64,000 nucleotides of DNA from contig CAJVZZ010000004.1 of the NCBI GenBank assembly GCA_913020435.1, positions 62,001 to 126,000 of the forward strand. The letters run 5' to 3'. The notes beneath the pieces were generated by a model that was given only the letters and a program-made list of their open reading frames with translations, ran no database searches and was not told where the DNA came from. How positions within the stretch are numbered: position 1 is the stretch's first letter; each line of letters starts with the position of its first letter. This document shows, piece after piece, positions 1-64,000 of this stretch. The translations under genes and the position numbers were made by a program. Source of the DNA: an uncultured Flavobacteriales bacterium (GTDB lineage: Bacteria > Bacteroidota > Bacteroidia > Flavobacteriales_G > Salibacteraceae).

Positions 1-1554
1 AACGGCAACCAAAGAGACTTCCGGTAAATCTAGTCCTTCACGAAGTAAGTTGATACCTACCAAAACATCAAACACCCCTAAACGCAAATCCCTAAGGATT
101 TCAACACGTTCAATGGTATCGACATCGCTATGAATGTAGCGACATTTTATATCCAATTTACTCATGTACTTCGTAAGCTCTTCGGCCATCCGTTTGGTCA
201 AAGTAGTTACCAATACACGCTCGTCTTTTTCAATTCGAAGTTGTACTTGTTCCAATAAGTCATCTACCTGATTGATACAAGGTCTTACTTCAATAACTGG
301 ATCTAAAAGACCTGTAGGGCGAATGACTTGTTCTACGATAACACCACCGCTGCGTTCCAATTCAAAATCGGCAGGGGTTGCGCTTACAAATACTGTTTGA
401 GTCATCATAGACTCAAATTCTTCGAATTTTAAAGGCCTATTATCCATTGCAGCAGGCAGTCGGAATCCGTAGTCAACTAAATTGACTTTACGGCTTCTGT
501 CACCTCCATACATTGCTTTAACTTGCGGAATGGTCTGATGACTTTCATCGATTACCATCAAGTAATCATCAGGAAAATAATCTAATAAACAGAACGGTCG
601 TGTTCCTGGAGCACGCTGATCAAGATAACGAGAGTAGTTCTCAATACCAGAACAATAGCCTAATTCACGCATCATTTCAAGATCGTAATTTACTCTATCG
701 TCAATCCGTTTTGCCTCTAAATGTTTTCCTTGCTCTTTAAAATAGTCAATGTGTTCTAGCAAATCGTGCTGAATTTGCTTCATGCTATTTTGCAAGGTGT
801 CTTTAGAAGTAATAAATATATTGGCGGGATAAATATTGATGCTCTCTAAGGCGGTTATGGTTGTTCCATGCTCAGGGTTAAAGGTTTCGAGTGATTCTAT
901 TTCATCTCCCCAAAAAAGTATACGGACTGCAAAATCCGAATATGCTGGAAAAATGTCAACGGTATCGCCAGTTACGCGGAAGTTGCCACGTTTAAATTCT
1001 TCAGTTGTTCTTGAGTAAAGGCAGTCAACGAACTGGCCTAATAATTTATTCCTAGAAACAACAGTTCCAACTTCAATTGTGATTAGATTTTTGTTGAATT
1101 CGACAGGATTTCCAATTCCATAAATACAAGAAACAGAAGCGACTACTAAAACGTCTCTTCGGCCGCTCAAAAGCGATGAAGTAGCACTCAAACGAAGCTT
1201 TTCGATTTCTTCGTTTATACTCATGTCTTTCTCAATAAACGTATCGGTCGTCGGTAAATATGCCTCGGGTTGATAGTAGTCGTAGTAACTCACGAAATAT
1301 TCAACCGCATTGTTTGGAAAGAACTGTTTGAACTCTCCATAAAGCTGAGCAGCGAGGGTTTTATTATGGCTTAATACCAAGGTAGGTCGATTCAATTCTT
1401 TAACCATATTGGCCACGGTAAAGGTTTTTCCCGACCCTGTAACTCCAAGAAGTGTTTGAAACTGCTCGCCTTGCTCAATTCCTTTAACCAACGATTTAAT
1501 CGCTTGTGGCTGATCTCCAGTAGGTTCAAAAGGAGATATGAGTTCAAAATCCAT
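1..1554 (-). CDS. uvrB: UvrB, excinuclease ABC subunit B (C-terminus cut by window edge)
   Basis: UvrB is the damage-verifying helicase-like subunit of the UvrABC nucleotide excision repair complex in the cytoplasm. The reading frame starts at an ATG (complement of 1552-1554) with [19 protein letters not shown] and stays open to the window edge, giving 518 residues of about 670. Visible motifs are Walker A GVTGSGKT (about residues 37-44), the [13 protein letters not shown] block next to the damage-probing beta-hairpin, the motif II region VIDESH, SATP, and the helicase motif [13 protein letters not shown] just before the edge. Only the end of the second helicase domain and the UvrC-binding C-terminus are missing. 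The next gene upstream is divergent. Identification is firm; completeness cannot be judged. Confidence 0.97.
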
Positions 1555-1677
1555 TCTGCAAAATTAGTGGAAATGAGTAGCATAGAGCTGCTAGATTAAG
1601 ACGTAATTTAACCTACCGATTGTCTTATTTCAAAATTATTAAAAGTCACAAGAAGCGAGCGATTCGAAACAGTCAAT

Positions 1678-1745
1678 CGTCATCTCCGGGCGATATGGAA
1701 TCTATTTTGAAGTTGTAAGAGATTTCTTGTCAAGTTGTAATGACG
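1678..1745. repeat. Dispersed intergenic palindromic element, CGTCAT...ATGACG type
   Basis: The stretch begins CGTCATCTCCGGGCG, contains GGAATCTATTTT and GAGATTTCTTGTCAAG, and ends TTGTAATGACG, so the outer ends are inverted repeats. It matches the general look of short repeats scattered between genes in many Bacteroidota (CGTCATTTCGA ... GAGATTTCTCGTCAAG ... AATGACG). It lies between uvrB and the DUF6728 gene and is degenerate inside. Function unknown. Confidence 0.5.
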
Positions 1746-1789
1746 TAATTTCTTGAATTAGTTCGGAATAGTTCTTTAAATTTGTGCCT

Positions 1790-1954
1790 ATGTTTTGGAA
1801 GCGACTACTGTATTACCTAGATATTACCTCGCTCTTTAGAAAAAGAAAAGGGGCAAGAGATATTAACTTATCACTCATGCATGGCATGAACAGAATTACC
1901 ATTTCGGTGTTTCTTGTTTGCCTTGTTATTATGTTGATTAAGTTTCTATCCTAA
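1790..1954 (+). CDS. DUF6728-like small membrane protein (54 aa)
   Basis: ATG at 1790 opens a 54-codon frame ending at TAA 1952-1954. The product starts MFWKRLLYYLDITSLFRKRK, continues with a polar stretch and the block SLMHGMNRITI, and ends in a single hydrophobic segment (about residues 36-52, ISVFLVCLVIMLIKF). The FWK start, the (M)HG(M/I)NRI block and one C-terminal membrane helix fit my recollection of the DUF6728 family of very short Flavobacteriales proteins. The function of that family is unknown. The gene stands alone between uvrB (divergent) and an acetyltransferase remnant. Confidence 0.7.
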   Translation: MFWKRLLYYLDITSLFRKRKGARDINLSLMHGMNRITISVFLVCLVIMLIKFLS

Positions 1955-1983
1955 ATTTTTTTACTGTCATTCTTAACTCGTAC

Positions 1984-2278
1984 GCCCAAATTATTGAACA
2001 CCAAATAATTGGTGTTGAAAGTTTGCATTTTATTCAATACTAAACCAATATGGTTGAGCTAGGGAGCACAATTTTAAATTCGTTCCAGGAATTGGATTTG
2101 CGACAGAGGCATTAAGGGCAATAAAAGAATTTCTAATCAGTGAACTTGGAAAGCATAAACTGAAAGGTTCTGTTGATCCAAGAAATAGTGCTTGCATAAA
2201 ATGCTCCAAAATATAGGAATGCAACAAATTAGTTATTCCGTAAAATTCTACAATTTAATAGGAGATTTGGGCAGCTGA
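1984..2278 (+). pseudogene. Decayed GNAT (RimJ/RimL-like) N-acetyltransferase remnant
   Basis: Reading across frames gives the C-terminal two thirds of a GNAT fold. IIGVESLHF is followed by an in-frame TAA (2041-2043), then VELGSTILNSFQ. A one-base loss near 2088 is needed to continue as GIGFATEALRAIKEFLI and VDPRNSACIK. A second shift near 2199 is needed for MLQNIGMQQISYSVKFYN, ending at TGA 2276-2278. The order ELG..., FQGxGxATEA, (D)xxNxxSIK and LxxIGM is the usual acetyl-CoA binding layout of RimJ/RimL-like enzymes. One nonsense codon plus two frameshifts mean it is not translated as an enzyme. No N-terminal start is recognisable. Confidence 0.75.
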
Positions 2279-2307
2279 TTTAGTCTGCCAACTGCAAGTA
2301 TAGACGC

Positions 2308-4182
2308 TTACTTAGTCTTTCCTTCAAAATAGACTTTCTGTTTGGCATCGCCCGACTCAGGGTAAGAATCATTAGACAAGTCTAAATCAGCCACACGACC
2401 TTCTGGATCAAGTACAATTGACTTTATTTTATCCTTTTTTATTGGAATAATCAATCTGTAATTTGGATGCGTCCATGGCCAAGAACTGCAAATGGTAGTG
2501 TTTGTTTTTTCTGAAAAATTCTTTTCGCCACGCATATTAAATAGTGGAATATAGAATCGTTGCTGTGAATCATCATTTAACGTAACCAACATTTCAGTAG
2601 GCATGGGCATTTGACCAATTCGCTCAATGATTACTTCCGTATTCTTTTTGCTTTCGTTCACTTCTGCAATTCCATAATCAATAGTTTTAGTGCCACCAAT
2701 CCAGAGTGTGAAATACCAGTCCAAGTCCATATCTGCCGCTTTTTCCATTACGCGTTTAAAATCATCTGGAGTAGGGTGCTTGTATCTCCAAGTATAGTAA
2801 TACTCTCTCATTGCAGGAAAGAAAATATCGTCTCCAACTATGTATGAAAGTTGGGAAAGAAAGGTAGCCCCTTTGTAGTAAGAATTAATACCATATACTC
2901 GATTCGAATGAAAGTAATCTGCATGAGTACTCATTGGTTCATAGTCCTTGTCAATTGCTATTCTTCGGTAATTTTTCAGAGCTGCAGCAGCTGGATTTGT
3001 AAGTCTTCTATGAAATAGAGAATCTAAAACGTGGTACTGAGCAAATTGTGTAAATCCTTCATCCATCCACGGATATTTATTTTCATTAGTAGCAAGAAGG
3101 CCATAATACCAGCTGTGCAGCGATTCGTGAACAGTTACACTGACCAATCCTCCGAATGAACCTGTACCCGAAATTAAAGTAGCCATTGGATATTCCATAC
3201 CTCCATCTCCACCCTGAATAACTGAATATTGTTTGTAAGGGTATTCTCCAAACATATTATTTACGATACTAAAACTTTCCTCGGTGTAGCTTTGCAGTTT
3301 TTGCCAGTTATTGGCAATGTTTGAATCATTTTTATAGATAAAATGTAAGTCCAATCCAAAAGAAGTTTTTCTGATGTCATGGATATAGTCTGGATCGGCA
3401 GCCCAAGCAAAGTCATGAACCTTTGGAGCAATAAAATGCCAAGTCAATTCTTTAGAGTTTGGTCGTTTAACTTTTGATGCTTCTATATATCCATGCCCAA
3501 TTTCTTCCGGATTTTGCAGATAGCCCGAGCCACCGATAGTAAAGGAAGAATCAATTGTAATTTTTACATCAAAATCACTCCAAACACCATGGAACTCTCT
3601 TCCTACATAAGGGTCAGTCATCCAGCCATCTTTATCGTATTCAGCCATTTTAGGATACCACTGTGTCATGCTATATGCAACTCCTTCCGCATTATCTCTT
3701 CCCGAACGTCTGATTTGAACAGGTACTTGAGATTCAAATTCCATATTAAAGGTCGATGATTTTCCAGGAAGTAACGGAGTGTTTAACATTACGGTCAATA
3801 ACGTTTGATCAATGCTCCATGTAACATCGTTACCGTTTTGCTTTAACGTTTCAATTTTTTGGTAGCCGATTTCGTTTTCAGACAATTTTTTGATTCTATC
3901 TCCGACTCTTGAATCAGGGTCCTTAATAGATCTAGATCGGGCATCCATCATACTTCCCGGTTGAAAAGCATTGAAGTATAAGTGATAATAAACCTTCTTT
4001 AAAGTGTCAGGACTGTTGTTGAAATACTTCAGTTCTTGCGAGCCAGTCACTTTATGGTTGTCCACATTTAAGGCAACTTCCATTTTATACTCGGCACGCT
4101 GCTGCCAATATCCATTTTGTGCAAATGAGAGTTGAATAAGAGAAATAAATAGTAAAATGAGACTTAACGGTTTTTTAGACAT
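2308..4182 (-). CDS. M1 family zinc metallopeptidase, secreted
   Basis: A 624-aa aminopeptidase-type gluzincin. It begins with a clear signal peptide (SLILLFISLIQLSFAQ, cleavage near residue 22), so it acts outside the cytoplasm. The M1 exopeptidase-like motif GGMEYP is near residue 330. The zinc site HESLH is near 350, with the third ligand in WMDEGF about 20 residues later. The region after this is the helical M1 domain; the tail is rich in charged residues and has no T9SS sorting signature. The gene has its own transcription unit, divergent from DUF493. Family assignment is firm; substrate is unknown. Confidence 0.93.
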   Translation of the reverse strand: MSKKPLSLILLFISLIQLSFAQNGYWQQRAEYKMEVALNVDNHKVTGSQELKYFNNSPDTLKKVYYHLYFNAFQPGSMMDARSRSIKDPDSRVGDRIKKLSENEIGYQKIETLKQNGNDVTWSIDQTLLTVMLNTPLLPGKSSTFNMEFESQVPVQIRRSGRDNAEGVAYSMTQWYPKMAEYDKDGWMTDPYVGREFHGVWSDFDVKITIDSSFTIGGSGYLQNPEEIGHGYIEASKVKRPNSKELTWHFIAPKVHDFAWAADPDYIHDIRKTSFGLDLHFIYKNDSNIANNWQKLQSYTEESFSIVNNMFGEYPYKQYSVIQGGDGGMEYPMATLISGTGSFGGLVSVTVHESLHSWYYGLLATNENKYPWMDEGFTQFAQYHVLDSLFHRRLTNPAAAALKNYRRIAIDKDYEPMSTHADYFHSNRVYGINSYYKGATFLSQLSYIVGDDIFFPAMREYYYTWRYKHPTPDDFKRVMEKAADMDLDWYFTLWIGGTKTIDYGIAEVNESKKNTEVIIERIGQMPMPTEMLVTLNDDSQQRFYIPLFNMRGEKNFSEKTNTTICSSWPWTHPNYRLIIPIKKDKIKSIVLDPEGRVADLDLSNDSYPESGDAKQKVYFEGKTK

Positions 4183-4245
4183 TGCTTTTTTGTTGGGAAG
4201 CCGAAAGTAACACCTTTGTCTGAGAATATAGATTGAAATACAACA

Positions 4246-4533
4246 ATGGAAAATAAGAAGGACGTAAAAGGAGATTGGGAGTCTTTAAGAGAGCAATTAA
4301 AGGAAGAAGGCAATTATCCAAAAGTGTATTTGTTTAAGTTTATCGTACCTGGTGATAATCGCTCTATAGCTTTGCTTCAAGCAGTTTTTGGAGAAGAGGC
4401 TCAAGTAAACTTGCGGATGTCTAAAAATGGAAAATACGCAAGCTTTTCGGTAAAAGAAATGATGTTGGATACCAATTCTATTATCGAACGCTACGAAAAG
4501 GCAATGCGGATAGAGAGTTGTATGTCGCTGTAG
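4246..4533 (+). CDS. DUF493 (YbeD-like) family protein
   Basis: A 95-aa cytoplasmic protein. The core YPKVYLFKFIVPGDN, followed after a short gap by VNLRMSKNGKYASFSVKEMM and a C-terminal YEKAMRI helix, matches the DUF493/YbeD ACT-like fold (FP-FKFIVP ... SSNGKYxSVT). The biochemical role is not settled: E. coli YbeD is thought to be a small-molecule-binding regulator. It is transcribed divergently from the M1 peptidase with a 63-bp gap, so the two promoters probably share that spacer. Confidence 0.85.
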   Translation: MENKKDVKGDWESLREQLKEEGNYPKVYLFKFIVPGDNRSIALLQAVFGEEAQVNLRMSKNGKYASFSVKEMMLDTNSIIERYEKAMRIESCMSL

Positions 4534-4720
4534 TTTTGCATTTACAGGTCTTTTTATTTCGTCATTCTACCGAAAGTTTTTGAGATTAACGAGAATTCCG
4601 ACAGAATTCCAATGGATCTGGGTTTACTTAATTAAACGTTCCTTTTGAATAACTCTTGAGAAATCCAGGCTCAAGTGAGTGCTTAGTTTCTAGTTTTGAA
4701 AAAACAATAAACTGGAACTT

Positions 4721-5110
4721 ATGAAGCGATTTTTTATCATTGCTCTACTCTTTATTTTTGCCGCACCAATTTTCGGTCAAAAACTCGATTATTATTCAAG
4801 ACACGTTACTAAAAATGGTGAAATGCAGCAACTTACTGTTCCAGTTCTCATTGGAATGAATCTAGTTCTTGGTTCTGTGGTTATTAATGAAGATGGCGTT
4901 GAAAAGAAGACGAAATTAAATCCAGAGGATATTGTCTACTCAAACGATTCAAAGAATAGTCAAGTAGTAATTTGGGAAATCTTGCAAGATGTAGGGCCTC
5001 ACAAAATAGTGGTTTATAACTTCGATAAAATTGCAGATGAGCGAGAAATGTGTTTTATGTTGGGTAAAATGAAGGATTGTTATCTTAATATTTATCCCTT
5101 CCAAAAATAG
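4721..5110 (+). CDS. Secreted protein of unknown function
   Basis: A 129-aa protein with a textbook signal peptide (MKRFFIIALLFIFAAPIFGQ). The mature part is a small beta-rich domain with no motif I recognise and two late cysteines (CFMLGKMKDC). The stop is followed after two bases by the start of the PBP4-type carboxypeptidase, so the pair is almost certainly cotranscribed. That suggests a periplasmic or envelope role, possibly linked to peptidoglycan, but this is context only. Confidence 0.8.
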   Translation: MKRFFIIALLFIFAAPIFGQKLDYYSRHVTKNGEMQQLTVPVLIGMNLVLGSVVINEDGVEKKTKLNPEDIVYSNDSKNSQVVIWEILQDVGPHKIVVYNFDKIADEREMCFMLGKMKDCYLNIYPFQK

Positions 5111-5112
5111 AA

Positions 5113-6570
5113 ATGGAATTTAGATTCAAAATTTTGAGTGGTGGATTTTTGCTTTTGCAACTCATTTTTGGGCTTTCTTCTTGTGCTCAAGTTGAAAAAC
5201 AAAATCAACAAGTTCCTCTACAACAGTATTTTGATCAGTGGCTTAGCCAGTCTAACCTAGTATCTGCTTCTATTGGTGTTCTAGTTAAAAATGAAGCTGG
5301 AGAAGTTGTTTTGGAGTACAATTCTAATCAATCATTAGTTCCTGCTTCAACTCAAAAACTACTTACAACTGCTTTTGCACTTGAGCAGTTAGGGCCTCGT
5401 TTTCAGTTTGAAACTAAAATTTGGCACACTGGGAGGATTGATGCATCTGGACTGCTTAACGGTGATCTCTGGATTCAAGGTGGAGGAGATCCTACGCTCG
5501 GTTCCGATCGTTTTGGAGGATTGGAAAAACTCAAACAAATTTGGGTAAGCGAAATCCAAAAGGCTGGTATTAAATCCATTTCAGGATCTGTTAAAGTTGA
5601 TGCTTCAGTATTTCCTAAATACTCAACTCCTAGAACTTGGATTTGGGAAGATTTAGGTAATTATTATGGTGCAGTTCCAAGTGGGCTTTCTTTTCATGAT
5701 AATACCTACAAAATGCTGCTTAACTCACCATATGAAGTAGGTCAGGTTTGTGGGGTGGTTCGCACCGAACCCAAAATGAAACACTTGATTTTTGATTCTC
5801 AAGTAACGGCTTCAAATGACCGTGCTGACAATGCTTATATATACGGAGCTGAAGGCAGCACGCTTCGGTACATTAAAGGAACGATCCCAAAAGGTCGCAA
5901 AGAGTTTTCTATAAAAGGCTCAATTTCAAATCCCGAATTAGTCGCTGAGCGCTGGTTAGTTGAGGTTTTAACTCAAAAGGGAATACCAGTAGTTGGGAAT
6001 ACCTTTAATGATGATCAAAAGCAGCTTTTGTATACACATAAAAGCCCGTATTTAGCTGAAATTGTAACCCTTACGAACAAGTATAGCATTAACCTATATG
6101 CGGAGCATTTGGCGATTTGGTTGAACGAAAACCGAGGAGAAAAATTAACTGTAGAGTTAGGTGCGCAAAGTGTAAAAGAAGGAATTCGTAAAATGGGAAT
6201 CGATACCAAAGGAATGTTTCTGGTTGACGGAAGCGGCCTTTCAAGGTTCAATGCAGTTTCGGCAAATCACTTAGTTGAAGTTTTGAATTATATGACGAAA
6301 TCGGAAAATGCTTCTGTTTTTATAAAATCATTGTCTGTTGCAGGAGAATCAGGAACTTTAAACCGAATGTTTGCTGGTAGTCCTGTGAAAGGAAAAATTA
6401 AAGCTAAGAGCGGATACATGGAAAGGGTAAGAAGTTACGCAGGGTATATTGAAACACTGCAGGGTGAGAAACTTACCTTTTGTATTTTGGTTAATAATTA
6501 TGAAGGTTCTGCTTCCGAAACTAAGCATCAGATTAAAAAGTTGTTGGAGCACTTGGCGGTTGGTGGTTAA
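5113..6570 (+). CDS. dacB: D-alanyl-D-alanine carboxypeptidase/endopeptidase, PBP4 type (S13)
   Basis: A 485-aa low-molecular-mass penicillin-binding protein that trims or cuts D-Ala-D-Ala containing peptidoglycan cross-links in the periplasm. The N-terminal hydrophobic segment ends GLSSCAQ, which may be a lipobox. The three S13 active-site motifs are present: SxxK as PASTQK (about residue 80), SxN as YSIN (about 323) and KTG-like as KSGYMERVRSYAGY (about 431). The long insertion between SxxK and SxN expected for PBP4 is present. It is coupled to the upstream secreted gene (two-base gap). Confidence 0.95.
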   Translation: MEFRFKILSGGFLLLQLIFGLSSCAQVEKQNQQVPLQQYFDQWLSQSNLVSASIGVLVKNEAGEVVLEYNSNQSLVPASTQKLLTTAFALEQLGPRFQFETKIWHTGRIDASGLLNGDLWIQGGGDPTLGSDRFGGLEKLKQIWVSEIQKAGIKSISGSVKVDASVFPKYSTPRTWIWEDLGNYYGAVPSGLSFHDNTYKMLLNSPYEVGQVCGVVRTEPKMKHLIFDSQVTASNDRADNAYIYGAEGSTLRYIKGTIPKGRKEFSIKGSISNPELVAERWLVEVLTQKGIPVVGNTFNDDQKQLLYTHKSPYLAEIVTLTNKYSINLYAEHLAIWLNENRGEKLTVELGAQSVKEGIRKMGIDTKGMFLVDGSGLSRFNAVSANHLVEVLNYMTKSENASVFIKSLSVAGESGTLNRMFAGSPVKGKIKAKSGYMERVRSYAGYIETLQGEKLTFCILVNNYEGSASETKHQIKKLLEHLAVGG

Positions 6571-6610
6571 TTGATAGCTATAATAGCACCAACACTCGAA
6601 CCAAAATCCT

Positions 6611-6640
6611 ACTAAATTTATTTCAGCACCTCTAGTAATC
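6611..6640. repeat. Partial copy of dispersed TTTATTTCAGCA repeat
   Basis: The string CTAAATTTATTTCAGCACCTCTAG resembles the left arm of elements at 39.76, 44.01 and 45.72 kb (CTGAATTTATTTCAGCATCTC). It sits in the spacer between the convergent dacB and LPP20-like genes, and the right arm is not recognisable. Low confidence because only about 24 bases match. Confidence 0.35.
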
Positions 6641-6745
6641 TAACTCCTATCGACTGCAGACAGCCTGATTTACATTCAGGAGCTGCTATGGGAGGATAAT
6701 GATTGTGAGCTTTTCATAGTACTATTATAAGTTTTTTAAAATCAA

Positions 6746-6780
6746 AAAAGCCCTACCGAAATAAATCGATAGGGCTTTCA
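6746..6780. terminator. Bidirectional rho-independent terminator
   Basis: AAAAAAGCCCTACCGA is followed by a short loop and then TCGATAGGGCTTTC. This is an 11-bp stem with one mismatch, flanked by A and T runs. It lies between the convergent dacB-like and LPP20-like genes, close to the stop of the latter, which it mainly serves. Confidence 0.8.
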
Positions 6781-6798
6781 TTATCTTAAAAGAGAACT

Positions 6799-7371
6799 CT
6801 AGTTATTCTCCATTTTTTCCATTTCCTTATCAAAGGTTGCTTTGAACTTTTCGTAATTGTAATCAATTTTCAAGTTCTCGTCTTTTTTAAGAGTTGCGTT
6901 GTATTTACCAACTAAATCATCTCCAGATAATTCAATAGCTACGTAATATTTAAATTTTCCTTCTGTAGTTTTAGTAACTTTTTCACAAATGGTTTTAGTT
7001 CCACTAAGTGATTGGTTAACTACTGTTCTTGCATTAGACTCAAAACGTTCTAATACTTCTTCTTTATTATTAAATTCAGATGACTTTACGTAATTATCTC
7101 CTACAACTTTCATTGTAGTGTTAATGTCTCCTGCCAATTGTTCTTTAGCTGAAGACATTGCTTTTTTACGAGCGGTCATTTGATCTAAACTTTCGCCAAT
7201 TGCATTAGCACGGAAATATTTCTTATTTGAGAAATAATCTGGACCAGAACAATATTGAGTTAAAAGAACTTCGCCTTCTTTCTTAGGAGTTGACTTTTTA
7301 TTTTTACATGAAGTAAAAGTTACAGTCATTGCAAGGATTGCTAATGATGCAATTGAAAATATTCGTTTCAT
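6799..7371 (-). CDS. LPP20-like lipoprotein
   Basis: A 190-aa protein with a lipoprotein signal (hydrophobic helix then FTSCKN, lipobox Cys at about 22). The mature part has the ANAIGESLDQMTARKKAMSSAK pattern followed by a helix and a beta segment with two conserved-looking cysteines. This is typical of the LPP20/FlgT-like N-terminal fold, in which an A-G-x-x-x-x-x-A-x-x-x-A repeat precedes a beta sheet. The tail is lysine- and glutamate-rich. It sits 57 bp downstream of the RND-type exporter in the same direction and may be cotranscribed with it. Specific function unknown. Confidence 0.7.
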   Translation of the reverse strand: MKRIFSIASLAILAMTVTFTSCKNKKSTPKKEGEVLLTQYCSGPDYFSNKKYFRANAIGESLDQMTARKKAMSSAKEQLAGDINTTMKVVGDNYVKSSEFNNKEEVLERFESNARTVVNQSLSGTKTICEKVTKTTEGKFKYYVAIELSGDDLVGKYNATLKKDENLKIDYNYEKFKATFDKEMEKMENN

Positions 7372-7428
7372 AATATTTGCTTTAGAGTTATTTAAGTTTT
7401 GAGTCTTTAATCAATATCAATGCCAAAG

Positions 7429-9732
7429 TTAGACAGTTTTCGTTTTTTTACCGAAAAGAGTTCGTTTCTTTTTAGGTTCTTGGAAAAACATAAGAATAAG
7501 TACCGGTAAGAAAAACAGGTCACTTAATACTGCGAATAGGAGCGTAAGGCTAACTAATAGCCCAATGTAGAACGTGCTGGATATAGCAGAACCAACTAGA
7601 ATTAAAAATCCGCTACAAAGAATAAGGCTGGTTACTATAATTGCTTTACCGGTAGAAAGGTAGGTTCGTTTAAGAGCGTATACAATACTCTTTCCTTTAT
7701 TTAATTCGATGCGCAGTTTGCTCATGAAGTGAATGGTATCATCAACCGCAATTCCAAAGGCAATCGCAAATATGATAGAAGTAGAAATTTTAATAGTTAT
7801 TCCAGCAAGCCCCATAAAACCGGCAATAACGAGTAAGGGCAGTAAATTAGGAAGCACCGCTATAATGATCATTCTGAACGATTGAAAGAGAACTCCCATG
7901 ATAATAGCAATAATGATAAATGCAATGGTGAGACTAGAAATAATATTATTGGCTAAAAACTCATTCGTTTTATCCACTAAAAACGGCATTCCAGTTACTC
8001 TAAATACAAATAGATCTTTGTTGACGTTCGCTGTCAAATACTGTTCAAATTTCTGATTTTTGATCCGCATTTGTTTACCTCCGACGTCTTTAACCTTAGC
8101 ATTTATTCTGCCTTCATAGCCATTGTCTGTGACGTAACTGCGAATATTGGCTTTTGGTAATCTGCGGAGGCCACGTTTGATTTTTTTAAGTTCACTTTTA
8201 GTTGCTGGAAGTTTGTACTCTTTATTTTTACCTCCATTCATTGCTCTTCGGGTGCCTTTAATGAACGTGTTTGGAGAAACTATAAAACCAGCCCCATAAA
8301 CTTCCTTGATTCCAGCTTCGATCTTGTCTACCTCTTGCATTACTTCTAAGTCAAAGAAGGAGCGATTAGTGTCTTTAAGTGTAATGGCCATCTCAAATGG
8401 TCTAAACCCAGAGAAGTTCTCTTCAAAGAAACTGTAATCGTTTCTCATTTCTTCACCACTAGCATAATCGTCTAAGAACTTATTATCAAATTCCAGTTGG
8501 TGAATTCCAATAAATGAAATGCACATTACGACTAAAACAACACTGAATATTTTTTGTCGTTGAGGTATAACCCACAAGAATAATGTGTGCAATCTTTTTG
8601 ACCAAAAAGAATCATCGCTATGTTTACCCTTAACCTTTGGAGTCTTCATTAAATAGAGTAGGGCGGGTAATAATGAAAATGAAAGTAAGAAAGCCACATA
8701 GACACCTATAGCGGTAATCCATCCGAATTCTTTTATCGGTAAGATCATGGCGGTGTACAGCGATAAGAATCCAACAGCAGTTGTAAAAGCGGTAAAGAAA
8801 GTTGCTAGACCAATTTCCTTGAAAGCTGTGGTTAAAGACTCCAATTTGGTCTTTTTCTTTCGAAGTTCATCGAGGTACTTTTCTACAATGTGAACCACAT
8901 TAGAAATACAGACTACAAATAGAATTGTGGGTAAGAGTGTAGTCATAAAGTTGATTGGTTTTCCGATCAAAGTCATAAATGCAATCATCCATAAAATGGT
9001 AATTCCCACGACGGCCATCGGAATCAATATTCCCCAAAGAGATCGAAAAGAGATATAGAGAAATACGATTAATAAAATACAGGAAAGAGCCATGAATAAC
9101 ATCAAATCAGACTCCATTTTTCTGATAAAATAGAAGGCACCTTTTATTTTCCCAGCAACATGGGCATCGTCAAATTGATAGGATTCAATAATTGATTCTA
9201 TCTCAGAAATAGTTTGGTCATTTTGTGTTCTATCGTCAGATGGTTTTATCTTTAGAAACAGGCTTACTTTTTTTCCATCTTCCGAGAACAATGAACCTTT
9301 TAAACCTGGAGTATCATATACTCTAGCTGAGTCTGTATCGTAAAGTTCAGGCTGTGAAACATGAATGTAAGAACTTTTAATTACGCCAAGTGGACCAATA
9401 ATGGGGTTGTCTATATTGGTTGGTGAAGCAACTTTTTCGATATAGCCTTTCATTTCAAAAACGGAAGTGAGACTGTCTATCTTTATTAAAAAGTCTTCTT
9501 GAAAAACCCCTTCATCATTACCTATTCCAACCAGCAGAAAATCATTATCAGATTCAAAACGGTCAATATGCTCCCAATAAAATTGAAGATCCTCATCACT
9601 TGGCGGCAAAAACTTCTCAAATTTGTAATCAAACTTCACTTGGGGTAATAGAGAAATTGCCGCAAGGGTTATGAGCCCAACGCAGACTAGGACTACAATT
9701 GACAGTGTTTTTCTTAACTTATGATTAAGCAT
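7429..9732 (-). CDS. RND superfamily exporter, MMPL/COG1033 type
   Basis: A 767-aa inner-membrane protein with the duplicated RND layout. There is one helix at residues 10-30, a periplasmic domain, a five-helix block (about 210-365), a helix at about 390-410, a second periplasmic domain and a final five-helix block (about 600-750). The motif IAFGIAVDDTIHFMSKL in the second block carries the paired acidic residues expected of a proton-coupled RND pump. Its length and sterol-sensing-domain-like helices fit the MMPL/COG1033 exporters that move lipids or hydrophobic compounds. No adaptor or outer-membrane channel is next to it. Substrate unknown. Confidence 0.88.
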   Translation of the reverse strand: MLNHKLRKTLSIVVLVCVGLITLAAISLLPQVKFDYKFEKFLPPSDEDLQFYWEHIDRFESDNDFLLVGIGNDEGVFQEDFLIKIDSLTSVFEMKGYIEKVASPTNIDNPIIGPLGVIKSSYIHVSQPELYDTDSARVYDTPGLKGSLFSEDGKKVSLFLKIKPSDDRTQNDQTISEIESIIESYQFDDAHVAGKIKGAFYFIRKMESDLMLFMALSCILLIVFLYISFRSLWGILIPMAVVGITILWMIAFMTLIGKPINFMTTLLPTILFVVCISNVVHIVEKYLDELRKKKTKLESLTTAFKEIGLATFFTAFTTAVGFLSLYTAMILPIKEFGWITAIGVYVAFLLSFSLLPALLYLMKTPKVKGKHSDDSFWSKRLHTLFLWVIPQRQKIFSVVLVVMCISFIGIHQLEFDNKFLDDYASGEEMRNDYSFFEENFSGFRPFEMAITLKDTNRSFFDLEVMQEVDKIEAGIKEVYGAGFIVSPNTFIKGTRRAMNGGKNKEYKLPATKSELKKIKRGLRRLPKANIRSYVTDNGYEGRINAKVKDVGGKQMRIKNQKFEQYLTANVNKDLFVFRVTGMPFLVDKTNEFLANNIISSLTIAFIIIAIIMGVLFQSFRMIIIAVLPNLLPLLVIAGFMGLAGITIKISTSIIFAIAFGIAVDDTIHFMSKLRIELNKGKSIVYALKRTYLSTGKAIIVTSLILCSGFLILVGSAISSTFYIGLLVSLTLLFAVLSDLFFLPVLILMFFQEPKKKRTLFGKKTKTV

Positions 9733-9908
9733 AGGCTTTTAAGGGCTGCAAAACTAATCTAAATGAAATTCTATCAGAATGAATTTGGTATTGAATTCAT
9801 ATTAAATATTGACATAAAATTTGAAGGATACTTCATACTTAAAATCTAAAATGCTAATCAGTTTTTAGAATATGCTACATTTGATTTTCACAATTAAATT
9901 CCGCTGTA

Positions 9909-10253
9909 ATGAAGTACTTCCAATCCTTAATAATTCTCAGTTTATGTCTATTTGTTTTTAATGGATTTGGACAAAAAACCAATCAAGGAACCAATTATGT
10001 AGTCGTAAAAATCTATGAACCAATTCATAAATCCGGAGAAATTATTATAGCCTATGGTAAAGATAAATCGGAGCGTATTGCTGTTGAAAAATTGGACTCT
10101 GAGCATCATGAGTATAACTCCAACAAACTAGTTGATATTTTTAATCGTTTAAATGATGAAGGGTTCGAGCTGATTTCATCATCCTCTTCCGCTCATGGAA
10201 ATCCAGCCTCAATTCTACATGTAAATTCTTTTGTTTTTGGTCGAAAAGATTAG
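9909..10253 (+). CDS. Small secreted protein, unknown
   Basis: A 114-aa protein with a signal peptide (SLIILSLCLFVFNGFGQ, cleavage near residue 22). The mature domain starts NYVVVKIYEP and contains a predicted sheet and a helix (VDIFNRLNDEGFELISSSSS), ending in FVFGRKD. The pattern of variable strand, helix and a GFEL segment resembles DUF4177-like small folds, but the match is too weak to name. The stop is two bases before the GTG of the SDR gene, so the two are probably cotranscribed. Confidence 0.75.
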   Translation: MKYFQSLIILSLCLFVFNGFGQKTNQGTNYVVVKIYEPIHKSGEIIIAYGKDKSERIAVEKLDSEHHEYNSNKLVDIFNRLNDEGFELISSSSSAHGNPASILHVNSFVFGRKD

Positions 10254-10255
10254 GC

Positions 10256-11053
10256 GTGTATTATCAAAATAAAATATGTTGGATTACTGGAGCGTCATCA
10301 GGTATTGGTGAAGCAATTGCTTATGAATTGGCCAAACATGGAGCTCATTTAGTTTTATCTGCAAGAAGTGAAGCTAAGCTTTCTCAAGTAGCGAAACGTT
10401 GTATGCAGCATGGAGCAGCGGAGACACTTGTATTGCCTATTGATTTAGGTGTCCCCTCCAGCATAGCAGATGCATTCAAAAGCTTTCAAGAAAAATATAC
10501 ACATCTCGATTTACTAATCAATAACGGAGGAATTAGCCAGCGGGCGGTTGCAGCAGAAACTAATTCTGATGTGGAACGCAACATTATGGAGGTAAATTAT
10601 TTTGGAACAATTTACCTTACCAAGTTGGTGATGCCAATATTAATGCATCAGAAGAGCGGCCAATTGGCGGTAACGTCAAGTATCGCAGGAAAATTTGGAT
10701 TTCCATTAAGAACGTCTTACTCTGCCAGTAAGCATGCGGTACAAGGATATTTTGAATCACTTCGAACTGAATTATTGCCATATAATATTGGAGTCAATAT
10801 TATTATTCCAGGAAGAGTAAGAACAGAAATATCCAAACATGCTTTGGACGGAAAAGGAACGGCAACAGAGACAATGGACAAGGGACTGGATGACGGAATT
10901 AGTCCTGAAATTGCTGCAAAGAAAATCGTGAGAGATTTAGCAAAAGGAAAAAAAGAAATTTTAGTTGGAGGTAAGGAACTTCTAATGGTTTTCATTAGAA
11001 GATATACACCTTGGTTATTTTATAAAATAGTGAGTAGGATTAGTCCTACCTAG
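10256..11053 (+). CDS. SDR family NAD(P)-dependent oxidoreductase
   Basis: A 265-aa classical short-chain dehydrogenase. The cofactor motif TGASSGIG is at residues 11-18 and the NNGG variant of NNAG at about 89-92. The catalytic Ser is in VTSSIAG (141/142), and Tyr155 and Lys159 are in the YSASK box. The protein has no signal peptide but ends in a hydrophobic tail (LFYKIVSRI), as in the DHRS7/short-chain dehydrogenases that associate with membranes. Start is GTG at 10256. It sits between a small secreted protein and a VOC protein, five bases before the latter. Substrate cannot be inferred. Confidence 0.92.
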   Translation: MYYQNKICWITGASSGIGEAIAYELAKHGAHLVLSARSEAKLSQVAKRCMQHGAAETLVLPIDLGVPSSIADAFKSFQEKYTHLDLLINNGGISQRAVAAETNSDVERNIMEVNYFGTIYLTKLVMPILMHQKSGQLAVTSSIAGKFGFPLRTSYSASKHAVQGYFESLRTELLPYNIGVNIIIPGRVRTEISKHALDGKGTATETMDKGLDDGISPEIAAKKIVRDLAKGKKEILVGGKELLMVFIRRYTPWLFYKIVSRISPT

Positions 11054-11058
11054 AGATT

Positions 11059-12117
11059 ATGGGAGTTGTTATAAGCGGAATTCAGCAAATTGGTATTGGA
11101 ATTCCAAACGTTCAAGAAGCTTTTGATTGGTATAGAAAGCACTTTGGTATGGATATTAAAGTTTTCGAAGAAGCAGCAGAAGCAGCTTTGATGCTTCCAT
11201 ATACTCAAAACGAAGTAAGAAGTAGACACGCTATTCTTTCTTTGAATAATCAAAGTGGTGGTGGGTTTGAAATTTGGCAATACACCAGTCGAACTCCGGT
11301 AATGCCAGATTTTGAGATTGCACTGGGCGACTTAGGGATAAACGCCTGCAAAATAAGAACCTACGACGTTGAGTCGACATTCAATAAATTTCAAAAATTG
11401 GGTGTAAACATACTTACTGAGCTTAAAAATGATCCTAAAGGAAACCCAACGTTTTATCTAAAAGACCCATATGAAAACGTTTTTCAAATGGTTCAGGACA
11501 GCTATCGATTCCGAAATACCGGAGATTCAACGGCAGGGCCAATGGGCTGCTCTATTGGAGTCACTGATATTGAAAAGTCGTTGACATTGTACCGAGATAT
11601 TTTGGGCTACGATAAAATATTAGCTGACGAAACTGCGGTTTTTGACGATTTTAATGGATTAAATGGTGGAAAAGAAAACTATCGTCGATTGGTTTTAACG
11701 CATAGTAAACCGAGGCAAGGATCGTTTAGTAGAATGATGGGGCCATCGGAAATTGAATTGATTGTTGCAAAAGATAGAACTCAGAAAAAGATTTTCGAAG
11801 GCAGGGATTGGGGAGATAGAGGCTACATTCATTTATGTTTTGACATAAACGGAATGGATGAATTAAAAGAACTTTGCGCTTCAAAAGGCTACCCGTTTAC
11901 AGTAGATAGTGCCAATAGTTTTGACATGGGAGAGGCAGCGGGACGATTTTCCTACATAGAAGACTCTGATGGCTCATTAATTGAATTTGTTGAAACCCAT
12001 AAGTTGCCAATAATGAAAAAGCTAGGCTGGTATAAAAACTTAAAAAACCGTGATCCAAAAAAACCATTACCCGATTGGATGCTGAAGGCAATGTGGTATA
12101 CAAGAGTGAAAAATTAA
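11059..12117 (+). CDS. VOC (glyoxalase/dioxygenase fold) protein with two VOC domains
   Basis: A 352-aa cytoplasmic protein with two vicinal-oxygen-chelate modules. The first runs from IQQIGIGIPNVQEAFDWYRKHFG to FYLKDPYENVFQMV (about 6-145). The second runs from GCSIGVTDIEKSLTLYRDILGYD to SYIEDSDGSLIEFVETHKL (about 160-315). Each shows the starting beta strand with a potential metal ligand and the closing D-P/D-G...E strand. Two-domain VOC proteins include extradiol dioxygenases and 4-hydroxyphenylpyruvate dioxygenase relatives; which reaction applies is not evident. It is five bases downstream of the SDR gene. Confidence 0.88.
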   Translation: MGVVISGIQQIGIGIPNVQEAFDWYRKHFGMDIKVFEEAAEAALMLPYTQNEVRSRHAILSLNNQSGGGFEIWQYTSRTPVMPDFEIALGDLGINACKIRTYDVESTFNKFQKLGVNILTELKNDPKGNPTFYLKDPYENVFQMVQDSYRFRNTGDSTAGPMGCSIGVTDIEKSLTLYRDILGYDKILADETAVFDDFNGLNGGKENYRRLVLTHSKPRQGSFSRMMGPSEIELIVAKDRTQKKIFEGRDWGDRGYIHLCFDINGMDELKELCASKGYPFTVDSANSFDMGEAAGRFSYIEDSDGSLIEFVETHKLPIMKKLGWYKNLKNRDPKKPLPDWMLKAMWYTRVKN

Positions 12118-12230
12118 AATAGTACTAACCTTATTGGAAAAGTTACCGTTTAGGGTTAGTATACAGGAACAAATTCTCTGATTTTTGTTCAATATCCGGT
12201 ATCTTTGAACCCCTATATTAAACTGAATTA
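12118..12230 (+). promoter_or_regulatory. Possible promoter region, -7 box TATCTTTG at 12200-12207
   Basis: TATCTTTG fits the Bacteroidota -7 consensus TAnnTTTG and lies about 25 bases before the ATG at 12231. No convincing TTG box is present at the usual 17-23 bp distance. It appears to be the surviving promoter of a gene that is now only a fragment. Confidence 0.4.
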
Positions 12231-12443
12231 ATGAGCGCATTGCGTGGTTTCGTAGTCCTATGTTTTCTGATTCTGCTTCAGATAACGGCTTATGCGCAGC
12301 GCCCTAGAATTATAGATGGAAATAGAACTGCAAGCGCAACTCCGCAGTGGATTCATTGCAACGGAATTGGTTATATGCTCTTTATTCAAACCACAATTTC
12401 GACAGGTGGATACACTATTAATTGGGGATTTGAAACCTTTTAA
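12231..12443 (+). pseudogene. 5' remnant of a secreted surface protein (PKD-like start)
   Basis: A 70-codon frame with a clear signal peptide (GFVVLCFLILLQITAYAQ) followed by a short mature stretch: PQWIHCNGIGYMLF, QTTISTGGYTINWG, then a stop. Large Bacteroidota surface proteins with PKD/SprB-like repeats often begin with Q-RP-I-DG..., W-x-C-x-GIG-x-PF-x-x-TI and YTINWGDG, so this looks like the first 60 residues of one, cut just before GDG. About 30 bases downstream, in another frame, TLSDSSAG and KYWSYG resemble further PKD fragments. It could also be a real short secreted peptide. Confidence 0.45.
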
Positions 12444-12581
12444 TATCACTTTGAGTGATTCAAGCGCAGGATAATCGTATCGAGAAGCTGAAATATTGGA
12501 GTTATGGATAATTTCTTCTTCGTTACATTCTTAAAAAACACTCAACGGACCGTATCTTAAGAACAGATAAAGAAAGTCGCT

Positions 12582-13127
12582 TTATGATTCCTTGTCCAAA
12601 GTTTTAAGAACTACCTGTGCTCGGGATTTTTCTCCAGCAGTACCGGTTTGTGAAATCAATTCCAATATAGGTTTAAGCTCATTTTTGATTTCTGGATACT
12701 TTTTAGCAAACTCCATAAGAATGAATATACACCAAGCTCTAACCGCAACAGCTGATTGCGGGTTGTTTAGCAACTCAAAACAAAGGTCCATAAGTACTCC
12801 GCTATTTTCCTTTGGAATCTCATTTTGACCTAATATTTTCAAATAAGTTCTTTGCAGCGATTCGTTATTCGACGCGCTAAGAAACATTATCATTTGGCTA
12901 AGGTAAGGACGAACTGTTTCTTTAGAAATTTGGTTGAGGTGATCTAAAACCCACGCTGAACGCCAATCGATTTAATCTTAACCTTCTGCAATACACTCAA
13001 AAACTGCATCAATAAGCTTAGGATCATATTGTGCCAAATGAGCAATACGCAAGACGTTTTGCTTGGAACGATTTTCCAATAATTCAGTTTCAAGCCACAA
13101 TTTCAGGTCTTGATCTTTTGGAATCAT
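12582..13127 (-). pseudogene. HEAT-repeat-like protein interrupted by two in-frame TAA codons
   Basis: One continuous frame of 182 codons, from ATG (13125-13127, MIPKDQDLKLWLETELLENR) to the stop at 12582-12584, is broken only by TAA at 12978-12980 and TAA at 12972-12974. The codon between them is intact, and no indel is needed. The flanking sequence ...VFECIAEG [TAA] D [TAA] IDWRSAWVLDHLNQ and VRAWCIFILMEFAKKYP fits a common Bacteroidota helical-repeat family in which an RxAWxL helix recurs. GAA or AAA to TAA single-base changes explain both stops. The start overlaps the stop of the upstream lipoprotein (ATGA), so the pair was translationally coupled. As it stands the protein would end after 49 residues. 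Confidence 0.8.
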
Positions 13128-13657
13128 GGAGGTGGAAAACCTGTATTCGTAATGCAAGGAACTGGACCTTCCCAACCGCAACGAGGTCTGTATGTGAAGT
13201 TAATTTGGTTTGAGGAAGTATCTGATACTACAAAAGCATGGTTGCATTGTTCTTTCCATTGCGAATAACACTCCTGATCAAATTCCCAATCGCTATTTTC
13301 TAAACCTTTAATCATTTCAGGATCAGACTTATAACCTTCTTTAACGCAGTAACCTCCGTTGATTAGTTCTGCAGTAGCTGAGCCTTCCATAGTTGTAACC
13401 AACTTCATTGGAGTTCCGTTATCAGCTTTTACATAAAAAACAAATTCCTGAGCAGCTTCACCTTTCATTCTTATATTTTCCATTTCATCTGATGGTGCAG
13501 CTCCTCCACAATAGGGCTGAATCACTTGAATAGAGAAGGTTACTGTTTTAGTTTCCTTTTGCACTTCATTTTTAGTTCCTTCTGTAGATACTTTTTTCTC
13601 TGAATTCTTACAACTTAAAAGTGCTAGAATGCATAGTAGTGATAGCAGTTTATTCAT
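13124..13657 (-). CDS. Cysteine-containing lipoprotein, unknown
   Basis: A 177-aa protein with a lipoprotein signal (LLSLLCILALLSCKN, lipidated Cys about 16). A charged linker (EKKVSTEGTKNEVQKETK) leads into a beta-rich domain starting FSIQVIQPYCGGAAP. The domain carries cysteines in QPYCGG, GYCVKEG, QECYS, EQCNHAF, PRCGWEG and VPCITN, an even number that suggests disulfides. It ends in FPPP. Its TGA overlaps the ATG of the HEAT-like pseudogene. The repeated pattern CGGA...P may place it with Bacteroidota transmembrane or secreted proteins of unknown role; no named domain recognised. Confidence 0.8.
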   Translation of the reverse strand: MNKLLSLLCILALLSCKNSEKKVSTEGTKNEVQKETKTVTFSIQVIQPYCGGAAPSDEMENIRMKGEAAQEFVFYVKADNGTPMKLVTTMEGSATAELINGGYCVKEGYKSDPEMIKGLENSDWEFDQECYSQWKEQCNHAFVVSDTSSNQINFTYRPRCGWEGPVPCITNTGFPPP

Positions 13658-13750
13658 AATACAAATCTAGTATTTCAAGCGTTATATTTGGCGCTGAAAA
13701 TGAATCTAACAAATGGTACTTCCCGTTGGTTATTAAATTATAGTCTAGGT

Positions 13751-15463
13751 ATGCGCAGTCTTAGTTTAGTGGTAATATTTGCTTTTTTGACATTGACTTC
13801 ACTGTCTCAAATAAATTTTCCTCATCTAAAAAACGAAAGTTTTACTTACGATCAGGCGATTGAAGAACTTACCAAACTCTCTAATTTCAGCCCATATATA
13901 GAAATTATAGAACAAGGAAAAACCGATGTTGGGCGACGGTTGCATACTGTCGTTTTTAATTTCAATAAAGAGTTTGATCCGACTAAAATTGATCGATCTA
14001 AAAAAGCTGTTTTATTGATCAATAATGCAATTCATCCGGGGGAGTCTTGCGGAGTAGATGCAACCGTTAAGTTGTTCGAATATCTTTCGACGCATGAAAA
14101 GGAATTTGAGAATTTGATAGTTGTAGCCATTCCAGTATATAATATTGGAGGAATGCTAAATCGATCAAAATACAGTCGAAGCGGTCAATCGGGACCAGTT
14201 GAATGCGGGTTTCGAGCAAATTATCAGCATCTGGATTTAAATCGAGATTTTATAAAATCTGACGCATTAAACACTGCGGCTTTTCATAAAATATTTCATG
14301 CTTGGAAGCCTCATTTATTTATGGATACGCATACTACTAATGGCAGCGATCATCAATATCCATTGACCCTTATTGTTTCGCAGCGTAATAAAATGAATCC
14401 GATTTTGGCTGAATACACTTATGGTAAGTTGGAAAACTATTTGTACCAGAAAATGGCGGAGAAAGAAAAGGAAATAGTGCCCTATGTGCACTTAATGAAA
14501 AGCACTCCAAATGAAGGAATAAAGGATTTCTTAGAAACCCCAAGATACTCTAGTGGATACGTGAACTTGTTTAATACCATTGGGCTGATTAGTGAAGCGC
14601 ATAAGTACGCAAGTTTTGAAAATAGAGTAGAGTATACCTATGAGTTATTGAACACACTTTGTGTTTTTTCAAATGTAAATAGTACTGATTTGATTCGGAC
14701 AAAAGAATTAGCCAATCAATCGGATCGAGCGCAAAATCAGTTTACAATTAATTGGTTATTAGATACTATGTCCGCTGAAACATTATCGTTTAAAGGTTAT
14801 GAAATGAACCTAGTGAAAAGTGAAACTACGGGTTTATTGAGAAGGTCATACGATAACACTAAAAAAGAGACTTTTCCAGTGCCTCATTACCGAAGCTATA
14901 TTCCGATACAAGGCGTTAGCGTTCCGCAATATTATGTGATTCCGCAATGTTATCCAAAACTAATTGAGGTTCTAAAACGTCAAGAAATAGCACTAGACCG
15001 CTTTGAAAACGATACAATACTCAATGGTGGAATGTATTATTTAGAAGGTGTAACTGCTCCTAAAGAGCCATATGAGAAACACTATTTTCATGCTGATGTT
15101 CGAGTGAATGAGAACTTTCAATCCGTTCGATTTTATAAAGGTGACGTTATTATTTCCTTGAATCAGGACGCAAGAAGATACCTGGTAGAGACCCTGGAGC
15201 CAAATGCAGTCGATGCATTTTTTAGATGGAATTACTTTGATAATGTGTTGCAGCAGAAGGAATGGTTTTCAGATTTTGCTTTTGATCCAATTGCTAAAGA
15301 ATTGTTAGAAGCTGATGAAAGGCTTAACCTAGAATTTCAAGAAAAAAGAAAGAACGATAGTAAATTTGCAAGAGATCACATGGGGCAGTTACTGTGGATA
15401 TTTCAGCGTTCAAAATATTATGAACCAGAGCACAAACGTTACCCAATAATGCGCATATATTGA
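13751..15463 (+). CDS. M14-family zinc carboxypeptidase-like protein, secreted
   Basis: A metallocarboxypeptidase of about 570 aa. Zinc ligands are visible as HPGE in NNAIHPGESCG (about residue 96 from this start) and His in FMDTHTTNG; LDLNRDF supplies the substrate-binding Asn-Arg motif, and GLISEAHKY probably holds the catalytic region. The frame is open upstream to a TTG at 13688 and an ATG at 13700. I chose ATG 13751 because the signal peptide SLSLVVIFAFLTLTSLSQ begins directly after it. The C-terminal third has no sorting domain. It is divergent from the Cys-rich lipoprotein with a short spacer. Confidence 0.88.
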   Translation: MRSLSLVVIFAFLTLTSLSQINFPHLKNESFTYDQAIEELTKLSNFSPYIEIIEQGKTDVGRRLHTVVFNFNKEFDPTKIDRSKKAVLLINNAIHPGESCGVDATVKLFEYLSTHEKEFENLIVVAIPVYNIGGMLNRSKYSRSGQSGPVECGFRANYQHLDLNRDFIKSDALNTAAFHKIFHAWKPHLFMDTHTTNGSDHQYPLTLIVSQRNKMNPILAEYTYGKLENYLYQKMAEKEKEIVPYVHLMKSTPNEGIKDFLETPRYSSGYVNLFNTIGLISEAHKYASFENRVEYTYELLNTLCVFSNVNSTDLIRTKELANQSDRAQNQFTINWLLDTMSAETLSFKGYEMNLVKSETTGLLRRSYDNTKKETFPVPHYRSYIPIQGVSVPQYYVIPQCYPKLIEVLKRQEIALDRFENDTILNGGMYYLEGVTAPKEPYEKHYFHADVRVNENFQSVRFYKGDVIISLNQDARRYLVETLEPNAVDAFFRWNYFDNVLQQKEWFSDFAFDPIAKELLEADERLNLEFQEKRKNDSKFARDHMGQLLWIFQRSKYYEPEHKRYPIMRIY

Positions 15464-15630
15464 AATAGGCAATAGAAAGCTAATTTTGTTCTTTCTTTTC
15501 AGCCTTTTATCGACCGCTTTTTTAAGCAGTAGTTATATGTGTTGATTTGTGTCAATGTATTGGCGCAGTTAAAAACTACTTCAAGTTCTAATTTCCTCGA
15601 AGAGAGTATCGGTTTTTGTGTCGGAAAAGT

Positions 15631-16281
15631 CTAATCCAATTCCAACTTATACCCAATTCCAAAAATGTAATCTTGATCAGGTCGAGCCTTGTTCATATCT
15701 CCTTGGTAGCGGTAAAAAAGTTCAATGAAGCTTTTCTTTTTCAATTCGTATTCAAACCCTCCAGTATATCGCTGTTTTTTCCAGTTGCTAAATCCTTCCG
15801 AGTATTCCCAACCGTAGAAAAACTCACCAGCGAGATATCCTTTGAATTTCTTACTGAACTTGTGCTGGTATTTTAATCTAAATCGCAGATTATCGTCCTC
15901 AATAGAATTTCTATAAAAATCTCGCTGAACTAATATTCTCAAATAAAAACGCTCTCCATTGAGCTTGAGCCTAAATGTGTTTTCAAAATCTACTCTTTGG
16001 TTCAGGCCAGAGCCTTTAATTCCAAATCTATAATTCGCACCTACTTTGTACCAGTCTGATAATGAATACTTAGCGCCTAGTTCACCAAAGGTCGTATTGA
16101 CCCTACTTACGTTTTGATTCAAACGTGTTTGGAATTGACCACCTACTGTGAATTTTTTACTGAATTCTTTACTTATTCCTGCACTGGTCCATAACTGAAA
16201 GTCCTTTTGCTGTGCAACGAGGTTTTTAGTTATCAGAAATACTAGACAGAGCAATCCAACGATATGTAGGCTTCTTTTCAA
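15631..16281 (-). CDS. DUF2490 outer-membrane beta-barrel protein
   Basis: A 216-aa protein with a signal peptide (LCLVFLITKNLVAQ). The mature part consists of alternating amphipathic strands with aromatic ends (QLWTSAGISKEFSKKFTVGG, KYSLSDWYKVGANYRF, GGFEYELKKKSFIELFYRYQ) and a final strand YIFGIGYKLELD, as expected for a small outer-membrane barrel. It matches the DUF2490 family. It is the last gene of the five-gene operon, two bases after the DUF4956 gene. DUF2490 barrels often accompany VTC/DUF4956 genes, suggesting the system reaches the outer membrane. Confidence 0.88.
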   Translation of the reverse strand: MKRSLHIVGLLCLVFLITKNLVAQQKDFQLWTSAGISKEFSKKFTVGGQFQTRLNQNVSRVNTTFGELGAKYSLSDWYKVGANYRFGIKGSGLNQRVDFENTFRLKLNGERFYLRILVQRDFYRNSIEDDNLRFRLKYQHKFSKKFKGYLAGEFFYGWEYSEGFSNWKKQRYTGGFEYELKKKSFIELFYRYQGDMNKARPDQDYIFGIGYKLELD

Positions 16282-16283
16282 GC

Positions 16284-16928
16284 TTATTTCTGCTTTTTAA
16301 AGTAGACCCTAATTCGTGCGGAATCTTTTAAATAATCCGCTTCCAATAATTCAACTTTATCGATCAATTTGCCCGTTCTTTCTTCCAGATCTGCAATAAG
16401 AATAGATTCGTTTTGGGGTTTTATATTCTCGATTTTCTCGTAGTTAACCGTCTGAATTTCAATACCCGAAGTTAAAATATAACGTTCTAATAAATACATT
16501 AACCCTAGAACAAAAAAGTTGGTAAAAACAAGTTCTGCATAGCTTACTTTTTTAGTGCTAATGGCATTCAAAACCGAAAGTCCAATAATCACAAACATGT
16601 AGGTCATTTCCTTTACCGGAATAGTTGTGGTTCTGTATCTAAGAATAGAGAACACTGCAAAAAGTCCAAATGCGAATCCAATACTTAGCTTAGTAGAGGC
16701 GAATAAATGGCAAATAAAGAACACCATTGGACTAAACACGAGGTAACTAAACAAGTACTCGCTGTCTCTTCTGGTGGCTTTATACACCTTCAAAATGATA
16801 GTGTAAGAAAACAATAGATTTATTGCTAAACGAAACAATAATTCATACAAATCTTCATTAAAAAGTTTTATTCCAAAGAGTCTAAGACTTTCCGAATCAA
16901 GAAGGATTATATCTGACAGTATATTCAT
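16284..16928 (-). CDS. DUF4956 membrane protein
   Basis: A 214-aa inner-membrane protein. Hydrophobic segments fall at about residues 28-45, 58-75, 80-92, 108-125 and 130-148. The conserved-looking loop SIGFAFGLFAVFSILRYRTTTIPVKEMTYMF is the hallmark of DUF4956, and the C-terminal 65 residues form a cytoplasmic domain ending VRIYFKKQK. The gene is two bases downstream of the VTC-domain gene. In many bacteria DUF4956 proteins are adjacent to VTC-domain polymerases, which suggests a membrane partner of the polymerase; no activity is established. Confidence 0.92.
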   Translation of the reverse strand: MNILSDIILLDSESLRLFGIKLFNEDLYELLFRLAINLLFSYTIILKVYKATRRDSEYLFSYLVFSPMVFFICHLFASTKLSIGFAFGLFAVFSILRYRTTTIPVKEMTYMFVIIGLSVLNAISTKKVSYAELVFTNFFVLGLMYLLERYILTSGIEIQTVNYEKIENIKPQNESILIADLEERTGKLIDKVELLEADYLKDSARIRVYFKKQK

Positions 16929-16930
16929 AA

Positions 16931-17683
16931 TTATTTAATTAATGCTGCTAATTTAACTTTTAATGGTTTAAAGCGATTGTGCTTGATATCTGGTCTGTGC
17001 ATCAATACTGCTGCGCAATATTTTGAAAAGCTACTTGGATAGATCTTTAATTTTTTGAGTTCTCGAACGAAGAGACTGTTATTTGAAAAACGCTCTTGTT
17101 TGATCTCCGCTATTACCACGTCCTCAAATAAATGAGTCTTTCTATTATAAACTGCCTCAAGGTTAATGTCCACCGTGAATTTTTCGGTCATAGCTTTATC
17201 AGCCATGGTAATTCTGCTGTAGTTAATTCCAATGGTTTCGGTGAGGTCGTTAAATCCAATTCCAAGTTGATCTTGAAGATAGTGCTCCGTCAAGTCACTT
17301 TTACCATCAGAAAAGGAGGGGAGTGCTATTCTTCTTTTTTCTGTTTTCGACTTATTGGTTTTCTTTTTTATTTCGAATACAAAAGGACCCTTTTCACTGT
17401 ATTGTCTAGACCTGACTTTAATGCGATTTAAGTAACCCGCATGGTGTTGTCTGAAGAATTCAAAGTTGGGGTAGTCGAAGTACACATTTTTGTAATGAAA
17501 CTGCCGTTCTCCGGCCATATCTAAGACGCAAACCTGTCCCTTTAATGCGGTAAAAAAGTCATTCAGCTTGGATGCCGGAAACATGAACTTAGTGTCAACT
17601 CGAGCATCAAAATCAACTTGAGCTAACGTTTTCAAATCAATTCCCTTGAATTCTTTTACGATATGTAAGTCGTTTGAAATCAA
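16931..17683 (-). CDS. VTC-domain (polyphosphate polymerase-type) protein
   Basis: A 250-aa cytoplasmic protein of the triphosphate tunnel metalloenzyme superfamily, related to the catalytic domain of yeast Vtc4 that makes polyphosphate from ATP. Tunnel residues are visible: RVDTKFMFP (about 28-36), YFDYPNFEFF, LNRIKVRSRQY (basic, about 86-96), FVFEIKKKTNKSKTEKRR (acidic/basic, about 102-120) and VVIAEIKQER (ExK, about 192-200). Only the domain is present, without an SPX domain. The start is a TTG whose last two bases overlap the TGA of the upstream lipoprotein gene. Lipoprotein, VTC, DUF4956 and DUF2490 are contiguous. Polymerase activity is inferred from family only. Confidence 0.92.
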   Translation of the reverse strand: MISNDLHIVKEFKGIDLKTLAQVDFDARVDTKFMFPASKLNDFFTALKGQVCVLDMAGERQFHYKNVYFDYPNFEFFRQHHAGYLNRIKVRSRQYSEKGPFVFEIKKKTNKSKTEKRRIALPSFSDGKSDLTEHYLQDQLGIGFNDLTETIGINYSRITMADKAMTEKFTVDINLEAVYNRKTHLFEDVVIAEIKQERFSNNSLFVRELKKLKIYPSSFSKYCAAVLMHRPDIKHNRFKPLKVKLAALIK

Positions 17684-18453
17684 GGATTACGAAAGTCAAT
17701 TACGATTAGTTCACCAGCATCAACATTAGTATCGGTTGCCGCAATAGTTATAGAGGTTGAAACTTGTGTTAAACCAGAAGGACAATTTAATGTTTTACAT
17801 TCTGACATCGCGTACAGCGTATAATTACCAGCCTTAAGTTCTTTAAATTCAAAGGAACCATCTGCGCTGCTTCTTACATCATCACTTTGTGTAGTTCCAT
17901 CACCATATATAATATACACACGCGTGTCCGGTTGCCCAACTATTCCAAGCGTGTCGCGAATCTCATTGTCATCAATGTATATTGCAATTAGTTTTCCTTT
18001 TAATATTGCAACACCGCCTTTTCCAGCTCCAACCCCAACATTACAACCTCTACCAGTAATCCTTACCACGTTTGTTGTTTCCAATTCCAGCTCATCTTCT
18101 TTTTTCGGAATTTCAATTTCCTGAATAACTTCTTCTTTTCCGGTAGGGCAAGTCAGACATTCAGAGTAGGCTATAATTGAGTATTTACCAGGCTGCAGAT
18201 ACTCAAATTTGAATGAGCCATCTGGTGCAGTGCGAATATCGTCGTCTAATGCTCCTGTAGCACCATAACTAATATATACACGCTCGTCTGGTACAGCTAT
18301 GTCAGCTGCCAATGTTCTGCCATCGTCTTCGCATAAATAGGTTCCAATTAATTTTCCTGTGATCGTTGTTTTACCCCCAGTTCCTGGCTCTTTCTTGCAT
18401 GCCATAAATGCAAAAGCGATGAGGACGATTGCTAGATATTTTGTAGTATTCAT
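17680..18453 (-). CDS. Lipoprotein with two Ig-like (carboxypeptidase-regulatory-like) repeats
   Basis: A 257-aa lipoprotein (IVLIAFAFMACKKEPG, lipidated Cys near 19). Two homologous repeats cover about residues 30-120 and 145-245. Each has G-K-L-I, PD(E/T)RVY-I-YG, DD-R-(T/S)(A/S)-DGSF-F--L--G-Y---A-SEC and C-P-(T/S)G. This is the usual layout of CarboxypepD_reg/SdrB-type beta sandwiches that line cell-surface proteins. Cys pairs in SEC..CP are repeated in both units. It is gene 2 of the operon, between the lamin-tail protein (three-base gap) and the VTC gene (TTGA overlap). Specific role unknown. Confidence 0.8.
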   Translation of the reverse strand: MNTTKYLAIVLIAFAFMACKKEPGTGGKTTITGKLIGTYLCEDDGRTLAADIAVPDERVYISYGATGALDDDIRTAPDGSFKFEYLQPGKYSIIAYSECLTCPTGKEEVIQEIEIPKKEDELELETTNVVRITGRGCNVGVGAGKGGVAILKGKLIAIYIDDNEIRDTLGIVGQPDTRVYIIYGDGTTQSDDVRSSADGSFEFKELKAGNYTLYAMSECKTLNCPSGLTQVSTSITIAATDTNVDAGELIVIDFRNP

Positions 18454-18456
18454 AAA

Positions 18457-19194
18457 TTATCTTTTTAAAATACGATAGGTGTCTTTACCAATCAATAGTT
18501 TGTATTTCCCTTTTTCGTAGGTAGAAAATTGAATGGTAGCAGAGGCACTTTCAAGTTTCGTCTTGTATAGAACTTTGTCCGTTTTATTATCTAATACTTT
18601 GACCAAATATGTTTCTCCTTGGGGGTTCAATAACTTCACGGAGTAATTGTTTTCAGTCATAGTAATGGTAACCAAAGTTTTTGATTTTCCTTTTAAATCT
18701 GAGACAAAAATGCTACCAGTTTTATTCACTTTTTCTGGAGTAGGAATCAAATAGTCTTTATCTTTTCCACCATCAGGTAAATGACCAAAGCTAATGTTTG
18801 AAAATTGTCTTTTGTATTTTAGAGCATGACAAAGTGTGCCATCTGGAAAACTTAAAAAGAGCTTTTCACCTTTTTGGCTCAATTTAAAATTGGTGTTTAA
18901 TTCCTTTCCTTTTGCAGTTCCATTAGCCCAAAGTAAAAGGAATCCTTTTGATGCAATTTGAGTTCCAGCCGGAAGGGCAAACATTTTTAGACTGTCCTTA
19001 TGATCGGATAAAAAATAGCCTGATAAATCGACAGTTTTAGCACTATAATTGTACAATTCAATATAATCCTGAGATTTCCCTGCATCATTCTTAACCAAAC
19101 CTTTGTTCTGAGACAAGATTTCATTAATGAATACATCCTGCGCAAACGACTGAAAGCCTGTTAGTATAGAGAGAACGAATAATAAATTTTTCAT
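18457..19194 (-). CDS. Lamin-tail-domain (LTD) secreted protein
   Basis: A 245-aa protein with a signal peptide (LLFVLSILTGFQSFAQ). Residues about 20-140 form a lamin-tail domain: VFINEILSQNKGL, DYIELYNYSAKTVDLSGYFLSDH, ASKGFLLLWANGTAKGKE, LSQKGEKLFLSFPDGT and ISFGHLPDGG. The rest is a beta-rich tail (TETTY-like VKLLNPQGETYLVKV) resembling a sorting or immunoglobulin-like end, but it lacks the typical YPNP start of T9SS-A domains. It heads the five-gene operon and shows the same domain as the C-terminal part of the CotH protein at 41.4-43.8 kb. Confidence 0.88.
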   Translation of the reverse strand: MKNLLFVLSILTGFQSFAQDVFINEILSQNKGLVKNDAGKSQDYIELYNYSAKTVDLSGYFLSDHKDSLKMFALPAGTQIASKGFLLLWANGTAKGKELNTNFKLSQKGEKLFLSFPDGTLCHALKYKRQFSNISFGHLPDGGKDKDYLIPTPEKVNKTGSIFVSDLKGKSKTLVTITMTENNYSVKLLNPQGETYLVKVLDNKTDKVLYKTKLESASATIQFSTYEKGKYKLLIGKDTYRILKR

Positions 19195-19309
19195 AAAAAA
19201 AATGTAAAAGTAATTCTTTGGACGTTTAACATTATGGAATCCTTTCTTTCCTGCTATTTTTTTACGTTTAAATGCTCTTTTAAATTATAAATGCAACATC
19301 TTAGCAATT

Positions 19310-19984
19310 ATGAATACCGCAAATAAAATTATAGCATTTGTTAATCAATTGGAATCGCCAGTGATTTCAACGGCTGAAGTTGAAGTTTTGAACCCATTAT
19401 TAAGGTTGGAAACGAAAGAAATAGTAAAAACATTTTATTCTAAATATTACAGCGATAATGAGAAGAGAATGGCTTTTATTGGAATAAATCCAGGGAGATT
19501 AGGTTCGGGATTAACTGGTATTGGGTTTACTGATCCTGTGAATTTAGAAAATGGATGTGGAATCGAAAATTCCTTTCGAAAGAAACAGGAATTAAGTTCA
19601 AGGTTTGTTTACGACATGATCGAATCATACGGCGGTGTAGAAACATTTTACAAGGACGTTTACATCTCTTCAGTTGTTCCATTAGGCTTTGTGAAAAGAG
19701 ACATCAATCTCAACTATTACGACATTAAAGAATTGGAAGAAGAGTTGACTCCCTACATAAAAGAGCAATTTGAAAAGCAGCTGCCTTTTCTCAGAAGAGA
19801 TGTTGCGTTTTGTATCGGAAAAGGAAAAAATCTAAAATTCTTAAATGCACTCAACAAAAAGGAAGGCTATTTCGATAAAATAGAGGTGCTTCCGCATCCC
19901 AGATGGATAATGCAATATCGCTTAAAGAGTAAAAGTGAGTTTGTGGACGAGTACATTCAAACGATTAAAAAATACGTAGGCTAA
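19310..19984 (+). CDS. SMUG2-like uracil-DNA glycosylase family protein (DUF4918)
   Basis: A 224-aa DNA glycosylase. Motif 1 is FIGINPGRLGSGLTGIGFTD (about 56-75), equivalent to the GMNPG water-activating loop of SMUG enzymes. Motif 2 is LPHPRWIM (about 199-206), the minor-groove wedge equivalent of HPS. The FYKDVYISSVVPLGF segment is typical of this Bacteroidota family. The relative from Pedobacter heparinus (SMUG2) removes uracil and hypoxanthine; which base is preferred here cannot be read from the sequence. It stands alone, divergent from the lamin-tail operon. Confidence 0.85.
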   Translation: MNTANKIIAFVNQLESPVISTAEVEVLNPLLRLETKEIVKTFYSKYYSDNEKRMAFIGINPGRLGSGLTGIGFTDPVNLENGCGIENSFRKKQELSSRFVYDMIESYGGVETFYKDVYISSVVPLGFVKRDINLNYYDIKELEEELTPYIKEQFEKQLPFLRRDVAFCIGKGKNLKFLNALNKKEGYFDKIEVLPHPRWIMQYRLKSKSEFVDEYIQTIKKYVG

Positions 19985-20248
19985 ATTCTAAAGTCGCGTT
20001 TAAAGGTATCAGTTTACATGAAAAATAAAAGAAATTAGTTGTTGACTGATACTGACGGAAATTGAAAGCGATTGAAAAGGAAGTATAGAGAAATGATTGA
20101 GTGTAATCGTGTAAGAAATATTTATAAGGTCAATATGTGGATATTCCTTCGAGAGTAGGAATGATGATTATTATGATTAGTTCTAATTTTTTCTGTGCTT
20201 CAGATCCCGATAGTTACTTGCATTATTCTATAACACTGCGCATAAAAA
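19985..20248. other. Gene-free spacer between SMUG2 gene and terminator
   Basis: Apart from the terminator for sodA at its right end, this AT-rich stretch shows no start-to-stop frame with coding character on either strand and no repeat matching other parts of the window. Confidence 0.5.
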
Positions 20249-20277
20249 AACCCCTTTCGAAATCATCGAAAGGGGTT
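20249..20277. terminator. Rho-independent terminator of sodA (bidirectional form)
   Basis: AACCCCTTTCGA, loop AATCA, TCGAAAGGGGTT is a perfect 12-bp stem. A run of seven A on the plus strand gives a U tail when read on the minus strand, just after the sodA stop. Confidence 0.9.
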
Positions 20278-20299
20278 ACCATTTTAGTATGTATTGCGC

Positions 20300-20905
20300 T
20301 TATTTAGCCGCGTTGTATCGGATATTCACTTCATCCCAATTAATTACATTAAAGAAAGCTTCAATATAATCAGGTCTTCTGTTTTGGTAATTCAAATAGT
20401 AAGCATGTTCCCAGACATCTAAACCTAAAATTGGGATTCCTCCACAACCAACACCTGGCATCATTGGATTGTCTTGATTCGCTGAAGAGCAAACTGAAAG
20501 CTTGCCATCTTTAACACAAAGCCAAGCCCAACCTGATCCAAATTGTGTTGCTGCTGCGTTACTAAAAGCAGCTTTAAATGCCTCAAAACCACCTAAGTCT
20601 GTATCTATTGCATCAGCCAATAATCCAGTTGGTAAACCACCGCCGTTTGCAGACATAATACTCCAAAACAAAGAATGATTGTAAAATCCACCGCCATTGT
20701 TTCTAATTCCAGCACCTAGATTATCAACATTTTTTAAAATCTCATCAATACTAGAATTTTCATGATCAGTGCCAGCTAATGCTGCGTTTAATTTTGCTGT
20801 ATAACCAGCATGATGTTTAGAATGATGGATTTCCATTGTTCTAGCGTCAATATGTGGCTCAAGTGCGTTGTAGTCGTATTTTAGTGCAGGTAAATCAAAT
20901 GCCAT
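20300..20905 (-). CDS. sodA: Superoxide dismutase, Mn-type
   Basis: A 201-aa Fe/Mn superoxide dismutase that converts superoxide to peroxide and oxygen in the cytoplasm (no signal peptide). Metal ligands are His27 (MEIHHSKHH), His77 (FYNHSLFW), Asp163 and His167 ([10 protein letters not shown]). The second-shell pattern is Mn-type: Gly at about 73 and Gln144 within [10 protein letters not shown], instead of the Gln/Ala-Gly pattern of Fe enzymes. Bacteroidota homologues can be cambialistic, so use of Fe cannot be excluded. Monocistronic, with a strong terminator downstream. Confidence 0.95.
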
Positions 20906-21012
20906 GGTATCTAGATTTTTAATTAATAATAAAGCTAAGCATCAAATATATAATGGGATTATGACGCAGCGGGAATTAGAATGAAATAAAATCTTGTTAA
21001 TTGGTAAAAAGG

Positions 21013-21066
21013 TAACAAGTACATTGTAAAACGTATTGCTTCGTGCGTTTTACAGTGTACTTGTTA
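21013..21066. repeat. Near-perfect 21-bp inverted repeat (long hairpin) upstream of gpmA
   Basis: TAACAAGTACATTGTAAAACG, a 12-base loop, then CGTTTTACAGTGTACTTGTTA. The arms pair over 21 bp with a single mismatch (ATTG versus AGTG). There is no T run after it. It lies between divergent sodA and gpmA, about 50 bases before the gpmA promoter elements. Could be a protein-binding palindrome, a small RNA hairpin or the relic of a mobile palindromic unit. Confidence 0.75.
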
Positions 21067-21115
21067 TAAAGTGTAAAACCTGTTTAAAAAAGTAGAAATC
21101 TTAGTTGTTTGAGCA

Positions 21116-21146
21116 TTTGAATTATAGGTTGCACCATTTACCTTTG
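21116..21146 (+). promoter_or_regulatory. Predicted promoter of gpmA (TTTG N19 TACCTTTG)
   Basis: TTTG at 21116-21119 and TACCTTTG at 21139-21146 are separated by 19 bp, an excellent match to the Bacteroidota sigma-A consensus (TTG, 17-23 bp, TAnnTTTG). The gpmA ATG follows 22 bases later. Confidence 0.7.
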
Positions 21147-21168
21147 GGTTTAGTTAAAACAACAATAC

Positions 21169-21774
21169 ATGCCAAAATTAGTATGTGTCCGTCATGGGCA
21201 GTCAGTATGGAATCTTCAAAACAAATTCACCGGTTGGGTGGATGTAGATCTAACCGAAAAAGGTGTAAATGAGGCTATTAGCGCTGGTGATAAGTTAAAA
21301 GGGTATCATTTCGATAATGCTTTTTCTTCTTTATTAAAAAGAGCTAACCGTACGTTAGATTTTATTCTCAAAGGAATTGGGCAAGACGATTTGCACGTCG
21401 AGCGCAACGAAAATTTGAATGAAAGAATGTATGGTGACTTACAAGGAAAAAATAAGGATGAAGTTTCTGCCGAATTTGGAGCAGAGCAAGTTAATATTTG
21501 GAGAAGAAGTTATGACATTCCGCCTCCAGGTGGCGAAAGTTTAAAAGATACTAGAGAAAGAGTGATTCCTTATTACCTAGAGCATATTGAGCCGGTATTG
21601 AGGTCTGGAAAAGATGTGATAATTGTGGCGCATGGCAATAGCTTAAGAGCATTGGTAATGCACTTGGAGCAGCTAAGTCCAGAAGAAATTCTTCTTAAAG
21701 AGATTTCAACTGGGACTCCTTATATTTACGATTTAAGCGATGACCTTAAGATTACATCAGCAGAGTTTATCTAA
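21169..21774 (+). CDS. gpmA: 2,3-bisphosphoglycerate-dependent phosphoglycerate mutase (short form)
   Basis: A 201-aa cofactor-dependent phosphoglycerate mutase of glycolysis and gluconeogenesis. The phospho-acceptor His9 is in CVRHGQSVWNLQNKFTGW, the acid/base Glu in NERMYGDLQGK (about 86) and the second catalytic His in VAHGNSLRAL (about 164). The protein is shorter than the E. coli enzyme (about 250 aa), as is normal for the Bacteroidota form that lacks part of the C-terminus. An HAD phosphatase pair follows 15 bp downstream in the same direction. Confidence 0.95.
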   Translation: MPKLVCVRHGQSVWNLQNKFTGWVDVDLTEKGVNEAISAGDKLKGYHFDNAFSSLLKRANRTLDFILKGIGQDDLHVERNENLNERMYGDLQGKNKDEVSAEFGAEQVNIWRRSYDIPPPGGESLKDTRERVIPYYLEHIEPVLRSGKDVIIVAHGNSLRALVMHLEQLSPEEILLKEISTGTPYIYDLSDDLKITSAEFI

Positions 21775-21789
21775 CCCAAAAATTATGAT

Positions 21790-22203
21790 TTGGTAATAGC
21801 AGTAGATTTTGACGGAACCATTGTAGAAGATTGCTACCCTGAAATTGGTGAGCCTAAAATCTTCTCATTTGAGACCTTACGTGAAATTCAAAAAAACAAC
21901 CATCAACTCATACTTTGGACCAACCGAACGGGCGAAAGCTTGAAAGAAGCAGTTGTTTTTTGTAAACAAAACGGAGTTGAATTTTACGCTGTAAACGCAA
22001 GCTACCCAGAGGAGAAATTTGAGAATACTGCCAGCCGAAAAATAAACTGTGAAGTATTTATCAGTGAGAAAAACATTGGCGGAATGCCCGGATGGGGTGA
22101 GGCATGGCAAGAGATTAGAGAAATGACGGGTCAAGGAATTCAAGAAAATGATCAGTTTGGAAAACCGTCAATCATTGAACGCATAATTTCCATTTTTAAA
22201 TGA
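21790..22203 (+). CDS. HAD-type phosphatase-like protein with altered motif IV
   Basis: A 137-aa BT0820-like HAD protein. It starts at TTG 21790 (the alternative ATG at 21785 is out of frame). Motif I IAVDFDGTIVE (about 3-13) and motif II LILWTNRTGE are intact, but the acidic motif IV position reads CEVFISEKNIGG where the downstream paralogue has ADVFIDDRNVGG, so both aspartates are replaced by Ser-Glu. The C-terminal extension (ENDQFGKPSIIERIISIF) is absent from the paralogue. The stop overlaps the ATG of the next gene (ATGA at 22200). It may have reduced activity or a binding role. Confidence 0.85.
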   Translation: MVIAVDFDGTIVEDCYPEIGEPKIFSFETLREIQKNNHQLILWTNRTGESLKEAVVFCKQNGVEFYAVNASYPEEKFENTASRKINCEVFISEKNIGGMPGWGEAWQEIREMTGQGIQENDQFGKPSIIERIISIFK

Positions 22204-22532
22204 GAATTGCAGTAGACTTTGACGGAACTATAGTAGAACATCAATTCCCTCGAATTGGTCGTCCGATTGCAAATGCAATTGAAGTACTGAAAAAACTGAA
22301 CGCATCGGGTCATACCTTAATTATGTGGACTTACAGACATGGCGAAACGCTTGAAGACGCGGTGCAATATTGCAAATCCAATGGTATAGAGTTTTATGCC
22401 ATTAATACTTCGGAGCCTAATGAAGTTTGGAAAGATGGAATGAACCGACTAATCGATGCTGATGTTTTTATTGATGACAGAAATGTTGGTGGACTGATGG
22501 ATTGGGCACTAGTAGAAAAAGAGTTACTCTAG
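22200..22532 (+). CDS. HAD-type phosphatase, BT0820-like
   Basis: A 110-aa minimal HAD hydrolase with motif I DFDGTIVE (residues 6-13), motif II MWTYRHGE, and motif IV DVFIDDRNVGG (about 88-98) with both metal-binding aspartates. It has no cap domain. It is a tandem paralogue of the preceding gene (about half of the positions agree by eye) and overlaps it by four bases, so the two are translationally coupled. Bacteroides BT0820-type relatives are sugar-phosphate phosphatases by structure; the substrate here is unknown. Confidence 0.9.
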   Translation: MRIAVDFDGTIVEHQFPRIGRPIANAIEVLKKLNASGHTLIMWTYRHGETLEDAVQYCKSNGIEFYAINTSEPNEVWKDGMNRLIDADVFIDDRNVGGLMDWALVEKELL

Positions 22533-22602
22533 ATCTAATCATCACAGTCATTTGTTTTCTTTAGCAGGTGATAACTAAATTTGAATCTTATAAAATTTGT
22601 CT

Positions 22603-25600
22603 ATGAAGAAGCTTGTATTCCTTTTGCTATTGGTGTCTTTTCATTGTCTGCTTTTTGGTCAAAAACCTATTATGGATTTAATGAAAGGTATGAAACCTCG
22701 ATTCATTGGTCCAGCTGGAATGAGCGGACGAGTAACAAGTGTTGATGTTCATCCTAATGATTTAGATCACCTTTTAATTGGAACTGCTTCGGGTGGAGTA
22801 TGGGAATCAAAAAATGGTGGTATTTCATTTGATCCAATTTTTGACAAACAACCTATTCAGTCTATTGGGGCAGTAACATTTGATCCAAGTAACCCAAGTA
22901 TTGTATGGGCAGGAACTGGAGAAGGAAACCCTCGAAATAGTCAAAGTAGTGGTATTGGAATTTATAAATCTATCGACGGAGGAAAAAACTGGGAATTGGC
23001 AGGATTGGAGCATACTAAAACCATTCACCGAATCATTGTAGATCCAACAAATTCAGCTGTTGTGTATGTCGCTAGTCTTGGATCAGCTTGGGGACCCAAT
23101 GAGGATAGAGGAGTGTTTAAAACGATTAATGGCGGTGAAACGTGGGAGAAGATGCTATTTATAAATGATACCACTGGTTGTGCTGATTTGGTAATGGATC
23201 CGTCCAATCCAAATAAGTTAATTGCTGCCATGTGGCACTATCATCGCAGGCCATGGACTTTTACTTCAGGTGGAAAGGGATCAGGAATTCATGTGAGTTA
23301 TGATGGTGGAAAAACTTGGAAACAAAAAACAGAAAAAGAAGGATTACCTGTTGGCATTATTGGACGCGTGGGACTATCATTTGCAACGAATAAACCAAAC
23401 ATAGTATACGCCTTGGTTGAAGCGAAAAAGACTGGATTGTACAAAAGTATTGACGGAGGAGAAAACTGGAGACTAGTTTCTACAAAAAATATTGGAAATC
23501 GACCATTTTATTATGCAGATATTTATGTGGATCCTACCAATGAAAATCGGTTATTCAATTTGTATTCAACCGTCACTAGGAGTGAGGACGGGGGAAAAAG
23601 CTTTAAAGGAATTGCACCTTATCATAAAGCACATCCCGATCATCATGCGTTTTGGATAGAACCTAAAGAAGGTAAATTTATCATTGACGGAAATGATGGA
23701 GGATTGCTTATTTCAAGAAATGGAGGAGATAACTGGCAATACGTTTCAAACTTGCCACTTGGTCAGTTTTACCACATAAATGTAGATAATCAAATTCCTT
23801 ATAATATTTATGGAGGATTACAAGATAACGGCAGTTGGGTAGGGCCATCTTATGTTTATGAGCAAGGTGGAATACGCAATCACCATTGGTCAGAGGTGCT
23901 CTTTGGCGATGGTTTTGATGTACTTCCCAACAAATCGAATCCAGATAAATTATATGCTATGTATCAGGGAGGTTCGTTGACTGAGGTGGATAAGAAAACA
24001 GGTTATTCTAGTTTTATTCAACCTCAAACACAAGATTCTATTCCTTTAAGATACAGTTGGAATGCAGCTTTATCACAAGACCCATTTAACGATTGTGGAG
24101 TATATTTTGGAAGTCAATACGTCCACTATTCAAAGGACTGTGGCAAAAACTGGACGGTCCTTTCTCCAGATTTAACGACTAACGATACTTCCAAACAGAA
24201 GCAAGTTGAAAGTGGTGGATTAACGATTGATGCTACAAAAGCTGAAAATCACACGACCATTTTAGCTATAGCGCCAAGTCCATTGGATAGTAATTTGATT
24301 TATGTAGGAACAGATGATGGAAATCTTCAGGCTACAATTGATGGAGGAAAATCATGGAGTAACTTAAGTGCTAAATTGCCGGGAATGCCTAATAATGCTT
24401 GGATTCCACAAATAGTGTGTTCCGAGCAGATGTCTGGAGAGGCGTTTGTAGTAGTTAATAATTACCGCCAAAATGATTGGAAACCCTATTTGTACAAAAC
24501 AATAGATTATGGAAAAACATGGTCGCTAATTGCGAATGAAAGTAACGTAAATGGCTATTGTCTGAGCGTTGTGCAAGATCCTCTGAATCGAAGTTTATTG
24601 TTTTTAGGAACTCAACAGGGTTTGTATGTCAGCCTAAATGGTGGAAACACATGGAACAAATGGAATGATGAATTACCTTCTATGCCTATTCGAGATATGA
24701 AGATTCAACCTCGCGAGCACGATTTGGTTTTAGGAACATTTGGAAGAGCTATCATTATAATTGATGACATTTCTCCATTGCGAGCTTTGGCTGATAAAAA
24801 AGAAGAAATAAGGAATGATTCCCTCTTGATTTTTGGACATAAAGAAGCCTACCAAACGCCATGGAAACAAGCAAAAGGAATTCGATTTACTGGTGATAGC
24901 GAATTCAAAGGAGCGAATCGAAGGAGTAATTACTCTGTCCGCGTATGGGTTTCTCCAGATATGTACAGAAAAGCAAGTGGAGCGGACGGCAAAAAGAAAC
25001 CTGAAGTAGAACTATTTATCAAAAATAATCTAGGCGATACCGTTAATTATTATCGAAGAAAAGTAGATAGCTTAATCAATAATTATATTCCAATAACCCT
25101 GCATGAAGCTGGGCCAAATTGGTTGAGCAGAAAGAAAATAGATTTGAAAGGTAAGCGTGCAATTATGCCTCCAGGAAAACCTCTTTTGGCGGGAAATTAC
25201 TCTGTTGTAGCGGTTTTAGATTCTGTCTATGTTCAGCATAATTTCATTGTAAAGGAACACCCTGAAAATGGTAAAACTAACGAATACAGAATCGCTCAAA
25301 GAGCCGCCTATGATGAGGTCTCGGAAATAGTTAAGCCTATTTTGAAAGACGTGGAACGACTAAAAGACATGGAACAAGTTATGAAAACAGTTACGTCAAA
25401 TATGAGTTTGCTGGAAGATTCAGCAAAAAAAGACTTAACTAAATTGGGCAAACAAGTTTCTGATACTTTAAATCAATTGTTCGAACTGTATTTCCTTCCT
25501 AAGGGTTTTGAGGGCTATGATCATGTTTCGATTCGAATTTCGAATTTATCTAACAACATGCAAACCTATCTTAGAGCAGAAAATAGAGGTGAAAGTGGGA

Positions 25601-25749
25601 ATTATGAGTTGTCTAAAGGAAGACTTTTATTTGCTTGGGAAGCAGCTCATAAAAAACAAGAGGCCTTTGAACAAGGTATATGGTTTGAATACCAATCCAA
25701 AGTTTCTGAACAGAAATTCGATTTTTTCAAGAAATTAAAAGAGGACTAA
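22603..25749 (+). CDS. Secreted BNR/VPS10-type beta-propeller protein
   Basis: A protein of about 1048 aa. I place the start at ATG 22603, directly before a signal peptide (LVFLLLLVSFHCLLFGQ); a TTG two codons upstream is also open. Residues about 30-730 contain repeated BNR/Asp-box-like blades: SKNGGISF, SIDGGKNW, TINGGETW, SYDGGKTW, SIDGGENW, SRNGGDNW, TIDGGKSW, TIDYGKTW and SLNGGNTW. The rest (about 750-1048) is a helix-rich domain without a sorting signature. It matches the sortilin/VPS10-like glycosyl-hydrolase-annotated family common in Bacteroidota; hydrolase activity is not established. Convergent with the next gene, with overlapping stops. Confidence 0.9.
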   Translation: MKKLVFLLLLVSFHCLLFGQKPIMDLMKGMKPRFIGPAGMSGRVTSVDVHPNDLDHLLIGTASGGVWESKNGGISFDPIFDKQPIQSIGAVTFDPSNPSIVWAGTGEGNPRNSQSSGIGIYKSIDGGKNWELAGLEHTKTIHRIIVDPTNSAVVYVASLGSAWGPNEDRGVFKTINGGETWEKMLFINDTTGCADLVMDPSNPNKLIAAMWHYHRRPWTFTSGGKGSGIHVSYDGGKTWKQKTEKEGLPVGIIGRVGLSFATNKPNIVYALVEAKKTGLYKSIDGGENWRLVSTKNIGNRPFYYADIYVDPTNENRLFNLYSTVTRSEDGGKSFKGIAPYHKAHPDHHAFWIEPKEGKFIIDGNDGGLLISRNGGDNWQYVSNLPLGQFYHINVDNQIPYNIYGGLQDNGSWVGPSYVYEQGGIRNHHWSEVLFGDGFDVLPNKSNPDKLYAMYQGGSLTEVDKKTGYSSFIQPQTQDSIPLRYSWNAALSQDPFNDCGVYFGSQYVHYSKDCGKNWTVLSPDLTTNDTSKQKQVESGGLTIDATKAENHTTILAIAPSPLDSNLIYVGTDDGNLQATIDGGKSWSNLSAKLPGMPNNAWIPQIVCSEQMSGEAFVVVNNYRQNDWKPYLYKTIDYGKTWSLIANESNVNGYCLSVVQDPLNRSLLFLGTQQGLYVSLNGGNTWNKWNDELPSMPIRDMKIQPREHDLVLGTFGRAIIIIDDISPLRALADKKEEIRNDSLLIFGHKEAYQTPWKQAKGIRFTGDSEFKGANRRSNYSVRVWVSPDMYRKASGADGKKKPEVELFIKNNLGDTVNYYRRKVDSLINNYIPITLHEAGPNWLSRKKIDLKGKRAIMPPGKPLLAGNYSVVAVLDSVYVQHNFIVKEHPENGKTNEYRIAQRAAYDEVSEIVKPILKDVERLKDMEQVMKTVTSNMSLLEDSAKKDLTKLGKQVSDTLNQLFELYFLPKGFEGYDHVSIRISNLSNNMQTYLRAENRGESGNYELSKGRLLFAWEAAHKKQEAFEQGIWFEYQSKVSEQKFDFFKKLKED

Positions 25750-26309
25750 TCGTATTGGTATCCGCCATTTTCACTGGCGTCTCCGTCAACACCTAGGCCA
25801 ACAACCAGACGGTTCACGAAGTTAAAATACGAGATAATCATATGAGCATCTAATACTGCTCTATCACCTAAGCCGTTATCTTTTATGCGTCTTATCAACT
25901 CTTCTTTGCCACTAAAAGCAGGTTTGATAGTCAATTGTTCACTTAACAGACACAGCAGCAAATCTTGATCGGATAAACCCGCTTTGGTGTAATCTCTTAA
26001 AAAGAGTCCCAAACGTTTATTGTCTTTCCAAAAGTGATTTAAAGCCTCACTGTGGTGTTTTACGCAGTACATGCAAGAATTACAAATACTTACCACAACA
26101 CCAATCATTTCACGTTGCTCACGTTTTAATGGCGACTTTCCATACATAAGGTGTACATACAAATCCATATGACGGATAACTCCCTCGGGGTCAAGGCTCT
26201 GTATCTTATGAAGCTCTGCTAATTTACCCCGAGTTTGAATCAAATGATCGTAAACTTCCTTGAGTTTTCCTTCCGCGTCTTCGTAGTCAACAGTTTCTAT
26301 GTAAGCCAT
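25746..26309 (-). CDS. AhpD/carboxymuconolactone decarboxylase-like peroxidase-related protein
   Basis: A 187-aa helical protein. The redox pair is in SICNSCMYCVKHHSEAL (Cys-x-x-Cys plus His, about residues 80-95), as in alkylhydroperoxidase D-like peroxidase-related proteins. The N-terminal YEDAEGKLKEVYDHLIQTRG segment and the REQREMIGVVVS helix before the cysteines fit the family. It is cytoplasmic and likely acts in peroxide or thiol metabolism. The stop overlaps the stop of the convergent propeller gene by three bases. Confidence 0.88.
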   Translation of the reverse strand: MAYIETVDYEDAEGKLKEVYDHLIQTRGKLAELHKIQSLDPEGVIRHMDLYVHLMYGKSPLKREQREMIGVVVSICNSCMYCVKHHSEALNHFWKDNKRLGLFLRDYTKAGLSDQDLLLCLLSEQLTIKPAFSGKEELIRRIKDNGLGDRAVLDAHMIISYFNFVNRLVVGLGVDGDASENGGYQYD

Positions 26310-26502
26310 AAATAAATTTAAGAATGGAAAATTAGTTATTTATTTTTTGAATGCATAACTCATTTCGCACGTTTATTTAATCAAAAAGTAACGATATATG
26401 ACGGTCTAGGTTCATTAAATGCTTTTTAAGTGTTGTTTTACAATTTCTAAAAAAGTTCAGATAAATGAGTTTTTAGGAGTGGAACCCTGCTTTATATCGC
26501 AT

Positions 26503-26536
26503 AAAAAAAGGGGTGATAATATCACCCCTTTTTTCT
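26503..26536. terminator. Rho-independent terminator downstream of azurin
   Basis: AAAAAAAGGGGTGAT, loop AAT, ATCACCCCTTTTTT forms a perfect stem with A and T runs at both ends. It sits just after the azurin stop on the minus strand. Confidence 0.92.
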
Positions 26537-26557
26537 AATGTATCTGTCTTTATAATG

Positions 26558-27082
26558 CTATTGCACGACCAGTTTTCCACTCATCATGCCTACATGACCT
26601 GGAAAAGAACAAATAAAATCATATGATCCTTTTGCAGGAGCATCAAATTCAATAGTCACTTCTTCACCACCACCGATAGTTTTGGTATTTGCTATCACAT
26701 TTTCTTTCATTTCAGGTGCGATATAGCCTGTTTCTTTAGCTCCAATAGAAGCTTCAGCAAATGCATTTTTATCAGTTCCTTTTTTGAGCAATACCCAATT
26801 GTGACCCATTGACTCAACCGGCAATTCACCTACATTTTTCAATGTTAACTTTATCTTTTGACCTGCATACACTTTCATTCGCTTAGTGTTGTATTTCATT
26901 TGATCATTTCCTTCAATAACAAGTTCTGCTATTTCTGGTATGTCAGCTGACTTTGAGCTTTCTTCTGGTCCAGTTTGTAATTGAATTTTCTTTTCAGCTG
27001 GTGCTTTTACATCACCGCCTCCATCACCACAACTCGCTAATAATATAACTGAGCAACCTAATAATAATCCTATTTTTTTCAT
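26558..27082 (-). CDS. Azurin, lipid-anchored blue copper protein
   Basis: A 174-aa type I copper protein that transfers electrons in the cell envelope. The four copper ligands are His94 (SMGHNWVL), Cys158, His163 (FICSFPGHVG) and Met167 with azurin spacing. The mature part begins as a lipoprotein (VILLASCGDGGG, lipidated Cys 18) with a charged linker, so it is tethered to the membrane rather than soluble. I chose ATG 27082; an upstream ATG at 27133 is in frame but would place non-signal residues before the lipoprotein signal. It has its own terminator. Confidence 0.93.
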   Translation of the reverse strand: MKKIGLLLGCSVILLASCGDGGGDVKAPAEKKIQLQTGPEESSKSADIPEIAELVIEGNDQMKYNTKRMKVYAGQKIKLTLKNVGELPVESMGHNWVLLKKGTDKNAFAEASIGAKETGYIAPEMKENVIANTKTIGGGEEVTIEFDAPAKGSYDFICSFPGHVGMMSGKLVVQ

Positions 27083-27835
27083 CTTTATATCTTTTGTAGT
27101 TATAACAAATTGTGGGGCAAATAGTTTTTTCAAATTGTCATTATTTAATGGAGATGCTGCTGGTGATTTCCTGAACCTTCTTAGAAATTCAAAATCCAGT
27201 TTCCCTCAGTTATTTGAACTGTTTGATTGATAGGTGTTTTACTGAAAATGCTTTTGTTAAAATCCTTGGTTTGGCCAATGCTATTTCTAGACTTATGATA
27301 CTGTTGATTTTCCTTGTTCCCATTTCTTGCTGAATGAAAATACCAATAAAACTGCCTCCGTTATTGATAAAGCCTCTTTTGGGATTTACAGATGAAGAAT
27401 CAGATGCTCCCTTACTAATTCTTAGGTCTGTAAACTAAACATTATCAAAGTCGCCGTAATAGGCATCCCCGGAGAAAAAGACTTCATATAATCCATTAAG
27501 AATGGGTAATATAAGTGTCTAGATTTTCTAGGATAGAGGAGGTAAGTAAGTCTTGTAATTATTGTCCCTTCGAGTGTTTTGAGAGGAACGAACAAAAAGT
27601 ATCGAGAAGCTCTTATTTAATCTAAAAAAAACATTTTTTTAAGATACAGAAGCTTAGGAATTCTGGATTTAGAAATTACCCCAATACTTGATTTATCAAA
27701 CTCACACTAAAATCGTCAGCAAAAACCAACCTATAAACTCTTTAAAAAGTTAATTCTTGCGTTGGAATTTCTTTGTGTTGTTCTGCTATTCAACCTCCAC
27801 TTTGCGCATGGAAACTATTCATTTAATTTTCAGGA
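27083..27835. other. Long spacer with degraded minus-strand coding remnant
   Basis: On the minus strand between about 27520 and 27225 a frame reads LYEVFFSGDAYYGDFDNV, a TAG, FTDLRISKGASDSS, PKRGFINNGGSFIGIFI and SIISLEIALAKP before a stop. The sequence has protein-like composition but is broken by a stop, has no start and matches no family I can name. At 27563-27612 lies a short repeat (TGTCCCTTCGAGTG...GTATCGAGAAG) of a type often scattered in Bacteroidota. The remainder shows nothing. Confidence 0.4.
27563..27612. repeat. Dispersed TTCGAGTGTTTTGAGAGGAACGA-type element
   Basis: Begins TGTCCCTTCGAGTGTTTTG, continues GAGAGGAACGAACAAAAAG and ends TATCGAGAAGCTC. It resembles a short repeat seen between genes in many environmental Bacteroidota; a partial right end (CGTATCGAGAAGCTG) also occurs near 12476. 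Function unknown. Confidence 0.45.
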
Positions 27836-29305
27836 TTGTTTGCCCAAATTATACTTTATTTCAAAAGTAGTGGACTATCAATTCAGAAATACTCACTTTT
27901 GAGCACTGTGAATATCCTGAAAGAAAATACAATCACTCTAGCTATAGCGACGCTTTGCGCGGTCTATTTTGGCTATTATTTGTCGGTTATGAACTGGACT
28001 TCGGGAGGAGGAGATACTTACACGCATTTCCTATTTGCTAAATATGCCTTTCAACATCCCGAAAATTTTGTGAACCATTGGGGAAAACCTTTCTTCACAT
28101 TGTTGGCTGCACCATTTGCACAGTTGGGTTTAAAAGGAGTAGAAGCAATGAACATCGGTTGCGGAATTCTTGCGGGAATTTTTGCTGCATTGACGGCCAG
28201 AAGTTTGGGTTATAAGTTTAATTTTTTGGCTGTTGTTTTTACCGTTTTCGCTCCGGTTATGTACAACGGAATCTTCAGTTCATTGACAGAACCTATCGCA
28301 GCATTAGTGCTAATTTCTGGCGTGTATTTTTATTCAATTAAAAGATTTGATTTGGGAAGTTTAATATTCTCTTTTTTAATACTTTGCAGAACTGAAATAT
28401 TTATATTTTACCCGTTGTTTGTGTTGTTTTTATGGTGGTCAAAATCACTAAAATCAGCTCCTTATTTAGCTGTGGGATTTGTTTTATACAGTTTTTTGGG
28501 CTGGCCTTTTTATGATGATCTATTTTGGATCATAACCAAACAACCTTACAATCCTAGTTCGTCTGCATATGGAAGTGGAGACTTTTGGCATTATGCCGAT
28601 TCCTACGATCAAGTTATTCATCAGTTATTGAGCCTTTTGTTGCTCATTAGTCTCATTCGTTTTCCTTTTGATCTATTTTTAAAACGTAAACAGATTACAG
28701 ATACACTAAAGTTGGAACTATTGGTATTAAGCTTGATTGTCAGTTTCTTTTTTGCGCATTCTTTTGTTTGGTGGCTCGGCGCCGGTGCATCTGCTGGCTT
28801 AGTAAGAGTAATGATGGTTATCGTTCCGTTAATTAGTTTGTTTGCGCTAAAAGCATTGCAGTGGGACAGGATTTTCGAAAAAAAGTGGGTCCAAGCATTA
28901 GTTTCGATTGCTTGTATTGCTATTATGGTTGGTGTGGCAGAACATAAATACAATTTTCCAGTCAATGAAGATTTAGAAATCCGTACCATACGAAAACTAG
29001 ATAAAGCAGCTTTAGATAAAGAAAGAGCAGGAAACGACTTGTTCTATTATCATCCGTTTGCAGCAATACAACTAGACGCAAACCCTAAGGATACATTCGA
29101 AAAACGTTTCTATTTTAATGGAGAATTTAAAAGTATTTCTGATGTAAAAAAAGGCGACATATACCTGTGGGACAGTCACTTTGCAGTAAATGAAGGCGGT
29201 GTCAGTTTAGCTTTAATTGATACTCTTGGTTTTCAGTTAATTCAAGAACACGAAACCATATTAGAAGAGTATTCCTTCCAAGTCAAGGCTTTTAGGAAAT
29301 TGTGA
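27836..29305 (+). CDS. Multi-spanning membrane protein, GT-C glycosyltransferase-like
   Basis: Up to 489 aa with about ten hydrophobic segments. The first periplasmic loop NWTSGGGDTYTHFLFAKYAF carries acidic and polar residues after TM1, the place where GT-C lipid-linked sugar transferases keep their catalytic Asp. Other recognisable pieces are GKPFFTLLAAPF, FSSLTEPIAALVL, LILCRTEIFIFYPLF and a short soluble C-terminus (about 390-489). The ORF opens at a TTG (27836); TTG 27899 or GTG 27908 (VNILKENTI) are alternatives. No named family matched; the Dol-P-Man/mannosyltransferase group is the nearest by layout. Confidence 0.7.
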   Translation: MFAQIILYFKSSGLSIQKYSLLSTVNILKENTITLAIATLCAVYFGYYLSVMNWTSGGGDTYTHFLFAKYAFQHPENFVNHWGKPFFTLLAAPFAQLGLKGVEAMNIGCGILAGIFAALTARSLGYKFNFLAVVFTVFAPVMYNGIFSSLTEPIAALVLISGVYFYSIKRFDLGSLIFSFLILCRTEIFIFYPLFVLFLWWSKSLKSAPYLAVGFVLYSFLGWPFYDDLFWIITKQPYNPSSSAYGSGDFWHYADSYDQVIHQLLSLLLLISLIRFPFDLFLKRKQITDTLKLELLVLSLIVSFFFAHSFVWWLGAGASAGLVRVMMVIVPLISLFALKALQWDRIFEKKWVQALVSIACIAIMVGVAEHKYNFPVNEDLEIRTIRKLDKAALDKERAGNDLFYYHPFAAIQLDANPKDTFEKRFYFNGEFKSISDVKKGDIYLWDSHFAVNEGGVSLALIDTLGFQLIQEHETILEEYSFQVKAFRKL

Positions 29306-29322
29306 TAAATCAACAATCAACA

Positions 29323-29676
29323 TCATCCTTCATAAATAGCTCCAGAAGTAGGCGTTTCTTTCAGTTCCAATTTCTTCAACATTGATAATGCTGGTTTAAT
29401 CTGATTCCAAATCCATACCACCAAAACCTCAGAAGTAGGGTTTTCGAGTCCTTTGATGTCGTTGAGGTAATTATGATCCATTTGGTTTAAAACGGGCTTC
29501 ATTGCCGCTTTAACTTCGCTAAAATCCATAACCCAGCCCAGCTTTTCGTCCAAATCGCCTTCGAGATAAACCGTTAAATGATAGGTATGTCCGTGCAAAT
29601 TTTTGCATTTATGTCCTTCAGGAACATTTGGCAATTGGTGCGCCGAATCAAAAGTAAATTGCTTGTAAATCAACAT
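29323..29676 (-). CDS. queD: 6-carboxy-5,6,7,8-tetrahydropterin synthase (QueD/PTPS family)
   Basis: A 117-aa T-fold enzyme of the queuosine/pterin pathway. Zinc ligands are His13 (FDSAHQL), His28 and His30 (NLHGHTY), with catalytic Cys24 in KCKNLHGH. Later signatures are WVMDFSEVK, MDHNYLND, PTSEVL and ELKETPTSGA. It is 18 bp upstream of menB's stop in the same direction and could be cotranscribed; no other queuosine gene is nearby. Confidence 0.94.
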   Translation of the reverse strand: MLIYKQFTFDSAHQLPNVPEGHKCKNLHGHTYHLTVYLEGDLDEKLGWVMDFSEVKAAMKPVLNQMDHNYLNDIKGLENPTSEVLVVWIWNQIKPALSMLKKLELKETPTSGAIYEG

Positions 29677-29694
29677 AATACGATCAGGTTATTA

Positions 29695-30537
29695 TTAAGG
29701 AATCCATTTTATGTTGGTGAAATCTGGTTTTCTTTTTTCTAGGAATGCATTGCGTCCTTCTTTAGCTTCATCAGTCATGTAGGCTAAGCGAGTAGCTTCT
29801 CCAGCAAAAACTTGTTGTCCAACCATACCGTCGTCGGTAAGATTAAAAGCAAATTTGAGCATCTTTATTGAAGTAGGCGATTTTTCTAAAATCTCTTGTG
29901 CCCAGTTATAGGCTTCTTCTTCGAGCTTTTCGTGAGGAATAACAGCGTTAACCATTCCCATGTCAAAAGCTTCTCGAGCACTGTAGTTTCTGCCTAAAAA
30001 GAAGATTTCTCTTGCTCGTTTCTGACCAACCATTTTTGCTAAGTAAGCAGATCCATAACCGCCGTCGAAGCTGGTAACATCAGCATCGGTTTGTTTGAAA
30101 ATAGCGTGTTCTTCACTGGCTAAGGTCAAGTCGCAAACAGTATGCAAACTATGACCACCACCAACAGCCCAACCTGGAACGACAGCGATAACCACTTTTG
30201 GCATAAAACGAATCAAACGTTGAACCTCCAAAATATTCAATCTTGGCATTCCATCATCATCAACGTAACCCTGATGTCCACGTGCGTTTTGATCGCCTCC
30301 ACTGCAAAAAGAATAGATACCGTCTTTCGTAGAAGGCCCCTCAGCAGATAGCAAGACAACGCCAATATTTACATCTTCACGAGCGTCAAGAAGTGCTTTG
30401 TATAATTCACCAACCGTTTTTGGGCGAAATGCATTACGAACATTAGGACGATTAAAGGCAATTCGAGCAACAGAACCACTTTTTCGATACGTGATATCCT
30501 CAAATTCCGTTACGGTTTTCCAATCTGCTTTAGACAT
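29695..30537 (-). CDS. menB: 1,4-dihydroxy-2-naphthoyl-CoA synthase
   Basis: A 280-aa crotonase-fold enzyme that closes the second ring of menaquinone from O-succinylbenzoyl-CoA. Visible features are the oxyanion-hole strand GIYSFCSGGDQNARG (about 76-90), the second oxyanion loop VPGWAVGGGHSLH, and the MenB-specific FKQTDADVTSFDGGYGSAYLAKMVG with the Asp near the active site. It is eight bases downstream of the isocitrate dehydrogenase stop. No other men gene is in the window. Confidence 0.96.
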   Translation of the reverse strand: MSKADWKTVTEFEDITYRKSGSVARIAFNRPNVRNAFRPKTVGELYKALLDAREDVNIGVVLLSAEGPSTKDGIYSFCSGGDQNARGHQGYVDDDGMPRLNILEVQRLIRFMPKVVIAVVPGWAVGGGHSLHTVCDLTLASEEHAIFKQTDADVTSFDGGYGSAYLAKMVGQKRAREIFFLGRNYSAREAFDMGMVNAVIPHEKLEEEAYNWAQEILEKSPTSIKMLKFAFNLTDDGMVGQQVFAGEATRLAYMTDEAKEGRNAFLEKRKPDFTNIKWIP

Positions 30538-30545
30538 AGTTTTTC

Positions 30546-33088
<2,543 letters not shown>

Positions 33089-33580
33089 ATGCTTATGAAA
33101 GCGGAATACAAACTTCAAATAGAAAGATCAAAATCAAACCGTAAAAAGGTCAAGGTTAAGCTGGATAGTTTAAAAACAAAAGCTTCAGAAGCGGTGGATA
33201 ATCACATTCATCAATTACACGATAGAGCCTTCGAGAACATTGATTGTTTGCAATGTGCTAATTGCTGTAAAACCACTAGTCCAATTTTTGAGCAAGCAGA
33301 TATTGATCGTATTTCTAAAAGTATAAAATTACCTGTGGGGAAATTTATCACCAGCTATTTACAAATGGATGAAGATGGTGATTTTGTTTTGCAATCAGCA
33401 CCTTGTGCGTTTTTGAATACCGATAACACCTGCAAGATTTATGATGTTCGACCAAAGGCGTGTGCCGAATACCCACATACGAATAGAAAGAAAATGAAAG
33501 AGATTTTGGATATTACTTTTGAAAATGCCATGGTCTGCCCTGCGGTGAGCTTTATAACTGACCGAATTAAGTTGGATTAA
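33089..33580 (+). CDS. YkgJ family cysteine-cluster protein (zinc/iron-chelating domain)
   Basis: A 163-aa protein with an amphipathic, lysine-rich N-terminal helix (about 1-50) followed by the CxxC cluster domain: DCLQCANCCKTTSP (about 52-65), APCAFLNTDNTCKIYDVRPKAC (about 111-132) and MVCPAV. This Cys pattern binds a metal centre, probably an Fe-S cluster or Zn. It is plus-strand, with the 3' end overlapping the convergent response regulator by 14 bases. Function in the cell is unknown. Confidence 0.9.
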   Translation: MLMKAEYKLQIERSKSNRKKVKVKLDSLKTKASEAVDNHIHQLHDRAFENIDCLQCANCCKTTSPIFEQADIDRISKSIKLPVGKFITSYLQMDEDGDFVLQSAPCAFLNTDNTCKIYDVRPKACAEYPHTNRKKMKEILDITFENAMVCPAVSFITDRIKLD

Positions 33581-33953
33581 TGTCCTTCTGAAGGAATTTT
33601 ATTTTACTAATTGTTAGTGGTTTAGTAATAAAACCTTCTACTAATCCATGTTTTTCTGACCGGTTTATATCATCAGGACTAACCGAAGAGGTAAGCATAA
33701 ATATTCTAGGTTTAAAATCATTGTAATCCTGCGATAATAAATCTAGAAATTCCCAACCACCCATCAAAGGCATATTGATATCAAGAAAAATTACTTCAGG
33801 GAAACTAGCGTTTGAACTTAAAAACTTTTCATTTGCTTCATGGCCATTTGTTGCAACCATTAAGTTTTTTGTTAGATTGGTTCTACCAATCAACTTGGTA
33901 TTAATCAAGTTTTGAATAGGATCATCGTCAATTAGAAGTATGCTCGAGTACAT
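33567..33953 (-). CDS. Single-domain response regulator (receiver domain)
   Basis: A 128-aa CheY-like receiver. Acidic pocket LLIDDDP is at residues 6-12, the phospho-acceptor Asp58 in FLDINMPLMGG, switch Thr/Ser in MLTSS (about 87-91) and Lys in FITKPL (about 109). There is no output domain. I use ATG 33953 since the upstream extension to 33986 (MYIRVESHKHT) has no domain homology. No kinase is next to it, so it must be fed by a distant one. It overlaps the convergent YkgJ-type gene. Confidence 0.92.
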   Translation of the reverse strand: MYSSILLIDDDPIQNLINTKLIGRTNLTKNLMVATNGHEANEKFLSSNASFPEVIFLDINMPLMGGWEFLDLLSQDYNDFKPRIFMLTSSVSPDDINRSEKHGLVEGFITKPLTISKIKFLQKDINPT

Positions 33954-34042
33954 TGTATGTTTGTGAGATTCTACACGAATATACAACGCTTGAGAAACAT
34001 AAAAGTTGATAAATTTAAAAACTACTTTTTCAGTTTAAATTC

Positions 34043-34050
34043 TACTTTTG
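34043..34050 (+). promoter_or_regulatory. -7 box TACTTTTG of the cobalamin operon
   Basis: TACTTTTG fits TAnnTTTG and sits just upstream of the riboswitch aptamer, so transcription likely starts about seven bases later. No clear TTG box at 17-23 bp was found. Confidence 0.55.
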
Positions 34051-34054
34051 CAGC

Positions 34055-34262
34055 GCTATTGGTTCTCAACTTGGAATTCACCAAGAAGAGTGAAAAGGGA
34101 ATTCGGTGTAACTCCGATACTGTTCCCGCAGCTGTAAGGTTCTATAAAGGCTTTTGTCTACAGTCACTTCCGAGAAAAGGAGGGAAGATGCAAAAGTGAA
34201 CCGAGTCAGAAGACCTGCCACCGGCTATTGTGCAAGGAAGTTCCGGGATAGGATAACCTTCT
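34055..34262 (+). ncRNA. Cobalamin riboswitch
   Basis: The conserved B12 aptamer segments appear in order: GAAAAGGGAATTCGGTGTAA, CTCCGATACTGTTCCCGCAG, CTGTAAGG, later GGAGGGAAGATGC, and the B12 box AGTCAGAAGACCTGCC (about 34204-34219). Downstream, GGAAGTTCCGGGATAGGATA can pair with the upstream region as the expression platform before the ATG at 34283. It should repress the operon when adenosylcobalamin or another corrinoid is abundant. The 80-codon frame across this region (33957-34199) is a by-product. Confidence 0.95.
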
Positions 34263-34282
34263 AACTGTATTATTCATATAAA

Positions 34283-35809
34283 ATGAAGAAGAGAATTATT
34301 GGATCATTCCTAACCTTAGGATTGATATGTGCTATTTCAATAGCAAAAGGACAAACAGTTTCAAATTTTGAAAACGTTTTGACTGGTGGAGATTCCACTT
34401 GGAACGGTTCAGATTTAAGCAGTGGAGTAGTAAACGGAGCAGGTTTCTTCCTTAACGATCATAATCCTAGATGGGGGAGTTGGAGTGGTTTTTCAATATC
34501 TAAAACCACAGATACCGTTACTGGAGGTTGGGCAAATCAGTATTCATCAATTTCTGGAAATGGAGCAAACAACTCAGCTGCATATGCGGTTTCCTACAGC
34601 AATTCAACTGTTATGTTTACACATTCTGCCGGTGGAGATTCTATTGAAGGATTGAGTATTAACAATTCAACCTACGCATACAGAAACATGCAAACAGGAG
34701 ATGCATTCACAAAGAAATTTGGAGGAACGACGGGCAACGACCCTGATTTCCTTACAGTTACTTTTTTTGGTTATGGTGCTGATTACGAGCTGACTGATAG
34801 TGTTGTTTTCTACTTGGCAGACTTTAGGGATGCGAATAATGCCAATGATTATTTGGTAAAAGATTGGACATGGGTAGACCTGTCTTCTTTAGGCCGTATC
34901 CGATATTTAGATATGGAGTTTAACTCTTCTGATGTAGGTCAATTTGGGATTAATACACCTACTTACGCTTGTATCGATAGCCTAGTTTATAAAAACTCTT
35001 CAACTTTATTTCAACCTTTAGCCTCAGAGCTTGATTATCAAGTTGGTTATAATTCTGCAGTTGCTAATTATAATGTTACTAAACACAGTTTAAATCCTGG
35101 TAATACAGTTGCTGCTTTAACTGCAACACTTGTTGATCAGCCTAGTAATGGAAAGGCGGTTTTGATAAATGATTCATTGATCTCTTACAAACCAACTGCT
35201 AGTTTTAATGGATACGATACTGTTTGGTTTTCGATTTGTAATCAGGGAAACATCTGTGATACAAGTTGGATTGAATTTTTGGTTAATGATGCTCCAATTG
35301 CTGCTAACGATACTTTTACTAGAGGTGGAGACGGGGTGCTTGAATTGGATATCTTGGCTAACGATTGGGATGAGCAAATCGCTAACTTAAGAGTCAGTTT
35401 ATTGGATACTACAAAAAATGGCAATGTATCTATAGTTGCCAATAAACTAGAATACATAGCGAATACCGATTTTGAAGGTTTAGATACTTGTAGTTACCTC
35501 ATTTGCGATCTTTATGGGTATTGTGATACTGGCTATGTGTATATGAAGATTCAGAATGTAGTAGGTGTCTCTGAGATTTCTATTCGTTCAATTTCATTTT
35601 ATCCTAATCCAACTAACGGTATTGTTAGAATTAGTGGGTTATCTGATGAAATTAGTGCTGTCAAGGTTATCAATATTCGTGGAGAAGCCATCGAAATTCC
35701 TTTGAATACTAAAAATGAAGTAGATTTATCAGACGCTAGCAGTGGTGTTTATTTTATGACTGTAACAACGTCGAACAAAACGATAACCAAGCGCATTATT
35801 AAACTGTGA
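34283..35809 (+). CDS. DUF4465 surface protein with T9SS sorting domain
   Basis: A 508-aa secreted protein. Signal peptide (GLICAISIAKGQ) is followed by a DUF4465 domain (about 25-235): FENVLTGGDSTWNGSDLSSG, WGSWSGFSISKTTDT, GGWANQYSSISG and LADFRDANN. Two Ig-like cadherin-type units follow (about 250-425; NDAPIAANDTF, DILANDWDE). The C-terminus is a T9SS type A sorting domain starting ISFYPNPTNGIVRIS (about 435) and ending TITKRIIKL. It is the first gene after the cobalamin riboswitch, so it probably binds or scavenges corrinoids at the surface; Bacteroides encodes surface B12-binding proteins in similar loci. Confidence 0.9.
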   Translation: MKKRIIGSFLTLGLICAISIAKGQTVSNFENVLTGGDSTWNGSDLSSGVVNGAGFFLNDHNPRWGSWSGFSISKTTDTVTGGWANQYSSISGNGANNSAAYAVSYSNSTVMFTHSAGGDSIEGLSINNSTYAYRNMQTGDAFTKKFGGTTGNDPDFLTVTFFGYGADYELTDSVVFYLADFRDANNANDYLVKDWTWVDLSSLGRIRYLDMEFNSSDVGQFGINTPTYACIDSLVYKNSSTLFQPLASELDYQVGYNSAVANYNVTKHSLNPGNTVAALTATLVDQPSNGKAVLINDSLISYKPTASFNGYDTVWFSICNQGNICDTSWIEFLVNDAPIAANDTFTRGGDGVLELDILANDWDEQIANLRVSLLDTTKNGNVSIVANKLEYIANTDFEGLDTCSYLICDLYGYCDTGYVYMKIQNVVGVSEISIRSISFYPNPTNGIVRISGLSDEISAVKVINIRGEAIEIPLNTKNEVDLSDASSGVYFMTVTTSNKTITKRIIKL

Positions 35810-36789
35810 AGTTATTAATAGCATTTTTTGGACTTTTTTGCTCCGTAGGACTTTCCTACGGGCAAGGTCCTTATGCTCCTAATTCAGAAACAGCAGGCAC
35901 TGATGCTTTGCACTATACTAATAACAAGTTCATATCGTGGGCTTCAGATATTAAGGTAATTCGCGGATATCAGGATATAGCAAACAAGTTTCTTGGTACA
36001 GTCAACTTTGGCGAACCTATAAATGCTGTTGGAATGAGTAACAAAAGTGTTGTCAGTCTTGGTGATAGTGGTGTGGCTACTGTTTATTTTGAAGGGTATG
36101 TTTTAAATAAATCAGGTCCGGATTTCGCTGTTTTTGAAAACAGCTTTAATCATGAGTTTTTGGAATTGGCTTTTGTTGAAGTTAGTAAGGATGGAACAAA
36201 TTTTATACGTTTCCCAGCTTCTAGTGAAACCAGTTCAGTTACTCAGGTCGGTTCCTTTGATTTGTTAGATGCTACCAATATTGACAATTTAGCGGGCAAA
36301 TACAAAGTCCAATATGGAACGCCATTTGATTTAGACGATATTGGCATGGATTCCATACGTTATATCCGGATTGTGGATGTTGTGGGAAGTATCGATTCTA
36401 CAATTGGTTCAAAAGACGCTAAAGGTCGAATGATAAATGATCCATATCCAACCGATTTTCAAAACAATGGATTTTATACTGGAGGCTTTGATTTAGAGTC
36501 TGTTGGTTTGATTAATTACGAAGGTGAGATCTTCCTGGGAACTAATGAATTATCGGTACAAAAATCGAGAGTAAAAGTATATCCAAATCCTGCGATTTCT
36601 GCTTTAACGATTACAGTTGAAAAACAATCTGAAATTCAAATTCACGATATAAGTGGAAAATTGTGGTTTTCTCAGAGTATTAACTTCGGGTCTAATAACT
36701 TAGAATTAAGTGATTTGCCTCGAGGTTTGTATTCAATTTCTGTCCTAAACGAAGAGGAACATTTTGTTTCAAAATTGGTATTGCAATAG
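35806..36789 (+). CDS. T9SS-sorted surface protein of the B12 operon
   Basis: A 327-aa secreted protein with a signal peptide (FFGLFCSVGLSYGQ). The body has the pattern VSLGDSGVATVYF, SGPDFAVFENSFNHEFLELA, FVEVSKDGTNF, DLDDIGMDSIRYIRIVDVVG and GGFDLESVGLIN, a beta-sandwich layout shared with PEP-CTERM-like and discoidin-like surface proteins. The end is a T9SS type A sorting domain (VKVYPNPAISALTITVEK to SKLVLQ). It starts at GTG 35806, overlapping the TGA of the previous gene. Its place between two B12-related genes suggests corrinoid binding; family function unknown. Confidence 0.85.
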   Translation: MKLLIAFFGLFCSVGLSYGQGPYAPNSETAGTDALHYTNNKFISWASDIKVIRGYQDIANKFLGTVNFGEPINAVGMSNKSVVSLGDSGVATVYFEGYVLNKSGPDFAVFENSFNHEFLELAFVEVSKDGTNFIRFPASSETSSVTQVGSFDLLDATNIDNLAGKYKVQYGTPFDLDDIGMDSIRYIRIVDVVGSIDSTIGSKDAKGRMINDPYPTDFQNNGFYTGGFDLESVGLINYEGEIFLGTNELSVQKSRVKVYPNPAISALTITVEKQSEIQIHDISGKLWFSQSINFGSNNLELSDLPRGLYSISVLNEEEHFVSKLVLQ

Positions 36790-38656
36790 CCTAAGCAAGG
36801 CAACACTTTGTATTGGTCTGCTTTTCGGCAGCCAAGTAGGTCTATTTGCACAAAACGATACCGTTATATCTTCCAGCCTGAATGAATTCGAAGTGTTGGG
36901 TCAGATTAAACCTGATCCGGTATTTAAGAATTTGGTATTGGATACCAGTTTGATTGAGGCAATGCCAGCCTTTTCAATTGATCAAATTTTGAAATATCAA
37001 ACCAATTTGTACGTCCGAGATTATGGTTCTGGAGCATTGAGTTCGGTATCTTTTCGCGGCTATAGTTCGCGACATACTGCAGTTTTTTGGGAAGATATGC
37101 CAGTTAGCAGTAGTATGAACAAAACGTTCGACGGCGGATTGTTTCCTACGTTCATGACCGAAGAAGTCTCTATTCAGTATGGTGCTGCTGGAATGATAAA
37201 TGGGTCTGGTGGATTGGGTGGAACCTTGAAATTCAATGCTAATCCAGATTTTAAAAAAGATGAAGTCTTGAAGTTTGAGCAATCAATTTCAACTGTAAAC
37301 AATGCTTCAACGGGAATAATGTATCGTCGTTCCAATGATAAGTTTGTGACCTCGACTCATTTTACCGCACAATATGGGGCCAATGAATTCTCTTATCAGA
37401 ACCCCAGTGGGCAAGAGGTGTTGAAACAACGAATGTTTGGTGCAGGAAATCAAATTATATCAGGGCAGCAGAAATTCGCGTGGAAATTGAAGAAAAATGG
37501 TGTCTTAAAATGGAATTCCTTTCTGCAGTTGGGAGAACGTCGATTGCCGCACTCGACATATCAGAAACTAGTTACTGAGACGCAAAAAGACAAAACACTC
37601 TTGTCGAATCTGAATTATTCTAAACAATTTGGAACAACTCAGCTAAAGGCCGTTGCTGGGTTTAAAGCCAGTGAATTACAATACCAGAATGATGCAATAG
37701 GTATAAATGATATAGGATCAGAACGGAATGCTTTTGCTCAATTTAGAGTGAAGTATTGGTTGTTTCAAAATCTGAAAATGGAAAATGCAGTGTTGTACAA
37801 TCACTCTTTTGCAAATCACCCTGAGTATAATGGTTGGCAACAGCAAATAGACTTGCAGCACATTCAGCAAGCATCCTACGAGTGTAAGCAATGGCTGTTT
37901 CATGGGCTAATCAAAACACAAGTAATCGACGATAATTTTCTTCCTGTATTGCCTTCTTTGGGAGCGAGATGGAAGTCTGAGAAATCGTGGTTGGTAGTTA
38001 AAGGAAACGGAGCCTATCACGCTATGGCTCCTTCTTTAAATGATCTGTATTGGAGTGTGGGTGGGAATCCGGACTTAAAGTCAGAGAAGGGTTGGACGAG
38101 TGAGTTTAGTCTGAGTTCGGAAAGAGATACGGGTTTCAATTATAGTATTACAGGTTTTTTAAGCAGTATAGAAAATCGTATTTTGTGGCAGCCGCAGTTG
38201 AGTGGAGTATGGATTGCTAGTAACGTATCGAGTGTTACAAATACTGGAATCGAATCATCAATCTCCTATAAAAAGCTACTGTGGAATGCGGTTAAAAGTA
38301 ACGTTATTTTGAATTACAGCTATAATTCTGCTTTAGATAGTGCCGGGAATCAATTGGCCTATATTCCATCGCAAAGAGTGTCAATGCAAGGTCTGTTGGA
38401 ATGGCGAAATATTGGAATTACTTATGGCCATCGCTTTACCGAAAAACGCTTTTTGAATAACTTTAATACCGCCTATTTACCTTCGTTTTTTAATGCAACT
38501 GCAGGAGTGAACTACACCTTGGATACTGGTAAAGAAGGGCGTTTGGTTTTGGGTTGTCAGGTGGATAATTTATACAACGAACCTTATCAAGAAGTTGCAA
38601 ATCGACCGATGCCAAATCGTTACTTTATTTTTAACGTAAAATTCATTAAATCATGA
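36764..38656 (+). CDS. TonB-dependent receptor, BtuB-like
   Basis: A 630-aa outer-membrane receptor. The signal peptide (TLCIGLLFGSQVGLFAQ) starts some 14 residues in, so the true start is uncertain: TTG 36764 overlaps the previous gene by 26 bases. The plug follows (about 45-165, VRDYGSGALSSVSFRGYSSRH), then the barrel with aromatic strand ends, closing VLGCQVDNLYNEPYQE and the final YFIFNVKFIKS. It has no carboxypeptidase-like N-domain, unlike SusC receptors. Context (cobalamin riboswitch, BtuG-like lipoprotein coupled downstream by ATGA) makes corrinoid uptake the likely task. Confidence 0.9.
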   Translation: MFQNWYCNSLSKATLCIGLLFGSQVGLFAQNDTVISSSLNEFEVLGQIKPDPVFKNLVLDTSLIEAMPAFSIDQILKYQTNLYVRDYGSGALSSVSFRGYSSRHTAVFWEDMPVSSSMNKTFDGGLFPTFMTEEVSIQYGAAGMINGSGGLGGTLKFNANPDFKKDEVLKFEQSISTVNNASTGIMYRRSNDKFVTSTHFTAQYGANEFSYQNPSGQEVLKQRMFGAGNQIISGQQKFAWKLKKNGVLKWNSFLQLGERRLPHSTYQKLVTETQKDKTLLSNLNYSKQFGTTQLKAVAGFKASELQYQNDAIGINDIGSERNAFAQFRVKYWLFQNLKMENAVLYNHSFANHPEYNGWQQQIDLQHIQQASYECKQWLFHGLIKTQVIDDNFLPVLPSLGARWKSEKSWLVVKGNGAYHAMAPSLNDLYWSVGGNPDLKSEKGWTSEFSLSSERDTGFNYSITGFLSSIENRILWQPQLSGVWIASNVSSVTNTGIESSISYKKLLWNAVKSNVILNYSYNSALDSAGNQLAYIPSQRVSMQGLLEWRNIGITYGHRFTEKRFLNNFNTAYLPSFFNATAGVNYTLDTGKEGRLVLGCQVDNLYNEPYQEVANRPMPNRYFIFNVKFIKS

Positions 38657-39699
38657 GGTTGTGTGTTTTACTTACAGTGACACTTGTGGTTTTTTCCTGC
38701 AAGAAAGACAAACCTTTTGATCCTCAATACTTAGTGGAAGAGGTTACTGAGGTTGATACTAATGCAACCCATATATTTATTATCAATGAAGGGAATTTTA
38801 CCTTTTCAAATGCATCGGTCACAGACTACGTAATTGAAACAGCAACAACCCGTCAAACTGCCTTCCAGCAGTCCAATGTAAATGCCTTGGGAGATGTCGC
38901 TCAATCGTTGTTGATTCATAAAAAAACAGGATATCTTTTTGTCAATAATTCCAATGAGGTTGTAAAAGTATCCTTGCCAAGTATAAAAGTTCAAACTAGA
39001 GCGGCCATTCAAAGCCCGAGGTACGGTCTCATTACTTCGAATGGGGAGTTGTGGGTAACCTCACTCAACAAAAAAGACGTTTTCGTTTTGGATACATCGG
39101 ACTTAAAAATCACGAAAACATTAGAAGCCTCTGATTGGTTGGAGGAGTTGGTGGAAGTCGATAATCATGTATTCGCTTGTAACGTCAATGAAAATACAGT
39201 GGATGTCTACTCACTCGAAGGAAACAAGATACAATCAATAGCAGTAGGAAAGCAGCCACAGAGTATCGTTCTAGATAGTGACGGAATGCTTTGGGTATTG
39301 TGTGATGGTGGTTTTAATCCTAGGGATAGAGAAAAATCTCGACTGCTTAGAATCGATCCAATTTCATTTTCAATAACTTTTAATTATGAGTTTGAGGATA
39401 TTGAACATTCGCCTACACGTCTGAATTACAATGTAACTAACCAAAGACTTTACTTTATCAACCGAGCGGTTTATTCAATTGCTGTTGATTTGAGTGAAAC
39501 AATCCCAAGTGAAATATTCAAACAGGAGGGGGCTAATTTCTATGGGTTAGGTATAGATGCTCAATCTGGAAATGTTATAGTTACGGACGCCAAGGATTAC
39601 AGCAAGAAAGGGATAGCTTATGTTTTAGATCCTTCAGGTCGATTATTGTACGACTTTGAAACGGGAGTTATTCCGCAGGATGTTGTGGTTTATAAATAG
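38653..39699 (+). CDS. BtuG-like surface beta-propeller lipoprotein (DUF5074/YncE-like)
   Basis: A 348-aa lipoprotein (LTVTLVVFSCKKDKP, lipidated Cys about 16). The rest is a seven-bladed-type YVTN propeller: HIFIINEGNFTFSNASVT, LLIHKKTGYLFVNNSNEVV, KTLEASDWLEELVEV, VFACNVNENTVDVYSLEG, VGKQPQSIVLDSDGMLWVLC and GLGIDAQSGNVIVTDAKDY. In Bacteroides, BtuG is a surface propeller lipoprotein that binds cobalamin very tightly and hands it to BtuB. This protein has the same layout and neighbourhood, and its ATG overlaps the receptor stop. Last gene of the riboswitch operon. Confidence 0.88.
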   Translation: MRLCVLLTVTLVVFSCKKDKPFDPQYLVEEVTEVDTNATHIFIINEGNFTFSNASVTDYVIETATTRQTAFQQSNVNALGDVAQSLLIHKKTGYLFVNNSNEVVKVSLPSIKVQTRAAIQSPRYGLITSNGELWVTSLNKKDVFVLDTSDLKITKTLEASDWLEELVEVDNHVFACNVNENTVDVYSLEGNKIQSIAVGKQPQSIVLDSDGMLWVLCDGGFNPRDREKSRLLRIDPISFSITFNYEFEDIEHSPTRLNYNVTNQRLYFINRAVYSIAVDLSETIPSEIFKQEGANFYGLGIDAQSGNVIVTDAKDYSKKGIAYVLDPSGRLLYDFETGVIPQDVVVYK

Positions 39700-39760
39700 A
39701 AGTCTGTGTTTTGTACTTGTAATGAATAAATATTCAATCACAGTCTTATTTATTAACTTC

Positions 39761-39833
39761 AACCTGAATTTATTTCAGGTTCTCCTTAACTAGGAACGCA
39801 GGTAGAGATGCTGAAACGAGTTCAGCATGACAC
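39761..39833. repeat. Dispersed palindromic repeat, CTGAATTTATTTCAGG / GAGATGCTGAAACGAGTTCAGC
   Basis: Two small hairpins: CCTGAATTTATTTCAGG (perfect 6-bp arms) and ATGCTGAAACGAGTTCAGCAT (8-bp arms) 20 bases further. The same left arm appears at 39866, 44008 and 45721. Such elements fall between genes and after operon ends here. Confidence 0.6.
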
Positions 39834-39865
39834 CAGATAATTAAGGTTGTGCTGCTTTTAACAAT

Positions 39866-39890
39866 CGTCATCCTAAATTCATTTCAGGTC
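39866..39890. repeat. Partial dispersed repeat (CGTCATCCTAAATTCATTTCAGG)
   Basis: CGTCATCCTAAATTCATTTCAGGTC is a left arm similar to the element at 39761. It is followed by CTTCCTTAACGTGGAAGCC, which parallels CTCCTTAACTAGGAACGC in the first copy, so this looks like a second, truncated unit in the same spacer. Confidence 0.5.
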
Positions 39891-40038
39891 TTCCTTAACG
39901 TGGAAGCCGTTAATAGATAATGAATATAGCATCACTCACTACAATAAGAAAAGAGTAGAATTCTTACTGATAAATGACCCTTTGGTTAAACATTCCAAAA
40001 CGTCAATTTTGATACTTAAATCAAGTTATCACTTTCCT

Positions 40039-40046
40039 TACTTTTG
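40039..40046 (+). promoter_or_regulatory. -7 box TACTTTTG of the thiolase gene
   Basis: TACTTTTG lies 21 bases before the thiolase ATG at 40068. It supports that start rather than the in-frame TTG at 40044, which would lie inside the -7 box. Confidence 0.55.
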
Positions 40047-40067
40047 GATTCTCAAAAATCTATAACT

Positions 40068-41243
40068 ATGAAGGAAGTGTATATCGTATCAGCCGTAAGA
40101 ACTCCAATCGGAAGTTTTATGGGAAGTTTATCTACCGTTCCTGCTCCAAAACTAGGAGCTGCAGCTATCAAAGGCGCACTGGAAAAGAGTGGAATTGATC
40201 CTAAGATTATCGATGAGGTAATAATGGGTAACGTAATGTCTGCCAATCTGGGCCAAGCTCCTGCGCGTCAAGCTGCAATGTTTGCTGGATTGGATCAAGA
40301 CGTTCCTTGTACTACGGTAAATAAAGTTTGTGCTTCAGGAATGAAGGCAATTGCAATGGCTGCTCAAAGCATTAAAGCTGGTGATAACGAAGTTGTTGTT
40401 GCAGGTGGCATGGAAAATATGAGTTCAGTTCCTCATTACATGCAAGCTAGAAACGGCGTTAAATTGGGTAATATCAATATGATTGACGGAATGGTTAAAG
40501 ATGGCCTTACCGACGTTTATAACGATACGCACATGGGCGTTTGTGCTGATATGTGCGCTAAGGAATACGGATTCTCTAGAGAAGATCAAGACAACTTTGC
40601 AATTGACTCTTACAAAAAGTCTGCTGCTGCTTGGGAAGCTGGAAAATTTAACGACGAAATTGTACCTGTGGAAGTTCCACAAAGAAGAGGTGATGCAGTT
40701 ATCGTAAATAAAGACGAAGAGTATGCTAACGTAAGAATGGATAAGATTCCAGCTTTACGTCCTGCATTCCAAAAAGAAGGAACAGTTACAGCAGCAAATG
40801 CTTCAACATTGAATGACGGTGCTTCTGCATTGGTTTTAGCAAGCGGCGAAGCAGTTAAAAAATACGGTTTGACTCCTTTGGCAAAAGTTACTTCTTATGC
40901 TGATGCGGCACAGGCTCCAGAATGGTTTACAACGGCTCCTTCTAAAGCAATTCCAATTGCCTTAGGAAAAGTGGGTTTATCTACTGCTGATGTTGATTAC
41001 TGGGAATTGAACGAAGCGTTCTCTGTAGTTGGTTTAGCGAATACTAAAGAGTTGGGATTAGATCCTGCTAAGGTTGACGTTAACGGTGGTGCTGTTTCAT
41101 TGGGTCACCCACTTGGAAATTCTGGTTCTAGAATCATTGTAACCTTGATTAACGTGTTGAAACAAAACAACGGGAAATACGGTGGTGCAGGTATTTGTAA
41201 CGGAGGCGGTGGTGCTTCTGCTATGATTATCGAGAACGTATAG
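40068..41243 (+). CDS. Acetyl-CoA C-acyltransferase (thiolase)
   Basis: A 391-aa thiolase that condenses or cleaves acyl-CoA with CoA. Nucleophile Cys88 is in VNKVCASGMKA, the catalytic His in VSLGHPLGNSG (about 347) and the second Cys in GICNGGGGASAMI (about 377). These residues fit both biosynthetic acetyl-CoA acetyltransferase (AtoB/PhaA) and degradative thiolases; the former is slightly favoured by the short insertion and absence of a FadB partner. Start ATG 40068 fits the promoter box; the frame itself is open from TTG 40044. Strong terminator downstream. Confidence 0.95.
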   Translation: MKEVYIVSAVRTPIGSFMGSLSTVPAPKLGAAAIKGALEKSGIDPKIIDEVIMGNVMSANLGQAPARQAAMFAGLDQDVPCTTVNKVCASGMKAIAMAAQSIKAGDNEVVVAGGMENMSSVPHYMQARNGVKLGNINMIDGMVKDGLTDVYNDTHMGVCADMCAKEYGFSREDQDNFAIDSYKKSAAAWEAGKFNDEIVPVEVPQRRGDAVIVNKDEEYANVRMDKIPALRPAFQKEGTVTAANASTLNDGASALVLASGEAVKKYGLTPLAKVTSYADAAQAPEWFTTAPSKAIPIALGKVGLSTADVDYWELNEAFSVVGLANTKELGLDPAKVDVNGGAVSLGHPLGNSGSRIIVTLINVLKQNNGKYGGAGICNGGGGASAMIIENV

Positions 41244-41265
41244 AAATACAAAACATATTGAATTG

Positions 41266-41297
41266 AAAAAGCCTCGAGGAATCGGGGCTTTTTTTTT
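41266..41297 (+). terminator. Rho-independent terminator of thiolase
   Basis: AAAAAGCCTCGA, loop GGAA, TCGGGGCTTTTTTTTT. The stem has one G-U pair and a nine-T tail. A second copy of this terminator occurs at about 43932-43966. Confidence 0.9.
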
Positions 41298-41335
41298 GTA
41301 ATTGATTTTGTGCCTCATTAAATTTAAGGGTCATT

Positions 41336-41361
41336 AATAGTCAATTTTTAAATTGACTATT
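41336..41361. promoter_or_regulatory. Perfect 12-bp palindrome upstream of cotH-like gene
   Basis: AATAGTCAATTT, TT, AAATTGACTATT: twelve fully paired bases with a two-base centre, about 75 bases before the cotH-like ATG. It has no T run, so a dimeric repressor or activator site is more likely than a terminator. Inference only. Confidence 0.5.
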
Positions 41362-41434
41362 CTAAAGAAGGATTTGGATCTTATTAGCGTCAAAACGACT
41401 ATAAACATTCTGTTTACAATAAATAAATCCGAAT

Positions 41435-43783
41435 ATGAAATTATTTTACTCAATTCCAATCTTATGTTTTTTATTAAGTAGTTCTAACCTTGAAGCTCAA
41501 GATTTACCCTTAGAATTCAATTATTCATCAGACGGTCATAAACTCATAGTTGGAAATACGGTGACTACCGGTTTTTATGATGAATCCGAAATTGATACCA
41601 TCTTTCTTCAATTTTCTCAAACTAATTATTGGACCTTACTGGAACAGAATTATGAGGATAAAATCGAAATACCTGCAACTCTAACTCATAATGGAGTTGT
41701 TTACGATAGTGTGGGAGTTCGATTTAAGGGGAATACGTCCTACAAAAGATTAAGAAATTCAGATAAAACGTCTTTTGCAATATCAATGGACAGCTATATT
41801 GGAGGGCAAGATCTCGAAGGATATGAGTCTTTAAATTTAAGCAATGCCTTTCAAGATGAAACGGCAATGCGTGAGGTGCTTTATTTGAATGGAATAAGGA
41901 AGCACATTGCCGCTGCAAAGGGTAATTATGTTCAGTTGTTTTTAAATGGTCAAAATTGGGGAGTTTACCCTAATATCCAAGCACTCAACAAAGAACATGT
42001 GGGAGAATGGTTTTTAAATAATGATGCAACACGCTGGAGGTGCGAGGAAACTGTTGGAGCCGCAGGTAACCCTAGATTTAATGTTGGTTTTTCTTCATTA
42101 AATTACTTAGGCGATGCTGCTTCTGACTATACAGACCATTATACGCTTAAGAGTGCAGACAAAGCTGACCCTTGGTTGGATTTAGCCGTTGCATGCAGTC
42201 TAATTGATAAAACCACTTCATCAGCTGGAGTTAAAGCTCTCATAGAAAAATTTGATTTAGATCAAACCCTATGGTTTCTGGCTTCAGAAATAATTTTTAC
42301 CGATGATGACGGATATGTCTTTAAAGGGGGAATGGATTACTATGCATATTTTGATTTAGCCACAAATAGGTTGTTGCCAATCGAGTATGATGGCAATTCA
42401 TGTATGGCTGCGAATAAAGCTACTACATGGTCTCCGTTTTACAAAGAAACTGATGCCAATTTTGTTTTAATGAATAAATTAATGAAAGTTCCTGAGATTC
42501 GTCAACGGTATCTAGCTCATTTTAGAACCATGTTGAATACTGCTTTTGATACTACTAATTTGTTATTAAAAATAGATGAATATTCAGCATTAATGAGTCA
42601 GCGATATGCCAATGATCCAAAGGCAATGTCGACTGCTCAGCAGCACAATGCTGAAATTGCAAACTTGAAACAGTTTGTTCGAGATCGAAGTAATTATTTG
42701 TGGTCGAATGCAGAAGTGATGCAGCAAAGTATTGAAATTTCTAATGTATCTCATTTTGTAAACAATGTAGAGTGGGCTGATCCAGAGAATAGTGAGCAGG
42801 CAACAGTGGTTGCTACTGTTTCGGCGCCCAATCAGGTTTCTGCAATGAATTTAAATTACAGTACTGGCTTAGCCGGTCATTTTACCACCTTAACGATGTA
42901 TGATGATGGTATTCATGGTGATGGTACTGCTTCTGATGGCCAGTATGGGGCTTTTATCCCTGCTCAAATCGGTGGCCAATTTGTTCGATACTACATAGAA
43001 TCTATTTCTAACAATGCGTCAAACAGCAGGTCTTATCTGCCGGCTGGGGCAGAGCATGAAGTTTTCATTTACCAAGTTAAAGCTGGAGCTAAAGTTGAAA
43101 GTGACGTTGTAATCAATGAAATAATGGCTTCTAATAAAGTCTCATTTCCAGATCAAGATAATGAATACGATGATTGGATTGAGTTGTACAATAATGGATC
43201 TTCTTCAGTTGATATTTCTGGATATTTTTTATCGGATAAAAGTGTTGAAATTTTACAATGGCAGTTTCCTCAGGGAACAGTCATAGATGCTGGCGATTAT
43301 TTAATTGTCTGGTGCGATAACGACCTAGATCAAAAAGGACTGCATGCTAATTTTAAATTGTCTGCTTCTGGTGAAACAGTTTATCTAAATACGGATAAGG
43401 GAAATGTTGCAGATTTTGTGAATTATAGCGAGTATAAATCTGAATACTCATACTCTAGAGTACCAAATGGGACGGGAAATTTTGAATGGCAACATCCGAC
43501 ATTTGAAGAGTCTAACGAAACGCCTTTGACTGTTAATGATTTGCTCCAGTCTGAGGGAGTGTTTAGTGTTTTTCCTAATCCCACAAATTCAGTGTTTTCA
43601 GTTGTTGTGAGCCAGTCTTTAGAAAATGAAATATTAAAGGTTTTTAATATTGAAGGAAAGCTAATGGCAGAAGAGTTGGTTTCGGGTCAAAAATTAGAAA
43701 TCAATGTATCTGATTGGGAAACTGGTATATATATCATTAGACTAAGCAATGGCCAAGCAAAGCGTCTTGTTGTAAATCCTTGA
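41435..43783 (+). CDS. CotH-kinase-family protein with lamin-tail and T9SS domains
   Basis: A 782-aa secreted protein. Signal peptide (FLLSSSNLEAQ) is followed by the CotH region (about 75-420): VGVRFKGNTSYKRLRN, SLNLSNAFQDETAMREVL, FLASEIIFTDDDGYVFKGG and RLLPIEYDGNSCM. A lamin-tail domain comes next (about 555-680: VVINEIMASNKVSFPDQDNE, DISGYFLSDK, YLIVWCDNDLDQ). The C-terminus is a T9SS domain (FSVFPNPTNSVFSV, end KRLVVNP). B. subtilis CotH phosphorylates spore-coat proteins. It shares the lamin-tail domain with the head gene of the VTC operon 22 kb away, and CotH and VTC genes are often adjacent elsewhere. Activity here is inferred from family. Confidence 0.92.
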   Translation: MKLFYSIPILCFLLSSSNLEAQDLPLEFNYSSDGHKLIVGNTVTTGFYDESEIDTIFLQFSQTNYWTLLEQNYEDKIEIPATLTHNGVVYDSVGVRFKGNTSYKRLRNSDKTSFAISMDSYIGGQDLEGYESLNLSNAFQDETAMREVLYLNGIRKHIAAAKGNYVQLFLNGQNWGVYPNIQALNKEHVGEWFLNNDATRWRCEETVGAAGNPRFNVGFSSLNYLGDAASDYTDHYTLKSADKADPWLDLAVACSLIDKTTSSAGVKALIEKFDLDQTLWFLASEIIFTDDDGYVFKGGMDYYAYFDLATNRLLPIEYDGNSCMAANKATTWSPFYKETDANFVLMNKLMKVPEIRQRYLAHFRTMLNTAFDTTNLLLKIDEYSALMSQRYANDPKAMSTAQQHNAEIANLKQFVRDRSNYLWSNAEVMQQSIEISNVSHFVNNVEWADPENSEQATVVATVSAPNQVSAMNLNYSTGLAGHFTTLTMYDDGIHGDGTASDGQYGAFIPAQIGGQFVRYYIESISNNASNSRSYLPAGAEHEVFIYQVKAGAKVESDVVINEIMASNKVSFPDQDNEYDDWIELYNNGSSSVDISGYFLSDKSVEILQWQFPQGTVIDAGDYLIVWCDNDLDQKGLHANFKLSASGETVYLNTDKGNVADFVNYSEYKSEYSYSRVPNGTGNFEWQHPTFEESNETPLTVNDLLQSEGVFSVFPNPTNSVFSVVVSQSLENEILKVFNIEGKLMAEELVSGQKLEINVSDWETGIYIIRLSNGQAKRLVVNP

Positions 43784-43822
43784 TAAAGTTATTCTAGTTT
43801 GTGTTATCGGCTATAGCGATTT

Positions 43823-43966
43823 GATCCTGCTAAGGTTGGTCTTAATGGAGGTGCAGGTATTTGTAACGGAGGCGGTGGTGCTTCTGCTATGATTATTGAG
43901 AACGTGTAGTATTACAAAACATATTGAATTTGAAAAAGCCTCGAGGAATCGGGGCTTTTTGTTTTT
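43823..43966 (+). pseudogene. Decayed duplicate of thiolase 3' end plus terminator
   Basis: GATCCTGCTAAGGTTG and the following bases match 41061-41091 of the thiolase; the copy then jumps 96 bp and matches 41188-41297 to the end of the gene and its terminator (GGTATTTGTAACGGAGGCGG, ATTACAAAACATATTGAATT, AAAAAGCCTCGAGGAATCGG). In the parental gene an 8-bp direct repeat GGTGGTGC (41085-41092 and 41181-41188) brackets exactly the missing 96 bp. It has a stop codon but no start and cannot encode a thiolase. It lies 40 bp after the cotH-like stop. Confidence 0.9.
43932..43966 (+). terminator. Duplicated terminator, now serving the cotH-like gene
   Basis: AAAAAGCCTCGA, GGAA, TCGGGGCTTTTTGTTTTT: same stem as the thiolase terminator, with a G interrupting the T tail. 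Confidence 0.85.
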
Positions 43967-44007
43967 GCGGCGAAGCCTTCATAACCTTTCGCTGTTTCAC
44001 CGTGTTA

Positions 44008-44065
44008 CCGTCAAACTGAATTTATTTCAGCATCTCTCAATATTTGCTCCCACTGAGATGCTTAA
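44008..44065. repeat. Dispersed palindromic repeat copy
   Basis: CCGTCAAACTGAATTTATTTCAGCATCTCT followed by ACTGAGATGCTTAAACC. The arms GAATTTATTTCAGCATCTC and GAGATGCTTAAA are imperfect inverted repeats and match elements at 39761 and 45721. Confidence 0.6.
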
Positions 44066-44158
44066 ACCTAATCGAAAGTTGGGACGGCTAAGTTCACAAT
44101 GCCCCATGCTGAACCTATCAAAAGCTAGCTTATTCAGGTTATTTGAAACCAAAATATT

Positions 44159-44247
44159 AAATTTACCCTTACTTTGTTACATTATTTTAATAAATTTACC
44201 CTTACTTTGTTACATTAAATACGAAATTTTACCCTTACTTTGTTACA
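44159..44247. repeat. Three direct repeats, 33-bp period (ACCCTTACTTTGTTAC)
   Basis: The 16-mer ACCCTTACTTTGTTAC occurs unchanged at 44165-44180, 44198-44213 and 44231-44246, each preceded by an A/T-rich AAATTT-like box. The spacing is exactly 33 bp, about three helical turns. The last copy ends some eight bases before the beginning of the coding similarity of the DUF4143 ATPase. It looks like an operator array or iterons for a protein that binds the same face of the helix. Translated in one frame it gives a repetitive LPLLCYI peptide, which is an artefact. Confidence 0.9.
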
Positions 44248-44253
44248 AATAAG

Positions 44254-45633
44254 ATTCATATCAGATATAAAAGACACATAACAAAACACTTGCACCAGTG
44301 GAAAAATGACAAGGAAAGAAAGCCGTTGTTGCTTCGCGGTGCTCGACAGGTTGGTAAAACTACCTTAGTAACAGAATTTGCCAAAGAATTCAAACACAGC
44401 ATTCAGCTTAACCTAGAGCGCAAATCGGATCTTGAATACTTCCAACAATTCGACGATGCAAAGACAATAGTTGAGGCCTTGTTTTTGAGTAAAAATATAG
44501 CTGCTAAAGAGAAGGGGAATACACTGTTGTTTATTGATGAAATTCAAGAATCGCCTGAAGCAATTGCACTGTTGCGCTATTTTTATGAAGACATTCCCGA
44601 ATTGCATGTCATTGCAGCAGGTTCGCTATTGGAGCATGTAATGAAAAAGGTGAAAAGCTTTCCAGTAGGGAGAGTTCAATACTTATACGTTCATCCTTTA
44701 AATTTTGAAGAGTATTTGATGGCCAAAAACCACGCGGCTGCTTTGGAACAATTCAACAAGATACCACTGCAAGCTTTTGCGCAGCAAACTTTAAAAGATC
44801 TTTTTCATGAGTACGCTATTGTAGGAGGAATGCCAGAAGTCGTTCATACTTATTTGAAATCTTCGGCGCTCTCTGATTTACCTAAAGTATACGAGAGCAT
44901 TTGGGCAACTTACAAAGACGATGTAGAGAAGTATGCTAGTAATAAGACTGATGCGCGAGTTATCAAACACATCATGAATAGTGCGCATTTGAATTTGGAT
45001 CAACGGATAAAATTCCAAAATTTCGGGAATTCAAATTATAAATCGCGTGAAGTAGGAGAGGCCATGCGCAACCTTCATGATGCTCGAATTATACAGCTCA
45101 TTTATCCAACTACGGCTGTTGAAGTCCCAAGTCAACCCGATATTAAGAAATCGCCCAGGCTACAATTCTTGGACACGGGTTTGGTGAATTACGAGTTAAG
45201 AATTCAGGGCGAAATGCTTGCGCTTGATGATTTAAGTGCTGCTTACAAAGGCGCAATTATTCCTCATTTAATCACTCAGGAACTCATTTCCTTGAACACG
45301 ATTAATTATCAACTGCCCAATTTTTGGGTTCGAGAAAAGGCTCAAGCTTCAGCCGAAGTCGATTTGGTAGTGCAGCATGTAGACAAAATAATTCCGATTG
45401 AAATAAAATCTGGAAAAGAAGGAAAACTGAAGTCCTTGCATCAATTTGTAGAACGCACAAACCATCCCTTTGCGGTTAGAATGTATGCAGGCGAATTTTG
45501 CGTTGAACAACACCAAACGCCACAAGGTAAAAAGCCCTACTTATTAATGAATTTACCTTACTATTTGGGAATTAAATTGCACGAGTATTTGGAGTTATTT
45601 GTTGAGAATTATCAGTTGGAAAAATCGAGTTAG
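44254..45633 (+). CDS. AAA+ ATPase with DUF4143 domain; start codon uncertain
   Basis: About 450 aa. Walker A is LLRGARQVGKTTL, Walker B is TLLFIDEIQ and the sensor region is AAGSLLE. The C-terminal DUF4143 part has a nuclease-like core, AEVDLVVQ ... IPIEIKSGKEG (PD-(D/E)xK-like). The first normal start codon is TTG 44290 (MHQWKN), but family-like sequence continues upstream in frame as IRYKRHITKHLHQWK, with ATT 44254 or ATC 44260 where an ATG would be expected. The real start is either an unusual ATT/ATC, or the gene lost its ATG. Family role is unclear; many Bacteroidota carry several paralogues. Three 33-bp repeats precede it. Confidence 0.88.
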   Translation: MHIRYKRHITKHLHQWKNDKERKPLLLRGARQVGKTTLVTEFAKEFKHSIQLNLERKSDLEYFQQFDDAKTIVEALFLSKNIAAKEKGNTLLFIDEIQESPEAIALLRYFYEDIPELHVIAAGSLLEHVMKKVKSFPVGRVQYLYVHPLNFEEYLMAKNHAAALEQFNKIPLQAFAQQTLKDLFHEYAIVGGMPEVVHTYLKSSALSDLPKVYESIWATYKDDVEKYASNKTDARVIKHIMNSAHLNLDQRIKFQNFGNSNYKSREVGEAMRNLHDARIIQLIYPTTAVEVPSQPDIKKSPRLQFLDTGLVNYELRIQGEMLALDDLSAAYKGAIIPHLITQELISLNTINYQLPNFWVREKAQASAEVDLVVQHVDKIIPIEIKSGKEGKLKSLHQFVERTNHPFAVRMYAGEFCVEQHQTPQGKKPYLLMNLPYYLGIKLHEYLELFVENYQLEKSS

Positions 45634-45720
45634 AATATCTTTTATTTGATAAAACTTATTTTAATCTTTAAACAGAATATGACAAGAATGCGAAGGGCAT
45701 TTTGGTATTCAAATCCAGAC

Positions 45721-45795
45721 CGTCATACTGAATTTAATTCAGCATCCTTCCATACTATTCCAACTGAGATATTGAAATATATTCAGCATAATCTG
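45721..45795. repeat. Dispersed palindromic repeat copy
   Basis: CGTCATACTGAATTTAATTC, AGCATCCTTCC, then ACTGAGATATTGAAATATATTCAGCATAAT. Left and right halves are inverted versions of each other, as in the elements at 39761 and 44008. It lies between the convergent ATPase and M14 peptidase genes. Confidence 0.6.
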
Positions 45796-45861
45796 TGAGA
45801 AAAAGGAGAGTATCGTATTCTAACAATACAAGTTAGCTGTACGTTTTTCCATGCATTGTTT

Positions 45862-48144
45862 CTACCGAATTACCAATTTTCTGGTTTCCGTTCGTTCACC
45901 AGCACTCAACTCGACGAAATACAAACCGCTAGCCAGTTCCTCGGTATTAACCGAAGTGATTTGATCGGTCAGTAATTGTGTAAGAACCTCTTTACCCGAA
46001 CAATGGAAAACCTTAATTGAAACTGTTTCTTGTCGTCCAATATTTATTTGAATTTCGCCACTAGCTGGGTTAGGGTAGATCTGAACATTGGTCAATTGAA
46101 CAAATTCAGCTAAGGAAACCGGTTCTTTTTCTTCTTCCTTAAAGGTGAAATCTACCACTTCAAAATCATCGAAGTAGAATCCATCACTTTGCACGCCAGC
46201 ATCAGAAGTTAGCTCAAAACGAATTTTTATTTTTCGACCTATGTATTGATCAAGATCGATTTCCTTTTTTGTCCAATGTTCGTGATTGGTGTAAGTTGCC
46301 AAAGTGTTCCAGTTTGTTCCATTTGTAGAAACTTGAAAATGAACATTATCAAAGGACTCAAAGGATCGTTTGGTATTAAAAGTAGCATATGGTTTGGTCG
46401 CATTCGTTAAATCAACATCGTTTTTGAGGTTGATTACTTCGTTGCTTGATTTAGAGTAGTTACCATATCTAGAGTCGCTAAATGCAAACTTTCCGCTTTG
46501 ACTCTCTATAAAAGTGGTGTCCCATGAAGAAGCACTCCAATTGGTCATTCCTTGTTCTCCATTATCTGTAAATAGGGTTGTTGTTTCTCCTATTCGAATC
46601 GATTTTTCCTTTATCGAAGTCTCAAATCCATCTTCTGTAACACTAACACTTAACGATAATAAGTCACCAGATTTTGCATTAGGATTCACCAAAAAACTAA
46701 ACTCATGAGTTGCAAAACTACGAGGTCCAATTTTCGCCTCATTTTGTACATCAACTATCGGAGTAACATTAGTAGAAGTTGAAGTCATTTCTATAGACAC
46801 ATTGGTTGCCTCTAATTCTAAACCTCGATTTTTTATTCGCGTTCTTATTTTGAGCGTATCTCCAGGTTTTACTCCACCTGAGTTCAGAACAACAAATTCA
46901 TACAGTTTGGGAGCAGAACCTGAAACATGAGAAATATATTTCATTGCGCCTAAAAAATTCTGAACGGTAGAGCAATATTCTGATTGAGGAGGCCAAAAGC
47001 TACTTCCAATTTCAGGCGTTAAGGTATAAATGCCGTCATCATGCATAAAATGTCGGGTAGTGCCGCAAGATGTATAATTGAGCATTTCGAAAGTTGTCCC
47101 AAATCCATCGAAGGTATTATTGATAAATTCGGAAGAGAATTCAGCATACGATTCGTAATCTTCATTTGGTAACTTGCAACCTGGAGCAATCAGGAATTTC
47201 TGACCATAGCTGTGGCAAGAAAAGGCAATGCTTGGCTTGATTTTCTTTACATAATCTCGTACCGCCTGCGTTTCTGGTTCAGAAAAGGCACTTGTACCAT
47301 GGTAACTGTTTGATGCAGGATTTGAACTTGCTCCAATACTGTTGCCAAATGAACTGCTGTAATTCCTATTCAAATCAACACCATAAGATGCGCTATTACG
47401 TCGTCTGTTTTTCCGCCACAACCCACCGCCATTGGGGTCAATTATTTCGTTATAGACATATCCATCAGGATTTACTACAGGAATAAAATGTATTTCTCTA
47501 TGATCGACCAAGTAAGTTGCCTCAGCATCAGTTCCGTAGTTTTCTAATAACCACCACATGTAGTAAAGCAATGCTTCCATGGACATAGGTTCTCTGGCGT
47601 GGTGCAAGGCATCAAAATAGGTAGTTCCTTCAGTTGCACTTTCGTCTAAGGTTGGGTTGTCTGATATTTTAACAGCATATATGGCTCTGTTATCAATGCT
47701 GTTTCCAACGGAATCTTTTGCAGAAATAAGAGCAGGGTAGAGCAGTTTCATGGAATCCAGTTGATCGATAACTTCTTGGAAAGTATGGTAATGCCCCATG
47801 CTACCGTATTTCAAATTGTCTAGTCCGCAAATGCCTCCAGCTCTTGATCCAGAGGTGTTGTTTTGACTGTTTTTTACAAATTCAGCTCGTACATCGTCCA
47901 CTATGATTTTGTACGAAATATTATGTGCTGACAGTTTGTCGATATCCGCAGTACTTAAGGTTGCATCAATGCTGTTCTTTTCGTTTTTAGAATAATGGTC
48001 AATGTCAATTCCCGATTGAATGAGTTTGTCCATAGTTTCTTCTCCACTCAAATAGATACGGACCTCGGAATGTACCTCACTTTGGGCTATAAGCAGGGAA
48101 GAGGACAGCAGAAGAGAGAGGAGTAGATTAATTGTAATTTTCAT
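45862..48144 (-). CDS. Secreted M14 zinc carboxypeptidase with T9SS sorting domain
   Basis: A 760-aa protein with a signal peptide (LLLSLLLSSSLLIAQ). The catalytic domain (about 115-410) has zinc ligands HAREP (His and Glu, about 185-189) and His in FSCHSYGQKFL, the arginine GLWRKNRRRN, the LNRNY substrate motif, and the catalytic Glu in LTPEIGSS (about 375). A beta-rich region (about 410-670), including a MAM/discoidin-like ending YFDDFEVVD, follows. The end is a T9SS-A domain (VQIYPNPASGEIQIN to RKLVIR). The layout is that of carboxypeptidase T-like enzymes exported and attached to the surface. Confidence 0.95.
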   Translation of the reverse strand: MKITINLLLSLLLSSSLLIAQSEVHSEVRIYLSGEETMDKLIQSGIDIDHYSKNEKNSIDATLSTADIDKLSAHNISYKIIVDDVRAEFVKNSQNNTSGSRAGGICGLDNLKYGSMGHYHTFQEVIDQLDSMKLLYPALISAKDSVGNSIDNRAIYAVKISDNPTLDESATEGTTYFDALHHAREPMSMEALLYYMWWLLENYGTDAEATYLVDHREIHFIPVVNPDGYVYNEIIDPNGGGLWRKNRRRNSASYGVDLNRNYSSSFGNSIGASSNPASNSYHGTSAFSEPETQAVRDYVKKIKPSIAFSCHSYGQKFLIAPGCKLPNEDYESYAEFSSEFINNTFDGFGTTFEMLNYTSCGTTRHFMHDDGIYTLTPEIGSSFWPPQSEYCSTVQNFLGAMKYISHVSGSAPKLYEFVVLNSGGVKPGDTLKIRTRIKNRGLELEATNVSIEMTSTSTNVTPIVDVQNEAKIGPRSFATHEFSFLVNPNAKSGDLLSLSVSVTEDGFETSIKEKSIRIGETTTLFTDNGEQGMTNWSASSWDTTFIESQSGKFAFSDSRYGNYSKSSNEVINLKNDVDLTNATKPYATFNTKRSFESFDNVHFQVSTNGTNWNTLATYTNHEHWTKKEIDLDQYIGRKIKIRFELTSDAGVQSDGFYFDDFEVVDFTFKEEEKEPVSLAEFVQLTNVQIYPNPASGEIQINIGRQETVSIKVFHCSGKEVLTQLLTDQITSVNTEELASGLYFVELSAGERTETRKLVIR

Positions 48145-48294
48145 AGAGGGATCTTAAACTTCTAAAATTAGCTGAATTATATAAGAATGAAAAGACATTC
48201 CTTAACAATCGCTTAAACAGTTGATTATTGGTGTGTTTTGTAAAAACAGCATTTTCCAATTGATTTTATCTGCTTTTCAGCCTGTCGGTTATTA

Positions 48295-48804
48295 TCAAAC
48301 AAATAACAGGACCAAGGCCAGAGCCATTCCTCCAAGCATAAAGTACATACCTTTTTTAAAGATAGAGCTACTTGGTATGTACATCCAAAAAGCTGAGATC
48401 ACAAAGAAGAGCAAAGAGAGTCCAAATAAGATGTTAAAGAAGAAGAGTGGCTGTCCAGATTTGGCTTTGTGAAAATGAGTCAGCTTGTCTAAAATAAAAG
48501 GGAGTGACTTAACTGTATAATCTGCTACACCAGTCTGTTTATTATAAATACCATCCTTAAAATAAATACTGTTGTTGTCTTCCTTTTCAATTTTTAGTCG
48601 CCGTATCTTAAGCAATTTACCCAGTTCTTTAGCAGGAGCATTGGGTGTTAGTTGTTTGGATATTAGTTTTTCTTGTTTAAAGGTATCCGAATCGCGAAAA
48701 ATAAGCACGATACCACTGATGGCGTAAATAGCCATTATTCCGCTTAAAGTAAAACCCAAATAGCGATGGATTACTCGCATTTTTTGAGGTGATTTATTTA
48801 CCAT
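48295..48804 (-). CDS. PepSY-associated transmembrane protein
   Basis: A 169-aa membrane protein. N-terminal RVIHRYLGFTLSGIMAIYAISGIVLIF is the PepSY_TM signature with the His-Arg pair before TM1. A small soluble loop (about 45-110; YFKDGIYNKQTGVADYTVK) follows, then LTHFHKAKSGQPLFFFNILFGLSL and a last helix. The family is found with iron or siderophore uptake or as membrane redox components; with only two to four helices this is the minimal form. A second membrane gene lies upstream after 118 bp. Confidence 0.85.
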   Translation of the reverse strand: MVNKSPQKMRVIHRYLGFTLSGIMAIYAISGIVLIFRDSDTFKQEKLISKQLTPNAPAKELGKLLKIRRLKIEKEDNNSIYFKDGIYNKQTGVADYTVKSLPFILDKLTHFHKAKSGQPLFFFNILFGLSLLFFVISAFWMYIPSSSIFKKGMYFMLGGMALALVLLFV

Positions 48805-48922
48805 TAAAGAAAATTAATTGTGCTTTTGAACGGCAAATTTAGGACTTTCAACTCGTCAAATGGTGCGCTCATAATCTGAAGCCAAATTTAATAGGACTCT
48901 CTCATTTTACAGCTAAATGGCA

Positions 48923-49753
48923 TTACTCTTTGCTCACTTTATTTTCAGTTTTTTTTGGCGAGAAAATGGGTTTTCCCTGTAAAGCTTGAACGAGCGAAAG
49001 CGCTGCCAATATGCCGTACAATAACGAAACGATAAGTGTGGCTTTTGTGTTTTTAAAAACGTAATAAGACAGAAAGGGTAACACTTGCAGTGCATGCATT
49101 CCAATAAAGTGAGATACCCGCAAGTCGCCTACTGTTTTACTCCAACCCACAATAAACCAATTGGAATTATCATTGAGACCACCCACACTGTGATTCATTT
49201 GAGAGCTCATTAAAAAGCCTTCAAAAGAAAAGATCACAAAAATTAAAATGCCAAAGCGAATTGCCCAAACGTAATAGACAGGAAGGTTAGGGAAGGACTG
49301 AGTAAAAAACAGTAATGCCACATATGCAGTATAGAGCGTTACCAATGTTGCGGCAATTCCCATAAGCGTGTAAAGCGACGAATACGATGGTGTACTAATA
49401 TTGAAATGCGATAACTGACCTTTTCCAGCTTGAAACGCAATATAGAGGATTTCAAAACCCAACAATAGGATTATCGTCCAATTGAAAGGTGTAACATTGA
49501 AATCGGTGAGGTAGTGACAATACCATCCCATTGCCCAAGCAAATAAAAATATTGAAAAAGCAAACTTGAAGGGTTTGTACCAAGCATTTACTCCGTGAAC
49601 TTGAACACTAGTTGTTTTGGTTAAAGTCAGAAAAAGAACAGCTATACCAAGACATATTAATCCAAAGTAAAATAGCTGTTCGTTTCTGATTTTGAGTTCA
49701 CTTAGAAAGGATAGCAAAGATTGTATGTTTTTAAGAAGGTTTTCAACGCTCAT
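48923..49753 (-). CDS. Integral membrane protein, unknown family
   Basis: A 276-aa protein with about eight membrane helices (at roughly 27-45, 62-80, 92-110, 128-150, 165-185, 210-225, 232-250). Distinct loops include TSVQVHGVNAWYKPFKFAFS, LMSSQMNHSVGGLNDNSNWF and GDLRVSHFIGMHALQVLPF. Histidines in or near helices (MNHSVGG, SHFIGMHA) could bind haem or a metal, but no family was recognised. The start overlaps the stop of a 63-aa membrane peptide by four bases (ATGA). Confidence 0.75.
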   Translation of the reverse strand: MSVENLLKNIQSLLSFLSELKIRNEQLFYFGLICLGIAVLFLTLTKTTSVQVHGVNAWYKPFKFAFSIFLFAWAMGWYCHYLTDFNVTPFNWTIILLLGFEILYIAFQAGKGQLSHFNISTPSYSSLYTLMGIAATLVTLYTAYVALLFFTQSFPNLPVYYVWAIRFGILIFVIFSFEGFLMSSQMNHSVGGLNDNSNWFIVGWSKTVGDLRVSHFIGMHALQVLPFLSYYVFKNTKATLIVSLLYGILAALSLVQALQGKPIFSPKKTENKVSKE

Positions 49754-49941
49754 TGCTTTTTACCAACCGTGAATTTAGGTAAAACATAATTTAGAAATAA
49801 GATCGTTCCAAGGTAAGTCGATAATAGAGCAGGTACATTAGAATTAAAACCTAAATTCAATTCGGGAATACCTAACATTTCTCTGAAAGAAACAGTGGCA
49901 ATTGAAAACATAATAACAATTCCCCTAGACTTTTGAATCAA
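49750..49941 (-). CDS. Small membrane protein (63 aa), coupled to the next gene
   Basis: ATG 49941 to stop 49750. The product MIQKSRGIVIMFSIATVSFR then EMLGIPELNLGFNSNVPALL and a hydrophobic stretch TYLGTILFLNYVLPKF looks like two short membrane segments with a linker. The stop overlaps the start of the eight-helix membrane gene (ATGA), which supports it as real. No family recognised. Confidence 0.6.
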   Translation of the reverse strand: MIQKSRGIVIMFSIATVSFREMLGIPELNLGFNSNVPALLSTYLGTILFLNYVLPKFTVGKKQ

Positions 49942-50411
49942 CCTATCGGAGGACGTTTTTTCAATTATTTTAAACTAATGCCTTTAGCGATAAGATAGAC
50001 AGAAAGCTTTCTAATAGCGTTCAAAATTATTGGCTTTATAAACGGCCTGCTTGTTAGAACGCTTAAATAAATAACCAGAATTAATACGATAGAAGTGAAG
50101 TATTTATGACTAGGATAATATCAAAAAAAATCGCTAACCAAAATATTATCAGGTTAACGATCTGTTTATAAGTATCTTATTAATTTTCAGTGGGCAGGGT
50201 TTTGCTATAAATAGCTAGGTATTATAGCAACTCACAATTATCAACTTTTTTTAGTCCGAGGCGACAGTCTAGTATTTTATTGGGAGTGTATTCACAAATA
50301 AAATTTAGAGGTGTGCAACACTGCAATAAAATTTGAGACTACAACCAATAGCATTGAAACGAGTCTATTGAATTAGGTTTATTGACTAAAGATTAAATCC
50401 TACTATCTGTT
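49942..50411. other. Gene-poor AT-rich spacer
   Basis: A minus-strand frame between about 49975 and 50130 is free of stops for about 50 codons (ending ...RKLSVYLIAKGISLK) but has no ATG, GTG or TTG start, so it may be a decayed end of a membrane gene. Nothing else convincing was seen. Confidence 0.35.
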
Positions 50412-50501
50412 TTACTTTTTAGTTACTCTGATTGCTAAGTAAAATCCAAAGCCAAAAAGTAGCGTTATTAACCCTGCGAAATATGGTATTATATCAATCA
50501 T
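50412..50501 (-). CDS. Single-helix 29-aa peptide overlapping the 61-aa protein gene
   Basis: ATG at 50499-50501 (complement) to TAA at 50412-50414. The product is MIDIIPYFAGLITLLFGFGF plus YLAIRVTKK: one membrane helix with a positively charged tail. It overlaps the upstream gene by eight bases, as expected of a coupled small subunit. It resembles the accessory single-helix subunits of membrane complexes (KdpF, CydX and the like) in form only. Confidence 0.5.
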   Translation of the reverse strand: MIDIIPYFAGLITLLFGFGFYLAIRVTKK

Positions 50502-50679
50502 TTTTTGAGTTATTAATTAGTTTTAGATAAATTCCAAACGCTAATATTGAAGGGACCCAAAGTCCAATAAAAGTTCCATCTGCTTTTTCTCCTTGAAAGT
50601 ATAGTAGTTCGGAAAACACTAACGATAAAAGAGCAGCAACAAAAAGGAGTTTGTCCGTAGTTGTAAATTTTTTAAGCAT
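50494..50679 (-). CDS. Small two-helix membrane protein (61 aa)
   Basis: MLKKFTTTDKLLFVAALLSL opens the first helix, which continues VFSELLYFQGEKADGTFIG; the second helix is LWVPSILAFGIYLKLI, and the tail is NNSKND. Two membrane helices with a short polar loop. It overlaps the next small gene (eight bases). The arrangement is consistent with two small subunits of a membrane complex. Family not named. Confidence 0.65.
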   Translation of the reverse strand: MLKKFTTTDKLLFVAALLSLVFSELLYFQGEKADGTFIGLWVPSILAFGIYLKLINNSKND

Positions 50680-51073
50680 GCCTATATATTTTTGCTTTTA
50701 GTATTAAATTTATGTCAGTGAAAGTATTGATTTTATTTCACACTTATAGGCCCGTTTAGGTTTTTGTGTTTTTTATTATGGACCTGATTAATGGTTAATT
50801 AAAATATATAAGCTCGTATTTAGTGCAATACACTTCTAAATCAGATACTTACTATGCATTTGCTTTTTAGTATTTATTTTTAGAAAATTACTCTTTTGGT
50901 TTTAACATACCTCTGAATTCATTGCTGATTATTATGCTTTTAATTTGAATACATATTTATCAAAAAAGAGCGTGAAAAGTAAACTACATTAGCAAAAGGA
51001 GCAATCCATAATTAGATTTTTGAAGGATTTTTTGCTTTAGATTTTATACGTGCAGTTTCTGCATCGCAAAATG
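50680..51073. other. Gene-free AT-rich spacer upstream of the small-protein pair
   Basis: Very AT-rich, with no open frame of coding character, no inverted repeat longer than a few bases and no match to the dispersed repeats. It separates the small-protein pair from the end of hflC. Confidence 0.4.
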
Positions 51074-52009
51074 TCAGTCCATTTTTTTAAGGTATTTGTA
51101 CAATTCGCTATCTGTTGAAATAAAGATGGACGTTTTCCCATCAAAAGTTTTCTCAAATGTTTCCATTGATTTCAAAAAGCCATAAAGGCCTCTAGATTGA
51201 TTCGACTTATTGTAAGCTTTTGCATAAATTGAAGCTGCTTTTGCATCTGCTTTACCTTTGATCATTTCAGCATCCCTAAATGCAAGGGATTGTATGTTTT
51301 TAAGCTCCCTTTCTTTTTCACCATTAATACGCGAGGCTTCTCCCTGACCTTCTGATCGGAATTTATCAGCGATGCGAAAACGTTCACTTTTCATTCGCTC
51401 ATACACCTGATTTTGAACTTCTTGCACATAATTGATGCGTTTAAATCGGAAATCCAATATTTTAATTCCAAGGTCTGCCGTTTGTTTATTGGCCGATTCC
51501 AATATCATTTGTTGGATTTCATCCCGCCCCACATAAATCTTTGCCAGAGAATCACCAATAATTTCAGTATCGGATGATTCAGGGATTCTGTTACTCGTCC
51601 GAACAGCTTCTTCTATATTGTTATTTGCTATGAAATTCCTTGTGTCTCCATCTAGAATATCATCGATACGTGATTGCGCGCCTCGTTCGTTCGTTAGCCG
51701 TTTAAAAAATTGAAGTGGATCTGTGATTTGCCATCTTGCGTAGGTATCGACAAAAATGAATTTTTTGTCCTTTGTGGGTACTTGATTTGGGTCACCATTC
51801 CATTCCATATAGCGCTTTTCAAAATAATTAGCAACTTGAATAAACGGCAGTTTGAAGTACATTCCAGGTTCGATAATAGCCTCACCAACCGGTCTGCCAA
51901 ATTGAGTGATTACCACTTGATCCTGTTCTTGTACAATAAAAGCACTGCTGTTTAAACCTATCAGGATAATAATGATGGATATTGTAATTAAGATGGATTT
52001 ATTTTTCAT
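51074..52009 (-). CDS. hflC: HflC, SPFH-domain protease modulator
   Basis: A 311-aa band-7/SPFH protein. It has an N-terminal helix (ITISIIIILIGLNSSAFI) that anchors it with the bulk in the periplasm, then FIVQEQDQVVITQFGRPVGE, PGMYFKLPFIQ, YARWQITDPLQFF and RIDDILDGDTRNFIANN, followed by a coiled-coil rich in A/K/E (GEKERELKNIQ). With HflK it forms a ring that regulates the FtsH protease. The ATG overlaps the hflK stop by four bases. The pair heads what looks like a stress-related minus-strand cluster. Confidence 0.93.
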   Translation of the reverse strand: MKNKSILITISIIIILIGLNSSAFIVQEQDQVVITQFGRPVGEAIIEPGMYFKLPFIQVANYFEKRYMEWNGDPNQVPTKDKKFIFVDTYARWQITDPLQFFKRLTNERGAQSRIDDILDGDTRNFIANNNIEEAVRTSNRIPESSDTEIIGDSLAKIYVGRDEIQQMILESANKQTADLGIKILDFRFKRINYVQEVQNQVYERMKSERFRIADKFRSEGQGEASRINGEKERELKNIQSLAFRDAEMIKGKADAKAASIYAKAYNKSNQSRGLYGFLKSMETFEKTFDGKTSIFISTDSELYKYLKKMD

Positions 52010-52986
52010 TTTTTTACGGTTTTTTTGTTCATCTGCATTTGCAATAGCGGCAATACGTTGCTGCCTTTTTGGTCTGTTATGACTACGTTCCCGATTTTGG
52101 GAATCACATTTGACATTGTTTCTAGGTAAATCCTTCTTTTTGTTACCTCAGGGGCTTTAATAAACTCATTGTAAAGTGCCGTGAACCTGGCAGCCTCCCC
52201 ATCCGCATTATTTACCCGCTCGGCAGAATACCCTTTGGCTTGTTGAATGGTTTCTTCTGCTTGACCTCTCGCTTTGGGTATTACTTTATTGTATTCTGAT
52301 TTTGCTTGGTTAATCAATGTTTCTTTTTCTTGCTGAGCCTCATTCACGGCATTAAAAGCTGCTTTTACAGGCTCTGGTGGATTGACATCCTGAAGCACCA
52401 CTTGTTCTATTTTGATGCCCATTGAATACTCTCTGCATATTTGTTGAATGAGTTTCTCTAATTCACTCGCTATTTCCGTTCGGCCAACAGTCAATACCTC
52501 ATTTACGGTTCGGTCACCAACAATTTGTCTCATGGCAGCTTCAGAGATTATACGGAGTGTGCTCTGCGGATTTCTAACTTTGAACAAATTCTTATAAGCA
52601 TCATCAACCCTGTATTGCACAACCCACTGCACTTCTGCAAGATTAAGATCGCCCGTAAGCATCAGTGATTCATCTTTTGAATTTGATGATTCGCTATATT
52701 TTGTAGTCACTCCAGCTCTGTCAGTTCGGAAACCAAATTCCAGTTTTTGTTGCCTTTCTACTGGTACTTTATAAACATCTTCAGCAAAAGGTATTTTGAG
52801 ATTTAGTCCTGGTTCTACTTGTCTTACATACTTTCCAAATCGAGTAATAACACCTACTTCTTCAGTGCTTATCTGGAAAATTGCCGACCAAAAAACGAGT
52901 ACCACAATTAGCACTGTGGCAATAAGTCTCCAGTATTCAAGTATTTTTTGTAGATCCGAGTGTAGATTTAATTTTTTTATATCCAT
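52006..52986 (-). CDS. hflK: HflK, SPFH-domain protease modulator
   Basis: A 326-aa band-7 protein with one N-terminal helix (IATVLIVVLVFWSAIFQI), then VGVITRFGKYVRQVEPGLNLKIPFAE, VQWVVQYRVDDAYKNLF, ISEAAMRQIVGDRTVNEVL and a coiled-coil with VNEAQQEKETLINQAKSEYN. It is shorter than E. coli HflK (about 420 aa), lacking the long N-terminal tail. hflC follows immediately (ATGA). Only hflKC is present; no ftsH in the window. Confidence 0.93.
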   Translation of the reverse strand: MDIKKLNLHSDLQKILEYWRLIATVLIVVLVFWSAIFQISTEEVGVITRFGKYVRQVEPGLNLKIPFAEDVYKVPVERQQKLEFGFRTDRAGVTTKYSESSNSKDESLMLTGDLNLAEVQWVVQYRVDDAYKNLFKVRNPQSTLRIISEAAMRQIVGDRTVNEVLTVGRTEIASELEKLIQQICREYSMGIKIEQVVLQDVNPPEPVKAAFNAVNEAQQEKETLINQAKSEYNKVIPKARGQAEETIQQAKGYSAERVNNADGEAARFTALYNEFIKAPEVTKRRIYLETMSNVIPKIGNVVITDQKGSNVLPLLQMQMNKKTVKK

Positions 52987-53076
52987 TTTTTATAATTGAT
53001 ATTTATCTAATGTGCAATTGAGTGATCTATTCAGATCCCTGTACTATCCAAGTTTCTACGTTTTACTTTTTAAGTA

Positions 53077-53391
53077 TTAGTAACTTTGAATTCGTCCAAG
53101 AATGGTTTCTATGGCAGTCTCAGTTTTAGTTAGCGCTCCTGATAAAGCGACTTCTATAGATGCTGCACTGTTAGTTATTGCAATTGGCTTTCGGCCTTTA
53201 AGTCTAGCTTCAAGCATGCAGGACAATTCATTTAATCCTTCTTCATTTTTGTTTTCATCCTTTAAATGAACTTCAATTCTGGTAATGTGAGTTTCGTGCC
53301 TTTTTAACGCTTCCTCAATTTCAGAAGTAAAGTATTCTTGCATTTTACTGTCTCCATTTAAAGTTTTGTCTGTATTTATTTGAATAATCAT
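53077..53391 (-). CDS. HPF/RaiA-like ribosome-associated protein (short form)
   Basis: A 104-aa protein. MIIQINTDKTLNGDSKMQEY, then HITRIEVHLKDENKNEEGLN, CMLEARLKGRKPIAI and IEVALSGALTKTETAIETIL correspond to the beta-alpha-beta-beta-beta-alpha order of HPF/RaiA domains that dock into the ribosome A/P site and stall it. It lacks the long C-terminal domain of 100S-forming HPF. It follows two small unknowns and a BON protein in the same direction. Translation arrest under stress is the expected role. Confidence 0.8.
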   Translation of the reverse strand: MIIQINTDKTLNGDSKMQEYFTSEIEEALKRHETHITRIEVHLKDENKNEEGLNELSCMLEARLKGRKPIAITNSAASIEVALSGALTKTETAIETILGRIQSY

Positions 53392-53639
53392 ATTTTCTAT
53401 TGATTTTGAATTAATTGTTGTTTTGCTTCCACTATTTCAGGTCCAACGGCCAACAATAGAGCCGTTTTTTCAGTAGGATTGCAATTGGCCTTTGTGCAAT
53501 CAGTTTACCTTTAAATTCAGGATGATTTTAATTACCCAAACAAAGTTTATATTAAGCTTTGCTTGATTATTTGTTGGCTTTATGATGCGAGTCAATAGTT
53601 TATGGTTCGGATTCTGACTAACAATTTGAGCTAGAAGTT

Positions 53640-53843
53640 TCAGTATTCTTTTGAATAAGTAGCTAATAAGTCGTTCAGGGAATCTAAATATTCTTCTAAA
53701 TCGTTGGTATTTATTCCTTCATGATCCTTAGTTGAATGTTGCTCGGGAATCTCGTTCAAATACTTGATCAGTTCTGGAAATTTTTTTTGAATTTTTATGG
53801 TTGTGATTGCTATCTCTTTATTGATATCATTTTGACTTTTCAT
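53640..53843 (-). CDS. Small unknown protein (67 aa)
   Basis: MKSQNDINKEIAITTIKIQK, then FPELIKYLNEIPEQ, a charged loop DHEGINTNDLEEYL and an end DSLNDLLATYSKEY. It is a soluble helical protein with no recognised domain; I have seen similar short proteins beside HPF/BON genes in Bacteroidota. Its size and location between two genes of the same strand support it as real. Confidence 0.6.
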   Translation of the reverse strand: MKSQNDINKEIAITTIKIQKKFPELIKYLNEIPEQHSTKDHEGINTNDLEEYLDSLNDLLATYSKEY

Positions 53844-53924
53844 TATCTGAGAATTTTAGGTGATAATCGCAGTCACCTTCTTTTAAAAAGATGCTTAAAA
53901 TATATTTGCTACTGAATTATCAAA

Positions 53925-54182
53925 TTATTGAAAGATTTTTAAAATCTTGTTTTGTGCTTTCTTAGCAAGCCTAACATGATTAAATGCTAAAAGAGTCCTT
54001 TGTGTTGCTCTATGGTGGTTTCCCAATTCATGTTGCTCAGCTGCTTTAAGATGGCTCCTTGCGGCAGCTTTTAAATGAGTAGCTACTTTTTTATGAAATT
54101 CAATTCCTTTTTGATTTTTTGTTTTAGGAACTATTGCTAATTCGTTTGTGCAACTTAAATTTTCCATAATACTAGAGTTCAA
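53925..54182 (-). CDS. Small helical unknown protein (85 aa)
   Basis: After a variable N-terminus (MNSSIMENLSCTNELAIVPK) come two amphipathic, alanine- and histidine-rich helices: FHKKVATHLKAAARSHLKAA, EQHELGNHHRATQRTLLAFN, ending HVRLAKKAQNKILKIF. The repeated HxKAA and HELGNH pattern suggests a metal- or nucleic-acid-binding helical hairpin, but the family is unnamed. Located ten bases after the BON gene, probably cotranscribed. Confidence 0.65.
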   Translation of the reverse strand: MNSSIMENLSCTNELAIVPKTKNQKGIEFHKKVATHLKAAARSHLKAAEQHELGNHHRATQRTLLAFNHVRLAKKAQNKILKIFQ

Positions 54183-54191
54183 ATTAGGATG

Positions 54192-54845
54192 TTAATAAAT
54201 TACTGCAAGTTCATTCTCAACTAAACCCACGCCTTTTGCTTTCCAAGCTAATCGGTCTGCTTCTTCTTTTTGATGCAGAGAGTGCACTAATCCAGTTAAT
54301 TTTACCGTGTCGCCTTTAACTTCAACTTTAACAATTTTATCATCTATGCTGCAGTGGCGAGTCAATGCACTTTCTACTTTTGACCGTTCCAAAAAATCGG
54401 TGGATTCCGCTTTTACTTTTATTACATTGGTTATTTTTTTTATTCCTGCAATATTTTTTATGCTTTCTTCGTAAGCATCTTTCCGTAATTTCCAATCCAC
54501 TTGACCGTCTAAATAGACATTGCCATTTTCTACTATTATTTTCAAATTATCATTAAGAACTTCATCGAAGTATTGATAAGCTTTCACTATGCTGTTGGCG
54601 ATTTTAGAATCGTCTTTTGCATCTATGTTACCTAAATCTACAATAATGTCTTCCGCTATAGCTTTTACGCCTCTTACTTTTTTCACGGCATCTTCGGCAC
54701 TTATTTTTTTTGAATAACTAGATACATTTCCGGATAAAGTCACAACTCCATCTTTTGCCGTTACTCCAATTTCTGCAGCGTGTAAAGTGGGTTCCCATTT
54801 AATAGCGTTTAGAACATCTTTCTGTAATTCTGAATTGTTTTTCAT
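54192..54845 (-). CDS. Triple-BON-domain protein
   Basis: A 217-aa protein made of three BON domains: about 5-70 (LQKDVLNAIKWEPTLHAAEI, GVVTLSGNVSSYSKK), about 78-145 (NSIVKAYQYFDEVL, GNVYLDGQVDWKLRKDAYE) and about 150-217 (ALTRHCSIDDKIVKVEVKGD, VKLTGLVHSLHQKEEADR). Each has the GxVxLxGxV strand. I chose ATG 54845 because the extension to 54902 is not BON-like. No signal peptide is visible, so it is probably cytoplasmic, unlike OsmY or DolP. Linked here to HPF and HflKC, it looks like a stress gene. Confidence 0.9.
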   Translation of the reverse strand: MKNNSELQKDVLNAIKWEPTLHAAEIGVTAKDGVVTLSGNVSSYSKKISAEDAVKKVRGVKAIAEDIIVDLGNIDAKDDSKIANSIVKAYQYFDEVLNDNLKIIVENGNVYLDGQVDWKLRKDAYEESIKNIAGIKKITNVIKVKAESTDFLERSKVESALTRHCSIDDKIVKVEVKGDTVKLTGLVHSLHQKEEADRLAWKAKGVGLVENELAVIY

Positions 54846-54962
54846 CTTACAAGTATTGTGCAATAAATGAATCTCTATTGCCTTACAAAGGTGCATTGTC
54901 AATTATATAATCGCTTACACAATTGTGTATTACACTTACACGATTTGGAAAGTAGAAAAACG

Positions 54963-55523
54963 CTATAAATCCTCTAAGGGAATACGTTTCTTGTTTTTTA
55001 TATTTTTAAAGAATGTAGGCGTAAGACCTGTGACTTTTTTAAATTGATTGGATAAATGAGCAACGCTGCTATAATGTAATTTGTAGGATATTTCAGTAAG
55101 ACTCAATTCATCATACATGATAAGTTCCTTTGCTTTTTCAATTTTATGAAGAATAATAAACTGTTCAATGGTAATTCCTTTTGTTCTAGAAAACAAGGTG
55201 GATAAAGTATGGTAGTCTTTGTTTAATTGATTTGTCAAGAATACTGAAAAATTCACTTTATGTATTTCCTCGGATTGTTGAATCATGGTTACAATTATGG
55301 TAACTATCTTTTCTACCAAGATTGCTTTTTTGTTTTTCATTAGTTTAAGTCCATATTTACGAAGTACTTTTTTTAGATGCTTTCTTTGCTCCTTTGTAAT
55401 GGATTCTGTTAAATGTACTTCACCTAATTCAATACTTGTGTACTGCAAATTCATTTTATTGATTTCTTCAATAACCGTCATTTTACAGCATAGGCAAACC
55501 ATATTCTGAATATAAAGTTTCAT
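54963..55523 (-). CDS. AraC-type regulator with heavy-metal-associated-like N-terminus
   Basis: A 186-aa transcription regulator. The N-terminal half MKLYIQNMVCLCCKMTVIEE is HMA-like (Cys-rich motif, helix EEINKMNLQY, ELGEVHLTESI), as in a Bacteroidota family in which a metal-binding-like fold precedes AraC. The C-terminal half (about 95-175) is an AraC helix-turn-helix: TKGITIEQFIILHKIEKAKE, LSLTEISYKLHYSSVAHLSN, QFKKVTGLTPTFFK. It is divergent from nothing on the plus strand but precedes the BON-HPF genes on the same strand and is a candidate regulator of them. Confidence 0.85.
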   Translation of the reverse strand: MKLYIQNMVCLCCKMTVIEEINKMNLQYTSIELGEVHLTESITKEQRKHLKKVLRKYGLKLMKNKKAILVEKIVTIIVTMIQQSEEIHKVNFSVFLTNQLNKDYHTLSTLFSRTKGITIEQFIILHKIEKAKELIMYDELSLTEISYKLHYSSVAHLSNQFKKVTGLTPTFFKNIKNKKRIPLEDL

Positions 55524-55802
55524 TTTTGAAAGGTATTAACTTTCATCTTCTTGTTTGCTTTCTTGTTTGCTTGCTTGTTGTTTATAGTTTAATATTTCTT
55601 AAAGGATGTTTTTTTTGCGTGTATTATAACTTTTGTTCGTGTGAACAATTCACCCAAACACAGTCCTGTTGGTCATTAGGGGTAGATTATGTTAATTATT
55701 ACACTTATTTCGGCAATAGTTTTTTGCTGGTACTTACTATACATTTGTCTAGTAAATCCAGATAGAAAAATCGTTTTGATGAAGAGTCCTATTAATTAGC
55801 TA
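55524..55802. other. Spacer upstream of the RimB-RimK remnant
   Basis: AT-rich sequence with one 79-codon plus-strand frame of odd, Cys/Tyr/Phe-rich composition that I judge to be noise. It probably holds the promoters of the AraC-type gene (minus strand) and of the dead RimB-RimK locus. Confidence 0.4.
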
Positions 55803-56573
55803 GTGAATATAATAGGTAGAATAGATAAAGCTGATTTTCCAGAATTATTCTTAGAAAACATCGCAATCAAAATTGATATGGGTGCATAAACTTCATCAAT
55901 TCACAGCCACGATATTGCTAAATTAACTGAGAAAGATGAGAAAATTCTAGAATTTGAAATTTTAGATCCAGCTCATGAGCATTACCATGTCAAAAAATTT
56001 AGAACTAAAAAGTATATGGTTAAGGTCTTGAAAAGCTCGAATGGAGAGGTCGAAAACGCTTTTTTGTAAAAATCAACATTGATGATATTGACGCTATCAT
56101 TCTGCGAATTGTTGCTTCGGTTACTTTCTATTGAATTACAGTAGTGCGTCAATTTGAAATGTTGGGTGTATTCTCTTCAGTGAAATCGCAATCCTTGGTA
56201 AACTCAAGAGACAAACTAAGAAGCCTTCAGATAATGGCAAGAGCGGTAGTAGGTTTACCAAAACAGGTTTTACTAATTACACTAAGGATGTAAATCATAT
56301 TATTGATTCAATTGGTGGTGCACCTTTGATTATTAAATTTTTGGAAGGCACCCAAGGTTTGGGCGAAGCATTCTGGGGTTTTGAAACACGTATCAAAAAT
56401 GGTAGGTTGGTTAAGAAAAGAACTGAAATCGCAAGAATATCAGATCCTTTTGGCGATTTTTAACGCAAGTATTAGCGCCGGCAGATTGTTACGTTTTTAG
56501 ATTAAATACCACTTCGATAGTGAATAAAGGCGATGCAATTTTTCATTTGAGTGTTGAAACCGAAGGAGAGTAG
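55803..56573 (+). pseudogene. Collapsed RimB-RimK-aspartoacylase locus
   Basis: Three families are readable in order. First, an ATP-dependent zinc protease (RimB/DUF785): IGRIDKADFPELFLENIAIK, IDMGA, TAA (55887-55889), TSSIHSHDIAKLTEKD, FEILDPAHEHYHVKKFRTKK. A one-base loss follows (GEVE-KRFFVKINI). Second, from about 56083 a RimK ATP-grasp: DAIILRIVASVTFY, RQFEMLGVFS, SRDKLRSLQIMARA, a frameshift, TGFTNYTKDVNHIIDSIG, GAPLIIKFLEGTQGLG. Third, the C-terminus of a succinylglutamate desuccinylase/aspartoacylase-like protein: RIKNGRLVKKRTEIARISDP, a stop, then VLAPADCYVFRLN and KGDAIFHLSVE. At least two deletions joined the pieces. It is non-functional. Confidence 0.85.
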
Positions 56574-56699
56574 ATTAGTTAACTAATGCTGTTCTCTCGC
56601 AAGATTTAACCGGACTAAAGTTTTATGTTTGAATAGACTCATGCTCTAGCAGGAATGCGGCAGCAGTATTACTGGACCAGAGCACCAGAAGTCGTTTTA

Positions 56700-57524
56700 T
56701 CAGTTTGCCCCTTGATTTCCTTGATTGAAGGTTTCGTAAAAAGCATCTGAACTCATTCCAAACCCAATTGAAGTGATCATTTGAGTTCTTACCGCTGTAC
56801 CTTCTTGCTGACCGGGAATCCAAGTCACGTCTTTCACCAATCGTATTGCCTCTTGAGTGCAACCGCCGTTCATTGCTTTTCGGACCTCTATATTACTTAT
56901 TTGACCACTTGGTTCAATAACGAAGGCAATCAGAACAGTTCCTTTTAAATTTAGTTTTTGGGCTGTTTCTGGATAGCGCATTTTTCGAGAAATGTAATGG
57001 TTGAAACTATTGTATTCCCCATCTTTAAACACGGGTATGGGTTTAGTTTTTACAGCTTTAATAAAGTAGATTTTTTCGCTTGTATCGATTGGTGTAACTG
57101 GATAATCAATGTATTGATAGCCTCTTTTATTATATAGCTTTACCCATTTTTTAAGATTAAATTCTACTATAAATTCATCTCTAAATGTCATATGTATCGG
57201 GCGGTACTCCGATTTGGTCCATTGTATTTTTTTGAATAATCGTGTAGCTTCTTTCGCCATTTCGGGAGTGGTACTCGAAACAACCTTCAAATCAGTCACA
57301 GCTCCTTTACGATTCAATTGAAACGAAAGCCGAACTTCACCGTCTAGTTCTTGTTGTACCGTTTTTATTGGATATTGAAACTCTTTAGAAACCATTAGTT
57401 GAACATCCTTGATTCCACCTACAGATTCATTGTAAGCTTTACTGTAAGGCCTGTAATAAATTTTTTGAGCGAGGCCTTGGGCTAATGTGCAAATGAATAG
57501 AATGGCAATTAACAACTTAGTCAT
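56700..57524 (-). CDS. Periplasmic double TonB_C-domain protein
   Basis: A 274-aa protein with a signal peptide (LIAILFICTLAQGLAQ) and no N-terminal TonB anchor helix or Pro-rich linker. Two TonB C-terminal-like domains are visible: about 55-130 (FQYPIKTVQQELDGEVRLSF, LNRKGAVTDLKVVSSTTPEM) and about 185-260 (MRYPETAQKLNLKGTVLIAF, VIEPSGQISNIEVRKAMNGG). Bacteroidota have many single-domain secreted versions. Because it is not anchored it cannot transmit proton-motive force as TonB does. It is divergent from the FKBP lipoproteins. Confidence 0.85.
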   Translation of the reverse strand: MTKLLIAILFICTLAQGLAQKIYYRPYSKAYNESVGGIKDVQLMVSKEFQYPIKTVQQELDGEVRLSFQLNRKGAVTDLKVVSSTTPEMAKEATRLFKKIQWTKSEYRPIHMTFRDEFIVEFNLKKWVKLYNKRGYQYIDYPVTPIDTSEKIYFIKAVKTKPIPVFKDGEYNSFNHYISRKMRYPETAQKLNLKGTVLIAFVIEPSGQISNIEVRKAMNGGCTQEAIRLVKDVTWIPGQQEGTAVRTQMITSIGFGMSSDAFYETFNQGNQGAN

Positions 57525-57595
57525 AATAAGTGATTTTTTATTTGATGGGTTAAAACTACTGCAAAGCTAACTTTGTAAAAAGTATTATAAAACTT

Positions 57596-58141
57596 ATGAT
57601 TACACGGAATTTGTATTTTTTACTTTCAGTATTCATGACTCTAGTGTTATTGAATTCTTGCAAAGGTGATAGCTCTGGAGCAACTACTTCAACGAATCAA
57701 TCAACCAAGCAACCCAATCCAACCCAGGAAGAATTGTTTAAGATGAATAAGCACTTAATGAATGAAGAGCGCAGCAGAATAAACCATTTCATTAAACGAA
57801 ATCGTTGGCCGGTTTCATCTACCGGAACTGGATTGAAATATTGGGTGTATGAAACTACGGAAGGAGATTCAATAAAAGAACGAGATATAGTGAAAGTACG
57901 CTATAATATTCTGTTGCTTACCGGTGACACCTGCTATAAACGTTGGGATCAACCGGAGCAGTTTACCGTGGATTTTGATCAAGTTGAGAGTGGGTTACAT
58001 GAGGGAATCAAATACATGAAAAAAGGAGAGAAGGCAAGGCTGATTCTTCCACCACATTTGGCACATGGACTTATTGGAGATATGAACAAAATACCAATGA
58101 ATGCCACATTAATCTATGATATTCAAGTTATTGACCAATGA
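57596..58141 (+). CDS. FKBP-type prolyl isomerase lipoprotein, GldI-like
   Basis: A 181-aa lipoprotein (TLVLLNSCKGDS, lipidated Cys about 22). The FKBP domain (about 80-180) has IVKVRYNILLLTGDTCYKRW, QFTVDFDQVESGLHEGIKYM, KKGEKARLILPPHLAHGL and NATLIYDIQVIDQ. A charged helical linker MNEERSRINHFIKRNRWPVS precedes it. The arrangement resembles GldI, a lipoprotein needed for Flavobacterium gliding; some expected active-site residues are changed, so isomerase activity is uncertain. Its stop overlaps the next gene (ATGA). Confidence 0.85.
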   Translation: MITRNLYFLLSVFMTLVLLNSCKGDSSGATTSTNQSTKQPNPTQEELFKMNKHLMNEERSRINHFIKRNRWPVSSTGTGLKYWVYETTEGDSIKERDIVKVRYNILLLTGDTCYKRWDQPEQFTVDFDQVESGLHEGIKYMKKGEKARLILPPHLAHGLIGDMNKIPMNATLIYDIQVIDQ

Positions 58142-59001
58142 AAACAAGACTTCTTATAATACTGTTTTCAATTGTTATGGTTTCCTGTGATTCCAAGTTA
58201 ATGGACGGGTTTTCAAAACTGGAAGAGGATGTGTATTTCAAAATTCACTCGCTTGGAGATGGAAATGAAAAAGCAAAATCAGGCGATAAAATCTATTCAC
58301 AGCTTGATATTTATGGGTCGTCCAGAAAGTTAATTTACAGCAATAGTCTTAAATCAGGAGCCATACATCGATTTGATGTATCAGCAACTAAAAGCATTTG
58401 GAATAAGATGTTTAGTGTTATGCACGAAGGCGATTCAGCTACGTTTTCTCTAGTTGGGGATAAGTTGAATCTTGATAAGCTTACACAAGGTAAAATCAAA
58501 GATTACCCAGGAGAAATAATGCTCTCCATAAAACTATGGAAACTGATCTCTGAGCAAGAACAAAATGCAAATAAGATGCAGGTAGTGGAAGATGATTTGG
58601 AGTTGCAAGAGCTAAGAGATTTAAACGACTACTTGGAGGAAAATGAACTAGCATCAACTCGTTTATTAGTTGATGGGATTTATTTTGAAAAAGTAAGATC
58701 GGGAAAAGGTAAAAGAGCACAATCTGGCGATGCAGTTTGGATAAATTACAAAGGCTATTTCTTGAATGGAAAAGAGTTTGATAATACTTATAAACGAGGG
58801 CAAATGCTCGATTTTCAGTTGGGAAAATCCGATCAGGTTATTCGAGGTTTCGAGATTGCATTGAGTAAGATGAATGAAGGAGATAAGGTGAAGTTGTATT
58901 TACCTTCTTCATTTGCTTTTGGTGAAACGGGCTCTTCAAATGGTCAGGTTCCGGCTTTTACTTCTGTTATTTATGAGTTGGAGCTGTATCAGATAAATTA
59001 A
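58138..59001 (+). CDS. FKBP-type prolyl isomerase lipoprotein with two FKBP-like halves
   Basis: A 287-aa lipoprotein (LIILFSIVMVSCDSK). The C-terminal FKBP domain (about 188-285) is canonical: GDAVWINYKGYFLNGKEFDN, MLDFQLGKSDQVIRGFEIAL, MNEGDKVKLYLPSSFAFGET and TSVIYELELYQ. The N-terminal half (about 40-135) repeats the same fold in weaker form (GDKIYSQLDIYGSSRKLIYS, FSVMHEGDSATFSLVGDKLN) and probably acts in substrate binding or dimerisation. It overlaps the upstream GldI-like gene by four bases, forming a two-gene operon. Confidence 0.88.
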   Translation: MKTRLLIILFSIVMVSCDSKLMDGFSKLEEDVYFKIHSLGDGNEKAKSGDKIYSQLDIYGSSRKLIYSNSLKSGAIHRFDVSATKSIWNKMFSVMHEGDSATFSLVGDKLNLDKLTQGKIKDYPGEIMLSIKLWKLISEQEQNANKMQVVEDDLELQELRDLNDYLEENELASTRLLVDGIYFEKVRSGKGKRAQSGDAVWINYKGYFLNGKEFDNTYKRGQMLDFQLGKSDQVIRGFEIALSKMNEGDKVKLYLPSSFAFGETGSSNGQVPAFTSVIYELELYQIN

Positions 59002-59094
59002 CTGGCTTGAAGCTTCTGAAAAACCCTAACGTAATTCTTTAATTGCTTTCAAATAATTGTCAAAAATTAAACAAGCCAAACCCCTTTCCTAATC

Positions 59095-59102
59095 TACTTT
59101 TG
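59095..59102 (+). promoter_or_regulatory. -7 box TACTTTTG of the frnE-like gene
   Basis: TACTTTTG lies 48 bases before the ATG at 59150 and matches TAnnTTTG; no good TTG box was found. Confidence 0.45.
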
Positions 59103-59149
59103 CAAAGAGGCGTATCGCCTTAATTTCAATCCTAATTGTCATCTTTACT

Positions 59150-59779
59150 ATGAACGCAAGAGCCCAAAAAACGAAAATAATTTACGTTGGAGACCCATTA
59201 TGCAGCTGGTGTTATGGTTTCGCTCCTGAGATTGCAAAGGTAAAAGAACATTTTGATTCGCTTCACTTTCAGGTGGTTATAGGTGGGCTTAGGCCATATA
59301 ATACAGAGACAATGGCGGATATTGGCGATTTGTTGAAAGAGCATTGGGAGGCGGTAGAAAAACGAAGTGATCAGCCATTTAACTACAGTATCATCGAAGA
59401 TAAAACATTTGTCTACGACACCGAACCACCGGCCCGAGCAGTAATAGTGATGAGAGAGCTGAATAAAGATGCCGAATTTGAGTTTTTTAAAGAAGTTCAG
59501 CACCTGTTTTACGAGCAGAACAAAAACACAAATGATGTAAAGATTTACCTTCCTTTACTGGAGAAATATGAAGTAGATCCTGAAGAATTTGAAAACACAT
59601 TTGAAAGTCAATGGGCAAAAATGGAAGTAAAAAAAGACTTTCAGTTAGCCACCCAGATGAGTGTTTCTGGTTTCCCTGCTTTATTACTAGACCATGAAGG
59701 TAAGTTCTATGTGGTTTGTAAAGGTTACGCTAAAGCGGGGCCAATTATAGGTGCTATTGAGAAGGTTATAAACGACTAG
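59150..59779 (+). CDS. DsbA family protein, FrnE-like
   Basis: A 209-aa thioredoxin-fold protein with redox motif CSWC (residues 18-21, GDPLCSWCYGF), an inserted helical domain (about 55-150; TEPPARAVIVMRELNKD) and the cis-proline loop SGFPALLLD (about 172-180). There is no signal peptide, so it is probably cytoplasmic, like FrnE-type oxidoreductases. Promoter-like TACTTTTG precedes it at 59095. It sits between the FKBP pair and the TonB receptor operon. Confidence 0.9.
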   Translation: MNARAQKTKIIYVGDPLCSWCYGFAPEIAKVKEHFDSLHFQVVIGGLRPYNTETMADIGDLLKEHWEAVEKRSDQPFNYSIIEDKTFVYDTEPPARAVIVMRELNKDAEFEFFKEVQHLFYEQNKNTNDVKIYLPLLEKYEVDPEEFENTFESQWAKMEVKKDFQLATQMSVSGFPALLLDHEGKFYVVCKGYAKAGPIIGAIEKVIND

Positions 59780-59887
59780 ATATTATCATTTGGCAATTCA
59801 ATCATTGAATTGTGCAGTCCAGTTAATTTCTTTCGTTCAAGTAATTAGAAAGAGCAAATATTTGCCTCGAATTCTAATGTAACTTAA

Positions 59888-62248
59888 ATGTCACTAAAAA
59901 AAATACTCCTCCAATTTCTAGCAATTGTCTCGATTACTTCGCTTGAAGCCCAAATTTCAACATCTACTATCACAGGAACCGTTGTCGATCAGCAATCTGG
60001 CTATACTATTCCGGGAGCAACTGTACTTCTTAAAAGTTCTAAGAAATTAACGGGAACTACTACGGACATTGATGGGAAATTTAAATTGGAAAACATTCCA
60101 GTTGGAAGGCATATTGTTCAAATCAATTTTCTGGGATATGAAGTTACAACATTATCAAACCTTCTTGTTAGTTCTGCGAAAGAGCTTAATCTAAATGTCC
60201 AATTGATTGAGAGTATAGAAGTTTTGAGTGAAGTGGTTATAACGGCTAGCGCCAATAAAATAGGAACAATTAATGAAATGTCCACAGTAAGTGCTCGTCA
60301 ATTCACAGTTGAGGAAGCTCAACGCTACAGTGGTGCTTTGCAAGATCCGGCAAGAATGGCTACGAATTTCGCGGGCGTGAGTGGAGCAAATGATTCAAGA
60401 AACGATATAATAATAAGAGGGAATTCGCCGATTGGTGTTCTGTGGCGTATGGAAGGAATCGACATTCCAAGTCCAAATCACTTTGCGTCTACAGGAACAA
60501 CTGGTGGTCCTGTGAGTATGTTAAATCTGAATAATTTATCAAACTCTGATTTTATGACGGGAGCCTGGACCGCGCAATATGGGAATGCCTTGAGTGGCGT
60601 TTTTGATTTGAACCTAAGAGAAGGAAGTACTCAAGATTATCAATTTTTGGGTCAAGTTGGTTTTAATGGATTTGAATTAGGTGCTGAAGGTCCAATGGGG
60701 AAGAATAAAAAGGCTTCTTTTCTATTGAATTATCGCTACAGTACCTTAGGATTATTTAGTGGGCTAGGAATAAATCTAGGAACTGGTGCTGCAATTCCTC
60801 AATATCAAGACTTAACATTCAAATTGAGTTTGCCTACAGAAAAAATAGGAAAATTCACAATTTTCGGACTTGGAGGAACTTCAGGCATTGAGTTTAAAGG
60901 AGTAGATTCAGATTCATTAGACTTATTCTCGAATGCCTTTTCCGATTCAAAGTATACAACTACGACAGGAATAATTGGCGCTTCACATGCTTATTTCATC
61001 AATAAAACAACACTATCAAAGTTAGTAATAGCATCATCTGCAACTAGAGATCAAGGCATCGTGGATAGTTTAACTCCAACTTATACAGATGCTATTAGAG
61101 TTTATGGGTATAACTATGGTCAAGACAAATACTCTATAAACTATAAAATTAACAAGAAGTTCAATGCGAAAAACACGGCTGTAGTGGGCGCGATTTATGA
61201 TCATTACGTAATTGATATGGTGGATTCTGTCCGAATGCCTTTTGGGTTTATTAATCTCACAGATGTAAAAGGTGAGCTTGACCTTATTCAAGGATACGCT
61301 CAATGGCAACATAAATTCAATTCTAAATTGACATTGAATTCGGGCCTACATGCTCAGTTTTTAATTCAGAATGAATCGAATTCAGTGGAGCCTAGATTAG
61401 GAGTTAAGTTTCAACCAATAAAACGCCACAGTATTACTGCTGGTGTTGGTTTACATTCGCAAATGCAGCCTATACCGGTTTACTTTATGCGTGATCCAAA
61501 CGGGATCATTCCGGGTGAGACGAATAGAGAATTAGATTTTACGAAAAGCTGGCATTATGTATTAGGACATGAGTATCTCTTGACGAAGAATATGAGGCTG
61601 AAAACAGAGCTTTATTATCAATACTTGTATGATGTTCCAATTGATAACTTTTCTAGCCCATTCAGTATGTTGAATGAAGGATCGGATTTTGGATTTTCGA
61701 ATCGAATCAACCTTAGTAATAGAGGTGAAGCCCGGAATTATGGAGTAGAGGTGACCTTAGAAAAGTTCTTTAGCAAGGGCTATTATTTCTTGACAACGAC
61801 TTCGGTATTTGATTCTAAATATACAGGAAGTGATGGTGTTGAGAGAAACACTGCATTCAATTCGAATTATGTAATGAACGCTTTAGGAGGTAAAGAATTT
61901 AAGTTGGGGGATAATGGCTTGTCGTTATCCTTAGATTCAAAAGTAAATATAGCAGGTGGTAGAAGATATACACCAATCGACCTAGAGGAAAGTAGAAAAA
62001 GAGGTGAAGAGTATCGCAATCCGACTCTGGCATTTTCTGAACAGTTTGATCCTTATTTCCGTTTGGATTTTAAAATTACATTGCGACAAAATAACGAGAA
62101 GTTTTCTCAGCAATTTTCAGTTGATTTGCAGAATGTTACAGCTAATAAAAACATATTTGCATATGGATATAACAATCGATCTGGAAATGTTGGAACAACC
62201 TATCAGCGCGGCTTTTTTCCAGATGTACTTTATAGAATATATTTCTAA
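59888..62248 (+). CDS. TonB-dependent receptor with carboxypeptidase-like N-domain
   Basis: A 786-aa outer-membrane receptor. Signal peptide (FLAIVSITSLEAQ) is followed by a carboxypeptidase-regulatory-like domain (about 25-115: STITGTVVDQQSGYTIPGAT, LTGTTTDIDGKFKLENIPVG, INFLGYEVTT). Then come the plug (about 120-240: NEMSTVSARQFTVEEAQRYS, GNSPIGVLWRMEGIDIPSPN) and a barrel with outward aromatic strands ending DVLYRIYF. No SusD-like partner follows; instead a LytS-type kinase and LytTR regulator come after it. Substrate unknown. Confidence 0.92.
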   Translation: MSLKKILLQFLAIVSITSLEAQISTSTITGTVVDQQSGYTIPGATVLLKSSKKLTGTTTDIDGKFKLENIPVGRHIVQINFLGYEVTTLSNLLVSSAKELNLNVQLIESIEVLSEVVITASANKIGTINEMSTVSARQFTVEEAQRYSGALQDPARMATNFAGVSGANDSRNDIIIRGNSPIGVLWRMEGIDIPSPNHFASTGTTGGPVSMLNLNNLSNSDFMTGAWTAQYGNALSGVFDLNLREGSTQDYQFLGQVGFNGFELGAEGPMGKNKKASFLLNYRYSTLGLFSGLGINLGTGAAIPQYQDLTFKLSLPTEKIGKFTIFGLGGTSGIEFKGVDSDSLDLFSNAFSDSKYTTTTGIIGASHAYFINKTTLSKLVIASSATRDQGIVDSLTPTYTDAIRVYGYNYGQDKYSINYKINKKFNAKNTAVVGAIYDHYVIDMVDSVRMPFGFINLTDVKGELDLIQGYAQWQHKFNSKLTLNSGLHAQFLIQNESNSVEPRLGVKFQPIKRHSITAGVGLHSQMQPIPVYFMRDPNGIIPGETNRELDFTKSWHYVLGHEYLLTKNMRLKTELYYQYLYDVPIDNFSSPFSMLNEGSDFGFSNRINLSNRGEARNYGVEVTLEKFFSKGYYFLTTTSVFDSKYTGSDGVERNTAFNSNYVMNALGGKEFKLGDNGLSLSLDSKVNIAGGRRYTPIDLEESRKRGEEYRNPTLAFSEQFDPYFRLDFKITLRQNNEKFSQQFSVDLQNVTANKNIFAYGYNNRSGNVGTTYQRGFFPDVLYRIYF

Positions 62249-62259
62249 GTAATCCTAGA

Positions 62260-63315
62260 ATGCAAAAGGGAGTCAATAAATATATCGGATTCAATGACAT
62301 GTACCTAATGGTATTCGGAATTCCTCTATTGGGGTTTGTTATACCATATGTATTTTTTCATTTGAGTCCTTTTGACGAACAAATACCAATAGGATATTTT
62401 GTTGGAAGTTGCATACAAACCTGTCTTTATTGGATTGTATGTAGATATATTCATATTTTTTATAGAAAGAAATGGCCATCTATTTCTGACTTTAAGACAA
62501 GATTAACGGCAACGGGGTTATCAATTTTAATTTATTCTACTTGTTTTTGTTTTAGTATTACCTTTTTTATAAAAAAGGAAATGATTCCTTCGATTAAGGG
62601 ACTGACTGCATTGGATTATAATATTCCCAGTCTAACAGCAGCGCTGGTAATCGGGGCAATCTATGAAACCATTTACATTTTGTTCCAATTAAAACATGTG
62701 ATGGTAGAGCGTGAAATATTGAAAAAAGAAAATCTGCAATCGCAATTAGAAACATTGAAGAATCAGGTCAATCCTCATTTCTTATTCAATTCATTAAATA
62801 CATTGGCTTCTGTAATTCCAGAGGATCCGAAAATGGCCGTTGATTTTGTTCAAAATCTATCTGCGGTCTATCGATATATTTTGGAAATTAGAAGTCGTGA
62901 GTTTATTACAATTCAAGAAGAATTGAAGTGCATTCGAGCCTACGAGTTTCTGCTTAAAATTCGATTTGGTGAAAGCTTAAAACTTGAAATAGACATTAAT
63001 GAAATTGATTTGGAGAAGCAAATTGTTCCATTATCACTTCAAATGTTACTGGAAAATGCGATTAAACATAATGTTGTTTCAAAAAAACGCCCTTTGGAGA
63101 TTTCTATTTCAATTATTGTGGATAGGATTTTGATAGTGAATAATTTGCAACCTAAATTGGAGCAAGAGAAATCTACTAAAACTGGATTGGAAAATATAAG
63201 AAAACGCTATCAACTACTTTCAGGCAAAAGTATTGAAGTAATTCAAGGAAGTGATACCTTTTCAGTGACTTTGCCATTAATAGAAATAGAGGCTTATGAG
63301 AATATTGATCATTGA
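62260..63315 (+). CDS. LytS-type sensor histidine kinase
   Basis: A 351-aa membrane kinase. Four hydrophobic segments (about 14-33, 45-65, 85-108, 122-142) come before a linker coiled-coil (MVEREILKKENLQSQLETLK). The His_kinase domain shows LKNQVNPHFLFNSLNTLASV (phospho-acceptor His in NPHFLFN, about 173), VDFVQNLSAVYRYIL, FITIQEELKCIRAYEFLLKI and the N box LLENAIKHN (about 267). It is 11 bases after the TonB receptor and overlaps the LytTR regulator by 20 bases, so the three form an operon. The signal sensed is not evident. Confidence 0.92.
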   Translation: MQKGVNKYIGFNDMYLMVFGIPLLGFVIPYVFFHLSPFDEQIPIGYFVGSCIQTCLYWIVCRYIHIFYRKKWPSISDFKTRLTATGLSILIYSTCFCFSITFFIKKEMIPSIKGLTALDYNIPSLTAALVIGAIYETIYILFQLKHVMVEREILKKENLQSQLETLKNQVNPHFLFNSLNTLASVIPEDPKMAVDFVQNLSAVYRYILEIRSREFITIQEELKCIRAYEFLLKIRFGESLKLEIDINEIDLEKQIVPLSLQMLLENAIKHNVVSKKRPLEISISIIVDRILIVNNLQPKLEQEKSTKTGLENIRKRYQLLSGKSIEVIQGSDTFSVTLPLIEIEAYENIDH

Positions 63316-64000
63316 AGATGAGCAACCTGCAGCAAGGCGATTGATTAAGCTACTTCTGGAAATCGATCATTCCAACGAAATCCTAGAAGTTCTTGATTCT
63401 ATTGAAGATGCAGTAGCATGGCTAAAGATTATGCCTGCACCGGATTTGATTTTTTTGGATATTGAACTGGCTGATGGAAAGAGTTTTGAAATCTTTAAAC
63501 AAATAGAAATTCAGTCTCCAGTTGTATTTGCAACGGCTTATGACCAATATGCTATTGATGCATTTAAAGTAAATGGATTTGATTATTTACTAAAGCCAAT
63601 TGATCCTAAATTGTTATCTGAAACAATAGATCGTTTGATTCTGAGTAAGAATCAAGAGTCTCGATTGGATTTTTCAAATTTGGAGGATTTAATTAAAGTT
63701 TCAAAGGCCAAAAAAGAATATAAAGAGCGATTTTTGATTAAGGTTGGGGAGCAGTTAAAGTACGTTCCTATTGACAGAATTGCATATTTCTATTCTGATT
63801 CAAGTACTCCTTATTTACAAACAAGAGAAGGTAGAAGTTACATTGTTGATTTTTCGTTAGACGAACTAAACTCAATGCTTAACCCTAAAGATTTTTTTAG
63901 AATATCGAGAAAGTTCATTGTACATCACTCGTCAATTTCTGAAATTTCAACCTGGTTTAATGGAAGGCTCAAGCTTTCATTGAATCCAACTACTAAACTT
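63296..64000 (+). CDS. LytTR-type response regulator (3' end beyond window)
   Basis: ATG 63296 opens a frame that stays open to the window end (235 codons). The receiver shows IIEDEQPAARR (about 5-15), phospho-acceptor Asp55 in FLDIELADG, ATAYDQYAIDAFKVNGFDYL and Lys in LLKPID (about 105). A LytTR DNA-binding domain begins at about 145: RFLIKVGEQLKYVPIDRIAY, YLQTREGRSYIVDFSLDELN, FFRISRKFIVHHSSI. The end of the LytTR domain is missing. Overlap with the kinase gene supports a cognate pair. Confidence 0.93.
   Translation, partial: MRILIIEDEQPAARRLIKLLLEIDHSNEILEVLDSIEDAVAWLKIMPAPDLIFLDIELADGKSFEIFKQIEIQSPVVFATAYDQYAIDAFKVNGFDYLLKPIDPKLLSETIDRLILSKNQESRLDFSNLEDLIKVSKAKKEYKERFLIKVGEQLKYVPIDRIAYFYSDSSTPYLQTREGRSYIVDFSLDELNSMLNPKDFFRISRKFIVHHSSISEISTWFNGRLKLSLNPTTKL

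Follow-up and report, generated by a model that had tools for sequence, protein, structure and literature searches.

A conserved VTC/DUF4956 operon of Bacteroidota and its genome-level link to CotH proteins

Introduction

The accessory gene sets of Pel clusters in Gram-positive bacteria have been described as comprising CotH, a polyphosphate polymerase and DUF4956, with or without DUF4832 (PMC7112168, PMC12345266), and the NELoc-2 locus of C. perfringens is also reported to hold VTC genes together with CotH (PMC2879425). In S. intermedius, aggregation is lowered on loss of SIR_1592, a DUF4956-like protein termed MgtC-like in that account, or of the CotH protein SIR_1594, and the results given there for the VTC-like SIR_1593 include no decrease in aggregation (PMC12345266). 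The same account states that no CotH/VTC/DUF4956 synteny was seen except at Pel loci. Two further systems invite comparison, namely the eukaryotic VTC complex, in which the Vtc4 polymerase is described with a membrane channel (PMC9911596), and the CotH kinases of spore coats (PMC7821199). Our search of the PMC literature returned the trio in Gram-positive contexts only, and no paper on a Bacteroidota operon.

The locus analysed here lies in a 64,000-nucleotide stretch (the window) of the genome of an uncultured Flavobacteriales bacterium (GCA_913020435.1, contig CAJVZZ010000004.1). Loci of its kind share with the Pel accessory set the co-location of the same three families, with CotH as a secreted protein, VTC as an enzyme and DUF4956 in the membrane. 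However, the operon is Gram-negative and adds a TTR-like lipoprotein, an LTD protein and a DUF2490 barrel, its CotH proteins bear type-IX sorting domains, no Pel genes flank it, and no polysaccharide synthase recurs among the neighbours scanned. Contrary to the statement in the S. intermedius account (PMC12345266), the trio here is a Gram-negative variant outside Pel loci.

Results

A five-gene operon had been proposed at 15631-19194, and all five ORFs were found there on the minus strand in the order LTD, TTR-like lipoprotein, VTC, DUF4956 and DUF2490, each product exceeding its Pfam gathering score. The features are as follows.

18457-19194, minus strand: gene 1, exported LTD protein of 245 aa with a signal peptide (Pfam LTD 9.5e-17)
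17680-18453, minus strand: gene 2, lipoprotein of 257 aa with a signal peptide ending in FMAC (Pfam CarboxypepD_reg 9.7e-10)
17680-17683, minus strand: 4-bp overlap in which the lipoprotein gene (stop TGA) runs into the VTC gene (start TTG), seen in the sequence
16931-17683, minus strand: gene 3, VTC-domain triphosphate-tunnel enzyme of 250 aa with a TTG start (Pfam VTC 1.9e-19)
16284-16928, minus strand: gene 4, DUF4956 inner-membrane protein of 214 aa (Pfam 3.3e-45)
15631-16281, minus strand: gene 5, DUF2490 protein of 216 aa with a signal peptide and a TTG start (Pfam 3.9e-17)

The intergenic gaps measure 3, 2 and 2 bp, as the initial annotation had anticipated in speaking of a few bases, but the two overlapping junctions that it described reduce to the single overlap listed above. 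All five genes are under purifying selection, since dN/dS was 0.007-0.225 against the congener G001 (four genes, as VTC carries a frameshift in that genome) and, for all five genes and with high dS, 0.043-0.136 against G002. Pfam assigned the flanking genes in the window to an M14 peptidase and a UDG-type glycosylase, and a promoter and terminator scan gave a result no better than shuffles.

The VTC protein scored 70.6 bits against Pfam PF09359 (curated cut-off 23) and consists of the VTC domain only. In its structure model (pLDDT 93.2) the closest fold is that of yeast Vtc4 (3g3r_B, Z 18.2, 213 residues aligned at 2.8 A), ahead of the other tunnel folds ygiF (Z 14.2) and AtTTM3 (Z 13.4). Vtc2 (3g3o) matched nearly as well (Z 16.7), so that the fold by itself is no proof of activity. 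Eleven positions (R28, K32, R91, R93, E104, K106, K116, R157, E193, K195 and K221) are invariant in 67 VTC sequences. Profile alignment equates R28 with R196 of Vtc4, K32 with K200 and the RxR at 91/93 with R264/R266, and E193 and K221 are equated with E426 and K458 by motif only. The equivalent of R373 is K168 in the window protein, Arg being found there in 90% or more of the sequences; K200 and R373 are tunnel residues of Vtc4. A lack of tunnel residues had been put forward as grounds for abandoning the proposed system, and since basic tunnel residues are present and invariant in the 67 sequences this objection falls. The likeness to the eukaryotic complex includes the tunnel fold, the basic tunnel residues and a putative membrane partner encoded beside the enzyme, whereas the enzyme here has neither an SPX domain nor a fused membrane segment, and none of our searches matched DUF4956, the proposed membrane partner, to Vtc1.

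Acidic residues at the Glu2 and Glu171 positions of AtTTM3 have been described as marking hydrolytic enzymes and basic ones as marking Vtc4 (PMC4641920). Those positions correspond to R28 and K195 (the latter by motif), basic in all 67 sequences; E4 of the same second-metal patch of the hydrolases, to which E90 also belongs, corresponds to D30, which is still acidic and is Thr in the aligned Vtc4 sequence. No CYTH protein was found in the bacterium's own genome.

DUF4956 has five predicted helices followed by a C-terminal ACT/ferredoxin-like domain (model pLDDT 88.7), and its R97-x-R99 motif is R-x-R in 131/131 sequences. Elsewhere, genes for HlyD-like adaptors lie 2-11 bp from DUF4956 (loci L147-L154), and at locus L157 such a gene adjoins DUF4956 and is followed by VTC and two CotH genes; these neighbourhoods suggest a role of DUF4956 in export. 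Searches of the PDB found no relative, whether by sequence (E up to 1) or by Foldseek (E up to 0.001), the best structural row (Z 6.1) belonging to a set that covers mostly the small C-terminal domain, and hhalign gave no match to an MgtC profile built from three sequences.

Among the putative outer components, the LTD protein ends in a stretch weakly resembling a type-IX sorting domain (Por_Secre_tail 0.081, 13.7 bits against a cut-off of 27). Over its whole length it resembles the C-terminal part of CotH-LTD proteins (30% over 212 aa), and thus looks like a CotH-LTD protein without the kinase domain. Pfam recognised two transthyretin-like/CarboxypepD_reg repeats, as two stretches, in the lipoprotein, the place of which is occupied in many loci by single-repeat homologues. 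The DUF2490 protein is a predicted outer-membrane barrel (Porin_4 0.0039, below cut-off). Since DUF2490 occurs in 50 and LTD in all 60 of 60 relatives, their mere presence says little. Units of CotH, lipoprotein and DUF2490 at two loci (L177, L178) indicate that this surface half (CotH/LTD, lipoprotein, DUF2490) also exists without VTC. In B. thetaiotaomicron, BT3498-99 (DUF4956, DUF2490) figure in a published iron-response table (PMC10434189).

The initial annotation had also pointed to a CotH protein 22 kb away carrying an LTD domain, and Pfam indeed finds CotH, LTD and a type-IX sorting domain in it.

41435-43783, plus strand: distant CotH-LTD protein with a type-IX sorting domain (Pfam; CotH 1.6e-36)
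27112-27836, no strand assigned: site of the CotH-LTD gene of G001 and G002, absent here (synteny break and tblastn)

The catalytic Asp columns hold D in 46/51 and 49/51 CotH sequences and both are kept in the window protein, one of them probably being D228 of CotH. From its domain and these strongly conserved aspartates, shared with the spore-coat enzymes, it is a predicted kinase; it differs from them in its fusion to LTD and a type-IX sorting domain, and in having Asp where most CotH rows have Asn beside the active site. Its suggested partnership with the operon was not supported in the form proposed. In G001 and G005, of the same family, its orthologues are encoded apart from VTC, only one of the six rows in its clade of the CotH tree (L056, of G035) is operon-encoded, and the congeners have other CotH genes: a different one adjoins DUF2490 in G002 and G003, and G001 and G002 have another CotH-LTD gene about 8 kb upstream of the operon, absent from the window. 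Judged by these neighbourhoods, the distant CotH is neither the nearest nor the usual partner. The tree lent no support to a 734-aa CotH on contig C40 as orthologue of the congeners' operon-side gene. VTC-linked CotH genes require at least 17 label changes on this tree, which amounts to repeated recruitment of CotH genes of several subfamilies to the VTC neighbourhood; the tree covers the sequences other than short CotH fragments and the presumed near-copies L088, L117, L118 and L121.

The five-gene order recurs in three congeners (L047-L049) and in G005, G009, G014 and G008. Our custom profile missed the DUF2490 gene of G008 and that of locus L050, both found by Pfam, and on account of L050 the counts of DUF2490, LTD and lipoprotein are lower bounds. 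VTC lies less than 300 bp from DUF4956 in 78 of 80 loci (the best 80 of 528 matches). Both CotH and DUF4956 are encoded by every VTC genome of the relatives (25/25, G023 being excluded for a VTC match of E 4.2e-4, under the cut-off and with stops) and of the Bacteroidota phylum sample (29/29), 52/52 distinct genomes over the two samples, as against CotH in 9/35 and 31/119 VTC-less genomes, respectively. In genomes of at least 3.4 Mb, CotH occurs in 26/26 with VTC versus 27/55 without (p 9e-7), and within-family permutation gave a link as high in 14 of 20000 cases; the co-occurrence of VTC and CotH is robust to genome size and family. The proposed tie of CotH to VTC and DUF4956 is supported at genome level, and the counts from these two samples refute random co-occurrence of the three. 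In distance, CotH lies within 5 kb of VTC in 18 of the 49 loci with flanks of at least 5 kb (the CotH and LTD distance counts leave out the 31 of 80 with less on a side), compared with 22 kb in the window. In family f40, all 12 VTC-less, DUF4956-positive genomes keep CotH (7 of the 12 loci were examined), so the presence of CotH and DUF4956 does not require VTC. What can be read directly from the sequences is the operon and how widely it is conserved, the fold and residues of VTC and, at the level of whole genomes, the strict association of VTC with DUF4956 and CotH.

LTD without CotH is found in the operons of L047, L051 and L052. Phosphatase genes also occur in operons of this kind, one of the purple acid type (L039) and one of the PhoD type (L143). 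Of the 141 ORFs in the operons that had no annotation, 85 were scanned jointly and some others singly; no polysaccharide synthase family recurred, either among the 85 (top 25 of 92 families) or among the singly scanned neighbours. For a small family of 137 aa, L134 (opposite strand, coverage 0.00), one of the 19 matches listed, was left uncounted.

PPK1 is encoded in 135 of 148 genomes, that of the bacterium included, which makes bulk polyphosphate storage an unlikely role. In the phylum sample it accompanies VTC in 27/29 genomes; VTC would therefore not be the sole source of polyphosphate, which fits a dedicated exported pool.

Discussion

We tentatively propose, with somewhat less than even confidence, that the products of the operon make up a polyphosphate system spanning the envelope in two halves, in which VTC makes the polymer, DUF4956 moves it outward and surface CotH/LTD proteins are served. 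In the inner half, the soluble VTC protein would use ATP on the cytoplasmic side to extend a chain of polyphosphate, or of something closely similar, which DUF4956 in the membrane would carry outward. In the outer half, the TTR-like lipoprotein, the DUF2490 barrel and the type-IX-exported LTD or CotH-LTD proteins would take up this chain and put it to use at the outer membrane and cell surface. We infer the VTC product, the export step and this use by surface proteins from the VTC-DUF4956 adjacency, the CotH link, the Vtc4-like fold, the basic residues and the HlyD neighbourhoods. Against the proposal stand the acidic D30, the nearly as close Vtc2 fold, the f40 genomes with CotH and DUF4956 but no VTC, the nearness of CotH in 18/49 loci only, the absence of a confident DUF4956 match in the PDB and, in the published account, of a reported decrease for SIR_1593.

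VTC could instead be a sensor that binds or hydrolyses triphosphate and gates DUF4956 through the ACT-like domain, a regulatory switch for surface proteins with no polymer involved. The bacterial tunnel enzymes characterised so far are described as mostly hydrolases or cyclases (PMC4641920), and the C-terminal domain of DUF4956, the acidic D30 and the lack of a reported aggregation defect for the SIR_1593 deletion (PMC12345266) would agree with such a switch. However, R28 and K195 occupy two acidic-patch positions in all 67 sequences, the nearest folds are Vtc-type and the DUF4956-HlyD neighbourhoods point to transport, and we regard a sensor as rather unlikely.

An exported polymer could also be the product in itself, as surface or matrix polyphosphate binding metals or attached to LTD proteins, CotH helping in assembly only. 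This shares with the two-half proposal the evidence for synthesis and export, and would account for LTD-bearing operons without CotH (L047, L051, L052) and for the phosphatase genes (purple acid, L039; PhoD, L143). Yet a mere matrix polymer would not require CotH, which all 52 sampled VTC genomes encode, and we hold this to be unlikely.

Quite improbable, in our judgement, is an accessory function in exopolysaccharide secretion as in Gram-positive Pel loci, in which CotH, VTC and DUF4956 would tune polymer production or attachment. CotH, a polyphosphate polymerase, DUF4956 and DUF4832 are reported next to pelDEADAFG in streptococci and clostridia (PMC7112168), and Pel levels are reported as altered by deletion of SIR_1592 or SIR_1594 (PMC12345266); here, however, the operon is flanked by the peptidase and glycosylase genes, and neither the 85 operonic neighbours (top 25 of 92 families) nor those scanned singly include a recurrent polysaccharide synthase family. 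Chance adjacency, to which the commonness of DUF2490 (50/60) and LTD (60/60) among relatives might lend colour, has practically no standing and is refuted by same-order operons across families, the 78/80 VTC-DUF4956 pairs and the co-occurrence tests, all of which uphold the original view that the genes form one system.

Within the two-half proposal, a bolder and rather doubtful extension is that exported polyphosphate might donate the phosphate, or serve to make a donor, when secreted CotH kinases act in places where ATP is absent; VTC and DUF4956 would then be a bacterial counterpart of the VTC synthase-translocase, powering surface phosphorylation.

Earlier mentions of a link between VTC and CotH concern only a few bacteria, which are unrelated to those studied here. 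The operon is conserved in many members of a large phylum, the Bacteroidota, and the CotH/VTC/DUF4956 trio is not confined to Pel loci. A candidate polymerase/exporter pair that occurs together with CotH in every sampled genome with the complete pair is concrete and testable and, if the proposal is true, would give roles to DUF4956, DUF2490 and the bacterial VTC proteins.

RESULTS

The VTC gene of the window lies within a compact five-gene operon, a prediction of the initial annotation that was borne out by the ORFs and domain assignments:

15631-19194, minus strand, five-ORF operon, transcribed in the order LTD, lipoprotein, VTC, DUF4956, DUF2490

Gene 1 encodes an LTD protein, gene 2 a lipoprotein bearing two transthyretin-like repeats, gene 3 a VTC-domain protein, gene 4 a DUF4956 membrane protein and gene 5 a DUF2490 protein. 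Intergenic gaps measure 3, 2 and 2 bp, and the sequence gives a single 4-bp overlap (17680-17683) instead of the two overlapping junctions initially described. The operon is conserved, with the same order repeated in six fetched loci from its own and other genera of the same family (L047, L048, L049, L051, L052, L054) and in genome G008, where DUF2490 is detected by Pfam. Values of dN/dS ranged from 0.007 to 0.225 against congener G001 (four genes) and from 0.043 to 0.136 against congener G002 (five genes). The G001 VTC gene is broken by a frameshift (L047, 8497-8928 and 8873-9247), reflecting either sequencing error or recent inactivation.

LTD and CotH-LTD proteins appear to be alternative versions of a single component, as suggested both by the standalone LTD protein, which is similar to CotH-LTD proteins in their C-terminal region (30% over 212 aa to the CotH protein of the window), and by gene arrangements among relatives. 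G004 and G017 have no separate LTD gene and carry one 1027-aa LTD-CotH-LTD gene after DUF2490, an arrangement resembled in G022, there interrupted by contig ends, while in G035, G049 and G052 a CotH-LTD gene occupies the front of the operon. Arylsulfotransferase-like proteins with type-IX sorting domains are encoded beside or close to the module's CotH-LTD gene in L059 (1878-3398) and L060 (11703-13388).

Among 60 relatives, VTC was present in 26 genomes (in 25 of them above the cut-off), DUF4956 in 29, CotH in 34, DUF2490 in 50 and LTD in all 60; the corresponding counts in 148 Bacteroidota genomes were 29 for VTC, 45 for DUF4956 and 60 for CotH. The suspected tie of CotH to VTC/DUF4956 held throughout, since all 52 distinct VTC genomes of both samples also contain DUF4956 and CotH, compared with CotH in 31 of the 119 phylum genomes lacking VTC. 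This VTC-CotH link survives both restriction to genomes of at least 3.4 Mb (CotH in 26/26 with VTC versus 27/55 without) and within-family permutation, in which 14 of 20000 permutations gave a value as high. DUF4956, conversely, does not imply VTC: 16 of the 45 DUF4956 genomes of the phylum sample are devoid of it.

Named genomes were also scanned with a DUF4956 alignment; of the 528 hits confirmed, the 80 best were used. These 80 came mostly from Bacteroidota MAGs and included Adhaeretor mobilis (Planctomycetes, L140) and one Neomarinimicrobiota MAG (L083), whose VTC-DUF4956 pairs (9082-10672 and 9118-10621, respectively) are close to the Bacteroidota type and were possibly acquired by transfer. 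Of these best 80 loci, 78 have VTC no more than 300 bp from DUF4956, 51 have DUF2490 at up to 1.5 kb and 30 have the lipoprotein at up to 4 kb; in the 49 loci having at least 5 kb on each side, CotH occurred within 5 kb in 18, an LTD protein in 12 and either in 23. An additional small exported protein, often following the lipoprotein, is encoded directly upstream of VTC in 18 loci; a Pfam scan of one member gave no match. Phosphatase genes were observed inside DUF4956 operons, namely a purple acid phosphatase (L039, 9763-12871) and a PhoD-like protein (L143, 10710-13262).

DISCUSSION

We propose that VTC would make polyphosphate, DUF4956 would move the chain outward and surface CotH/LTD proteins would use it. 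The predicted VTC structure (pLDDT 93.2) has Vtc4 as its top structural match, and the structural alignment pairs model residue 26 with Vtc4 194, so that K32 corresponds to K200 and R28 to R196, in agreement with profile alignments. Passages of one study describe an acidic patch in hydrolytic tunnel enzymes (Glu2, Glu4, Glu90 and Glu171 in AtTTM3 numbering), replaced by basic residues in Vtc4 (PMC4641920). Here Glu2 corresponds to R28 and, via the E-x-K motif, Glu171 to K195, each invariant in 67 sequences, while Glu4 corresponds to D30, still acidic. The modelled tunnel residues favour a putative polymerase, short of proof. PPK1 occurs in 27 of the 29 VTC genomes of the phylum sample, so VTC would have to serve something besides bulk polyphosphate; our model takes this as an assumption, which counts against it.

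The system seems to comprise two halves. CotH adjoins DUF2490 in G013 and G020, where genome searches found neither VTC nor DUF4956, and G059 carries CotH, lipoprotein and DUF2490 together at two places, its VTC-DUF4956 pair standing separate and alone. In family f40 of the phylum sample the DUF4956-CotH pairing persists without VTC in 12 genomes, which counts against the model. DUF4956 also occurs without VTC in G071 and in the seven f40 genomes whose loci were fetched; an HlyD-like adaptor gene follows it there, with a second gene roughly 1 kb further along. DUF4956, the adaptor and a weakly TolC-like gene (L147-L154, from genomes with CotH and without VTC) might possibly form a new tripartite exporter. 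The adaptor assignment is made with moderate confidence from domain matches: Biotin_lipoyl exceeds the cut-off in L147 and L154, and HlyD_D23 falls slightly below it in L147. The second gene weakly matches OEP in L147 (18.5 bits, cut-off 22), with no OEP match in L154. A clear HlyD_3 protein is encoded in G165 (L157), where DUF4956, VTC and two CotH-LTD genes adjoin it. It is mainly these HlyD-like neighbourhoods that led us to call DUF4956 a putative export component. Its predicted structure consists of five helices and an ACT/ferredoxin-like tail, and an R-x-R pair ending the third helix is invariant in 131/131 sequences; in yeast, according to passages of PMC9911596, the polyphosphate chain is handed straight into a basic membrane channel.

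VTC-neighbouring CotH genes do not form one clade. Among 89 CotH domains analysed in one tree, 38 lie no more than 5 kb from DUF4956; explaining their placement takes 22 label changes, and well-supported branches make at least 17 of these unavoidable. This indicates that distinct CotH subfamilies repeatedly joined or left this neighbourhood, which is what functional coupling would predict. The window CotH (41435-43783, plus strand), suggested earlier as a distant operon partner, clusters with standalone orthologues from G001 and G005 and, at greater depth, with the operon-encoded CotH of L056. A different CotH gene adjoins DUF2490 in G002 and G003, and G001 and G002 have a further CotH-LTD gene roughly 8 kb upstream; this last gene is missing from the window genome, whose synteny with G001 runs to 27111 and stops at 27112-27836. 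The window CotH also has Asp beside the active site where most CotH sequences have Asn, a further point against the model.

Mutant data from S. intermedius likewise speak against the model, since the relevant passages report reduced aggregation in DUF4956-like and CotH mutants and no decrease for the VTC-like gene (PMC12345266). A C. perfringens locus is described as containing VTC genes and CotH (PMC2879425), and Gram-positive Pel clusters as adjoined by CotH, a polyphosphate polymerase and DUF4956 (PMC7112168). The statement in PMC12345266 that this three-gene synteny is not found outside the Pel locus is contradicted by the loci described here, Pel genes being absent among the scanned neighbour genes. 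Hence, with the trio known beside Pel and present here outside it, the operon would represent a new Gram-negative form of a known, unexplained gene set.

Follow-up and report, generated by a model that had tools for sequence, protein, structure and literature searches.

Gene order and regulation of the locus

The window, a stretch of 64,000 nucleotides on contig CAJVZZ010000004.1 of an uncultured Flavobacteriales bacterium, carries four overlapping genes 3' of a cobalamin riboswitch, encoding a DUF4465 (BtuJ-type) protein (ORF1), a second protein (ORF2), a BtuB-type receptor (ORF3) and a BtuG-type lipoprotein (ORF4). The host is a marine flavobacterium. The features are as follows:

34043..34050, + strand: putative Bacteroidota-type -7 promoter box TACTTTTG (sequence; consensus TAnnTTTG)
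34043..34236, + strand: cobalamin riboswitch aptamer (RF00174)
34283..35809, + strand: ORF1, DUF4465 (BtuJ-type) protein with Ig-like domain and T9SS type A sorting domain (Pfam, NCBIfam, phmmer)
35600..35800, + strand: T9SS sorting domain of ORF1, residues 440-506 (PF18962 5e-13, TIGR04183 8.5e-15)
35806..36789, + strand: ORF2, BtuH-like protein with T9SS type A sorting domain (profile, reciprocal HMM, structure, context)
35863..36531, + strand: BtuH-like core of ORF2, residues 20-242 (AlphaFold2 model; best structure 7BIZ)
36139..36147, + strand: codons of Asn112-Ser113-Phe114 in ORF2 (profile alignment with Asn399-Ala400-Phe401 of BtuH2)
36577..36786, + strand: T9SS sorting domain of ORF2, residues 258-327 (PF18962 3.3e-12, TIGR04183 1.4e-10)
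36764..38656, + strand: ORF3, BtuB-type TonB-dependent B12 receptor (Plug and barrel domains, PDB matches)
38653..39699, + strand: ORF4, BtuG-type beta-propeller lipoprotein (phmmer, DUF5074, lipobox)

The aptamer matches RF00174 over the complete model (positions 1-189), scoring 96.4 bits where the gathering threshold is 31.5 (E 8.6e-23), and it is the only such match in the whole 2.95-Mb, 98% complete genome. The riboswitch call was made from the covariance model; single-strand folding of the leader is not distinctive (z -1.0). The first eight bases of the match are TACTTTTG, in agreement with the Bacteroidota -7 promoter consensus TAnnTTTG (PMC9723704), and an exact copy is present at the same place in two related loci, L032 and L033. 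The RF00174 match begins inside this box, and the position of this putative box suggests that the riboswitch RNA probably starts near 34055, just past it, which fits the start coordinate of 34055 given in the earlier note. Scans for sigma-70 promoters and terminators gave nothing above chance.

ORF1 starts 46 bases 3' of the aptamer. ORF1 and ORF2 overlap by GTGA, and the latter has a GTG start codon; ORF3 and ORF4 overlap by ATGA, and the overlap between ORF2 and ORF3 is 26 bases, provided that the listed TTG is the start of ORF3. The PDB matches of ORF3 below 1e-6 are exclusively to Bacteroides BtuB-type receptors (8p98, 8p97 and 8bmx, down to 3e-37), and its match to the proteobacterial NCBIfam model TIGR01779 is far below the cut-off. 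For ORF4, phmmer retrieves the BtuG propellers 8bmx and 8bmy together with 3dsm at 1e-43 to 1e-42 (8bmx 2e-43); the protein also matches DUF5074 (4.5e-14) and has a lipobox, VFSC-KKD with Cys16, as read from the sequence. Like the BtuB-BtuG pair of gut Bacteroides (PMC10404256), ORF3 and ORF4 are a receptor and a propeller lipoprotein encoded by adjacent genes, with no important difference seen between the two systems; ORF4 has no fused H domain. The earlier note had described a riboswitch-led B12 capture operon in which a canonical riboswitch is followed by DUF4465, beta-sandwich, BtuB-like and BtuG-like genes with overlapping ends, and the RF00174 score, the domains and the PDB matches bear this out.

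The genome encodes a methionine synthase, a methylmalonyl-CoA mutase and an IcmF-like enzyme, all dependent on B12, and the organism therefore uses the vitamin. An inner-membrane permease of the FecCD/BtuC type was found neither in this genome nor in that of the close relative represented by L032; a FecCD match above the cut-off is present in all ten further ORF2-bearing genomes tested, although in one it is only partial.

ORF1 is a new member of the DUF4465 family

The DUF4465 domain of ORF1 covers residues 63-233 (1.6e-49; 169 bits versus a Pfam cut-off of 25) and is accompanied by an Ig-like domain of the Big_9 type (7e-19). In phmmer searches ORF1 matches the B12-bound structures 9hmu (1e-22) and 9fct (8e-18). 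DUF4465 is no longer a domain without a role: B12 binding has been demonstrated for eight divergent DUF4465 proteins of distant bacteria, one of them from Fluviicola, and B12-binding tyrosines have been named in the DE and HI loops (PMC13398666). In B. thetaiotaomicron the DUF4465 proteins are BtuJ1 and BtuJ2, which have a very high affinity for B12 and function on vesicles (PMC12751083). Both conserved tyrosines are kept in ORF1, where Tyr131 (DE loop) and Tyr228 (NTPxY motif) align with Tyr146 and Tyr245 of BtuJ1. Given the published B12 binding of the family and the retained tyrosines, ORF1 adds one more protein to an already known family, and the eight proteins tested by others give strong grounds for predicting that it binds B12. 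ORF1 shares its DUF4465 domain with BtuJ1, BtuJ2 and other characterised members (9FCT, 9I2L and 9HMU) and, like BtuJ, belongs to a riboswitch-led B12 locus. Unlike the BtuJ lipoproteins, however, it has an extra Ig-like domain and a T9SS sorting domain. More than 70% of the DUF4465 family have been described as lipoproteins and the remainder as having a periplasmic signal; that text contains none of the words 'secretion', 'type IX' or 'sorting' (PMC13398666).

ORF2 belongs to a B12-linked family related to BtuH

The core of ORF2 has no Pfam model, and the T9SS domain is the sole accepted Pfam domain of the protein. The earlier note had described the second family (35806-36789) as lacking an established role; the family now emerges as a distant relative of the BtuH domain, linked to B12 genes in 90 of the 100 loci that we read. 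Relatives of ORF2 occur in 35 of 296 surveyed genomes and form two subfamilies. Cultured species among the carriers of ORF2 are Mariniflexile gromovii (L038) and Flavobacterium circumlabens (L104). A scan of GTDB yielded at least 506 relatives, from which we took the best 80 loci (L032-L111), chosen by similarity to ORF2 and not at random, and added twenty loci of the distant subfamily (L129-L148). A B12 marker (BtuB, BtuG, DUF4465 or a cobalamin riboswitch) lies near ORF2 in 71/80 close and 19/20 distant loci. Same-strand neighbours in the best 80 include BtuG (54 loci), BtuB (44) and DUF4465 (27), and a cobalamin riboswitch, detected by motif or Rfam, is present in 64; the motif had no match in 640 kb of shuffled sequence. 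The nine close loci with no B12 marker comprise some short contigs and some in which ORF2 sits beside unrelated genes. Within the distant subfamily, BtuB and/or BtuG adjoin ORF2 in 19 of the 20 loci, and Rfam riboswitches were found in 7/9 and 2/4 of the loci scanned. ORF2 and DUF4465 are fused into a single ORF in L063 and L108. These data show that the ORF2 family is tied to B12 uptake.

Several lines of evidence demonstrate that the family is a distant relative of the B12-binding BtuH domain, known from BT_1488, BT_1956 and the H domain of BT_1490 in Bacteroides thetaiotaomicron (PDB 7BIZ, 8BLW). Searching all of the PDB with a profile of 16 ORF2 sequences returned residues 430-497 of BtuG1 (8blw_B), which lie inside the H domain, at 1.4e-5, and BtuH2 (7biz) at 0.09; with 105 sequences, 8blw was matched at 5e-4 and the next match was at 1.9. 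Alignment of ORF2 profiles to 11 BtuH domains by hhalign gave 1e-7 and 3e-6. Among 3632 ORFs, the only proteins outside its own family matched by the ORF2 profile are BtuH proteins and, reciprocally, a BtuH profile run against the 100 ORF2 loci matches the ORF2 genes only; ORF2 stands in these loci where BtuH stands elsewhere. The distant subfamily is needed as a bridge: a profile of the close subfamily alone did not reach BtuH in the PDB and gave a weak hhalign match (65%), and the alignable similarity between ORF2 and BtuH is confined to about 50-60 residues. No ordinary BtuH was found in the 100 loci, and there is no overlap between the 35 genomes with ORF2 and the 7 with BtuH among the 296 surveyed, an absence that carries no weight, as chance alone would give an overlap of less than one genome.

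Structure also points to BtuH. An AlphaFold2 model of ORF2 built from 105 relatives (pLDDT 94.9) is most similar to B12-bound BtuH2 (7BIZ; Z 12.6, 154 residues, 3.0 A), followed by the H domain of BtuG1 (8BLW; Z 11.2, 161 residues, 3.5 A) and then by CBM32 modules with Z of 10.1 and below; the top two structures were unchanged for an earlier model made from 16 sequences. In BtuH2, Asn399 contacts the B12 phosphate and Phe401 lies under the lower base (PMC8941943). The equivalents in ORF2, Asn112 and Phe114, are conserved in 105/105 and 100/105 relatives, respectively. At the position that probably corresponds to Gln333, the ribose contact of BtuH2, a glutamine is present in 40 of the 87 close members, and the segments carrying the corrin amide contacts His476, Tyr510, Trp511 and Trp577, which are four of the six polar contacts, are missing or unalignable. 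With these contacts missing or unplaced, the corrin-side pocket of ORF2, if it binds B12, must be built differently from that of BtuH2.

ORF2 thus resembles BtuH in having a domain homologous by profile, reciprocal HMM and structure, in keeping the equivalents of Asn399 and Phe401, and in lying beside BtuB and BtuG under cobalamin riboswitches. It differs in its smaller core (about 220 residues versus 270-290), in lacking alignable His476 and Tyr510/Trp511 segments, the calcium-type DxNxNG loop and the PKD/Ig domains, and in having a T9SS sorting domain in place of the lipobox. BtuH is a surface lipoprotein; as ORF2 ends in a T9SS sorting domain and lacks a lipobox, we call it BtuH-like and not BtuH. 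Taken together, homology, gene context and the conserved Asn and Phe lead us to predict that ORF2 binds B12, most likely as a compact BtuH-like protein that is delivered by the T9SS instead of as a lipoprotein and feeds BtuG-BtuB.

Export, capture and alternative readings

SprA (1e-153) and 121 sorting domains (CTDs) above the family cut-off identify the T9SS as a general export route of this genome. ORF1 and ORF2 both have TIGR04183 domains above the cut-off, as well as signal peptides recognised by eye, and are predicted type A cargo. The PF18962 and TIGR04183 matches, together with the presence of the secretion system, uphold the proposal in the earlier note that T9SS sorting domains are found on two components whose counterparts in gut Bacteroides are lipoproteins. 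The replacement holds for two of the three predicted surface binders, but not for BtuG, which is still a lipoprotein. The further suggestion that the proteins are anchored through the gliding or secretion machinery found no support. Type A CTDs are generally cleaved off, and the cargo then either becomes attached to lipid at the surface or leaves the cell.

The same division of tags is seen across the best 80 loci, in which a T9SS domain is present in 73 of the 78 counted ORF2 proteins and in 25/27 linked DUF4465 proteins, and 48 of the 54 BtuG proteins are lipoproteins (lipobox by pattern). PEP-CTERM-like ends replace the T9SS domain on contigs labelled Phycisphaerae (L055) and Verrucomicrobiaceae (L082). 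An even sample of the phylum gave four DUF4465 proteins with T9SS domains and four lipoproteins, although eight clear proteins are too few for a firm ratio. It looks as if a surface or extracellular location is the common point and the tag follows lineage. A literature search that left most subscription journals outside its reach found no paper joining the T9SS with BtuH or cobalamin uptake.

We consider it likely that the locus is a B12-repressed outer-membrane scavenging operon in which two T9SS-exported binders, ORF1 and ORF2, hand corrinoids to BtuG-BtuB. When cell cobalamin is low, the riboswitch would permit expression of the four genes; BtuB and its lipoprotein lid BtuG would form the uptake channel, and ORF1 and ORF2 would cross the outer membrane via the T9SS, catch extracellular corrinoids and deliver them to this channel. 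In B. thetaiotaomicron, BtuJ and BtuH are lipoproteins for which a similar hand-over has been proposed; ORF1 and ORF2 would fill their roles, with the T9SS tag replacing the lipid anchor.

The alternative that survives best shares everything with this scheme except the location: ORF1 and ORF2 may be released into the medium as soluble 'cobalophores' and later recaptured by BtuG-BtuB. Both proteins lack a lipid anchor, and release is known for some T9SS type A cargo. However, type A cargo in other species is often fixed to surface lipid, and ligand could be lost upon release into dilute water. A precedent for action away from the cell is BtuJ of B. thetaiotaomicron, which works on vesicles (PMC12751083). 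We regard release as a possibility of fairly low probability.

It is less likely still that ORF2 belongs to the B12 system as a non-binding accessory or docking protein. BtuL and BtuK2 are encoded in B12 operons of B. thetaiotaomicron and showed no cobalamin binding (PMC12751083), and the BtuH2 contacts that appear to be absent from ORF2 would be in line with such a role. The Asn and Phe that ORF2 has kept, however, are those of the phosphate and lower-base site. The identification of ORF2 with BtuL itself was rejected, given that the ORF2 profile, which does match BtuH genes, fails to match the ORF that takes the place of BtuL in a Bacteroides-type locus. Very improbable is a CBM32/F5-8 type C-like glycan binder, docking for example secreted proteins on surface polysaccharide: CBM32 modules share the general beta-sandwich fold with the ORF2 core (several Foldseek E values of about 1e-3), but BtuH2 and the BtuG1 H domain outrank every one of them in both models and are the only sequence-profile matches, and the B12-linked gene context is unrelated to such modules, so that on structure ranking and context this function was placed behind BtuH.

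In our preferred reading, with both binders exported by the T9SS and feeding BtuG-BtuB, the operon corresponds to the B12 capture system that gut Bacteroides build from lipoproteins, except that two of the binders go through the T9SS. Relative to the literature, the advance lies in placing ORF2 and its family as distant BtuH-like proteins. The 2022 report on BtuH gave no known structural homologues; the domain is now connected to at least 500 relatives from genomes in which the B12 loci include a gene of unassigned role. Likewise, the 2026 account of DUF4465 proteins presents most of them as lipoproteins, and the loci read here show T9SS or PEP-CTERM signals on the additional predicted B12 binders. 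More speculatively, compact BtuH-like B12 binders may make up an unnamed, widespread class in hundreds of species, chiefly of Bacteroidota and further FCB lineages, with a few PVC-labelled contigs. They would be exported with DUF4465 proteins via T9SS or PEP-CTERM signals and partly released as 'cobalophores', a strategy distinct from that of the gut Bacteroides lipoproteins. The route by which a scarce vitamin enters B12-dependent environmental Bacteroidota thereby becomes testable, as does whether captured B12 is held on the cell or the binders are released into shared water.

Inner-membrane B12 permease

No FecCD/BtuC-type inner-membrane permease (PF01032) was found in the genome carrying the window, nor in that of its 96%-identical relative L032, whereas PF01032 matches are present in ten other genomes that bear ORF2, the gene for the BtuH-like protein with a T9SS type A sorting domain.

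Additional T9SS cargo near the operon

Two more T9SS cargo genes lie near the operon:

window 41435-43783, CotH/lamin-tail protein
window 45862-48144, protein with a sorting-domain match

Judged by eye, the product of the second gene looks like a zinc carboxypeptidase.

Variant contexts and architectures of ORF2 relatives

At five loci (L060, L064, L069, L070 and L099), a cobalamin riboswitch motif is directly followed by ORF2 on its own, with neither BtuB nor BtuG in the sequence stretch examined around it. Elsewhere, ORF2 and DUF4465 domains are joined in a single ORF (L063, 4312-6093; L108, 8815-10896), and at L053 (3229-10395), the ORF2 domain lies inside a riboswitch-led ORF of 2389 residues. 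PEP-CTERM-like anchors in place of T9SS domains terminate both ORF2 and DUF4465 on a contig labelled Phycisphaerae (L055, 8926-10618), and ORF2 on one labelled Verrucomicrobiaceae (L082, 2011-2901).

Outside the ORF2 group, one genome (L114/L122) has a tandem of three BtuH-type lipoprotein genes, followed by a gene for a lipoprotein DUF4465. In the more divergent, second ORF2 subfamily, the reading frame of ORF2 itself stays open in the upstream direction through a short domain with a CCGNxCRHCP-type cysteine motif at L013, L019, L020 and L021, possibly reflecting a fusion or an overlapping gene.
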